Assembly: GCF_036785885.1 (NCBI RefSeq)
Contig: NC_092312.1
Location: 15,952,001 to 16,016,000 of the forward strand
Source: Coffea arabica
Lineage: Eukaryota > Streptophyta > Magnoliopsida > Gentianales > Rubiaceae
DNA: 64,000 nt
Direction: 5' to 3'
In this document: in pieces, positions 1-64,000 of the stretch
Layout: each line of letters opens with the position of its first letter
How positions within the stretch are numbered: the first letter of the stretch is position 1
Made by a program: the position numbers and the translations under genes
Notes under the pieces: model-generated
Told to the model about the DNA's origin: nothing
What the model saw: the letters and a program-made list of their open reading frames with translations, nothing else
The model's database searches: none

Positions 1-2301
1 AAGAGGCGTTTTTTAAAAAAAAAAAAAAAATACAATTCTGGTTACGTTCATCAGGGAAATTGTTTTTCTTATATCTTAATTCGCTTCTTTTTATTCTCTT
101 AAGTGATTGTCGTTTTCTGCCTAATATGGTCGACTTTTTGACCTTTTCCTTGTAATTTTTTCCCCAGGGTTTGGTGTCTTTCACCAGTTTACCGTTTTAG
201 CTTTGGCGGGTAAATTCTTTTATTAGTTAAACTGTATGTAACTCTTTTAAGTGGCATACAACTATATTTTCTTCGTATTTCTTCCTATGGGACTTTAAAA
301 AGAAAAAGAAAAAGTTCACCAAATGAGAGAGAGAGAGAGAGATGCAATCTTATCCAGCAAGCTACTGCTTTAATTCTGAAAGCGTAGTACTATGCCGCAT
401 TTTTTCTGGGCTGTAATGTACAGAACACATTATCTACCATGAGGGGTGTCTGCCCCCGTTTGTATAAAATTCTGGTTTCTTGATTCTTGCCACTTTTACC
501 AGTTTTAAAGTAAGCTTGTATCAAATGGATGAATTTGTGAGCCAAGGAATATAGAACATTGCGAATTTTTGAGAAATGCAATGGATCATCAAGTTGAACC
601 TTAGCGATGAGCCAAGTATTCCTAGCATTAAACTTGTCTAGCACTCTTTACTGACAGTTGTAGCATAAGCAGGCTAGTTATATCCCGACGTTTGTCCTCG
701 AGTGGATCATAAAGTTGAAGTTTAAGGAACAATTTGTCTTTTAACTGAATGAACTTGAAGTGGTTTTGGGAAATGATATGGATCTCATGTTTTCTTGTCC
801 TCAAAAGTGGCCACAAACTCCATTTTAAAGAATCCTTTTGATCTAAAGTTTGAAACTAAAGATGTTTTGTACACTGGCCTATTCGGATGATGCAATGGCT
901 TCGAGGAATTGTGTTGGGCCCCCAGCCCCCGTTACGGCGTCACTTTTATAGCTTTTTTTGGGAGTTTCAAACTATACCTATCGTTTGGATGGAGTAAGTT
1001 CCAAGCTACGCAAGTGAAATGATACGCTTGCACTTGAAAATCTACTTTTAAACTGACCTTAAATTCTTGTACAAGCTGAAGGGATATGATTCTCTTTTGT
1101 TGGGTCGGTGCAGGATGTCTCTCAAAAACCTAAGAGAAGTTGGCATTTCTTTATAGGCTTATGCAACAGCGGAGCCAAAACCATCGCTACTCGTCATTTG
1201 TTACTGGCCCCCATTTTTTGGCTCAATTTCCTTTGTTTTTTCTTTGAGTGAATGGTTAAAATAATCATTAAACTATTCAAAATGATAGAGTTGGTCACTA
1301 AAATATTTTTTGGTAAAAAAAATCACTCAATTACAAAAAATGAGCATTTTGGATCATGTAAATTAAAGGGAATTACAATTTTTCAGAGACAAAATATCCA
1401 AATAATGCCACGTCACTCTCCTCTCCATCCCTGCCGTAGCAGCACATTCTAAATTAATTGGAATTACAAATTTTCAGTGGCGGTGGGTGGTGGAAGAGGA
1501 AGAGCTTGATATTGGTATTTTTTTTATTAATTGTATTTACCTCCTATAAAATTTGGCTAAAATAGGGATTAATCCTTAAAGTTTGGTTTTTCTTTAAAGA
1601 AAAATTGTGTTTTTACCCTTTAGAACTTACAATAATAGGTCAAGTTTGCTTCTTTTTTTTTTCCCATTGATTTACTGATCAAATTGGTCAAAATAATCCT
1701 ATGGGCTTGTTTCGGGGAGTTGAATGACTTTTTTAATTTAAAAAAAATTATTCATTCATGGTTTTTTAAATAATTTAACGACCATTTTCGTGATTCAATC
1801 TTTTTCTTTATTAGAATTGAGGACAGGAAGGCAGTGGATAGCAAAAAGCGGCGAGTGCACTTTCCTTGTGTACTTGCCAGCCACTAAAACGGGACTTTAC
1901 AGATATGTCCATTTTGTTTGGTAAAAAAAAAAAAAGCAACGTCGTGTTTGGTATTCTTTGTGCTGGACTTCTCAGGTGTATCAACAGAAAAAAAGGCATG
2001 AACAAAGTCACAAACACGCGAGATACAGACAACTAGATTTTTATCCATCTTTGAAAAATCAAATCCACAGACATCTTGCAGAATACTCGGTTAAGAGCCA
2101 AAAGGTCCAAAAGTCAGCAGATGAAAAAGGCAATGATGTATGTACTGTATATACGGTCATAACCAGTACGTCCAGTCTGTTGACTACAAAAATTTGTTTC
2201 TTTGGTTTCTAGAAAGACGGTGGATCGATCGGCTTCCAGTTTCATGTTAAACTTTGTCACATGTTTCAATTCATCAGACTCTTCATCCCCTCAGTTTGAA
2301 A
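1..2301. other. Intergenic, downstream of the BBX gene
   Basis: No gene is recognised here. A GA microsatellite lies near 325-342 and several A or T homopolymers occur. Two overlapping minus-strand open frames (390-644 and 628-816) look mildly protein-like, with repeated phrases such as LxDPL, but match no family I know and lack a convincing gene structure. The stretch from about 1240 to 1800 is low-complexity AT-rich DNA of the kind left by old repeats. The part nearest the BBX stop codon should contain its 3' UTR and polyadenylation site; none was placed. Confidence 0.5.
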
Positions 2302-3631
2302 CTATATTGGAGCTTGCGGTACCCAATGGCCTAAATCTTTTACATTTGAAAAATAACCCGCAGTGCATTCAAATTCTTCGTAGGCAATTGGTGACGTCGT
2401 CTGGTCATGAGTCTGCAATGAATCAGTCTGGAAATTACTGCATCAGAAAAAGGCCATAGTCCTTAAAGCCAATACAATGCTTTCGATTATGCCTCATATA
2501 CGTAGTCTTGTTTGGCAAGCAAGTTTTTTGTCTAAGTTTATCTGCTACAAGTTTTTTAACAACTTTAATTTTTTTAACAACTTTAGTTTAGTTACAGTAA
2601 TATCAAAAATTTCTTAAAATTTTTAAACTATATACTTCAAAATATCCAAAAATTTACATATTTCAAAAAAAAATTTCTGCAACTTCTACGATAAATTACA
2701 GTAAAATTTTAGACAAATATCTAAAAAATTCACTTGACAAACAGGGCCTTAGTTTTACTAACATTATTGATTTCTACTATTTATTAATGTATTGTTATTA
2801 ACAGTCCTAATGGCTGTACTGCCATGTTTTCTGTATCAGCATCACTCCATTCCACCACCAAGAAAGGATATTATAAAAAAGAAAAAGGAAAAAGAAAAAG
2901 CAAGAGTGCTGCAAACCTTACAGAAACCATAAGGAAAAGATGAAGGTGGATCAAGAAAATCTTCAACATGCCATCCTGGTAATGTCTCCGTGAGGTACTC
3001 TGATATACTACTGGTAGCGACAGAACCTTCTTGGTTCGTCCAGTGACTCTCAATCTCAAAACTAAGATGATTTGATGTTGATTTAGAAGTCTTTGCAGTT
3101 GAGTTGGCCCTGAGATTGTGTGGATCATTAACACTCGAAGCACTCTTGCTTTCAGTTTTAGCAGTTCTTGTGCTGCCAGCAGCGTACGAGACACTTGAGG
3201 ATGATGGAGTTTGGTTTGCGGATGAAGAAGCTGAGAGCCTTACTCCGGTAAGAAGAAACCTGTTATGCTTTTGGGTATGTTGGTTGGCTTTGTGTATTGG
3301 AATATCACATTCCCTGCAAAGAAGGGCTCTATCTTGCTGACAAAACAGCACTGCACGCCTTTCCTGCAATATTACAATCAAAACGATGCTATAAAAGGAA
3401 TGGAACAGTACCTCTTCAGTTCACAAATAGTATAAAAATTTGTACCTGGCAAATGTCACAGATAGGGGAGTCTTTCTGGGGATGGTGTAGAAGAGAGAAA
3501 CGATGATGCTTGCTAGCAAGCTTGTTTGCGTGATGAACTCGATGGTCGCATGCTTGGCATAGAGCTGCTTCATCCGCGGAACAGAAAACGGATGCCTCTT
3601 CTGTATTGCAAACGTCACACTGGATCTTCAT
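2302..3631 (-). CDS. Double B-box zinc finger protein, BBX20/21/22-like
   Basis: Three exons on the minus strand: 3631-3446, 3363-2917 and 2412-2302, all joined in phase 0, giving 247 residues. B-box 1 has Cys5, Cys8, Cys17, Asp20, Cys25, Cys28, His33 and His42. B-box 2 has Cys58, Cys61, Cys70, Asp73, Cys78, Cys81, His86 and His91 and spans the first intron. A Ser/Thr-rich linker follows, then the SISEYLTETLPGWHVEDFLD segment typical of this group, and a short last exon ending GHWVPQAPI. There is no CCT domain, so it belongs to structural group IV. Proteins of this group are nuclear transcription co-regulators in light signalling that act with HY5 and COP1. That role is family knowledge. The small third exon rests on an exact phase fit, a good acceptor (ttcattgcag) and the WVPQAP tail; it is the least certain part. 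Confidence 0.93.
2502..2752. repeat. Short inverted-repeat element (MITE), in BBX intron 2
   Basis: The left end reads GTCTTGTTTGGCAAGCAAG. The right end, read on the other strand, gives GCCCTGTTTGTCAAGTGAA, and both are followed by TTTTTT and GTCTAA-like sequence. About 250 bp with imperfect terminal inverted repeats and no coding capacity suggests a non-autonomous DNA transposon. It lies inside the second intron (2413-2916) of the BBX gene. Ends are approximate. Confidence 0.55.
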
Positions 3632-3989
3632 TCTACCTATTAAGGGGTACAGTTCTGTTTCTCAGGAACGAGATTGTGTCTGTTTTCAGAGTATTGTAGT
3701 ACTTATTCCTCTGTCTAAGTCTGAGTACGAAGGAGAGTGCTTTGATTATATAGTACTATTCGGAGAAGTAGTACTCAATTTGGAAGGTGTTATAAAGAGG
3801 TAGAGCTGCTTGGTGGGAGTAAATTTGGGAATGAGACGAAATATTATGGGCAGACCTCAGAGATGGGGCAGGAAAGCACAGCTAAGATCTCAGGAGTCAT
3901 AAATCTATTCTTTCTGACTAAAAGAAAGCTCTGGAAAGGAGACTAGAGAAGACATCAGACGGCTTCATAGCTACCTCTGTGGATAGCGC

Positions 3990-3990
3990 G

Positions 3991-4022
<32 letters not shown>
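3990..4022. repeat. Compound CT/AT microsatellite upstream of BBX
   Basis: A CT run of about nine units passes directly into an AT run of about seven units. It lies about 360 bp upstream of the BBX start codon. On the coding strand this is an AT-then-AG tract; GA-rich tracts are common in plant 5' leaders and promoters, so it could lie near the transcription start. Confidence 0.9.
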
Positions 4023-6693
4023 CTAGTAAGTATTTCTCTACTGATAAGAATAGTTTGTCCGTGTTGTGCAGGAACAAAGACGCAGGCAACGGGTTGGCTG
4101 TAATTCAATTATCCTGATTTGCTTTCGCTCTCAGTTTTGGAGTGTCTGTCCTTTCTGCAATCTGCACCTTGAGGCATGGCCGTATGGGCTAAGACTTGGG
4201 AGGCCTTTATCTACTCATTTATTGACCCTTTCCATTTTCATATGAATTGAATAATGCAAACAGATCCTGGCAAAGTGGTAGGTCCAGAGTGGATTAAGAG
4301 CACAATTTGACTCATTGGGATTAATTGGTCCAATTAACTAATGCACATTGGCAAGTAAAATATATATACTTTTTAAGTAATCATTTCTTCCCTACGCTGC
4401 GACTTGATTTAACCGTACAACTTTAACGTAGATCTTTAGTAGCAATGACAAAGTAAATGATATACCTCTCTTATGAAAGTGTAAGAGTTAATAATAATTC
4501 AGGGAAAGAAAAAGTCAATACGTGAACGCTACCTGATATGACCATAAATGGATGATGTGGAAATTGCTTTATTCAATCCCATGCTCGGCGCTTTAAATGT
4601 TGCCACCCAATTGATGATATGAAAACATAATTCGACGGGTCAAATCGTCATACTTAACTAGAAAGGCTAAATTTGTTACATTCAATTGCGTGCAGTCACA
4701 GCCTCTTTAGGCCATGCGGCAGTTACTACCGAGGAGTTTACAGATGAGGAATCCAGGCAAAGCATTTATAAACTACGGTAATATACTCTTTCAACGATTC
4801 ACATTTCCTAATTTGCTCTTTCTTCACCTTCTTTGCCATTACTTGATCTATAAGAGAGTGGGATAGATGATTATTTGAAATAGTTACTGCAATATTTTTT
4901 ACGATATAATTTATATATGAGATGAAAAAGTAATTATAATTCAAATATACTGAAAAAAATGATCACTAGATTCAAGATTATAATAGGTGTAATTTGATCA
5001 TTGAATTATTCTTTTATAGGAAAAAAAAAAGATGATGATCTCACCGATTCATTCATTATGACCTTATGGCACTTTTTCTTTTTCTTTTTTTTATAATAAA
5101 TACTATATCATTTGTCTTCAGATCTAAATGTATGTAGAGTAAAAAATATATATATGATCAGAAAACATTTAAAGGGAAAAATCAAAAGATTTTTTTTTTC
5201 CCAAAACAACGGCAATTCAAAGCCTTTTTTTTTTAAAACAAAGTTTTAACCAACTCTTGACTCAAGTTTTGTTTTGAACAACCACTTTGATTCATACTTT
5301 AAATTGATAATGAATGAACTAATTGAACTGATGACACAAATAATCGACCAATTCTGAAGAAACTCATCTTCATAACATCACAATAGTTACTCTGGCGGGG
5401 TATTCGTGTCATATACTGAATTTCTGACTCTAATTCACATTTAAGATCGAATACATTTCTTAAACTCAGATCTATTAAATAAAAAGAATATCCAGCATTG
5501 AGGTTTCCAACCTGTTTGGAAAGATTAAAAAAAAAAAAAAATTGTAATGGCTGATCATTTAAAAGAATAGTCTACTAATGCTGGTACACTAATAATAATA
5601 ATAATATATTGATCTGCTGACGCGATGGCTGACATATTTCCTATGAGTCAATTATGTCAACTACAGCGCCAAACATGCCAATAAACCACTGCTTGCTTCT
5701 ACTGATTATGTCCCCTGAGAAATATAACTATGCCATGAGCATGATACGGAATCGGAAGGCATCGCGAATTCCCCGCAAAGCTGCTGTAGCTTTAGTTAGG
5801 AAAGCAACTACTTTGATGGACACTGAATATTCTTTCTCCGAAGGCAAAATAGTTGAATGGAAATTTGGCACTTCTTTTCTAGTTGGACTTGCGGCAACCA
5901 GAAGGGAAGTCAAAGATTCAGCATGACATTTGTGTCACGTTTTTCGGATTGTAATTTTTTACCAAAAAAAATTATATTATATTTTTACGTAAATATATTT
6001 TTTAATTATTTTTTTATCTCGTATATATCAAATCATTACAGTAATTTTTCAAGTTCATAACATACCATCCAAACAACATTATAATTACTGCTACCATAAC
6101 CCTAAGGCACAAGTTCTTGGACCAAAACTAAACAAAATGACAAAAAGAAGGGAAAAAAACGGTAATACGTACAGGGAGACTGATAATTGGATGGTAGGTG
6201 GGAAAGGAAGCGTGAAACCGGCATTCCGAGCTACAAATTTTGTCAGAAGCTCAAATAATTGTGATGTAGTCCCACGCTTTCCTTGTTTTCTCATTATCAG
6301 AAACTCACGTAGAAGTCAATGATCGAAATGGAATACAAAACATACGACTACCCTCCTTTGCAACGTATGCTTAAAATCGAAAACTGAGGCGGAATTAAAT
6401 TGAGAAACCTTCAAGTCTCTTTTGTTTTTTTTTTGTTTTTCAATTATTTCCCATATCTGACTTGTGGATTGCTGAGGATTCAACGGCACTGAGCTAACAA
6501 AATTAAATACGTGCACGTCCCGTTAGACGAGACATCAAGAAATTAGACATATGAGAACGATGATGGTGGGGTTCACCAAGCACTAGATGACAAATAACAC
6601 TTTTTTTTTTTTATAAAATTTTTCTCATTGAGATATGGATGATGTCTGCGAATCTTTGATCATACACAAAAGAACTGAAGAAGCAGAGGACTC

Positions 6694-6919
6694 GGGGCAT
6701 CTGCAACCGTCCCGGATAATTTTGATCATTTTCAATTACACGTAACTTTTTTTTGTATATTGTGTAATATTTTTTGCACATCGCGTAACTTTAGAGTAAA
6801 TTTTTGTGGGATCCACATATGGCGTGAAAATCGAGTTACAACTTATAATCTCAGCCGCACAAATTTTTGAAGTCAGATCATGGTCATTAACCGTTCAGGG
6901 ACGGTCATATCCCTGCCCC
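6694..6919. repeat. Small inverted-repeat element
   Basis: The left end GGGGCATCTGCAACCGTCCC and the right end, read on the opposite strand as GGGGCAGGGATATGACCGTC, form imperfect inverted repeats around about 225 bp of AT-rich DNA. The interior contains several TAACTT-type motifs, echoed at 25320-25400. It is probably a MITE; no clear target duplication was seen. Confidence 0.45.
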
Positions 6920-7771
6920 ATTTCCGAAGAAGTATGTTGATGTGCAAGTTGTGGCAAAACTCATCCATACAGTGAAAATTGCAACTAAAAGTCCAAAACA
7001 AAAGAACAATAATAATGTAGCTTAGTATATTTTTGTTTGTATAATCCGCAGGTATTTGCACTAGTTTTATGGTCAGCAATTAATCTTATTCGAGTCGAGT
7101 CGACTCCTTATAAAGGAAAACTTTTTTAACGTTGTCTTTTTTATTTCCATGAGTTTTGAATTCGAGACCTCATGATTAAGGAATGTAAGTCCCTTCCACT
7201 TGCACCAATATCGGCCGCTGGTACCTAGCATATGACTGTGGATACACTCCCAATGCTTCTCACATGGAAGGGATATATACATGTGGATCGAAAAGTGAAG
7301 CAAGCTCATGGGCCATAGCGGTACTAGAAATTTGAAACCATGCGTAGGTTTCTCAAGCGAAGCAACAGCAACCATCGATAATGGTAATGACTATTCTAAC
7401 TTGTAAAACCAAGAATAACGGCCACCTACGAAAGAAAAGAGTGATGAGAAAGTATACGGTGGATTTTAGAAACACAAAGCATGAAGTGAGAGAATGACTT
7501 AATATAAGGACTTCCGCCAATTTTAGGCAGTAGTCGACCATATAGGAACGATTCACAGACTCACTTGGATTTGTGTACGTATAGTATGGAAATCAAACGT
7601 TGGGTTGGGCATTTCATCGAGAGAGGTAGGATAAGTGTAGTTGCTGATTTTCAAGTATTGCATGGCCAATGTTGTTCCCTGTGAAAAACTAGCTGTAGCT
7701 GGAAGCAAACTTCCGTTCCATTCTGAACATAAAAAAAACAAGATAAAAATAATAATAATAAAACAATGCGC

Positions 7772-7795
7772 GTCTCTCTCTCTCTCTCTCTCTCT
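7772..7795. repeat. CT microsatellite
   Basis: An uninterrupted CT run of about eleven units, preceded by an AAT run at 7748-7761. No coding context. Confidence 0.9.
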
Positions 7796-8055
7796 GCGTC
7801 TCTTCCATTTTTTTTTTATTTCTTGGGCCGGGACCCAATGACCCTTTAATTGGACCGAAGCTCCAAAAACGAAAATGATAAAGCAATAGGAGAATCCTGA
7901 AGATGGCGGAGGCCCGATTTAAGAAGAGTTGATATTGTTTGAAGCCAATTATGTCGGGGCAGGCTGGGACTAAGCTGTTTTGTCTGTGGCCCACAGAAAT
8001 ATCTGAAAGCCCTATCTCCAATGCATGAATCCATGGTCATCCTGAAGCATTTGTA

Positions 8056-8400
8056 GCTGTGTTAGGATGTAAATGAGTCTAATCAAATCAAACAGTTTAG
8101 TTTAGTGCTCGTTTTTGTTTGATTATTTCAATGATTTTATTGAATGTGGATATTATCGAATATAAAATGTCATTCAAATTTGGCAACAAGTTTGAGTTTT
8201 TATCAAGTTTAATTAGGCTATGTTAGGGTGTAAACGACTCTAATCGAGTCAAACAGTTTAGTATTCAAACTTCTTTTATTATTTTTAACAACTTTGAAAT
8301 TTTGTTTAAGTTTAACTTATATATTTTGTCGAATTTAAATATTATCGAATATAAAAGTTATTCAAATTTAGTAATAAAGTTTTTAAATTTTTACCAACTT
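8056..8400. repeat. Diverged tandem duplication, period about 161 bp
   Basis: Two copies begin GCTGTGTTAGGATGTAAATG (8056) and GCTATGTTAGGGTGTAAACG (8217). Both continue with AGTCTAATC or GACTCTAATC, then CAAACAGTTTAG, and both contain ATTATCGAATATAAAA further on. A weak partial third copy may follow to about 8450. It ends about 200 bp upstream of the next gene's start codon. Confidence 0.65.
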
Positions 8401-8608
8401 TAAATTGATTTGATTATTTTAACGAGTTTAAAATTTTGTTGAAATTCCAAAATGTGAGTAACTTGATTTATTTCAACCTTACCTCTGAGGATGGCTTTAT
8501 TATTGTTGCTCTCGGTTACTTATTTGTTAACACCAGAAATGCCCAGCACCTAATCCTCATCTCTCGGCAGGGAAAGTTTAAAAGCAAGCGAAAAAAAAAA
8601 CCTGAAAA

Positions 8609-11600
8609 ATGGCAACATCTGTTATCACACCACCTGCTATACCATACGCCTTGCATTGGCCGTCGCATAATCGTCTTCCGGTACGATTTCACTCCCATCT
8701 TCTTCCAGTAGTACGCACTCTTGTTACTTTTCTTTAAATGTTTGGATTAATTTTATTTTGATTTTTGTAATTTAGTTTCAATTTTAGTGTTATTTTTCCA
8801 CAATCATGCAGTGCGTAGGCTCTCGTCGACAATGCTTTGCTCGGAAGCTTGCGTTGCAATTCTCGTCCACAAATTTCCCACAACATTATCGCCGGTAATC
8901 AATTAAATCTTCTTAATATCTGCTTTCTTGTATCCCTTAATTTTTCTAGTTTGTTGAAATTTCAGCTGTTAAAACTTTTTCTGCGCTGTTTGGCATATCA
9001 ATTAACCTATGCTGATATGCCAGAAAAGATGGTTTTTGTACATTTTTTGACAAAGCAAAGCAGTCTGCTAGTGTGATGGCAGTGTTGCTGGTCAATTACG
9101 TCGAATTCAACAGGATTTCTTACTATTCGTCATGTGGTAGGCGGAGCTGTTCATAATCACATTACTTGCATATAATAAGCAGGAGAACTTCGGTCTGGGC
9201 AGTAAATCAAAATGCTGAGGAATCATTCAAAAAGACCGTGGCAGTAGACAGACTCATAGATATGCTGAGGGATGCTAATGATAAGGAAGTATGTCTTGTT
9301 TTGCTTTATAAGTTTTTTTCTAATCATCAATTTGTTTTATACCATTAGATGAAATCGTCAACCATGTTGTGGAACCTATTTGTAGTAGCATTTCCATCAA
9401 CCATATGCTGTCCACGGGGGTTCTCAAGTCAGCTACACTTGATGTGGGATGTGGTAACTGGTTTTCCTATCCCGATCAAGTTGCTATGGCTTATTGCACA
9501 TATTCCATCACCGTTTGCTAGGGTGGATAAATGAAGGAACTATAAGCCCAAATCCTGTTCAAAAGATTGCTTGATTCCTTTCTATGCCGGAGTTGTTGTG
9601 CTGTAAGATAACTGGTCAATGTTGTTTGCAGACAAGATGCTGTTTATGCACATTTGGATGATCTTTTACATAGACCTCGCAACAATATTAATATAATTAA
9701 ACCTACGGAAGAAAATCCATCCTTTTGATGTTGCAAAAGTTGGACTGCACAAGTGAAGTAACTTGATAAATATTTGTAATACAAATTATTTTGAACTTAC
9801 TAGCTGTGCTTCTTTACAAAAAAAAGGTTCGGAAATTAAATGCAAGTTGTATTAATGTGTTGATATTGCCGCAAAAACCTTTTACTACCTGTTTCTCAAT
9901 ATAGTCCATTTTCAGGCATTCAATGATAAAGATATGGAAGACAGTCCCTCCTAATTTTGGAACCTCCGTAGCTTCTCTCAACTTCCTTTTTTTTTTCTCA
10001 TTTTTCATCATTTGCCTCCATGCCCTTCAGTGCAATTTTTTTGGAGGTAAATAGTGCATGTTACTGTGTTAGTCCATTTGTAATGAGGTCATCAAGCTGA
10101 ATTTGGGTAAAGTTATTTTATTTTTTTCTTCCCTTTTGCAGCTTCAGAAACTTGTTGCCGAAAATATTCTTGCTTTCAATGAGAGCTTTTGGATAAGACT
10201 TGCTGCTAGATCTGAAACCTGCAAATCTGATGATGATAAAGCATGGTTCTAAGCAATTTGATTTTTTTTTTTTAATTCTAACTCTACTCCTTACTTTATG
10301 TATATAATCGCTTGCTTTTTTGTTGTTTTGCAGAAAGATTACGAAGAACTGGCATCGTTGTTAATGAACTTGGTGGATCGTCTTGTCGACAAGACCAATG
10401 TGCTGTTGTCTTTTCCCCATTAATTATGCTTTTGCACTTTTTAGGATGAAATCTGAAGAATTTGAGTTTATTCTTTTCCTTTTAATCTCATTCTCCTCTC
10501 TACAGGAAAAGATAGAGTCAGCTACTGATGTTCTGAAGGCAATTTTAAAACCTGTAGTTGATGAAGTAGAAGAGATTCCTTGGCCTCCTAGGGACCCTGA
10601 AACTCTCAAGCTCATGGAGAAAGTATGTTTTCTATCTTGTTCTAGTTGAACCTACCTCACCTTTTATCTTCAGGTGTTCCAGGAAGTGATGATGAATGAT
10701 TTTTCGGTGGTTTATTTTATGTTGACGCCTCTTGTATTGTAGTTATGTTTCAAAAAACTGGCTTATATGACTAGGGTAAGAGCAGTTGAAGTTGACTTTT
10801 TTTTTTTTTAAAATACATCTTATTAATGATAATTGTTGCAAAGCTTTACTAATATGTGCAGCTTCACAACTGAAAAAATCAGGAATTAAAGCAAAGGGAG
10901 CAAGAAGGCCATCTGGATGAAGGGTTCTTATCGGAAGTTACTGCACAGTTAAGGCAAGTAAGTCTACCCGATCTTTTACTCCTATTGGAATCATTTGTGT
11001 GAGGGACGGAACAAGAATTTTTGTTTATGGGTGACAGACATCAAATTCACGATCCTACAAGGCTGCCCTAATTTGGGTCAAAATTTGATTAACTTTGTTA
11101 GGTAATACAAACATTAAAGGAGAAGGATATTAGCTAGTGATTGTAAGGTCTGTAGTTTGGCTGTCAAGCCCTCCCCTTGTGAGGTTTAGAATCTTTCCTT
11201 GAATAAAAGAAAAAATTATAGATATCAAACTCTCAAGTCTCTTTCAAGTTCTTCTAAATTAAAAACAATAATGGTGCACCTTTGTATTCAAACCATCTTT
11301 AAGTATATGTTAAATTGATTTGTACAAAAAAAAAAATTTTTGAAACAAAAATTATCCAAGCTCATAGCATAAGGGGAAAATTTTGACAATTGAAAATGTT
11401 CCCAATAAAAAAGAAAAAGAAAAAAGCTTTAGGTCAAAAGTTAGAGTCTAATTGACTCCAACATTGAAGTGAAATTAGTTATTTGCCAACTTACTCTCAC
11501 ACCTTACTTTTGTTTGTTATACATTTTTTATTTCACATGTAATAGTTGTAATATTAAAATTTTAGTTTAACTAGGTGTTAGTTTTTTGAAAATATGTCGG

Positions 11601-14018
11601 CTCTGTTTGGATTGGCCTATTTTTCAAAAACTAGTTTTTCAAATACAATGCTATAGTAATACACAAACAAAAACAACTCCAAATCTATGAAAGTATATAC
11701 AAGGAGTAAAATTGTTGTGATTGTGTGTATTCACATGGTAAATTACATATAATTTAGATGTGTTAACAACTGCACAAAAAACATCGTTAATAATTTTAGA
11801 AGATTCACTTTATCTATTATCCATATTTTTAGTTCAGTATACAAATTCTATCTTTCTTATTTACCTCTTTGCCGAATTTATCCCATAGAATAGTCATTTC
11901 AAAAAAAAAAAATCCTGTTGTAGAGAAGGGGAGGTAAAGGATAACCATGAAAAGTTTTTGAGGGGGCAAGAATTATGAAACTCTGGATTTTTGGTTAAAC
12001 CCTGTGGTACAAATTAAAGGTTTTAAAAAATTTTGAGGGGTGGCTGCCTTCCCCACCCCCACCCCCCACCCCCGCACAAAAAAAAAAAGAAAGAAAATCC
12101 GTCTTTGATTTGTGCTCTGTTGCGAATGGATTGCATGTGACCCCACTTGACATAATGGTTGAACCTCAAAGTTGTTGTCAAGTATTATTTGTGAACATAA
12201 AAGCTATAAATATTGCAAATGTTTATGAGCGAAGGAGGCTTCCTTGTTTTCTAAATACTGTAGAGATGTCAAGTTTTATGCAAATGGCTTCAATGACCTT
12301 GGTTAGTGATGGAGTTATTAATTCCTACAACTTTCTCTTATTCATGTCATGCTACAGAAAATTTTTTCTTTGAACAATGTATAGATTTTGCTGTTTCTTT
12401 TTTGAGATAGTGGACATGATATCAAACTGATAAGTAAGATTTGCAAGAGTTTCCCCGGCAAATGCTTTGGGAGTTTAGTAAATGATATCGTTCTCCATGA
12501 TTTTTCAGGCAAAAGAAGATGGAGACAAGCCAGGGCTTGAGGCTATGTTGCAAAAGGTTCTGCAACTCTATGCTTCCCGGATCCTCTCTAAGCGTAGTTA
12601 TTCCACAAAAGGTACCTTTCTGTTAGTGAGTTTTGTTAGAATTATCAACTATAGTAATACGTGCTGTTTTTTGTTGCATAGCTTTTTAATTGTCTTTAGA
12701 TCATGGTTTGTTCATTTTAGGAAGTTCTCTATCATAGAACAAGGTAGGCCAGGAAAGAGCTGTCGCTTGCTATAAGTTGGAGTTTAATTAGGTAGTCACT
12801 GGCGGTTTGCTTTTTCAATGAAACCAAAGGTTAAGGTCTGTCAAGTTTCCACTAGTAATAAGTTATATATTACTGATCATGTAGCACTTATGTCAAAAAC
12901 TATTTGCATTAAGTTTGCAGTTCATGTTTGGACCCAAGCATCTTCTTTCTACTTTTTTTTGCTATAAAGAAAATACCATGCTTTATTATTCCTTGCTTCT
13001 GTTCCTTTGCAGGGAATGAGGTGTTAAGAGATGAGCAGTTCCTGGAAACAATAATTAAAGGTAAGTTTATCTTTAGTCTTCTAGCCTGGTGTACTTCTTT
13101 TCAAGCATGAGATTGAATAGGTTTGTGATGTAAATTTAACAATTAGACTTGCATTATTAGTCCACTCAATGGTTGGTGGAGCCTTCATGTACTCAACTTA
13201 ATTTTAATTGAGGTATTATGCATTTTCTCACTTTTGCCTGTGGAGATGAAGCTTCTTCAAAGCTGGAAGAATTGGAAAAGTTTGGATGATCAGCCATGCA
13301 GCAAAAGTGGCTGAGAGACAACTCTCATTTCTTAGGAATGATGAGTCGACCTTAAACAAGCTAATTTTCCTTCATGATGCTCACTACATACCTTGGAAAA
13401 GGGGGAAGAAAGGGAAACAAGGGAAATAGAAAAGGAAAGTGCATAGAAGTTTAAGTGTTGCGTAGTGAATTGCTTTTCTTTCTTCAATCCTTTTTGTGCC
13501 AAACGATGGTGTGTGCTTGCCGCTGTGTATCTGATTGTAATCTGGTTGCATTTCACTCCTTATTTGTACTTCTCAATTTAATAAGAAACTTTTAGCCTTC
13601 TCAAGGTTTAACTTCCTAGTTCACAGAGTTTTCTTTCCTCATTTTATTGCTTATTCTGGGATAGTTGTCGAAGGATGAAAACTGACCTGCTTGTACTGAT
13701 GCAGCTCCAGAGGGAGAATGGAATAAGATGTTGATTGATGGTATGAAGGGGAAATTTCACCAGAGGAACTGGACAATGTTATTAAGAAACGAATTGAAAG
13801 GACGTTGATTCGAACAGTAGGCTAACGTTTCCATTTCTTCTTTTATTTGAAGTTCTTTTTCACTGTTAGTGAATTTGGCGTGCTCTCTCTCTCTCTCTCT
13901 CACATATTGATCTCTCTATTACTAGGAAGCGGGCTCTTACCAGCAGCGAGTTCTTGTTGAGTACCTGAAAGGCATTCAATCAAGATCAGATGAGATTGTA
14001 CAATTACTCCAAGGATAG
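8609..14018 (+). CDS. Conserved plastid-type protein of unknown function, frameshifted
   Basis: Eleven exons: 8609-8680, 8812-8894, 9183-9288, 10142-10240, 10334-10399, 10506-10622, 10883-10957, 12509-12611, 13013-13060, 13705-13816 and 13926-14018. About 324 residues would result if exon 10 were in frame. The first 60 residues are Ser/Arg-rich and poor in acid, like a chloroplast transit peptide. The body is helical, with segments such as LVAENILAFNESFWIRLAAR, EIPWPPRDPET and GLEAMLQKVLQLYASR, which I recall as conserved in land plants without a defined function. Two defects are visible. One base is missing near 13748, so the frame runs to a TGA at 13806-13808, yet the other frame continues the expected EISPEELDNVIKKRIERTLI into the last exon. 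The exon 4 donor reads AAA|GCATGG instead of GT. It may be a young pseudogene, an allele or an assembly error. Confidence 0.8.
11597..11690. repeat. Short MITE-like fragment in intron 7
   Basis: It begins CTCTGTTTGGATTGGCC and ends with CAACTCCAAATC, which reads GATTTGGAGTTG on the other strand. It resembles the GTTTGGATTGC-ended elements found elsewhere in the window, but the terminal repeat is short and imperfect. It lies in the 1.55-kb intron 10958-12508, which also carries C-rich and A-rich runs at 12047-12090. Confidence 0.35.
13746..13752 (+). other. One-base frameshift site in exon 10
   Basis: Upstream, the exon reads APEGEWNKMLIDGMK in the frame set by exon 9. From 13751 the sequence makes sense only in the frame two bases further on, and that frame enters exon 11 in correct phase. 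The exon is 112 nt where 113 would keep phase. The break falls in a run of four G, a common site for real indels and for sequencing error. Confidence 0.85.
13882..13901. repeat. CT microsatellite in intron 10
   Basis: A CT run of about nine units, 25 bp upstream of the acceptor of the last exon of the preceding gene model, where it doubles as part of the polypyrimidine-rich intron end. Confidence 0.85.
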
Positions 14019-15778
14019 ACTAGACAAAGCATTAGCAATCAAAAATGGTGTGAGGGCGTTGATTTACTGCAAAAGGTTATTGCCATGCTCTGGATTCGAC
14101 GGATACAAAATACACGTGGAATAGGATCGGTTCGGAATACAGTTTATTTGGGCATCAGAGATGTAATCAGTATGAAGACCTCGTTACAGCTCCGTGCACA
14201 AACTGCAATATACTACTACGGACGTAGACGTAACTCGTTTTATCCCTTTCACCAATCCGCCCTCTTAACCTGCAAGAAACCACAGTGCATTCGGGTTCTG
14301 GTTTGGGCCAAGGTTAATGGTGCTTACTGTTTACAGTTTACTGGACTGCCTTGGATGCATTGACCAACTTAGCAAACTGTTTCGATGGGGGAGGGAACCC
14401 AAAAAAAAAAAAAAAGAGTGAGAGGGAAAGGAAATTTTTTATGACAAAATGTATGGTTGACTAGTTTCTCATCATGTTTTTAATCCTCTTCTTATTTTAA
14501 AACTAGAAGTGATTATTAGTAAAACTGTATAAAAGTGTAAAAGTCCCCCAAAGTATTAGAAGTTTGATAATTCTCGTAAGGTTATGCCTTTATTGTGTTT
14601 TCCGGCTAACTTTGACAAGTATTTCAATGGTGGATGAGGAATTTATACGTAACTAAAGGTAATACGTGTTTGACAAGCATTTGCATTACAATAATTTTTT
14701 CTTCTTTTCTTTTATGAGTCTATTACTTTTATTTTTATTGAACCATTTTTAATATTAACTTACACAAAACCAATGACAGATATTTGTATGAAAAAGTTAT
14801 TATGATTGCACGTCTATCTTGAAAACTACTAAAATTTTAATTTTAGAGACTTGAAATTTAGTGTATGGATTTAACCCCTCCATTTATTGATTCTTCAGCG
14901 ATTAATTTAAATTTTGAAATAGATGAAAGACTAAGGATTAATGTTTGGAAGATGGGCTCCTTAGGTATTTGGCAAAATGAAAAGATCATGAACAAAAAAG
15001 TTTTTTTTTAAGAAAGAATAACAATTTCTTGTGAGATTGAAACTATCTAAGCCCCATTTGGATTGCGGTGCTTTTAGTAAAAAAAGAATTTTTATATGCT
15101 AAAAATACTTCTAAAGTGTTTGGTGAACATTATTTTATAAAATTAGGAGGAGAGCTTTGGTGTTAAAAGCACTTTTAACAAAAACTCAAATTTGGTGCAT
15201 TTAAAGTAACTTTTATGATTTAAAAAATAAAATATCAAATTTAATCATTTTATTCTATATTATAAATCAAATAAAGAGATAAACACTTTAAAAAATTTTT
15301 AAATTATACATTATTCAGTATAATAAGTACTTATTGAATTATATATCTAAAAAATATATTTAAAAACATTTAAATAATTAATAAATATTTTTATTAAAAA
15401 TTTTATTTACAAAATATTTTTCAATAAACTATGGCAACCCGAATTGCGCCTCTAGTCTCCCACTGTAGGCTACAACTTGAAAGTGGGAAAAGTTTCTTGC
15501 GAGAAACGGCAGGCCCTCCACCACTCCACGTACTATAAACCAATGGCTGTTGAACAACACGCTTCTGGGCCAATACTCATTTCTGAGCGCCACGTGGACT
15601 CTTGCAGTTATCTCGGCCGTTCAAGATTAGTAGCAGGGCGGGGGAAGGGTCTCTCCATATTGTTAAGAACCCAAAAGTGTGTTGATTTCGATTTGCGTCT
15701 TCCAATTGCGGTGGTGAACATAAAGAAAGTCGCACCCTCGACTCTACCGCCCTGCCCTGCCACTTGAAAATAGCAAAA
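14019..15778. other. Intergenic; probable 3' UTR, then AT-rich repeat
   Basis: The first few hundred bases should be the 3' UTR of the 11-exon gene. A 92-codon open frame at 14085-14363 has no support as a gene. The interval 15052-15444 looks like an inverted-repeat element. The remainder up to 15778 would be the promoter and leader of the acidic-protein gene. Confidence 0.5.
15052..15444. repeat. MITE-like element, GTTTGGATTGC family
   Basis: The left end GCCCCATTTGGATTGCGG and the right end, read on the opposite strand as GGCGCAATTCGGGTTGCC, form an imperfect inverted repeat around about 390 bp of very AT-rich DNA. The ends match the general pattern of other short elements in this window. 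Boundaries are approximate. Confidence 0.45.
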
Positions 15779-16378
15779 ATGTTGAGAATCCTAAGCCGGG
15801 AGAGAAAAACCTCCACCGCAACAATGGTTGTCGCCGGGTCTACCCCTTCTGAATCAGTTGACGAGTACGCCGTCGTTGTGGATGATTTGTCCGAGGCGTG
15901 GGAGTTCGTCAACGCAACCTCATCCGACGATGATGAAGAGGACTTGGATGATTTCTCCTTCAGCGAAGAAGAAGAAGAAGACGCCACGCCCCGTGAGGTC
16001 TCCTCTGGGCCCAGCAAAGAAGAGGGACCACTCGAGTTGGGATCCCCATCTTCTGACATCTCCATGGATTCCTTCTCGGCCCAACTCCATCTTAATCACG
16101 ATGATGGTCGTGGTGTTGACGACGGCGATGTTGGCGATGAGTATGACAATTATAAGAACGATGATGATGGCGATGACTATGATGATGGGTATGATTTGGA
16201 TGACGAATTGGTGCCGTGGGGATTGAGTGATAAGTTCGGGGGGAGACAGAGGATACGGAAGTTGGGGAAAAGGGTTGGTCCAAAGTTGAACAAGGCCAAG
16301 AGGTTAGCCTATCGTTACAATCGCCCAGGCTGTGTTCATGGCAAGCATGGCTTTGGGGTGCAGCACTGTTACATTTAG
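15779..16378 (+). CDS. Acidic plant protein of unknown function
   Basis: A single uninterrupted frame of 199 residues from the ATG at 15779. An earlier in-frame TTG at 15764 is unlikely to be used in a nuclear gene. The N-terminus is short and basic (MLRILSRERK). The middle is very rich in Asp and Glu, including runs around residues 45-62 and a second Asp/Gly/Tyr-rich stretch around 105-140. The C-terminal 60 residues are basic and look the most constrained: a DDELVPWGLSDKFG motif, an RIRKLGKR cluster and a Gly/His/Cys tail (PGCVHGKHGFG). The switch from acidic to basic suggests a nuclear or nucleic-acid-associated protein, but that is inference. I believe similar proteins exist in other plants but cannot name a family. 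The opposite strand also carries a long open frame (16065-15577), which I treat as a shadow. Confidence 0.75.
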   Translation: MLRILSRERKTSTATMVVAGSTPSESVDEYAVVVDDLSEAWEFVNATSSDDDEEDLDDFSFSEEEEEDATPREVSSGPSKEEGPLELGSPSSDISMDSFSAQLHLNHDDGRGVDDGDVGDEYDNYKNDDDGDDYDDGYDLDDELVPWGLSDKFGGRQRIRKLGKRVGPKLNKAKRLAYRYNRPGCVHGKHGFGVQHCYI

Positions 16379-18526
16379 TAAATACATGTATATTTGCTCC
16401 TATCTATGATTTATGGAGGTAATTTGACTGCAGATATGTTTGGGGTGGGATGATTGTTTATCTGACTCTGTAAATAAGTAGGACCGGTTGGACTGCTTTC
16501 ATTTCTGCTGGTGTTTATTAAACTTTCTTATCTTTTACTTAAACTTATGTGGCCGTCTGGATTTTATGATTGTAGGCATGATTATTTTAATGTATTGTAA
16601 TTATGAGATGTGGGCTGCAAAAGAGGTTTTAATTGAATGGTTTGTGAAACTGTATTGGTCAGTGGGACTATGGGAGGGCTTCTAGGTACAACCTTCGTCT
16701 TTTTTTTTTTTTTTTTGTAATTAAAATTTAATGCAATATGTCTGTATTCTTAGTGGCACGGTAGTTGGTCTTCCAGATTCCAGATTGCTCAGACTGGAGA
16801 GGTATGGAGATCTCGACGCTCTTGTTTCCAAGCTAGGGAATCATGCCGTTCTATGTAGTTCTCTTTTGCTTTGGAATTATGTTCTAGGTCTAGGCAGCTC
16901 TTACTTTTGTGTTATGTGTGAGACATACAGAAGTAGGACTGGTGTAGGTCTACAAGATTTTCAAAAACCCGAAGGCGAAAAGTATTTGAGGAAGGTATAT
17001 TGGTCTTGCAATTAGCAGATTTGGGTATAGGGTTTAACAGGCTCTGCATATGCATGCTAGATCTTCCAGGTTGAAACCGCTGATTTAATTCTCTGGGGTA
17101 TGGCATTAATTCTTTAAACTGAGACAGAAAGAGAAAAGAACCTAGTTAGCTGATGAGAAGGTATCTGAAGGTTAATAATCATTGTTTTGGCAAGCCCATT
17201 GGTCCTTCCTAAGTGCTCTTTTATTAGTTTATCTCTTTTGGTTCCTACTTCCTTCAAATACAGCACCAAGTAGGTGAACCATCATGTTGTTTTTAAACAC
17301 AGGGCTCCGTATTTGCTTACGGAATTTAGGAGAGACGATGATTTCTAATATGTGTTAAGACAAAATTGGACAGATAATGCTACGCTAGAAGTCTAACTCT
17401 TTGGCCCCTCCGTCGGTAGTGGGTAGAGTGTAGTTTCCTGAGTTACATACCTCCTTTTGCAGCAGTAGACTTGTGGTTGTGGATACTGGTGGTGCTACTG
17501 CTGCTTAAGCTTTTGGTTGAGTTCGACTGGATATCAGTGAAATTGCAACGTCTAAATGGAGGGACCATGTATGGATGTGAAGAACTTGGTGGTCAGCTCT
17601 TAAACGTTTTTTTCTGAGTTCTTGTTGAGGTGCCTTGGACAATTACTCAGGTCTCGTGTGCTTTCTGCACTGCTCTAAATAACAAGTAGATATGTTCTCC
17701 TCTCCTTTGGTGAGTATCTCTTGCGGTGGGATTTTTTAAGACAGACTTGACTGATTTGCTTGTATCATGTGGATTAATAAAGAAAAAGCTAACCGGATTT
17801 GAAAGTTTAATTAAGGACTTGTTTTAGGATTGTAATGAAAGAATTTAGCCAAGATACTGAAGACGGTTTTTCTGAGTTTAAGAGATATCATATGCTCTGC
17901 TTGGATGAGGGAATTGATACCATAAGATGGGCTGCGAGGTTCTCTCTCCTCCTTCCAGCTGCTCGGCGGATGCTGCTTAAACCGTTCAACCCATCAAGGA
18001 AACGGAGTAATTATGTACCAGTTTTTGGCTGGTAATGAGGAAGATGTTTCTTTGAAATTGTCTAATGGAGTGGAAGGCGTTATGGTTATACCTGCTGGCT
18101 GCTTCGTATTTGTTAGAGGACAATTTCCTGTGACTCAGAATCAAAGAGGCTGTCTAATGCAGTGGAAGAAGTTAGAGGCACATGAACATCTGTTAGATAC
18201 TTCATCTTTCTTGAGGATAATTCTCGCCTCAGAATGAAAGAGAAAATTCCGGTGCGCCAAACCAAGTTCCAGTGGCCTGTCTATTAAATGAATTAGTCGG
18301 TGTCCAGTTCTCGCTCCTACTCCTCTGCGTAAAATTTGGTCATTCGAGAGGTTATATTCTTCTCCAAAAGTGTTATGGGATAAATTTCCGAAGTGATTTA
18401 TGGAAATGTGTTCAAATTTTCCAACTGGTTATATGCCCAAGTAACAAATCCGGACGCATATAATTCCCCAACTCCCATGCCCACGAAGTCATCCCAGTTT
18501 GTAATTTTTTTTCCTTTGCAATCAAA

Positions 18527-18703
18527 GAGCCCCGTTTGGATTTGTATTTTCTGGAAAGTTTTTAGAAAAAAAAATAGTATGGTACTTTTTTATTATATGA
18601 TGTGTATGAGATAAAAAGATAAATAGAAATTGTATTAAAGGAATACTCGCAAAAAATATAAAAACTTTCTCTAGAAAATGACAATTCAAATAAGGTCAAA
18701 GTC
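18527..18703. repeat. MITE, GTTTGGATTGC family
   Basis: The left end GAGCCCCGTTTGGATTTG and the right end, read on the opposite strand as TTGACCTTATTTGAATTG, are both followed by TTTTCTnGAnAAAGTTTTTA, giving a terminal inverted repeat of about 40 bp around about 100 bp of AT-rich DNA. Confidence 0.65.
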
Positions 18704-18742
18704 ATTGGGCTTGGAAGGTTAGAAACAAGTTTAAAAAATCAA

Positions 18743-19812
18743 ATTATTATCACTTTACCCCCTTAAATTATATCATTATTGTCAGTTTATTCCTTAACGT
18801 TATCTTTTAGTCACTGCACCCCCATAAGTAATTCAACTCAACATATTAATAAATTTTGGACAAAAATATCCCTTTATTCTATAGCATTACTACATTGTTA
18901 TTATTACTTTATTTCTTTAAATTATAGTGATATAATCGCTTTAATTCCTAAGATTATTTTCTAGGCATGACTTTATTTCTAACATTATTTCCAACAACTT
19001 TTTTTTAACATAATTTTTGAAAATCGCTTTAATTCCTAACATTATTTTCGCTTTAATTCCCTTATATATATAATTAAAAATAAAAAAGTTGAAATGATTA
19101 TTTTTCTTTTTTTTTTCACTTTAAGAGATTCAAAAATACAAAAATAAAAAAAATTTCAAATTTCTTTTTTCACACTTATTAATATTAAGAAAAGAAAAAG
19201 AGAAAGAAAAAAAGAAACAGAAAATTAGATTTTACAAAAAAAAAAAAAAAGTCTTACATTATCGTATTAATTTAAGGTTGTTGGAATTATGATTGAAATT
19301 TGGTGGTAAATAATAAAGTGAAATAATTTTAAAATAATAAACGTATTTAATTCTTTTTTATTTGTATTTCTTAAAAAAAGGAATTGAGTTATCTCCCCCC
19401 GCCTCCCCATCTTTCTATTTTTTAATATTAATAAAATTGGCAAGAAGAAAGAGATTAATATTTTGACTTTTTTTCTTGATACTAAAGAGGAAAAGAGCCA
19501 CTCTAAATTTTTTATTATTTTTGTTGTACAAAAAGGAGGGTACTTTTTTTTAAAAGTTTTTTAACTTATTAAGTTGGTTTAATGGTGGAATAAATAGCCT
19601 AAAAAATAAATCTATGGGGTAAATTGATAATGAGGTTATAGTTTATGGGGGTAAAGTGATAATAACTTTAAGGGTTAAACTTGTCTTTTCACTTTAATTA
19701 ACAAAACTCCGTTAAGTTTGACCCTTAGTTTTGAGTGTAAAATAACTAAAAGATAACGTTAAGGGGGAAATTGATAGTGTCACCAAATGTTAAAGGGATA
19801 AAATAATAATAA
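18743..19812. mobile_element. 1.07-kb inverted-repeat (foldback) element
   Basis: The left arm contains CACTTTACCCCCTTAAAT and later CCTTAACGTTATCTTTTAG. The right arm, read on the opposite strand, contains TTTTATCCCTTTAACATT and CCTTAACGTTATCTTTTAG at matching spacing. The arms extend at least 70 bp and probably further, since the interior right side also carries GGGGGTAAAGTGATAA. There is no coding capacity. It is a non-autonomous class II or foldback element. Exact ends and target duplication were not resolved. Confidence 0.7.
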
Positions 19813-20112
19813 CCCAAAAAAAGAGAGAGAGAGAGAATTCTTTCTAAAGCATTTTTATGATCTTTATCCTGACGCAATAAACTTACCATTCGCATTGAAG
19901 TTGTAGTTCATTTTCTACCAACTGATTTTGCTCGTTGCTGATTTTAATTAGTTCGTTGAAAATTAGTCGAGTTCAATTGAATAGCTTGTAAGCATATTTG
20001 ATCAAAAACTCTATCAACATGAATGCAAGTAGTTGGAGCTACTTCATGAACTCGAGTTCGAATCTAACATGTGAAACTCAAAAGCTTATTGAGTTCAATC
20101 TCTTCCGAGTTT

Positions 20113-20153
<41 letters not shown>
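20113..20153. repeat. CA/TA microsatellite
   Basis: A short CA run passes into about 16 TA units. The surrounding DNA (19.9-20.4 kb) is rich in CTCGAGTTCGA-type phrases, a common signature of old plant repeats. Confidence 0.9.
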
Positions 20154-20156
<3 letters not shown>

Positions 20157-20602
20157 TTTTTTGAAAATTTTTATTTATTAGTATAAAAATTTTTATTTTG
20201 TCCCTTATTTAAAATTTTATAAATTATAAATTTATATTTATTATACTCGATTAGGCTCGACTGACTTCAAATTAAACTCAATTTGACTCAATTTGCATGA
20301 ATTCGAGTAATGCATAACAAAATTGAATTCGAATTTAAACTCAACCTTTTAAGGGCTCGAAATGCTTGAACTTGAATTCGAGTTCAAGCTTTTTTAACTC
20401 AGAGTCACGCTCGTGTAGTGTATTGAGCTCGTTTAGATTCAATTACACAGTGCTTAACATAATGTCATGTTGCAGGGCCTAAAGCAAAAGGAATCCTTTC
20501 GGCGGCCAAATATGGGTCAATTCGGCACCTTATTTTCTTTGACCGTGTTCGTTTTCCGAGAAAAACTGAGACTGAATTCCCTTTTTCGCCAAAAACAAAG
20601 AA

Positions 20603-21557
20603 GGGATAATTTCATAAATCTCCTCTGAAGTTTTTAATAATTTCATTAGTCTCCTTTGAAGTTTACAAAATAACACTAACTTCCCCTATAGTGTCTTATT
20701 GAAGGAAAATTACTCACATGCCCTAATATATTATGCTTTATTGGAAATTAATCTCTAGTAATTAAGTAATTGGGGCACTAATTAATTGAAAGTAACTAAT
20801 TAATGAAAATAGTTGTTGAAATTTTTTTTAATGATGAATAATAACTGGCAATTACAAAATAATGCTAATTGATATACCAAATATTTGTTCACTCTTAGAA
20901 ATTGATACACCAAATTAAAACACTAAACAGCAATTTATTTGGATTTTTTGTACTCTAAAAAATCTTCACAATTGTTTTGCGATTACACTCGCAATATTCA
21001 TTCTTGATGCTAAAGTATGCGGGTGAATTTTACGATTTCCTCCTATAGCTTGACGGGGCTATAATTTCGACACCTATACTTCACTTTCAGCTTGTAAAAT
21101 CCACACAAAATTACTATTTTTTCATCTCAAATTTTACTACTTCAAATGAAAGTGAGTTCTATCTTAATGCTTTTTGTTGTCTTTATATATGAAATGGTAA
21201 AGACTTGAAAAAATAGTCGTTATAATGCAATGCACTAGCCGTTGGTCCAACTTTGTAGAGAAAGTCAATTGTTACTTATTTTTTATTCTTTGTTATTTGT
21301 ATTTACTTTTCCTCACTTCTATTAATATATTTTTCACTCATTTACAATACAACTTGTACACAAGTATAAAGAGCATTTCTTGATTAAAAGTTTTATCTCC
21401 CTTCTCAAAGTACCCTTTTAATGGTTTTTTTTTTTATATTTGGATTGATTTTGTTACCAAAATCTTAATTTCAATGGAGGTTAGTGTAATTTTACAAACT
21501 GTAAAAGAAGTCAGTGAAATTATTGAAAACGTCAAGGGAGGTTTCTGAAATTATCCC
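20603..21557. mobile_element. 0.96-kb inverted-repeat element
   Basis: The left end is GGGATAATTTCATAAATCTC and the right end on the opposite strand is GGGATAATTTCAGAAACCTC. Both continue with TTTTnAATAATTTCA and then a shared ACACTAAC block about 65 bp further in. The arms are about 85 bp. The interior has no coding capacity. Both flanks end in an A-rich AAAGAA-like stretch that could include a target duplication, but low complexity prevents a firm call. Confidence 0.75.
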
Positions 21558-22145
21558 AAAAAAGAAGCACCTGTCCAGGAGTCTCTCTGCAGCGAGAGGC
21601 AGTGAATCTGAAAGCCTATTTAGCACCTCCCAAAAAAAAAAAAAAAAAAAACTACTAATGAAATTGGAAAGCTGTCGGTCTCCTGACCAGACTCGCTGCA
21701 TTTCAGGCGCGTTTCCTTCGTTCTTTGAAGGAGGGTAGGACCGTAGGAGGAGAAGTACCATTCTGGTCTGTGCTCTGAGATATGGAACATGTCGGCAAAT
21801 TGTCTTGAGATACGCATGGAGCCCCTATCACTGTCCAGTCCCCTATCACAGGTCAATTTTGCACAATACCACAATCAAAACAAAACGCAGTACGTAAAAA
21901 ATCTGCAACGAAAAATTATGGGATAGAAATGGCTAAACGAGGAGGAGATATGACTCTATATATTTTACCAGATGTAATGTAATTAAACATCTCTTACGTT
22001 ACAAGGGGAAATGATGGGTTCGTTTAGTGGCATGGCTTTTTAGCCTTCCTTCTATCAACGGATAAAAAGAAAAAAAAAAACATGCATACAAACATTCTAT
22101 CAGAAGTGTATATTGTTTGCAATTTTACTGGATGTTTTCCTATCT

Positions 22146-22296
22146 GGCTCCGTTTTGGTTGCTATTTTTAGAAGTTTTTGTAGAAAAAAATGTATTGTAG
22201 TAATTTGATATATGTGAGATAAGAAGGTGATTTCAAAATTTATTTATGAAAAACATAAAAATTTTTCTGCAAAACCACAATCCAAACAATCATGCC
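22146..22296. repeat. MITE, GTTTGGATTGC family
   Basis: The left end GGCTCCGTTTTGGTTGCTAT and the right end, read on the opposite strand as GCATGATTGTTTGGATTGTG, are followed on both sides by TTTTTGnAGAAAAA. About 150 bp, AT-rich interior. Confidence 0.6.
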
Positions 22297-22957
22297 TCGT
22301 TACAATCTCTAGTGAATATTTGTTGGGAACAATAAAGCATACAGAGATAAAAGCAATTTTTTATAATTTGACAAATATCTATATCTATATCTATACTATA
22401 TATATAAAGGGAGAGAAGAGAATTTGGTACAAACATTATATTGTCACTTTATTTACTTTCATTTTTACCCATATAGAAACTAATTTTACTTTAATTACTT
22501 ACATACATTTTGTCAAGATGACGACTTACAAGCATTTCTTGATTTAATATTTGAATATTTTTTTCAATGTAACCACTCCTAAGCAGTAACTACCAACATG
22601 ACAATCATTTTGTCAAAATAATTTAGAATATTAAATTTTGCTATAACAATAAAAATTTGTATAAAATTCATTCACCATAAATGTTATGCGTTTCTTTATT
22701 AACATACATTGAGTGAGTATGCGTTTATCACTAGTATACATCATAAGCATTAGATCCATGATAACTAATTTGAATTTGAATTTGAAATATAAATTATATA
22801 TATAACCCTCTGATGTATATACTATAAGATTAAACGAGAAGGATATATTTTATTAAGCAATTCTATCTCCCTATTATTTTTTTTATTTCGAAGTTTACTT
22901 GCTAATTAGTTCATTCAATCCCCTTTTCGCGAAACATAATAACGAAACAAATACTAA

Positions 22958-23721
22958 GAGGCTGCTTGGTTCAGGGGTTTAGGTACTTGGAATTACAATA
23001 ATTCCAATACTGCGCGCTTAATCCAGTGCAATGGGAATTGAAATATTGGAACCATATCTTAAAATTTGGTCATTTATGATTCTTGACCAAATTGGGAGGA
23101 ATTGATCAAAACCTCATTTTAATTCCAACAGTGAACACATGAAGGATTAAAAAACTAAAAATTTCGAGGCAAAACTCTTTCCTCTTCTCCATCAATTATC
23201 CTTTCTCCCCTCTCCTCATCATTGACCCTCCGCCCCCTTACCTCTAACGACTGCATTCTCCAGGACATTTAAGAAACTTTCCCCCTCCTTTCTCGCCGCT
23301 AACCACATTCCCCCTCACACACCCAGTGGACTCGCTAAATTCCTTTTTCACTATCAAATCGTCCCTCTCAGCAGGCAACCCAACCTCATTCTTCTCCTTG
23401 TGAATAGCAAAGCTAATGTTTAATGGCAAGAAGGCTGGTGGCCATAGGTGGATTGCAGTGGTGCTTGCAAACAGATTTCAAGGATTGGGATGGAATTCGC
23501 CATTTCATTTTGGGATTTTGGTGGTGGTCTGGTAAAGTTAGCGGTGGTGAGGCATTGAGCCAAGAAGACAAAAAGTCCAAAGGAGACAAAAAATAAAAAG
23601 AGAAGCAAAAGTAAATTTTAATACGCATCCCACACCAAGAATTTGTTCTGTGGGAATGATAGCACCAGTTCACATTATTCCATTTCCCTTTCCAATTTCA
23701 AAGCATGAACCAAGCGCCCCC
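22958..23721. mobile_element. PIF/Harbinger-like MITE with TAA target duplication
   Basis: The left end GAGGCTGCTTGGTTCAGGGG and the right end on the opposite strand, GGGGGCGCTTGGTTCATGCT, are inverted repeats containing GCTTGGTTCA. Inner similarity in GGAAT-rich sequence follows. The element is flanked by TAA on both sides (22955-22957 and 23722-23724), the target duplication expected of PIF/Harbinger elements. It is 764 bp long without transposase. The open frames within it are not gene-like. Confidence 0.7.
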
Positions 23722-24446
23722 TAAATGGTTCAAGTGATTGTCGCTATTAGATTGGGAGGGAATGTCAACCGTGCTTTTCTTTCAGGAAATCCACATTACA
23801 CGCATTTAGGGCAAAAATAAGATAATACAAAAAAGCCATGGAATTAAATCAGCTTCAACAATGACGTGGTATGATTGTCCAATTGTTTCCTTACACATTC
23901 AAAAAGGTAAAAGATGCAAATCTACTGCCATTTGAAAAAAAAAAAAAAAAAGCTTGAACCCATAGACTTGGCATCATGGAGAGATTTCTTTGGAAATTGA
24001 TGTCACGTCACTTTATAATGGTACCACTTTGTTTTCATGATAGGTTAATTTTTTTTTTTAAGTAGACATTGTACTTGGCTTAAAAAATAAGTATGTGTTT
24101 AAATATATATAGAGTAAATCTTATATACACTGATAGTATATATATTATCACCGTTTGATTCATGATATGTGTATAAAAGTTGAATTTCAAATTCAAATTT
24201 TATATAATTGTCATTCATCAAACGCTGACGGTGTAGGAAAAATTAATCATTAAATAAATGCACTCTAGTAGCTTCAAAAGTAAATTGAAGCATAAATGCT
24301 ATTTCCCTTTTCTTTTCTTCTTAATTTTAGTTGATTATCAATGGTAAATCGCCTATTCAACCTTCAAATACGTAATGCATGTCATTTTAATCACGAAATG
24401 CCAAATAAATGTCCAAAAGAAAACATAAAACCTTTTCTCGGTCTTG

Positions 24447-24597
24447 TTTGGATTGCTATTTTTTGAAGTTTTTTGTTTTCTATAAATATTTTTAATATAT
24501 TTTTTTAATTATATTTTCACATTATATATTACATGTCAAAAATGGCTACAATATTTTTTGTCAAAAACTCTTAAAAGAAATGCAATCCAAATGGACA
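24447..24597. repeat. MITE, GTTTGGATTGC family
   Basis: The left end TCTTGTTTGGATTGCTATTT and the right end, read on the opposite strand as GTCCATTTGGATTGCATTTC, are the clearest pair of this family in the window. The interior is about 100 bp and AT-rich. Confidence 0.7.
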
Positions 24598-25013
24598 AAA
24601 TCAACTTGCAATGAACTTATAAAATGAGAAATCAGCAATAGGTTTTGAAATTCATGTGACTTTCTGTATTGGATAAATAACCATATAACGAGAAAGACAA
24701 AAGTAACGTGGTATATGTAAGATAAAAAGTTAATTTAAAAAGTAAAAAAGGAGTTTAAACATTATTAAGTTGATTTGGAAGATACAGGAAATGGAAGCAA
24801 AACTGAAAGTACGTGATGCTACTCTATGCAAAGAGAATTACTAATAAAATAACAAAAACTTGTGGCCAAAAAGTCTAAAGTAATTCTTTTTTTCTTTATG
24901 GGTAGATGATGGTGCCTGTGTATTAAGTGCTCCATAATATTTGTGCTCCTGTAAATGGGGCACTAGACTATAGGACTTTTTCTTTACCCTCCTTTAGAAA
25001 ACATTTTTAACTC

Positions 25014-25120
25014 AATTCGGATTGCTTTTTAAAAAAAAGGGGTTAATTGTAGCATACGTGAGATAAAAAAGAAATTAAAAATTAGAGTTTAAGAAATTTT
25101 TAAAATTTTGTTTTGCGAAT
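25014..25120. repeat. Possible MITE fragment, GTTTGGATTGC family
   Basis: It begins CAATTCGGATTGCTTTTTAA and ends near TTTGTTTTGCGAAT, which reads ATTCGCAAAACAAA on the other strand. The inverted repeat is weak and the interior shares GTGAGATAAAAAAG-like text with the element at 22146. It may be a decayed member. Confidence 0.35.
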
Positions 25121-27379
25121 AAATAAATGTACACAAAGAATGAACCATTTCAGATTGCTACTTTTGCTACCAAGCTGGATTGGATCGACCTTTGTTTTGC
25201 TCGTTTGGCAACCGGCAGTAGCATATGCTATTATGCTCCTCCAGTCAAATCACTTAAGTCAGTCTTATTTTTTCTCCGGACAAGGGCCGAAGTATTCTCA
25301 GAAAAATCATTCGGAATGATGTTGCGTAAAATGCACGCGGCGTAACTTTGCATGTATACGGCGTAACTTATTTTCAATAACATGTAATTATAAAATAAAA
25401 TTTTATAAGTCTCACATGTATTATAAAAAATAAGGCACAAAATTTGAACCTTACAATTTTCTTTTTTTGCCAAATTTTGGCCATAACCTGCCAGAGTTCG
25501 TGCCCCTCTTTCTTTTTCTCCCCGCTTCTTTCATTCATTGATCCAGTCTAGAAGGACGAGGGGTCACAGGCGCCAGCAGCGGGTTTTCCGGAGATAGACA
25601 CAAGGGCGTGAAAGCTGTCACTGTCTCACTTGCTTGCAAGCTGAAACTTAGACCGGGAATGGGATCTCAAGTTCCCAATCCCAGTGATAATTCCAATCCC
25701 ACGCCCCCACACCCTTCATTCGACATTGAGTAACTTATTAGTTGTCCCGCAAATTGCTCAATAATTAATTAAAATTTGTGAATTAGATGATTCATGTGTT
25801 CATTTATAATAGTAGTAGTGTATGCTAAGTCACTATCAGTAATTTTTTTTTTATCACTTTGGGCAAATCTATAAAATCAAAATTGTTGAAGTTTGCCTTT
25901 TTTTTTTTTTTTTCTTTTTCTTGAGAGCATTCCCATTTTTCCCGTAGACTGCGGAATTCAAGATGTCTGTGTGCTGGCAAAACTCTCATCAAAGATAATA
26001 ACAACGTTTTTCTCTTTGGTTTCAAGCCTGCTTTCGGGAACAAATTTGCCCTTATGTTGAATGAACATACCTTACTTGGCAACGCGTGAGCAAAATATAG
26101 TGAGATTGTTTGGATGGTGGATGGTTAATGGAAATAGAAGAGACAGTTCAATTCAATGTACTTGCTTGCTCAGGTTGTACTTGCGTTTTATGATCAAAAT
26201 TTTGCTACTCCCTTGACACTCTCATTCCCTATTTTAAGATACTTTTTACAGAGAACTATTGAGAAACATGATGATTGCACTACGTGTTTATTCCACAACA
26301 TTTTGTGTCCTTCATTGCTGTGCTTTTTATGCTTGGGTTGCTTGCTAATCTATTTTTTTTGCTTAAAGACTTTTTCGATTAAGTTTTAATTGACTGTTGA
26401 ACAACTTGTGAAACAACCTATAAGTCACTCAATGAAAGAGACAATAGTAGGCTACAATAAGTAAAATTCTGATTCAGCATTATTTTGTCAACTAAATTCT
26501 TAATCATTTGGTTATTAGTAAGTTTTAATTGACCGTTGAACAAAACGTAAAACAATCTACGAGTCGCTCGATGATGATAGTAATGTTTGCCATACTTATT
26601 AGTAGATTTCCGCAAATTAAATTAGATTAACTGATGGTTCCCTGCTGGCAGACTTGTTAATGCTTAAACCAACGCCTGAAACTCGAGTCTTTTATGCGTT
26701 CCTTCAAAAAAAGAAAAAAAGGAAGGAGGTCTTCTATGCGCCGCTCAAGTATAGCTGCTCTCGTACTGCCGTCAATCCCATTTCACGAAATATATCACTA
26801 GGAAAAAAACAAAATATTTTACTGATTGATAAAGTCAAAAATAACTTTACCAAACCACAAATGTGTTAGTGAGCTTACCCCAAAAACAAAAAAACAAAAT
26901 TGGGAGTTTGTTTGTGTGTTTCGTTTTCCTTTCTTGTCTATGTAGCATATGCTTATTCATTACTTGCTTTGTTTTGTTTAAATGCTAGGAATCAAAATCG
27001 ACTGTAGTACGTGTACGTACATATTTTGGTGGGGAATGGGCTGGGGAGGAGGGGAGGGGGTGGGGTTCCTTTTTTTATCAAAAATAATTCCGTTTAGCAC
27101 AGAGGTGGAGTGAGAGAGAAAAGCTTCGAAGCAGATCCCTTATGTAAGAGCAGTAGTACCACTCCTGATATGAGCCATGAACAACATAACAACTCATCAG
27201 TTCGGAAACCTGCAGGAGCCAAACAGATCTTCCCAAAATTAGCAGCAAAAAAAAGGCACAGACCAAGAATTCTTCTTCTTCTTGGCAGAAGAGATGAAGG
27301 GTGCCGACTTGAGAAAAACTCTTCGCGTTATAGACTCCAGAGAGTGCGGCAAATGATTACTAACTAGTCAATTAGGGGG

Positions 27380-28543
27380 ATGATGAGACAAGACGAATCA
27401 GGTGGAGCAGTGGGAAGCAGCTCATCAACGACAAGGTGCCAAGACTGCGGGAACCAAGCCAAGAAGGACTGCGTTTACTTGAGGTGTAGAACTTGCTGCA
27501 AGACCAGAGGGTTTCAGTGCCAAACTCATGTTAAGAGCACTTGGGTCCCTGTCTCCAAAAGGCGCCCCAGACATCCTCACCAACTAATTTCCTCTACTCC
27601 CCAACACCATCTCTCTGACCCAAACCCTAAAAGATCCAGAGAAGGTACTCATCCCTCCTTTGGTACTTTTACCAGTACACTCTTCGCTCTGCCCTCTTAT
27701 ACACACACTCACACATCTCTTTTACCTTATATTACTATGTGGTATGGGACTAATTAAGTTGAAATACTGGCAGTGGTTTTTATCATCATGTCGAGCAGTA
27801 TATAGTACTTTATGACATTTTAGCTTACTATGAAATATGAAATTGCTACATATGGTACATACCCAATATCCAAAAACCCTAGGTGGCGGCTTCTGTTTGT
27901 AAGAAAATACTACTACTGCTAGTTGCTTGTAGTATTTTGGATGCAACCCCAACAAAAATATATATAGTGTATACATATACACATATATATATATATATAG
28001 AGAGAGAGAGAGTGTGTGTGTGTGTGTGTCTGTGTAATTAAATTAGGTGTAGTTTTAATCTTGAGAGACTACTAGCTAGCTAGCTAGCTAGGTAAAACTA
28101 AACAAGTGCCTAAATTCATTCATTATACTATTCCCTATTCTTTAGTTTGTTTGGATTAGTTTTTATTGTTAATGTTGAGCTCTGTGTTTCTAGAGTTAAT
28201 AGAAGGGAACTTTCCAGCCGAATTGAACGTTCCGGCTGTATTTAGATGTGTTCGAGTTAGCTCCATGGACAATGTGGTGGATCAGTTTGCGTACCAGACG
28301 TCGGTGAACATAGCGGGACATGTCTTCAAGGGTGTGCTTTACGACCAAGGCCCTGACAATCAATACAATATTCCCGGCGAAAGCTCCTCTGGTGGTGGTG
28401 GCGGCGGCGGCGGCAGCTTCCAGCAACCTAATCTCATCACTCAGACCACTTCAACTAGTACACCCTCCCCTCATTCTACTTACCCTAGCCCTTATAGTGC
28501 TTTCATGCCCGGTGCACATTTTTTCCCCTATCCAAAATCTTGA
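27380..28543 (+). CDS. SHI-RELATED SEQUENCE (SRS/STY) transcription factor
   Basis: Two exons, 27380-27644 and 28194-28543, give 204 residues. The RING-like zinc finger of the family is complete: Cys20, Cys23, Cys31, Cys36, Cys39, Cys40 and Cys47, followed by THVKSTWVP. The second exon carries the family's IGGH-type block: FRCVRVSS, then [20 protein letters not shown] at about 122-141. A polyglycine run and a Ser/Thr/Pro tail follow. SHI/STY proteins are nuclear factors that promote auxin synthesis genes and gynoecium, leaf and lateral organ development. The short length, little N-terminal extension and simple two-exon structure resemble SRS3-like members. The acceptor at 28193 (ttctag) was preferred because it keeps a LxxGNFPAE junction like relatives; an in-frame alternative four codons later is possible. 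Confidence 0.93.
27984..28030. repeat. Compound AT/AG/TG microsatellite in SRS intron
   Basis: Three dinucleotide tracts abut without spacer: about seven AT, about seven AG and about nine TG units. They lie in the middle of the 549-bp intron of the SRS gene. A TAGC tetranucleotide run follows at 28072-28091. Confidence 0.9.
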
Positions 28544-30754
28544 ACGAGCGTGCGGTAGTCATCATTCACTGGTGAGGCTCCTAGCTAGCTGGCATTTTAT
28601 GGGCATTATTCATCTAATTACTCGACATTTAACTTGATCAATGGAGAAAAAGAAAATAATAGGATAATGATTTAATTTCCAATTTGATTACTCATTCATC
28701 ATTGTTCTTTTCTAATTCCAATGAAGAATTATTAGTTCTTGTCTGTGATTATTATATGACCGGCTAGATTGCTCATGGTCTTACAAATTTGTCATGTTGT
28801 CAATTCATCTCCTTTGGCCTTGCCTCAAATTAAATACACTCGTACTAGCTGGTTGTTTTTTTTCAGTTGTTTATGAACTTCGAAGCCACTTTTCTCCCTA
28901 ATGTCAGTCTGTTTGCCGGGCTCATATGGGTCGGAATCTGTGTCTAACACCAAATGTAACAAGCTGGAGGGTTCTAATGATCACCATTATTCATGTCATG
29001 TCTCCCCATTCTTACTTTTTTACATCCATTTCCAGGATCAAGAATGAGTTTATAATATATGCATGGAGACCACGGGAAAACATTCATGGCCGACTAATCT
29101 AAATGTGTATCAACCTTTCGGTGTCTGAGTTATTAGTATATGATGGAAGAATTAAATTTTACTTTATGCAGTTTCTGGCCACTTATCTCTTGGACGGCTG
29201 AGTTGGGCTTCGCCGAAACTACACTGGTAGCTTTTTTCACGCCCTAATCCTTATTGTCGTTATTGATAACCCCCCCCCCCCCCCCTCTTTGGGTGGTCTG
29301 TGACATCAAGCAGAATCAGGGAATTTAACCAAAAAGAAGAAGCAGCTAACCTAACCATCAATAATATTTATTCGCGGGGGGCTAAAAGGAGGATGGAGAA
29401 AAGCATCTCGTAAATATATATTTGATGATAGTGACTCCAAGCGAAAGGCACCTACTAAGCCACATGTTTAACCTTTTGTACTAAAGAGACATTCACACTA
29501 ACGCCAAAGGAAAAGATTGATGCCCCCTCGAGTACTGCTCCTGAGAGTGAGATTGACACAACCCTAGGAATATATCCTTGAGTACTAAAAGGAGTAAAAA
29601 AAAAAAAAAAAAAAAACCAAAGTTCATCATATGCAAAGGTTCTGTTAGGTTTAGATGCAACTAGAATCAACAACATCGATCGATCGTGATCAGCAATTCT
29701 AGGAAATATTCAGAGTGCATTCTCCCTCGCTCGCTCAATCAAAACCAGCTGCTGCTGGACTACTTTCCCCTTCCGTCAAGATTAAAAACTCCTTTTTTGG
29801 AATGAGAAACCAACTTCCAATGCGAGTTCTCTAGCAATAATATGCGAAACAGATAGTGATGTTTTCTTTGATTATAATACTGGGATAACAACTTTAACAT
29901 GCTTAGATAAGCATCCTTATTAGCAGTCCCTTGGGGCCAGGCATGCATCAAAGCGTTTCCGAAAGGAATACTGCCTCCATTTTCAACTTTGCTCCTTGGA
30001 CTTACTGAGGAGGAAATGGTTTTCTCGTATTCTGCTTTTCTGGCTTGCGCACCTCATGGGTAAAGATAAAAGAATCAGTACTTGTACGGACTCCATGCAT
30101 GTGGATTCTCTTTGTGTAATACCATACTATAATATATTATTAGTGGCATTTTCATAAAACAAAATTATCTGAGAAATAAGAGATGCCGCTTAATTTTGAG
30201 ACAGGCATGAGCTTACTTATCTGAGATTAGCTGATGAGGTCTATCTTAAGTCTTAATCTGTCTAAAAGACATAACGTTCAAACTTCCCACTTCTTCATTG
30301 ACGAACCAGACGATCGACCAAGTTTTTCACTTCCCTGGATAATAAAAATTATGTGCAGGGCTTTGAGTTTTAAGACTTGGCTGCGCTCCTCCGATTGACA
30401 GATTCCCAATAAAACCTGTAGTAGCTCTTTTTTTTTTTTCCGTCAATTTTTTTTAAAATTTTAAGGACTGCCTTTTTATTTCTCGGAGTGCAGTTTTTGA
30501 TTCGGTGAAGAGAGCCATGCAAATAATATATAGGACTGTTGTTTTCTCATGCGAGCAACTTATTATAATATAATCCCATAATCTACTCTTTAGTTCGTGA
30601 AGATGAATAAATGAAAGGTATATACCTTTTTTTTTGTGTCAAACGACAGTTATATACCTGTGTGTTCTTAAATATAATGTACTACGCTAGCATTTTCAAA
30701 TCAATAATGTCCATCAATCAGCATACACATATAAAAATATATATTACAGACATG

Positions 30755-30798
<44 letters not shown>

Positions 30799-30828
30799 TA
30801 TAACGACCCCGAACTACAATCACAAACG

Positions 30829-30953
30829 CAATGATGGATCCAAGGGGGCTGAGGGGGCCCAAAGTTTTGAAAATTTTAATTCATAATATGTAAATATATG
30901 TATAAGCCAAAGTTGGCCCCCTAATTTTTTACAATTTTAGTTTATATTATGAG

Positions 30954-30988
<35 letters not shown>

Positions 30989-32326
30989 GTGTGTGTGTGT
31001 ACGAATTAGCCACTTTTTGATTTAATTTTTTCTTCAAAAAAAAGTTATTTAATTTTTATTGTACTAATTATTTAACATTCAAAAAATTAAACATATAATT
31101 TGATGATCCATAGTAAATTGACCCAATTTGATGTATTATAATAAAAGACTCAATTCATAATTATCAATGGGCTAAAATAAAAATAATTACTTTATTGGTC
31201 CATATACAAATATACACCTTAGCCTAATTGATAAAAAATTTAAAATTAGTGATCTATCCTCTTGTTGACTCGTATACAAATATACAAATAATTACTTGAA
31301 GGATGATCAAAATTTAGCACTGATTCAATTATAGATGAATTTAGTTTTATGAAAGAACGTAAAACTCAATTTGCTTTTAAGAAAAGAGGTTGAAATTTCA
31401 AGGTATGCTAACATAACTTTTATCTTTTATTAATTGAAAATAGTTATATTATATTGTATAGTTATATTTTTATTTTTGCACAAATGACATATTGAAGCAT
31501 CTTCTCATAATGTACAATTTGGGTAGTTTGTTATGTTATAAGATATTTAATCAAGGTTATTTTTTGTCCTAATTTTTGTTATGACTATGAGCATATTTAT
31601 GAAATAGACATACCTTTCTAATTAAAATTAATATTTGATATTTTAAGATGTCATATATTTAAATAGATGAAAATTATTTTGAACATAACATATTAAGATA
31701 ATTTTGTTCGGAAAAATTTTGGCCCCCCTCCCAAGGAAAAAATCCTGGCTCCGTTTTATAGTCTATAGAATGGACATTTTTCAATTATGAAAATAATCAA
31801 AATAAAGCTCCAAAACAAGATAAAAGATCATTTCTTGAATCATTGCCTAACAATGTACGCAAAAAAGGAAGTTGTTTGAAAATTTAGCATTGATTCAATT
31901 AGAGATGAATTTAGTTATATGAAAGAAGATTTACTTTTAATAAAAGAGGATGAAATTTTAAGGTACATTAACATAACTTTTATCTTTTTTTAATTAAAAA
32001 TAATTATATTTATATTACATAGTTATATTTTTGTTTTTGTTTTTGTACAGGTGACATATTGGAGCATCTTCTCATAATGTGCAACTTAAGTGGTTTGTGA
32101 TATTATAAGATATTTAATCAAATGTTATTTTTTATCTTAATTTTAGTTATGACTATGCTACATATTTATGAAATAGACATATCTTTATAATTAAAATTAA
32201 TATATGATATTTTAAGATGTCATATATTTAAATAAATAAAAATTAGTTTAAACATAATATATTAAGATAATTTTGTTCGAAAAAAATTTGGCTCTCCCAA
32301 GGAAAAAATTCCGTCACTGCACAAAC
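30829..32326. mobile_element. Composite repeat with internal 570-bp tandem duplication
   Basis: The left end (GATGGATCCAAGGGGGCTGA) and two right-hand ends near 31730-31758 and 32295-32323 (CCCAAGGAAAAAA followed by TCCTGGCTCCG or TTCCGTCACTG) resemble opposed termini of a plant DNA transposon. Two diverged copies, 31310-31760 and 31878-32326, are about 570 bp apart and share long phrases such as GACATATTG(A/G)AGCATCTTCT and TTTAAGATGTCATATATTTA. No transposase frame remains. The family was not identified. Confidence 0.5.
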
Positions 32327-34167
32327 GTGAGACAAAAGATTATCAGAATTGATGACTTTTTATTTGGTTCCACAGAAACTTTAAGCGCTTAAACATGACT
32401 TAATGTTTCTTTAATTATATATCGACAATGAGTAAAGTCTCTGCCTTTTCAAATTATCAAGGCTGTTAATGGTAGACCTTCTTGTTTAAGTGCTTGTGAT
32501 TGACTTTAAACCGGTCCGTGTACTTTAACATGGTTTTTAGTGATGTTTAGTCCGAACGTATATTTTGTTGCAAAACTTGGCCATTGTGAAGGATATTCTT
32601 AAAAATCTTTCTTACCAAACCCTAGTCCACGTATCTAAATCTTTTGCTAAAATCTGTCGAGTAACTTTATGGATTTTAACTCTCATCATCAAATCCTCTT
32701 GTTTCGGGTTCGAGTTACCTATTGGAACTCCACTACTGACTAATTTGAATAGTTCAAAAAAGGAGGATTAACTTTTATGAACTAAAATTAGTATACATCA
32801 TGTTAAATCAACATACTACTTTGAATTTTAAATATGGGTAGAGTCATTGAAAATTTCAACATTTTATGAAAGGAAAATTTGACAGTCTTTCAAAAGAAAA
32901 TTCAAACGACTCTCCCATATTTTTTCTATAAGAAGTTGTACATAAAACATGACAAGTAATAATTTACAAGACGAATATGTGTGTTAGTTAAATACTCACT
33001 AAACTAAAGAGAATAAATAGGTTCCACGGAGGTATCGATCCCTTGACACACACACGTACATACAAATACACATACACACACATCAATATAGCATTCTCTT
33101 ATTAAACGCTATCGGATTACTTGTCGATAACCTCTCATCAATCTCAAATTCTAATGGATTACCCATTGACTATCTAATTGGATTAACTATCAAGTTGAGT
33201 ACCCGTGGATATTGGGTTTTGCCCTTCCCGCCGCCATCCTCAGTGAAGTTTTCATTAATCTAAGTTGATTTGCGTTTTTCTTTCCTTTCAAACGTACTTT
33301 ATTTTTCTTGTGTTCATCAAGGTGATTTAGACTTTTAGTTGTGTGTGCAATTTCCATTTTTCTTCTTTAAGGAAGAGTTTTGAAAAAGTATTATTACTAC
33401 CCTCTGATAGTAACTTTTTTTTTCCCAACCCAAAAGAATGTTGCGGGGAAAAAAAAAGCGATAGAACAAATCAGGATAATTCTATACGATCTTAGGGAAG
33501 TGGTGAGAACGCAAGCAGGGAAAGTGGAAGTAAACTCAGGCAAAGAGAGAAGAGGGAAACTACAAAAAATTTTAAGACCTGCGTTGTAATAATTTTTCGT
33601 ACTGTAAATCATTATCCTTTTCTAAAACAGGCATTTACGGGAATTGAAAGGTGGTTTTTGTACAAGATACTATGGGCCAAATTCTCCTCAAGTTGGACAA
33701 GGTCGGTCCAGCACAGTCCAGTAACAACTGACTTTGGAGTGGAGGACCCAGGGCATGACCGTAATCTTTTTTCTTTTCAAAGTATCACCGATTGGTGGTT
33801 TGTACCCAAAAGTATCAGTTGTGGCGCTCTAGAGAAATTACTCTATGAATTCATTGTTCAAAGTTGTTGAAGCCCATGATAGTGGACAAAAAAAAAAAAA
33901 ACTTTAGTATCCGTTAGTGAATATAAGAGTATTTTATATGCAAATTAGGGGTAATAAGTAGAAAATTTTATTGGTTGTCAAGTAATCTGATTATTAATGT
34001 TTAAAAGTACTAAATAACTAGCACAAGTGGAGGCACAAGTGGAGGCATGTTATTTCCAAGGATTAATGCCTTGCGGAGGGTCCAGGCATAGCTTCTCCCC
34101 ACCTGAAGCCCATTTACAAAGCCCAATCAATCACGCAACTGAGTGACGACTTCACCTCACCCGCCAA

Positions 34168-34258
34168 TTTGGCGCCAAAACTACCAATCCTTCCCGCCAA
34201 AAACCAATCAACCAGACCAGACCTGACCTCCCCCGCCAGCATCTATCCAGCGCCAAAT
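34168..34258 (+). promoter_or_regulatory. Cluster of E2F-type sites upstream of MCM4
   Basis: Three matches to the E2F consensus TTTSGCGC/TTTGGCGG lie 45-135 bp before the start codon. They are a palindromic TTTGGCGCCAAA at 34168-34179, TTCCCGCCAAAAA at 34191-34203, and AGCGCCAAAT at 34249-34258. A fourth weaker CCCGCCAAT sits at 34160-34168. E2F control of MCM genes at the G1/S transition is established in plants and animals. Occupancy here is inferred from sequence only. Confidence 0.85.
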
Positions 34259-34302
34259 CCTCCCCAACTTCTCTCTCTCTGTCATACAGATCCGCATCGA
34301 CC

Positions 34303-39534
<5,232 letters not shown>

Positions 39535-40210
39535 TTAAACCTTAACCGGTACGGGACACTTGCTAAAATAGTTTCAGATTTTGAGTTCATTATACATGGC
39601 ACCGAAAATTGACGCAAGAGTTTCCATTTTCGGGTCTACATGAATGTTTATCAGGAGGAGTTGGAATGTGACTGGCAGGCCATGCACTTGGTGCTGGGAA
39701 GCGGTTTTGATTATACGCCTAGAGTCTCTTGCAGCTCGTAAACTCGTTGTGCTGCTCGGAATGGCCAGCATCTTGCATTCATCATAAAGTCGTTTTGTTC
39801 TGCTGACATGGAGCTTCGACCTCCTAATCTGTATCGGGGCATGTGATGCTAGTTGGACAGTGATGTCGCGCGTTAAATGAAAATCTTGAAAGAGGTTCTG
39901 AAAAGCTGCTGTGATGGAGAGGTCATCCATATTGTAAATTATGTAAATTTCTTTGCTAGACACCGGGAAGGATGCAAATGCGAGATCAATCATCAATGAA
40001 AGATGAATTGACTTGAGCAGCATGCCTTGATCCTTTGAATATGAGTTACTCCGTCGTGTCGTACGGGTGCTTATTATTCTTCATCAGTTCTTAATTTCCA
40101 ATTTTTTTTTTTTGGTTCTTTTTTCCCTGGAGAACGCTATAGCTTAAAATATTTTATGAAAGAAGTCCTGAAATATTAGCAATCTCGCCGGTGGCTTCCG
40201 CGATTATATA

Positions 40211-40690
40211 AAGGGTAAATTATATTTTACCCCCCTGTGGTTTATCCTTTTTTTACATAACCCTCATATGGTTTCAAAAGCTATACATAACCTCCTCATG
40301 GCTTGGATTAAAGTGTCAAAGTAACGGAAATAGTCACTCGTCACGGAACTTCTAAAAATGTCGAAATTACCCTTATAAATACATGACACATTAACCCCCT
40401 ATGATTTTTATATTTTATCATATAACCCCCTTATGGTTTAATACTTTACCATATAACCCCCTTATGATTTTCAAAATATACACATAACCCCCCTTGGTTA
40501 ATACATAAATTTCAACCTTACATAAGGCTATTTTTGACATTTTAGGTGACGCCGTTACGAGTGACTATTTCCGTTACTTTGACATTTTAATCCAAACCAT
40601 AAGGGGGTTATGTATAACTTTTGAAACTATAGGGGGGTTATGTGAAAAACGCTAAACCACAGGGGGGTAAAGTAGAATTTGCCCTTATAT
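40211..40690. mobile_element. Foldback MITE, about 480 bp
   Basis: Long, nearly perfect arms: the left starts AAGGGTAAATTATATTTTAC, with CCCCCCTGTGGTTTA next; the right, read on the opposite strand, starts AAGGGCAAATTCTACTTTAC, with CCCCCCTGTGGTTTA next. Further in, both arms share AAAGTAACGGAAATAGTCAC. The pairing covers about 150 bp on each side, and a spacer contains further degenerate CATATAACCCCC repeats. A flanking ATATA on each side could be the target duplication. There is no coding capacity. Confidence 0.8.
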
Positions 40691-40904
40691 AAATCAGAAA
40701 GGGGGAAATTGTAATTAATCCCTTTTTATGCCCATAATTGACAACGGACAGTTTCTTCCTGTTGTCTTACCCTCAACTAATTCTTTAATTGCATCTTATT
40801 GATTCTTTTGGTCCCTAATTAACCTTAGCTAATATCATCTTTAAATTAACGATGAAAAGTTGATAAGATCAAATTTAATACGTACTTCCACGTGATGTCA
40901 GGCA

Positions 40905-41440
40905 AGAGGGAAATGGTATTACAAAAAACATTTAAATTGTAATAAATAAGTATAATTATGATACAGTTAGAAGATCTAATAGTTGCAACGTGTAATTTTT
41001 TAATTCACATTTTGATCCTTGTAAACAAATGGCATTGAGCCTTTCCGCCTAAGCTCTTTGGACCGAAGTGTAAAAAAAGTAAAATAAGATGATAATGGAT
41101 AGAAATTGTTTTTTCCCCTTTTGTAGGAAAAAGTTTAGAAGAAGAGGAATGCCATACCATTTCAAACGCTGAAAGTTCAAATATTAGTGTATCTCCATGA
41201 GACGTTAGGCGGAAGGAAAATGGTTAGACAAAGGTCATTTAAATTGTAATAAATAAGTATAATGACGATTAAGTTAGAAGATCTAATAGTCGCAACATGT
41301 AATTTTTTTTATTCAAATTTTGATCCTTATAGACAATTGCTATTGAGCCTTTTCACCAAAGCCCTTAGGACCCATAATGTAAATGTGAAAAAAAGGATAA
41401 AAATTGGATTTTTTTTCTTTTTGTAGGAAAAAAGTTTAGA
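40905..41440. repeat. Diverged tandem duplication, period about 306 bp
   Basis: Two copies share CATTTAAATTGTAATAAATA, then GTTAGAAGATCTAATAGT, CAACRTGTAATTTTTT and ATTGAGCCTTTYC at the same spacing, offset by about 306 bp (first near 40928, second near 41239). The unit has no coding sign. Identity is moderate, so the duplication is not recent. Confidence 0.65.
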
Positions 41441-42659
41441 AGGAGAGGACCGTTATATTGTTATGTCATTTTCAAGGGCATAGCAAACTATCAATGTATT
41501 TTTTTCAAAAAATTATAGTAATTTTTACATATTCCATATAAATAAAACTTATAATGATTCTTACATATTTTCTAATAATGAAAGACTTATAATGGATTTA
41601 AATGAATTTGGGGGCGGGGGTAGGGTGAACAAGCCTTATTAATGTACTTGGCCAAAAAAAAGGGGAATTGACATCACTAATGAACAATGAAGATAAGCCT
41701 GTTGTTTCTCAAGAACCTGAAGTAGATGGCTGTTCTTATGCATCATTTGATTAGAATAGAGACCCCTCCTATCTTTTGTCTCCAAAGTTTCAACAACCCC
41801 GTGTTACCACCAGCCCACCAACCAACAGACTAACTTTTTCTTCAATTTCTATGTGTCTGTCTAGTGTATGTACCTAACTAATTTTTTCATGTTGGAAGAG
41901 GATGACTTCTTAGCAATCCCACTTTCCTACTTACTCGAAGTTTTTTTAGGGGTAGGGGGGCCTTACACGTAATACCCAAATATTAATATCTATCACTCTA
42001 CTGGGATTACGATTTTTTGTATTGTACATTTTCGAAACATACAAAAATTTTGATGCAACATATTCCTTATCAGCCAAAAAGGCCTAAAACCAGCCTTTTG
42101 CTTGAAATAATAATTGGAAGGAACCTCAAAAAAAAAAAACTTCAAATTCACAACTGCATAAGATTAGCAGCATCAAGCTTCGACATCATCCAGTAATAAT
42201 AAGTACTAGATACCCATCTCTGCTGATTGAAAGAATTTGAGACTCAAAATTTCTCAAATATAGCAGTAGCAAGCATCAATACCTGCTGATTACACTAATA
42301 AATAATAGTAGCTAGCATAATATCACTACAGATGTTTTCTAACGTCATTAGTTAGTTTTACAAACCAGTAAATGTCTCCAAATAAAAGCTGCAAACACAG
42401 GTCGAAACAGGGATACCCCAATTTACAAATATCAAATGCACACCTTGCAAATAAAAGTAGCCAAAAGAAGCAGAGAATTCTGCTGCATCAACTCTTCTAG
42501 CAGCTGCTTTCTCTCCTTTTCTTGATGCTGCACCAAATGAAACCCTGCAGAACATTGATGAAACTTTGTTTAACAATTCAACAACTTGAAAAGTAAGTCA
42601 ATTGTGAGACAGAAAATGGAAAGCAAGGCAAGAAGATCACACGATTAGGAAACAAATTA

Positions 42660-43996
42660 TCACGTCCAGAGGTCAACAACAACTTCATCCTCCACATCCA
42701 AATTAGGCTCATTGGCATTCACAATCTTGGATACCATCAAATCATCGAATCCCATATCAATCCTCGAGTGTTGCTTCAACAGTTGTTGCTCCGACTCATC
42801 CTCGCTAACTGAATCATCTCTCATGAACTTCTTCCATAGTTTCTGATCAGCAATTTTTTTCAATTCTGCCATTGAAGTGTTTGCCTCCTGATCATCTTGG
42901 TCCATGCCACAAGCTCCATCATCCGTGGACTTTGTTATGGTTTTAGAGCTTTGTGGTAGAATCACTCTTCTTCTCTTCATGGTCTGAAGGATTTCAAGTT
43001 CTGGTTCTTCCTCCACACGCTGAATTATCTTCTCAACTAAGGCGGGGCTGAATATTTTGGCTAAGACCTTGATCAATACTTTTGACTTAGCCTCCATTAT
43101 TTTCACATTTTTCTTGAAAGTGGCTATGCTACTCTCAAGTTTCCCCATATGATATTTTGATCTTGTGATGTCTTCCTTCAGTGCATTCATGTGATCCTCG
43201 AAAATTTTCAGCTCTGCCTCCATTGAAGGCCTCGTAGCCGTTATGTATTGTTCCCTCGGTCCTCGTCTTTTCCTGATTGTTGGATCTTCATCATTTCGCC
43301 TTCTAATGTTCATTAGCAAATGTTCCTGCCCTCTCTGAAACCATTTATTTTCGTATTCATATTGCCTCAGTCCAATCTTCCTGAATCCCTGTTAAGTTTA
43401 GAAAACAAACAATCAGAAATTAGTGGGAAATGATCCCATTTGTTGTTGAATTCGAGTCTCAACAAGGAATTTATTTGACATTCAAACTGCAAACACAAAG
43501 CATGAGCAAAAGTAGCAAGTATAAGTACAAGAAAAAGGCATTTACCTAGGTTCATGAGTTGTGATAGACATAACAAATTCTTGCAGAAACTTTCTAATTG
43601 TGATAAACAAATTATCTAACGAATACGATATCCATGCTATGAAAAAGGATTTACTCTAAAAGGTATGCAATAATCTGAAATGCATAAACTCACATAGTTG
43701 TTGAGTTGGTAGATGAAGCTTGAGAAATTGCTGTGCTTGAAATATTTTGGTAGAACCTCTGCAGCAAATTTGAGATGGTCCAGGACTATTAGGCTGGTAC
43801 CTTCAGAATTCCAGGAAATCATGTTGTTTGTCTCTGTATCCTCCACCATTTGAAAGGTCTTCATCAAGAAGGGGGGCGGAGTGAAACCACGCACTCCCTT
43901 CATGAATTCCATCTTTTCTGAGGCCTGCTTGAAGGGTAGCGAAGATGGCCTAACAATCCCACCATTTCCGGCTATTTCTCCACCACGTACTTCCAT
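42660..43996 (-). CDS. Divergent class A heat stress transcription factor
   Basis: Two exons, 43996-43694 and 43388-42660, are joined at the family's fixed intron position after QLNNY; 343 residues. The DNA-binding domain (about 40-135) starts PPPFLMKTFQMVEDTETNNMI and ends FQRGQEHLLMNIRRR. The HR-A/B coiled coil (about 157-215) is long with the class A spacing and ends in VLAKIFSPALVEKI. A basic KRRR cluster follows, and an acidic tail ends VVVDLWT, similar to an AHA activation motif. HSFs trimerise and activate heat-shock promoters in the nucleus. Oddities: the invariant arginine of the recognition helix (FVRQLN) is Tyr96, the usual DRWEF is RQYEY, and the usual VVWDP is IVLDH. The frame is intact, but binding to normal heat-shock elements is doubtful. 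The start is uncertain: in-frame ATGs also lie at 44026 and 44098. Confidence 0.85.
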
Positions 43997-45712
43997 TGTA
44001 TCTTGACAAGTTGTTTTATATTCCATGAGGTAGTAGTCAAGACAGTTTTTAAGTTTGAAGATGTTTAGATGGGCTAAACAAACTGCCCCTGCATGCAATG
44101 GCCGTTCTTAAGTAAAATTCCATCCCATCAAAAAGGTTAGTCCCACTCTGGTGAAATCATGACTCTCAATTCACTATTTTTTAATTGCCAACCTTAGCAA
44201 GAACGAGTCTAATACTGTTCTATTATTGCCTTATTCACCAAGAATATATTCCTCTTGCAACTTATTTCGTAAACAAAGCACAATCTGATTTTTATCTCCA
44301 TATTTGAGTGGCCTTGATTGTTCACCTAAGAATCAAAGTGAGGGGGAGGACAACATCATTTTTAAAGCATGTTTCTGATGTCCTTGTACTTCAAAATGAG
44401 TTGTTAATAGAAGCTGCATTAGTGTACTCTAGGCTTATATAGATCAGCAATCTACCTCGTTTATTTTTCTTTCCTTTCCAAGTATTATTCGAAAACAAGC
44501 AACTAGGATGTAGCTACGATTTGTGCCATAACCGGCCTTGTTCCTTAACGTGTCATGTAAATTAACTTTGATGCTATTACAAGATTGAAGCATTTTGGAA
44601 TCTGAGGGGAAACAAATTGAAGAAAAGAAATGAGACATATGATATGAATTTTGATCCATCTAGTCATTATTTAGTTTTAATGATGAATTGGTTGTCTTTT
44701 TCATAATCCAAAGCACATCGATGTACAATTAGGACAAGGAGGCAGGATGATAAGTGAAACTCCTGTTATTTGTTTTGGCAAATGAGTACAACTTCTGTTA
44801 GTGTGACAGAAAAAACTGCGGAAGATTAACAAACATTTCTGTATAGGAAAAGAGATAAAATCATTTATCCGTTTATAGTGATCACCTCTATTCCTAATTG
44901 ATAATGATAGATAATCATAGTTAACTGAAGAATTTGGCCTATTTCCTAGAAAATCTTGTTTCAAAATGTTTATTGCAGTGGGGGACAAACCTTGCATTTG
45001 GAACATTTTCTTGTTTGTCAAATATGAGCTTTTACAACAGTAGTAAAGCAACAAATAGAAACATGAGGATTTCTCAATTGAAAACAACTTAGTTTTTCCA
45101 AAGAGAACATGTGATACTTGCAACTACAGTGCAATACCTCTTTCCGCATAGGATACAAGCGCAAGCTTAGTAGCTTTAACACTTGAAGTAAAGTTCTGGT
45201 TTCATTTACTGGTGTTATTGTGATGAAAAATAAAACCCAGACCAGATTGTAAATAGACTAATGGAAGAAAATTTGTTCCAAATAAAAGGCACTTTGAAAC
45301 CATGTTTAGAGATCATTGCTGAGTTCAAACCTTTGCACTAGCAAGGCATCCAAACAAATTAGAAAGAAATGTAGTTCAATTGATCAAGACATCTTTTACC
45401 TTTAAAGTACACTAAAGTAATACAGGTCTCAAGAAGTCTGACAAAATCAGTAGCGAATAAATTGAAATAGTCTGATGGACAAAAGAAAAAAAAAGAAAAA
45501 AAAAGATAGAATAAAAGTTGGACATCATTTGATATCCATAGAGGGAATTGCTCCTGAATTGGTTTTGCAAGAGCTATGGCAATCCAGTGAAACACAATGA
45601 TGAGGTATCTGACATAGAATAGCAGATAAATGTGATTAAGAGAAACTAATATCTCAATTGTGAAAAGAAATTACAGGTCCAGGTAATACCAGTAAAATCA
45701 ACTCTTGAACTC
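43997..45712. other. Spacer between the two HSF genes
   Basis: The 1.7 kb contains the 5' flank of the downstream HSF gene and the 3' flank of the upstream HSF pseudogene. Open frames such as 44701-45123 (-) show no domain. No clear repeat was seen. Confidence 0.5.
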
Positions 45713-47264
45713 CTAACTCCTGGCTTTGTTACCTATCCCTTTGGCAAACTCATTCCAATCTGTCGGTCCTTCAATCAAATCCTCCAAAGGGATGACATCA
45801 TTTTGCTGAAGCTTTATTCTTTCTTCTTCAGGCACATTCTCACAGCTTATATCATCCATTAGCTGCTTCTCTGGCAATGAGTATGCTGCAGTATAGAAAT
45901 CAGAAACCATGAAAGCAGTACAATCCTCCTCCTCCTGAATAGCAATGCTCAAGTCAACATTTGAAAATATCTTTCCCGTACCCGATTGTGCCCTAAGAGA
46001 GTTTTTCCGGCTTCCATGAGATGTTTCCCCTTTATTTAGGAGCTCTACTGAGCTCTCAATGCTTTCTGCTTTGCAGCTTTTCTTATCAGAAGTTCATGGA
46101 TCGTATGCTTTACCATATTTTGTAGCTTGGATGTAATACACTGAGCTTGTTTCTCAAGGATTTCCATTTCTTTCTCTAAATTTTCTTCCATGTCTTTCAG
46201 CTTCATTGTTTCCACCTTCAACGCATCATGTTCTTGTATTAGACTTTCAAATTTCTTTTGTTCTCCAGACAAACTCAATTGTCCTTCAGTTTCTAATGGC
46301 TTACATAGATGTGCATTTTGCGTTCCTTGAATTCTTCTCTTAATTTTTTTTAGCCAACTCTTTTTCCCTTTTTGAAACCACGCATTCTGAAATTCCAATC
46401 TATCCCAATTGATCTTTTTGAACCCCCAAAATGTTATAACAGCACAAATTAGTTATGTCTCATTTTTTTCTAATTTCAAAATTCTAGTTATTCGTCCCAT
46501 GTTACTAAAGGAAAAATAGAAAGAACCATGATATCAGATCACACAGCAACAACAAAGAGGAGATTTTATAAGATATGCAGAATATGATACCTCACATACA
46601 TTTATACTAATACTGGTAAGCAAGTTCATTTGACATTCAAGTTTTCTTGCTTTGATTTGCAACTTATGCACTACAATGCACATAAGAAGAGCGAGAACTC
46701 TTAATATAACAGTAAAAAGTGCCACTTCAAAAGGAAACAATTCGCAAAAGTCACATACACTAGGCAAAACATTATTAAATAATCAAAGAAGTCTACATGA
46801 AGATGAGAAAATAGGAGACAATGCAAGTGGTATGATTGAATGATACTCACGTATGTGTTGAGTTGGCAAATGAAGCTCGAAAAGTTGTTGTGCCTGAAGT
46901 ATTTTCCAAGAACCTCAGCAGCAAACCTGTGAGGATCCCACACAACGAAGCTGGTGCCACTGGAACTCTAGGATATGATGGAATCTGTCTCAGAGTTCTT
47001 CACTATGTCATAAACCTTGAGCAAGAAGGGAGGTGGGGCTCTCACCCATGAGAATGAAGAGGATGCACCATTAGCATAACCTTGTTTCGCAAAGGGAGTT
47101 GTAGAAACTGCAGCAGCAGCTGTAACAATAGCATTGCTACTACTTTCACTAACATCAGTTTCCATTGGTATTGTTGGATTCATTCTCTCTCCCTCATTCT
47201 CACCGTTTTTCAGCTCATATTTGGTATAGTTTGTTACCTCACTTGTCTCCTGGTTTGCTTCCAT
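45713..47264 (-). pseudogene. Class A heat stress transcription factor pseudogene
   Basis: Same strand and two-exon plan as the HSF gene downstream. Exon 1 (47264-46851) encodes an N-terminal extension and a DNA-binding domain (APPPFLLKVYDIVKNSETDS to FICQLNTY). Exon 2 starts near 46425 with GFKKINWDRLEFQNAWFQKG, then a class A coiled coil and an acidic tail (DWNEFAKGIGNKARS, stop at 45713). Three lesions are visible. A TAG at 46970-46968 replaces the conserved Trp of the DSIISW motif. The intron acceptor reads TTTTGG instead of AG before GGGTTC. One base is missing near 46050, so the coiled-coil frame stops at 46045 while the tail continues in another frame. Either of the first two would abolish a normal product. 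The recognition-helix arginine is Cys here. It is probably a tandem duplicate gone to decay; fragments could still be transcribed. Confidence 0.88.
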
Positions 47265-48029
47265 AATTGGCAAGCAGATTTCTTTATTCTTTTGGAGAAA
47301 AAAAATTACAAATATTTTTTCATAATAAAAACTGTAGCAACTTGGCAACTTGATATTTGCTAATGGTAACCAACCCAATTCTTCAGGATGAACCTCTAAA
47401 AGCTTATGAATCAAAGCTTTTGTTTTGAATGCCAAACATGCACTAGTTACTATACCATTTTCTCATCCCTAATTCTATGTGAAATGTTTCGATACATTAG
47501 AAGATTGTAACTCACCTCATATTCCTTGTACACCACACCATCTTCACTTGTTACTCTATCTTGGTAAAGAAGCAGTGCTATTTGTCCTTTATATTTCGTT
47601 TTTCATCGTGATATTCCAAATGTACAAGGATAATCAGTCCGCTGTTTAGTTGTAAAAGCTACACTCTGTTCAATGATTATATATTAAAGCTCTATTTCTT
47701 CCGTGATCTAAACTGCTAAAAAGTTCTAAAATAGGTACACAAAATTTTACTTTTTTTTAAAATTATTATTTATGAAGTATTATTATTATTATTCTTTTTC
47801 TTTTCGTGGGGATGGGGGGAGGGGTGGTAGGGGTAAGATAGAAGCCCCATTCTTGACATACGGGATAGATTGTATAATTATTTAGTGCTATTGCGTGTAA
47901 CCCAAGAGGACAATATGATTAACCGAATTGAATTGAATAAAAACATTTTGTTTTCTGTTGGTGAACTTAATGCTTAATAGCCGCATTATCCCATTCTTTA
48001 ATGATAGATACTAGTACCCTGGGGGAGAA
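47265..48029. other. 5' flank of the HSF pseudogene, up to the solo LTR
   Basis: This is the former promoter region of the HSF pseudogene. The frame runs upstream of the chosen ATG to 47435, but that stretch does not look like HSF sequence. No heat-shock element array was recognised. A purine-rich G run lies at 47808-47832. The left target duplication of the LTR is at 48025-48029. Confidence 0.5.
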
Positions 48030-51000
48030 TGTGAGAACCTTGAAATATATATAAATATCGATGCATATTTCATTTGCATTTTTAATTCTTTAATAAATTA
48101 TAGCATTATAACTACTTGTTTTTAAATAAGAGTGTAAAGATAATTTTTATGTTTTAAATAATATAATTGTGCCAAAATATTAACATACTTGGTTTCGCTA
48201 TGTTAAATTAATATTTCTTGAGTTAGAGTAATTTTAATGCCTTAATATAAATTTTTCGAAATTTCGATAGCTCATTTTAATCCCTAATAAGGTTAAGTGT
48301 TAATTGGAAACTTAGCATTATAACAAAACCGATATAAGTATACTAAGTATACTTAGGACATAAAAATTTCGATAATTGAACTCTCGTAAGATTAGTACAT
48401 TATTAGGCATTCAAATTACATTTGGGGTAAATTTTGGGAATTAGATTAGAATTGAGGTCTTAGGTGGAAATTCGAAAGAAATGTGAAAAGACTAAAATAG
48501 CCTTCACAATTTCGGAAAATTACCATGCAACCACACAAAACACTTTCGGCCAACCTTAGAAATCACCAAGTCATTTCCATTCTGCCGTAGCACATTTTCC
48601 TTTCACCTCTCACACACTTCACCTCTCAACCGCGAGCCATTCTCACTATTTCTCTCCACTATCTCGCCCCACACCACCCCAAACTCCACTACACATTCCA
48701 ATTCCTGCATTGGACCGAGAGCAAGAGGAAGAGAGAGAGAGAGAGCCGTAGCCTTGGTATCATCGACGAGAAAAGAAAAGAAGGAAATCGCGAGCTGAAT
48801 CTTTTTCTGTTCTGTCCGTGAGCTAGAGGGAAGAAAGGAGAGAAACACTATGTGAGCTTCATTCCTTGCTGCACCCTCAACCAGCTGCAAACCATTCCCT
48901 AACCGCCACACCATCGCAACTGCAACACCACCAGGACCAACCATTCAGCCGCGAGCAAGCCGAGAGAAAGAGAGAAAGAATTTCAGTTCTGTCACGCGTA
49001 TAAGCTTCCAGCTGAGGTAGATTCTGGTTTTAGATTAGCTTACTAGAGGTAGACGAATTTTTTAAGGGCTTGCATGTGTTATCTAAGCACTCAGATGATG
49101 AATTAGGACACCAGAAATGTGATCATGAAGGAAAATTGAAGCTGCCGAGAGCTTGAGTTGGAAATTTCAACTTTTCAGCGGCCAATTTGTGATAATCTGA
49201 GATTAGACATGTGCTTAGCTAACTAAAACTTGGATGATTAAGCTAGTTATGGCCTTGCATGTTGAGTTTATGCGTTCGGATGATGAAATCAAAAGCACGA
49301 GAAAAATCTGGTTTGATGGAAATGGAAATTGCCATGAGTTAATTAGGAAATGCAGCTTTTAATTTGCTTTATTGTGATGATCTGAGCTTGTAATTGTGAT
49401 TAACCAACTAAAAACTAAGTGATTAAGTCTTGCATGAGGATAGTTAGATCGGTTAGGCAAGAAAAATAAAAATGAAATGAAAGCAGCTTGCATGCATGAT
49501 CATCCGAGGCTAGCTGGAAAATTTTCTGGAAAATTTGATGATTATAATTGTTGTTTGAATCTGGTTTTGAACTGGAAATCTTAATTAGCTAGCTAAATGT
49601 TTGCATGACGAATTTGAGTATCTAAAACCATGTTTCAGCCGAGGAAAAATTGGATTTATGAACACCTAAGTGTTGGAAAATTCTTGATAGCCGAGAGGTT
49701 TGAGCAGGAATTTTCAGTTTGTTTTTGGAAATTTTAACTTGTTTCTGGAATTTTTTTTCCGTGGAATATAACGGTTTAGAAATGCATGAGCAATGTGTGC
49801 TTTAAGCCTAGTAAGCCACGTAGATGTGAAACTTCTGATACGATTGATAATTTGATTTTTATTATGACTAAAATGTTGAGATGAAATTCTTGGCATTGGA
49901 ATGGATATTTTGGAATAAAAATTGCTGGAAAATATTTAATCTGTATTTGGTTACAAACAATGAGATTTTGGTTGAAATCTTGGATAAGATAGTGTTGCAA
50001 ATTTTGTCCCTGTGTTCATGTACCTGTTAGTGATTCTAAACAGTTAAATTTTTGGCTAAATTGCTATAAGAAATTATTGTTGGATGCTTGAGGCTAATGA
50101 TTGACGAAACCTTGGTCATTTGTTTTATTTTTGATCAGAAATGAATCTGTTGAAACCTAGGGCTAATGATTGACGAAACCCTAGTGATATTGCTGTTTGA
50201 AATGTGATTTTGCTATATTGGCAAATCTGAGACATAATGTGCTTGTGAATCGGAATCTGAAAAGTTCGTTTTGACCCCGTGAACATGAATATTTTCAAAT
50301 CGGGTTACGTGAATATATTTTACTCTATGTATTAAACTACAAAAATTCATCTTGTACGATCACGTGAGAAATTCGGGATTTGAAATACATTGTCGACTAG
50401 TTATTTCTTCTCCTGGCTTAAATTAGCTTTATTATTTTTAGGAAATGATTTCACTTGTTTTTAAAATCCTAGGTATTATTTTATTTTCTTTTCTTTCCTT
50501 AAAATTTGTCCCTGACTAGTTGTTTTTGAGAAACTCATTACAAACGCGAGATTTTAATAATTTTAAACAAAAGGCGTAGAAAACTTGTTCGATAAGAAAA
50601 CTCATTTGACATAAATAAGTTCTATTTGCTTCTCTAGAAAGAAAGTATTTCTTTTAAAAGAAACCATACGGAATGTTTTATCACTTTTACTAGTTTTAAT
50701 TTCAAAAGAATGGTTGAGTTACTTCGAAAAAATAAACTATTTATATACTAGAGAATCTTTTATATTTATAAACCTAGAACTTGGATAGAAAACTTATAGT
50801 TCTTAAAACTTGGTTTTCTAGGATTTAGCGAGGACGCAGATTTTGATTCCCAGCTTGGCTGGTGACTCCACTCTTGGTGAGCGTCCCTGCTTGTTCTATA
50901 CTTACGTGATTAAAGCGCTTTCTTGACTTGATATGTGACATTTGGGAAGAAAATGGTTTCTGATCCATCGAAGTGAGCGGTGTGTACTTTATCACACTAG

Positions 51001-52063
51001 TCGTTCGAGTGGTGGCTTGTTTGAAATGTTTTCATGAATACTTGCTTGCACTTGTTAATCACTAGGCAGGGGAGTGTACTACACCTTCAGGGTGAAAAGG
51101 ACTCTTACCCTGACCTGGTAATCTTGTGTTTGACGTAACGTCGTTGGATGAATTCCTCAACTAGTCCCTAATCTCGTGTTGGACGTAACGTCGTTGGATG
51201 AATTTCTCGATTAGTCCCTAATCTCGTATTGGACGTAACGTCGTTGGATGAATTTCTCGACCAGTCCCTAAGGTATACTCGAGTATTACCACTATCGTGT
51301 TTGGCGTTCGGGCCCAATAAAGGGGTATGATTGGTGGCCGGAGTTAAGAAAAATAAAAAGATCTACATGGACCTTAGGTAGTGAAAGTTGACGAAGGGTC
51401 GTCTACGGAAAATTTTGATCAAACTCGTGAAGAAATGGCTCCTGAGAGCTCATGTATCCTATCTTGTGCTGTTACACGCTTTCCTATTTGTTTACTTTAG
51501 TTGAAATCAATACGTATTATTTGTTTTATTTGATTGCATGTTTTGGGGCACCACTGAGCTATAACTCACCCCACGTTTATTTGTTTTCCTTAACAGGTCT
51601 TGGTATTTGAGAAATCTGAGCCTGCTTATATTTTTCTTATGAATGTAGTTGAACTTTATGACTTCGCTTAGCGGTTTGTAATGTATTTCGAATCAAACAA
51701 TGTACCTTTGTTTTAGGTTGCCGCTTGAAGCTGGAAAAGTGTAAACCCTAATTCTGATATCTGGTTTGTATGTATATATCTGAGTTGTATGAATTTATAT
51801 GTATTTGGGATTGTACGACTTTATTTCTTGTAAGTTACGCGTGAGGTGTCTAAGAGCCGTCGATTGGCTATCTTCAAATGCTGTTATCTCTGAAGTTAAT
51901 GTGGCCTTAACAATTGGTCTATTTTGGGAGATTCGTTAATGTAATAGTTTAAGTTATTCTTCGGAAGGTTTTGGGCTAGATTGCTTGCGTGAGTCCTGGC
52001 GAGAGTTAGGCAGACGGCCCGCCAACCCTCTGGTTCGCCTTAGGGGGAAGTGGGGTCGCCACA
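48030..52063. mobile_element. Solo LTR, 4.03 kb, of a large LTR retrotransposon
   Basis: It starts TGTGAGAACC and ends GGGGTCGCCACA, so both ends carry the TG...CA termini with TGTG/CACA symmetry. It is flanked by an identical 5-bp target duplication, GAGAA, at 48025-48029 and 52064-52068. Inside there is no gag, protease, integrase or reverse transcriptase frame, no primer-binding site or polypurine tract, and no second LTR, so recombination between two LTRs has probably removed the body. The length is unusual for a plant LTR and fits the very long LTRs of Ty3/Gypsy Tat/Ogre-type elements, but the family is inferred from length alone. It lies 0.77 kb upstream of the HSF pseudogene start. Confidence 0.85.
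51121..51270. repeat. Three 50-bp tandem repeats inside the LTR
   Basis: Three consecutive units with an exact 50-bp period each contain GACGTAACGTCGTTGGATGA (starting at 51132, 51182 and 51232), followed by ATTYCTCRAYYAGTCCCTAA. The core GACGT-A-ACGTC is an inverted repeat with two ACGT cores. The first unit has diverged slightly from the other two. Confidence 0.95.
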
Positions 52064-52068
52064 GAGAA

Positions 52069-52651
52069 ATGTTCCTGAAATAGAACGACATTCCCATCCA
52101 ACTGTTGCAATTTCAACAAATTTATAGATAACGGATGTCTTGACTTTTCAACAACCTTCACCTTCACTAAACTGAGGTTAACTTACGAGAGATGAATCGT
52201 TCTTTTTTGCCCCAATCAATAATCGCAGCCTTCTTTTATCTATATCGCTTATGGTCATTTGAATTCTCTTGCACAGGACCCGAACTTGGAAAAGCAATGC
52301 ATCATGCACGTATCGAGTATAATAAGCAAGCAAAAGCATGAAACCAATTAAACGGAAACAATAACGCCGTTTAGTCAATATATCTCTTGGTAAAAACACC
52401 CGCTTTGTCGCCTTTTGGTTCCTCCGCTGCTTTTGTAACAAACCAAGGAGATTACGTACCCCCTATAAACCAACATTTAGATTTAACACCAAAACTAGCT
52501 GCAAAAATTGTGATCTCTAATGCCTTTGTTCCAAAACAATTGACACCAAGTTGCTTAAGACAATTGGGAGAAAAATTTGAGATAGATTAATTGCAAAATT
52601 TCCGTCAAAGCCTGTAGAGTTAATGAAAGCAGAAAATGAAGCCTTGCTCTC
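52069..52651. other. Spacer between solo LTR and NDB pseudogene
   Basis: It would contain the former 3' flank of the NDB-type gene. Short open frames on both strands (52178-52441 and 52387-52590) have no recognisable motif. Confidence 0.45.
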
Positions 52652-53813
52652 TCAAAGGTTGCTGGAGTCCCTGCCAAAAATGAAACGCCTCATCCAATCT
52701 GATACAACCAATGCCCTTGTACGCCAACTGACTTGCTTGCTGACAATTCAAAGATAGTAACCAAATGAATCATAAGTATAACAGTACGTGGACATGTATC
52801 AATTGCAAGATCTTGCAAGTTCAAAGGACCTTATAGTAGGTGAAGTGAAGAGGAATTGAGTAGCAAACCTTGCATAAACTGAGTACCAGAGCCACTGGGT
52901 GCTTTGCCCAATTGAAACTTAATTTCCTGGAACTTGGGCAGCTGTTTGTTCACCTCTTAAAGGAGCAAATTGTCCAACATGCTGGTACCTGAAACAAGCA
53001 TCAAAGTACATTGCACAAGTAAGAAATCTACAAGCTGCTCATGCAACAACCTTGCAACTTTTCAATAGATTTCTATCTTTGCCAACTCTATACAGACAAA
53101 GTTTTTTCTTCTGATCCAAGTATCATCCTTATATGGTGTTTCTTAAGAATCTCTTATCATCTGGTAGAATAAACTACCTCCAAACAAGCTAACATTCTCA
53201 AATTGCATTCGAAAAGAAGATTTTTTAATCTCCAACTTCATCTTATTCTCCAAATTGCATTAGTAGGTGTCAGAAGAGTGGAACTGTTAATGAGTGGGGA
53301 TACAGAAGATATCTAACTAAAGGTTCCCCTGATACCTGAAAGGGCGAAAACGATGGCGTCCTTCTCCCCTAAACCTAAGAGGACCTTCTGGATTTGTCTC
53401 AACCTCCTTCATCCGATTGAAACAATAGGCAAGATAGACACCTTGCTGAGATGCAACCTGTAAAAATATCCTAAAAAAATATTGCTTCCTGTAACTCGCA
53501 TGATACGATTGACCAAATTTGGACATCATAGTTAACAAACCTGGGCAGTTGTAAGAAGATTCTTCATCTGAGAATCAACTTGGGAGATAGCCGATTTAAA
53601 TTCTTCAATGTTCACCTCAACGGATTCTTTTACATCATCCCCTTTTGAATCTTTCAAAAGATCAACTAGACTATGCATCTGCTTATTTTTCAAACATAGT
53701 TCTAGCGGAGGATATCTCTCACATATGTCATCAAGGACTTTTTGAAATTCTTTGACCGTAAGAGCACCAGAGTTGTCCTTGTCCGTCTTTTGAAATATGG
53801 CTGCAACATCCTC
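52652..53813 (-). pseudogene. Truncated external NADH dehydrogenase (NDB type) pseudogene
   Basis: Four exons on the minus strand: 53813-53541, 53457-53336, 52988-52869 and 52739-52652, with intact acceptors, donors and phases. They encode the C-terminal ~200 residues of the type II NAD(P)H dehydrogenase of the outer face of the inner mitochondrial membrane. The EF-hand loop DKDNSGALTVKE is complete, followed by CERYPPLE, LAYCFNRMKEVETNPEGPLR, FAPLRGEQTAAQ, WLWYSVYAS and the terminal RRFIFGRDSS. Family members are about 580 residues. The N-terminal part with both dinucleotide-binding folds is absent: no upstream exon is seen before an inverted-repeat element at 54.0 kb and the V-ATPase gene at 54.7 kb. 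A TAA at 52921-52919 replaces the conserved Trp in the PGDWVSIG motif. It is therefore a truncated and broken remnant, although splicing signals are still clean. Confidence 0.9.
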
Positions 53814-54696
53814 CTGATGAATTGGCCAAAAGACACTGATAGCAAAAAGACTAAGAGAGTTCTCATCTATCTTTTAAAAATAGGTGAGACGTAGGTTGTA
53901 TTCATTTGTTCGATAAATACAAATACTAATTTGGAAATGGTGACAAATGTATCCGTAAAACACTAAATATCGGATCGTAAGCCAAATTCAATAAGTTTAA
54001 CAGATTAGTGGGTTAATTCCACATTCCACCCCTTTAACCATACCTAAATTTTCATTTTAGACCTTAAACTTAAAAAATGGGACACCTTAATCCCTCGCTT
54101 ATAAAATTTATCCCACTTTTTTTTATTCTGAAATTTGTCCTACTTAAGTAATATTATTAAAAAAGTGAGACAGATTTTATATTTACAAAGGGTGTATATT
54201 AGGGATTAAATTGGGATATAATTTTATACTTTAGGAATTAAAATGGACGAGTTCTATATTTTAGGGATTTAGGTACAGTAAATTTTATAATTTAGGGACT
54301 AAATCATCCCATTTTGAAGTTTAGGAATCAAAGTGAAAATTCGGTTATAGTTAAAGGGTGCACAGAATTAGCCAGCAAAAGTTTAGGGCGTGTTCTCACA
54401 AGAGCGAAAGATCAGTGGGCATCTTATAATAACAATAATGAAAGATTAGATAGATACTAATGCAATAATCTGAATATTGGAATGCAATAAATGAAGTGGA
54501 AGATTACTGAAGGCGGTAAAGAAATACTGTGATTGAATCTGTTACAGCTCCGTTACGACGGAGAGAGAAAGAAAGATAAGTGGGGGACTGCATACATATA
54601 GAGTCGGGGTGTAATTTTATGACAAGGACTCGGGGAAACAGAGGGACAGGAAGATAGAGAGAGACAGAGAGAAGAATCGGGAAGGGGGTGTAGAAG
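53814..54696. other. Spacer between NDB pseudogene and V-ATPase gene
   Basis: It contains an inverted-repeat element (54011-54373) and, on its right, the promoter and leader of the V-ATPase gene with a purine-rich GAGA stretch (54640-54690). No further NDB exon was recognised on the minus strand. Confidence 0.6.
54011..54373. mobile_element. MITE with about 80-bp inverted repeats
   Basis: The left arm starts GGTTAATTCCACATTCCACC, then CCTTTAACCATA and AATTTTCATTTT. The right arm on the opposite strand starts GGCTAATTCTGTGCACCCTT, then TAACTATAACC and GAATTTTCACTTT. Both arms then reach AAAATGGGA. The interior repeats the theme of TTTAGGGATTAAA-like phrases. There is no coding capacity. It separates the truncated NDB pseudogene from the V-ATPase gene. 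Confidence 0.75.
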
Positions 54697-57600
54697 ATGG
54701 CAGAGCGGCGTGGAGGAGGAGGATGTTGCCCGCCAATGGATCTGATGAGGTCAGAGCCGATGCAGCTGGTCCAACTTATCATCCCCGCCGAGTCCGCTCA
54801 CCTCACCGTAGATTACCTCGGCGAACTCGGGCTTGTTCAATTTAAAGACGTCCGTAATGCTACCCTTTTTCCCCCCTGAATTGCTATACGATTTGCATTT
54901 ACTAGCACAGACTTAGATAATTGTTGATATTATCAGTCAAAAGCAGAGCTGATTGGATTTTTGAAGATTGCAAAATTGCCGATGTTGTTCAGTTAGGGTT
55001 TCTCTTCCGAAGATTGTCAAATTAGTTGTCTCTTGCTGAGTTTTCTACTATTCAACGTTGAAAATCGTACCAATAGTAGGCATCGCAGAACGGCGACGGA
55101 GTTGAGATGTTCATTCATCGGGAGGAAGATTATTTGATCTTTTCTTCTCTGTTTTTTAGCCTAGTAATAGGTCTAACTAGGATTTTATTGCAAAACAATG
55201 AAATCAGGCCTTGCTAGCGTATTAGCACTGTGCAAATGCTCACAGTTTTTCAGTTTTCCTGTTGATTGAACTGATTTTGCTTGATTTGATCAAAAAATGA
55301 TAAGTTTAAATGTAGAGCAAGTGCAGAGCTTTTTGGTTCGTGAATGCTTTTGAATTTTTATATTTGTTGGATACCTATACTGATGTTTTCCTATATTTGG
55401 TGCTATCAGCTGAATGCTGAAAAGAGCCCATTCCAGCGGACATATGCAACTCAGGTACATGTTTGTTACTTATGGAACATGACTTCCATGCATTTTATTG
55501 CAAGGTGTTTGTGCTTATTCACATGATAGATGTCATAATTGCAAGAAAATGAATGATAATGTTTGGAGTTTTGTTGTAGATTGTGTAATGACTATAATTG
55601 CATCACAATCTGATCGTTATCCTAATTGCTGTACTTACCTAGACAACTACAGCTATGGTGATAAACACTCCCTTTTTTTTTTTTTGGATACAGTTATTTA
55701 ATTATGTTACATCAAACTCAATTGCTTCTAAATCATTGCTGCCACATACTAATTTGAGTTCATGGACAGATAAGAAGATGTGGAGAGATGGCTCGCAAAT
55801 TACGATTTTTCAGGGATCAAATTTCAAGGGCAGGACTGTCACTTCCTACTGGATCTGTATCGGAAGCTGTTCTCAATCTGGATGATTTGGAGGTACTCTA
55901 AATGTCTACCGACCCTTGAGTTCTTTTAGTTTGAAGCATGCTAACTGTGTTTCTTTCACTATATTGCCAGATAAAGCTTGGGGAACTTGAAGCTGAGCTA
56001 GTTGAAATTAATGCGAACAGTGAAAAGTTGCAGCGCTCCTATAATGAACTAGTAGAGTATAAGCTTGTGTTGCAGAAGGTAGATCTTGTTATTATAGTTG
56101 TCCCTCTTTAGATAGTAGTAGCTGGTCATTATCCTTTGTACTGTTTGAATCCATCAAAATAATGTATCGAAGTGGTGCAAGAATGCCCAAGTTTGTTTGT
56201 TAGAATTTTGAAAGCTTGGGCAGAGCCTACTTGTTAATGGTACTGTAGAAGTTACTTCGTAAAATTGACATGAAAGGCTCGTAAAATAATGGGTTTGAGT
56301 TCTTATATAACATTGATTTGGTTGTCTTTGAATGTCTAATTCATCAATATGTAGGTTATAACACTAACTCTTTCATATGAATGCACTTAAATTTTTTGAT
56401 TGCTTTGTATGTATGTATTTATATGCTCTTCTGCTTTAAGAGAGTTGAGCAAAAATGGTAGTTGGAAAAGAAAAAATCGTGAATGCTATATATGTATGTT
56501 TATATGTACACTAATCTGTAACTTCATGATTGATACAACATGTGAATTAAGATGGCTGTAGTGGTTGGATGCTAGTGATGCTTGGGACACAAATTCTTAT
56601 TTTCTGCTGGGGGAATAAATTTTAACTCAGCTTCAGTGGATCTGGAGCCTTACAACAGACAGTTTGTTGTTTACATGATGAGCTTGCTTGCATTAACTAA
56701 CATAAATGTTATTGTCCTCCTCAGGCTGGTGAATTTTTTCAGTCTGCTCAAAGAAGTGCCGAAGCACAACAAAGGGAGTATGCATCAAGTCAGAGTGCTG
56801 AAGAATCCTTAGAAACTCCTCTTTTAGCAGATCAGGTGCAAAATGACTACTGAAGACTACCATTGTGTAAATATCTGGCTTCTTCCATAACTAACCTAAC
56901 TCCATTTGGTCCCGTTTCATATAGGAAACTGTAACAGACCCATCCAAGCAAGTTAAGTTGGGGTCTATCTCTGGACTTGTTCCTAGAGAGAAATCCATGG
57001 CATTTGAGAGGATTATATTCCGTGCTACCAGGGGTAATGTGTTTCTGAGACAAGCAGTAGTTGAGGAGCTTGTCACTGATCCTCTTTCGGGAGAGAAGGT
57101 ATGCACCACCACTCCTATTTATGTATACAGACAGATAAACAATGTCTTTAAAATTAGTCTCATGCTGACATAAAAGTGGAGAGAGCATAAGATGGAGAAA
57201 CTCTTCGTCTGAGTGAGTGATGATCATTAAAGTCATTTTTGTGTGGTTCAAGGAAGGCGGAAAAGGCTAGAGAGGTCCACATGTACTTGTCTTTCCACTT
57301 GTTAATTTTCTTTTTGATTTTGAAGTACAGAATATGATCCTTATAGTTGTCTGTGTTTCACCTCCTCTTACCCCTGCTATCTGGGTGGGAAGAAAAGTTG
57401 GGCCTGGAGGCTGGAGGGATATAATATCTCTTAAGTTTTACTTTTCTTTGCCATTTCCTTTCTTATGGGACAATGAATTTGAACTTGCGTTTACTTTTCT
57501 TCTGCATTTTCCTCTTTTTGTCCCCTGCGGAGCTGGTAAATAGGGTTTTGCGATATGTCCAGGCAGTTTCATTGATCAGGATGAGTGGTGTTTATTCCTA

Positions 57601-60600
57601 TGCATGCTTGTAGCAGTCTTCTAAGCCTGTTACTAGCTTAATCTTTCTTTCCTCTTGGATCATCAATGAGTCTTCATGCAAAGAACTTGCATTTAAGCAA
57701 TTTATGACCCACTTTTGTATTTTCACTTATCATACTTGTGTATCATCTTTGATTGTCGATTATGATTGTGTAGGTTGAGAAGAATGTGTTTGTTGTATTT
57801 TTTTCTGGAGAAAGGGCCAAGAACAAGATTCTTAAAATATGTGAAGCATTTGGGGCTAATCGTTACCCATTCAATGAAGACTTAAGCAAACAGGCTCAAG
57901 CAATTACCGAGGTACTAGTTAAAATTTCGAGGTCTGCTGTCACCTGTCCAACAATATCCAGGCTGTTTCACTGGTTTTCAGTTATTTTAAATTACATAAC
58001 TGTTTAGAAGAAAGTCTAGCTTAGACTTTGTTTAAATCGTTCATTTGTCTGTGAGCACTTGCCTTGTAAACCACATGCAAGATTGTATAAATCATTCATT
58101 TGTCTGTGAGCATGTACCTTCTTTTGTATGTTTAGGTTTTTCTGGTTAATCTTGTGGATGTCTTTATCCTTTGATTGCGAAATATTGACTTCGGAAGTTG
58201 GTTGAGATTCGCTTCGATGATATACTCAACTGGCACAACTGAGTTGTTTATATTATATTTTTAGGGTGGTGGAGGGTTTAGAAAATGGTTTAATATACAT
58301 TGAGCAATAACAACAAGCTATTGGTTTTCTTATTAGAGCTTTTGCCACTTCATTGGCACATGTTTGAAAAGTTTTGGTTGGTTCACCTTTGGTTGAAGAA
58401 TTAGGTATTTGGTATTCCATCATCACTATGTTAAACAATTTGTGAAGTCTGTTGATCTCAAATGTCTCAAGTAAACCAGATAGTGTACATTCTTGTCAAT
58501 TTCTCCAAATGAGAATACCTGTCTGGCCAAATATTTCAATCTCTTCTCTGTACGTCATTCATTAGTGGGTGTGGAGATATAGGTCTTTATTATTATTTTT
58601 TCTCTCTTTCTTGATCTACATATGTTAGATTCCTTTGTTGCCTTTTGATTCTTGACTTCAACACGTGATGCTGACTGAAAATTATGAAAGATGAAAAACT
58701 GGGCAAGTGTGGATACCATGATTATATCTCTTGCAGCTGCGTCTGGTTTACTGTATTGAAAGATATGAAAAGCAAGTGGTTGCTTGTTTTCCACTAATAT
58801 ATCTGGAGATGATCAAATTCGACAGTTAAAACTTTCTTTCTTGCTGGATGTGCGGGCCAGTGGTTCAAAATTTTGTAAGCTCATCAAAGTGTCAAACATC
58901 CTCTTTAGTTGTTTCATTTGCTCTTTCGTATTGAAAGATGTGAAAAAATAACGTGTTGTTACTAATCAGTAATAAAGTTTCTTTTCTTCTAACTTGTTGC
59001 TGGAGAATATTTAAGGTCTGAATTCTTCACTTGCAGCTTTTCCTCGCTGGATGTGCAGGATTTAGTGGTTCAGAATTATATTGTAAACTATTGAAAGTGA
59101 CAGACATCAACTTTAGCAGTTTTAATAGATTCTCTTTTGTGATTTAGCCGAGAATATTTAATAGTTTTTACTAATTCAACAATCAGCTTTTCTTTTCCAA
59201 AATTTAAAATTGACTTCTGGGAAAGAGCAGCATCATCTTTTGTTGGTTCTGATTGGTGATTGAGTACTAATGACTTCTAGAAAAAGTATATAGCTTTGTC
59301 TGGTTTCACTTTTTTTGTTTGGGGTTGAACCACTTGTTTTCTATCAATAAGTTTTGGAATATGCTGTTTATGTTGTTCTTTTGCGTATCAGGTTTCAGGA
59401 AGACTTTTGGAGCTGAAGACCACAATAGATGCTGGACTGGTGCACCGTGGAAATTTATTGCAATCTATTGGAGAACAGTTTGAGCAATGGAACCTTTTGG
59501 TGTGTCATCTTAATAGTTGTATCTAATGCAATTGTTTTCTGATTGAGTACCAAGTCACGTGCTTGTCTATGTATTTGTCATTAGCATTAGCTAACAAGCG
59601 AGAAAAGATTTTCCCTTTTTAGCTTACCAGTTTGTAACTCCTGCAGGTGAGGAGGGAGAAATCCATTTACCATACACTTAACATGCTTAGCTTTGACGTA
59701 ACTAAGAAGTGTCTGGTGGCTGAAGGTTGGAGCCCAATTTTTGCAACAAAACAGGTAATTCTGTCTTGACTTTTTGATTCTGCAATTGGATTTTGTGATG
59801 TGGCGATGTGGGCCAGGTCGGTGTGGTGTATGACATGTGCTGGCAGTTCATAAATTACAACAATTTTGGTTGTGTAGCTTGTGCACTCTTCTGTGTTTAT
59901 ATAAGATATCGAGTTATTACATTGTGAATGTGATTCATGCAGATACAGGATGCACTGCAACGGGCAACATATGATTCCAATTCACAAGTTGGTGCCATAT
60001 TTTGGGTTTTGCATACTCGAGAGGCACCTCCTACATATTTTCGAACAAATAAAGTTACTTCTGCATTTCAAGAGATTGTCGATGCATATGGGTTAGTTTT
60101 ACTTTTATATCATTTTGACTAAGTAATTCAGCAAAACTATAAAGGGGTATGGATTCAATGTATGGAACATGTGTTGTTACACAAATGGGACATGCTTGTT
60201 TGCTGTGACTGTCTTGAAAGTTTTTCTAAAAAGTTGTTTAGAAATTTGAAAAGCTATTTTATCTCAAAAGCTTCAGAATGCAGAAGCTTTTTCCTACTGC
60301 TTTTGTTGAACCGAAAATAGCAAAAATATGTCTTAAGAGAAATAAGTGATTTGAAGCAAATGAAAATTACCGTTTGGCAATTTCTTTTGGACTTGAAGTT
60401 AATTCAGTTCTGGGGGTTATAAGTTTTACAATTTTCATCCATTGGATAATATTTAATTACTGGAAAAGTCTCTTTTGAATTGTCAAGTTTGTAGACTTCA
60501 TATATAAGAAACTGGTAATAAAAACACTCCATCTAGAAGATGTGAGACGGAAAATGTCATAAACCTGCTATAGTACTCTCTATTCTGTACTTGGCAGTGA

Positions 60601-63600
60601 TGAGTAATTTTCTTTCATCCCAGCCTTTCAAAGGTCCCTTTTACGTCCTTGTAAAATGAAATATTTGTTAGTTATGCTTTAAGAAATGGCACAATAATAA
60701 TAAAACAAAATATGACAGACTAAAGAGGGAACAAAGTGTCGGTAGATAGAAGAGTACGAGATTTAAATGAAGAATTTGTTAAAATTGGTTTATCTGTATG
60801 ATATTACCCACCTCTTCAAAATTGTGAAGGCTTCAGGCATTGGCTGAATCTACCCTTGGTTAAGGTAAATAAAAGAAAGGGTCCATATTTTTGGACATTC
60901 ACCTGAGCAAAGTTCTTTGAGGGAAAAAAAATAGATACTCTGTATGTCTAGTTTGCTTCCATACCCTTGAGATGTGTCCATTAGTTGCTTCTGTATCTGC
61001 CCCGTCTATGCATAAATCTTTTAAGCCTTATATATTATTCTTTCATTTTTTAAAATGAATATTCCCTTGTCAGTCTCCATTTTTTCTATCTATTGGATAT
61101 GAGCTGAGATATTCGCTGCTTTATTTGCCTTTTCCCAGTGTGGCTAAGTATCAAGAAGCAAATCCTGGGGTATTCACCATTGTCACATTCCCCTTCCTTT
61201 TTGCGGTCATGTTTGGTGACTGGGGTCATGGTATATGCCTGTTGGTTACAACATTATTCTTAATAATTCGGGAGCGGAAATACTCCAGTGAGGTAAGCAT
61301 TTTCCTGGTTGTGCAAGGCCCACCGGCTAATGTTCAAGTAACATCTTTAATAATATAATGGTTTCTTTTGGAACTTGAGTTTCTTAGTCCTGCATTTATA
61401 TTTAAATTTGGGTATGACCACATTACTGGTTGTGGTTAAGCTGAAAAGGTGGCCTTTCCTTGCTTCGTGGAGCACAGAAAACTGTACCTTAAACTTTAAA
61501 CTAACATTTTGTGAGGGCTAGCTAATACTGGCTTGTGAATGTATTTTTGCTGCTTGTGAAATAGATAGAACATTCTTTCTCTAGTTTCTTATACTTTTGG
61601 TATATGAAGCTATTTATGACAAAAGTGAGGCTGCTGGGTCCCCATGTTGGCTTAAATGCATGTTTTTGAAAGAAATAATGATGACCCAAAGTGTGGAGGC
61701 TGCTGATGTTGTTGTTCTTAGACCTCTATTATCATACCTGTTTTCTTCTCATCTTGAAAACCATTAGTGGATTCTGGCCCTTGTAGATAGCATTGTCATA
61801 GCAACTGGTGCTGAGCTTTTCCAAGATCTGCTGGTTGACTCTTAAGCTCGTCTCTTGACCCAAGTGTTGCAACCTCTCTTTGGGGCTTGCATGTGACTGC
61901 ATTTTTTTTCCCTAGGGAGAATCTAAATTGTTTGCATGAACATGCATTGCTAATGCTACTTGACTGCTGCTTCTTCTCTCTCTTTTTCTAAAACAAAACT
62001 TTACCTTGACCACATGAAAACACCGCAGAAAACAAGAAGAAAATGGTTTTTGCTCAGTGTTTACCCAGCATATGTTTGAACAGATCTTCGATAACTGTGG
62101 TTGTTTCAATTAAAGGAACTTTCCTTGTATATGCATATAGGTTAGTATAGTAAAAGTGTTGGTAGTTAAATTGATCAAGTATCCCTCAAAAAAATCAAAA
62201 CATCCATGGCATGGATGTTTTTCCCCTGAAGTAAGTAGCTGCAATATTTTAGATGGTGAGATATGTTAGAATCTAGCTTTTTGATGTGCAACTATGATTG
62301 CATTTTTCATAGGAATTATCCTTTTCTTGTGAATGGGCTCCCACGCTTCTGGGAGATTAAAATATCCAGTATCCATCTGGTCATCCTGTAGAAAATTCTT
62401 CTGACTTTTCACATTTGCACATCCTAATAGCAGCAGTCTATTTTTCTGTCCAAACTCTTTGTAACTCAACTAAAATTCGTGAGCATTAATATTCCTGTTG
62501 TGTGTTTCTAGGGAAGTATCATAGCCATTTTTGATCCTCACTTTCAAGTTGCTGTTTGTTTTTCTATAAGGTTATTAATGTTCTTGATTGATCCTCACTT
62601 TGAATCTGTTTGAATCTTGTCACTGCAGAAGCTTGGAGACATCATGGAAATGACTTTTGGTGGGCGTTATGTGATTCTGCTAATGTCACTTTTCTCAATC
62701 TACACGGGGCTTATCTACAACGAGTTCTTCTCTCTCCCATTTGAATTATTTGGTCGCTCAGCATATGCATGCCGTGATGCTTCTTGCAGGTATTTAAGTT
62801 GTTTGGATACCTTGTTGGTATTTTTTGTAAGTTGCAGTCTCTCAAAATGTTAATTTGCTTCTTTGCAGTGAAGCTACTACAGTAGGCTTAATCAAGGCAC
62901 GCGATACTTATCCATTTGGTGTGGATCCTGCATGGCATGGTACACGTAGTGAATTGCCATTCCTAAATTCATTAAAGATGAAAATGTCTATACTTATTGG
63001 TGTGGCCCAAATGAACCTTGGGATCATATTGAGCTTCTGCAATGCTTTATTCTTCAGGAACAGCATTAATGTATGGTAAGTCTTATAAGATAATGTTGGT
63101 CCTCATATCGTCATCTCCAATATCTTTAGGCTTGTCATTGAGCACCTGAATGTTGCTTAGTTGCTTCTTGTTATAACTGTTATTTTCCCATACTTGCAAA
63201 CTGACTCTGGAATTTCAGGTGCCAGTTTGTTCCTGAGATGATATTTTTGAATGGCCTCTTTGGCTACCTTTCCATCCTGATTATTATAAAGTGGTGGACT
63301 GGTTCACAAGCTGATCTGTATCATGTCATGATATACATGTTCCTTGGTCCTACGGATGATCTGGGTGAAAATCAGCTTTTCCCTGGCCAGAAGACAACTC
63401 AGGTTTAGTACTCATTTTAGCACAATTATGTGTTTCAATGACTTCTTCTCGTCTTTAGTTCAAATATACCAAAAACTCTTGCAACATATACTCTGTCTAT
63501 GGCTGATTAACTAATTTTTTGCTTCTTGTCCAGATTGTACTGGTGCTGCTGGCTCTTATTTCTGTTCCATGGATGCTGATTCCCAAGCCTTTCCTTCTGA

Positions 63601-64000
63601 AGTTGGAACACGATGTATGTTCTTGTTTAACGTTCTGCTATTTTGCTTACTGACACTGCTCTTCTCCTCCCAGCTTAATTGTTTGGTTGCCTTGCAGTTT
63701 TGTTTTCTATTTTGTTTCCTTTTTTTTCACCATTTGGAATCTTGCTGCTGCAGAGACACCATGGTCACTCTTATGCTCCCCTCCAAGACACGGAAGAGTC
63801 TTTGCTGGTGGAGACAAATCAAGATTCACACGGCCATGGAGAATTCGAATTCAGTGAAATTTTTGTCCATCAGCTTATACATACTATAGAGTTTGTGCTT
63901 GGGGCTGTCTCAAATACAGCATCTTATCTTCGTCTGTGGGCTCTCAGGTATGCTGACTCAGAATCACATATTTACTTGGCTCAGGAACCTAGCTATTACT
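54697..64000 (+). CDS. V-type proton ATPase subunit a, partial at 3' end
   Basis: Sixteen exons are visible: 54697-54849, 55410-55454, 55770-55892, 55971-56078, 56725-56835, 56925-57098, 57774-57911, 59392-59499, 59647-59754, 59943-60091, 61139-61292, 62629-62789, 62869-63075, 63219-63402, 63534-63614 and 63754-63947. They encode 732 residues plus two bases; the family is about 820, so some 90 C-terminal residues lie beyond the window. The N-terminal cytosolic half ([19 protein letters not shown], coiled coil at 95-150) links V1 to Vo. Membrane segments start around the [15 protein letters not shown] motif and include [11 protein letters not shown] and [14 protein letters not shown]. The last visible exon carries [21 protein letters not shown]; its Arg728 corresponds to the arginine needed for proton transport in yeast Vph1. 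The sequence resembles the tonoplast forms VHA-a2/a3 more than the trans-Golgi VHA-a1; this is a judgement from memory. The exon 1 donor (GAC|GTCCGT) is weak. Confidence 0.96.
58020..59120. repeat. Diverged duplications inside V-ATPase intron 7
   Basis: Two small duplications lie in the 1.48-kb intron 57912-59391. TTCATTTGTCTGTGAGCA occurs at about 58041 and again at about 58096. A block of about 80 bp containing GCTGGATGTGC, AGTGGTTCA, TTGTAA and AAAGTG...CAGACATC-type text occurs near 58840-58910 and again near 59047-59117. They have no coding meaning and suggest local tandem duplication. Confidence 0.55.

Follow-up and report, generated by a model that had tools for sequence, protein, structure and literature searches.

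The heat-shock factor (HSF) genes at one locus of Coffea arabica raise the question of what becomes of an HSF DNA-binding domain (DBD) once the arginine that reads its target is gone. The residue Arg63/71 makes a bidentate contact to the G of GAA (PMC8379338), and HSFs of yeast, fly, human, and maize are described as sharing the arginine-guanine contact as the core of their heat-shock-element (HSE) recognition (PMC12251660). The same maize paper reports the string RQLN in all species of its alignment, models seven contact residues for ZmHsf17, and finds that the substitutions ZmHsf17 R105A and ZmHsf05 R93A abolish HSE binding in EMSA (PMC12251660). A sequence-only reading of the 64,000-nucleotide stretch analyzed here (the window) had claimed that two tandem HSFs both lost this arginine. 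This is confirmed: copy B carries Tyr (TAC) and copy A carries Cys (TGC) at the position in question (Table 1).

Copy B, on the minus strand, is open over all its 353 codons and has two exons, with the splice donor TAT/GTGAGT and the acceptor CAG/GG. Exon 1 matches the Pfam profile PF00447 with an E value of 2.6e-19, and the recognition helix reads NFSSFIYQLNNY, in which Tyr replaces the usual Arg. This Tyr is residue 106 counted from the first ATG; the number 96 given in the sequence-only reading matches a count from the second Met (residue 11). The tail carries LWKKFM.DD, a candidate AHA motif recognized by eye and unscored. A scan with four HSE patterns gave 0 matches in the upstream region at 44027-45700.

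Copy A is a pseudogene, as is evident from the in-frame TAG within the DBD, the GG in place of the splice acceptor, and the gaps in exon 2, which leaves copy B as the only live-looking gene at the window locus. The portion of copy A exon 1 that follows the TAG matches PF00447 with an E value of 3.7e-12. The intron lies after QLN-T/N-Y in the DBD, as in the HSF family, with the donors TAT/GT in copy B and TAC/GT in copy A. Upstream of copy A, the same four HSE patterns give two two-unit matches in 47265-49300. The DBDs of copies A and B are identical at 51 of 94 residues; dN between them is 0.32 and dS, at 1.6, is close to saturation, which makes the pair an old one.

Table 1. Features of the tandem HSF locus and its surroundings, in window positions
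Feature	Position	Strand	Basis or remark
Copy B exon 1: N-terminus and first part of the DBD	43694..44026	-	Gene model, GT donor, PF00447
Copy B exon 2: DBD end, linker, HR-A/B region, acidic tail with LW..M.DD motif	42660..43388	-	Gene model
Copy B Tyr106 codon TAC at the recognition-helix Arg position	43709..43711	-	Codon reading
Copy A exon 1 (Cys type, pseudogene), ATG at 47264	46851..47264	-	Gene model
Copy A Cys codon TGC at the recognition-helix Arg position	46866..46868	-	Codon reading
Copy A in-frame TAG within the DBD	46968..46970	-	Codon reading; Trp here in 9/11 other Cys-type copies
Copy A splice acceptor place, GG	46426..46427	-	AG in 8/11 other Cys-type copies
Copy A exon 2, gaps of 5, 35, and 6 nt	45713..46425	-	Comparison with three relatives
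Duplicated unit with the Cys-Tyr pair	41644..48029	.	91-94% identity, one block, in 7/8 other pairs
Solo-LTR-like insertion splitting the unit; TG...CA, 5-bp duplication GAGAA	48030..52063	.	
Unit continuation covering an EF-hand exon	52064..53895	.	Matched in L064, the one other copy examined there

A search of the whole assembly (1,197,963,845 bases, 131 contigs) with the PF00447 profile gives at least 64 HSF-domain matches. Among the matches listed, the arginine position holds Arg in 36, Tyr in 13, Cys in 12, Asn in 2, and Ser in 1, with one Cys and both Asn read by eye. A DBD tree covering all 64 matches (JTT+G4 with 1000 ultrafast bootstraps, drawn midpoint-rooted, stops read as X; 10 of the 64 sequences, all with Arg, represented by exon 1 only, as exon 2 was not found or is cut) unites the 28 Arg-less domains and one nested Arg copy, C6:38029772, in one clade with a bootstrap of 98. 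Loss of the arginine is not a matter of chance, since 28 of 64 matches lack it and all fall within this clade. The clade is sister to, and outside, an HSFA9-like Arg gene (C11:10491716/C12:9338803), with a bootstrap of 90 in this tree and 99 in a codon tree, both built from sequences of this assembly. The codon tree of 26 of the 64 sequences supports the clade with 100 and splits it into the Cys type on one side and the Tyr type with an older Tyr/Ser group on the other. The Arg-less clade that the sequence-only reading had suspected is thus present, with Cys and Tyr types together in both trees. Two scans of viral contigs found no relatives. The GTDB contigs hold a single match, on the MAG contig L001; the HSF there keeps the Arg, and the contig is probably contamination.

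The codon trees and branch models include 15 of the 28 Arg-less loci, namely, the open ones, and 11 of the 36 Arg loci; the 13 broken or truncated Arg-less loci, C6:38029772, and the 24 other Arg loci were dropped. Open genes with GT and AG splice sites make up 6 of the 12 Cys, 8 of the 13 Tyr, the single Ser, and neither of the 2 Asn loci, and the six open Cys-type copies all lie elsewhere in the assembly. One locus counted among the 13, C3:68512976, has its splice sites and a shortened tail. At the arginine position, the sister gene has the codon CGT and the clade has TGC/TGT, TAC/TAT, TCT, and AAC. The proposed path from CGY through TGY to TAY would fit these codons, and we infer that the arginine was probably lost a single time, at the base of the clade. 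C6:38029772, with the Arg codon CGT and no AG acceptor, is nested beside the Ser copy (bootstrap 77) and is read as a back-change in a broken copy, the alternative being a retained ancestral Arg. Close orthologs with the arginine had been named as evidence against such a clade; relatives bearing it do exist in the form of the HSFA9-like sister and this nested copy, but the nearest relatives lack it.

All 15 open Arg-less genes retain the six DNA-contact residues other than the arginine (N, S, N, Y, K, and R). The contact sites were transferred from the ZmHsf17 numbering by a constant offset, and the letters agree in all 11 Arg HSFs. Forty columns are invariant in the 11 Arg sequences, and 23 of these are kept in all 15 open Arg-less genes. 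With 23 of the 39 non-Arg columns kept, retention of all six contacts by chance has a probability of ∼0.03 (calculated by hand).

Selection was estimated with GY94 code of our own, which was checked against IQ-TREE on the Tyr set (omega of 0.664 versus 0.665, lnL of -2067.60 in both). The branch models cover 90 DBD codons in 26 sequences, with at most 45 to 60 optimizer iterations; the p values hold for a tree taken as fixed and in the absence of gene conversion, and they are uncorrected for the number of tests. A two-class model gives a DBD omega of 0.039 for canonical (Arg) branches and 0.226 for Arg-less branches (p = 3e-8 versus one ratio). With the stem treated separately, the deep branches after the loss show an omega of 0.119, and omega = 1 is rejected (2dlnL of 69, p = 9e-17); the Cys crown shows 0.096 (omega = 1 rejected, p = 4e-8) and the Tyr crown shows 0.39. 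The older Tyr/Ser group has a branch-model omega of 2.3 on few changes. Purifying selection on the DBD, proposed as a test of the clade, is found on the deep and the Cys branches. The Arg-less DBD omega is 3.5 times (deep) to 10 times (crown) the canonical value. Positive selection on the clade stem was considered and set aside: the estimate lies at the upper bound, but omega values of 1 and 0.12 both fit (p = 0.65 and 0.14).

Fits within types, made on six Cys and six recent Tyr copies, resolve this constraint by domain. The Cys copies show an omega of 0.54 in the N-terminus (p = 0.05), 0.116 in the DBD (p = 5e-7), 1.7 in the linker and oligomerization domain (OD) (p = 0.21), and 0.98 in the tail. 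The Tyr copies show 0.46 in the N-terminus (p = 0.08), 0.50 (p = 0.14) and 0.51 (p = 0.13) in the DBD in two fits, not distinguishable from 1, 0.66 in the linker and OD (p = 0.20), and 1.0 in the tail. Whole-gene values are 0.665 for Tyr (p = 0.04) and 0.663 for Cys (p = 0.016). Pairwise whole-gene values range from 0.27 to 0.93 among eight recent Tyr copies, from 0.38 to 0.67 among seven Cys copies, and from 1.0 to 1.1 among three older copies. The constraint after the loss of the arginine is real but relaxed, and for the Cys type it lies mainly in the DBD.

We would give about an even chance to the reading that the clade is an old HSFA9-related offshoot whose DBD works without canonical GAA reading. 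The genes form a class A-like HSF subfamily of old origin that has been amplified, that split off next to the HSFA9-like gene, and in which the base-reading arginine is gone. Their DBD is probably still folded with its backbone contacts kept, as suggested by the retained residues and the purifying selection. What would be missing is the GAA-reading arginine-guanine contact documented in canonical HSFs. The proteins would then most likely act through the DBD by a weak or altered DNA recognition, with Tyr or Cys facing the major groove, rather than by ordinary HSE activation. Alternatively, the DBD could be constrained by contacts with proteins rather than with DNA. Nature here provides a lineage in which the arginine is gone and the rest of the domain stayed under selection, and with it a ready test of whether an HSF domain is able to take on a new target or to function when GAA is not read.

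The sequence-only reading had suggested that these proteins may act by trimerizing with normal HSFs or bind another sequence, and this interpretation stands in part: the clade and the purifying selection on its DBD are borne out, trimerization is weakened for the Cys type, and copy A is dead. In one less likely alternative, Arg-less proteins would join trimers of class A HSFs, HSFA9 or others, and thereby lower or divert their HSE binding, the coiled coil being the working part. The class A coiled coils and acidic tails ascribed to both copies are confirmed only in part. In a 40-residue ungapped comparison of HR-A/B with the HSFA9-like sister from a shared LK start, the hydrophobic pattern agrees at 31 positions for the Cys type and at 28 each for the Tyr and older Tyr types, scores reached by 5, 131, and 108 of 10000 shuffles, respectively. 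The open Cys copies carry LEKQLMDD and D/NWNEFAK, candidate AHA motifs seen by eye and unscored. Against the HR-A/B likeness stand the omega values of the recent copies, which are not significantly below 1 in the linker and OD or in the tail. The linker and coiled coil are less constrained than the Cys DBD, which makes such a dominant-negative role less favored, above all for the Cys type. MAFFT further places an 8-residue gap near the end of the HR-A/B stretch in the Cys and older types. Three Arg-less potato genes, StHsf015, StHsf016, and StHsf017, rise under heat by qRT-PCR, which speaks for such a role; that their OD is described as incomplete speaks against it (PMC4836240).

Slow decay of a relaxed duplicate family, amplified by segmental duplication and heading for loss, is rather unlikely. 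It would account for the 13 of 28 broken or truncated loci, the raised DBD omega, the tail omega near 1 in both types, and the low RNA-seq levels of the potato genes (PMC4836240). It sits poorly with the rejection of omega = 1 on the deep and recent Cys branches, with the 15 of 28 loci that are open with both splice sites, and with the report of Cys and Tyr versions in potato too (PMC4836240). That canonical HSE binding persists through the six retained contacts, kept in every open gene, together with trimer avidity is very improbable, given that one Arg-to-Ala change at the same position abolishes binding in two maize HSFs (PMC12251660). The maize proteins differ from the coffee ones in being single engineered Ala mutants; the coffee clade arose naturally, carries Tyr or Cys, and has other DBD changes besides. 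The offshoot with a working but noncanonical DBD remains the preferred reading.

Coffea is a lamiid asterid, and potato is a lamiid as well. The Tyr/Cys substitution is already in print for the three potato genes, which have CQLN, YQLN, and YQLN, respectively, in place of RQLN (PMC4836240), the same two replacement residues as in the coffee clade. The potato paper assigns them to an "A8*" branch near A8, reported as unique to potato, and places them on chromosomes 2, 11, and 2, without listing them as tandem (PMC4836240). The coffee clade differs in being sister to an HSFA9-like gene, in its larger size (28 loci), and in the tested constraint on its DBD. The A8 label was not adopted, as the clade lies beside the HSFA9-like gene here, in a tree of the HSFs of this assembly. 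The two groups, compared by description, may be orthologous. A bolder extension, a lamiid-wide HSF subfamily in which Tyr or Cys took the place of the base-reading arginine and another DNA sequence became the target, with tandem Cys and Tyr partners that may pair in function, is speculative and more doubtful than not. A helix-string search of the literature, mostly without subscription journals, recognized no other HSFs with CQLN or YQLN. One plant HSF survey covers 111 plants, Coffea canephora among them (PMC9123238).

The nearest Arg-bearing relative, at C11:10491716 and C12:9338803, keeps Arg (CGT) and SFVRQLN, unlike the Arg-less clade, and has a similar order of tail motifs by eye. Its TYRFRK and tail make it a probable HSFA9. 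HSFA9 is a seed-specific class A HSF; should the sister indeed be HSFA9, the canonical relative of the clade would be a factor linked to seed longevity. The sister gene has a VKEE site at K31, which lends weak support to the label; K31 is among three positions that are given jointly for three HSFs of the A9 subclass, that of Coffea arabica included. The NPR1-HSFA9 microsynteny (PMC2579331) was considered and set aside, as visual inspection of the listed ORFs between 33 and 64 kb recognized no NPR1.

Nine loci hold a Cys-Tyr pair, ordered and oriented alike, and at three of them both members are open. The exception to the one-block match of the window unit is the eighth other pair, C11:20.40, which aligns in two blocks (94.1 and 90.5% identity) with 1.8 kb between them. 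The left edge lies at 41644 at four loci and at 41700-41705 at three, and the match at C4:16.15 runs further left. Of the 730 bases upstream of the pair, ending at 48029, seven of the other eight pairs have the full length and the eighth, C15:6.49, has 430. Capture of the pair by a retrotransposon was considered and rejected, since the polypurine/LTR-like edge at 48029/48030 belongs to the later solo-LTR-like insertion. Pairwise copy-to-copy dS within the family is 0.04 to 0.13, compared to 0.007 to 0.045 for six Arg HSF pairs on paired contigs; because the former exceeds nearly all of the latter, the amplification probably predates the subgenome split.

Another copy of the duplicated unit that holds the HSF pair (L064) contains a stretch 95% identical to the part of the window with the EF-hand exon and lacks the solo-LTR-like insertion found beside the pair in the window. 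DNA related to this insertion is matched at many further sites of the genome. On contig C15 of the same assembly, the unit's upstream part is matched once more, with 85% identity, at positions 6500494 to 6501174, 8 kb from the HSF pair on that contig.

Features of the window besides the HSF pair
Feature	Position	Strand	Remarks
B-box zinc finger exon	2842-3420		
DUF702 (SHI/STY-type) exons	27368-28543		
MCM N-terminal and P-loop exons	34427-38425	plus	MCM4-like gene by eye; near HSF pair
Solo-LTR-like insertion	48030-52063		TG...CA ends; 5-bp duplication GAGAA
EF-hand exon	within 52064-53895		external NADH dehydrogenase-like by eye; inside duplicated unit
V-ATPase subunit a exons	61059-62853		

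Elsewhere in the same genome, two broken HSF copies without the recognition-helix arginine, at C9:49735241 and C10:44878723, carry asparagine at this position (FVNQLDNY). The HSF exons at C22:52292421 and C22:52303587, 11 kb apart and with identical translations of exon 1 of the DNA-binding domain, both contain the arginine and probably represent a recent canonical tandem duplicate.

An HSF domain with an in-frame stop is also encoded on a contig labelled as a Desulfosporosinus metagenome-assembled genome (L001:1501-1641). The domain is probably a eukaryotic contamination, perhaps with a ciliate code.
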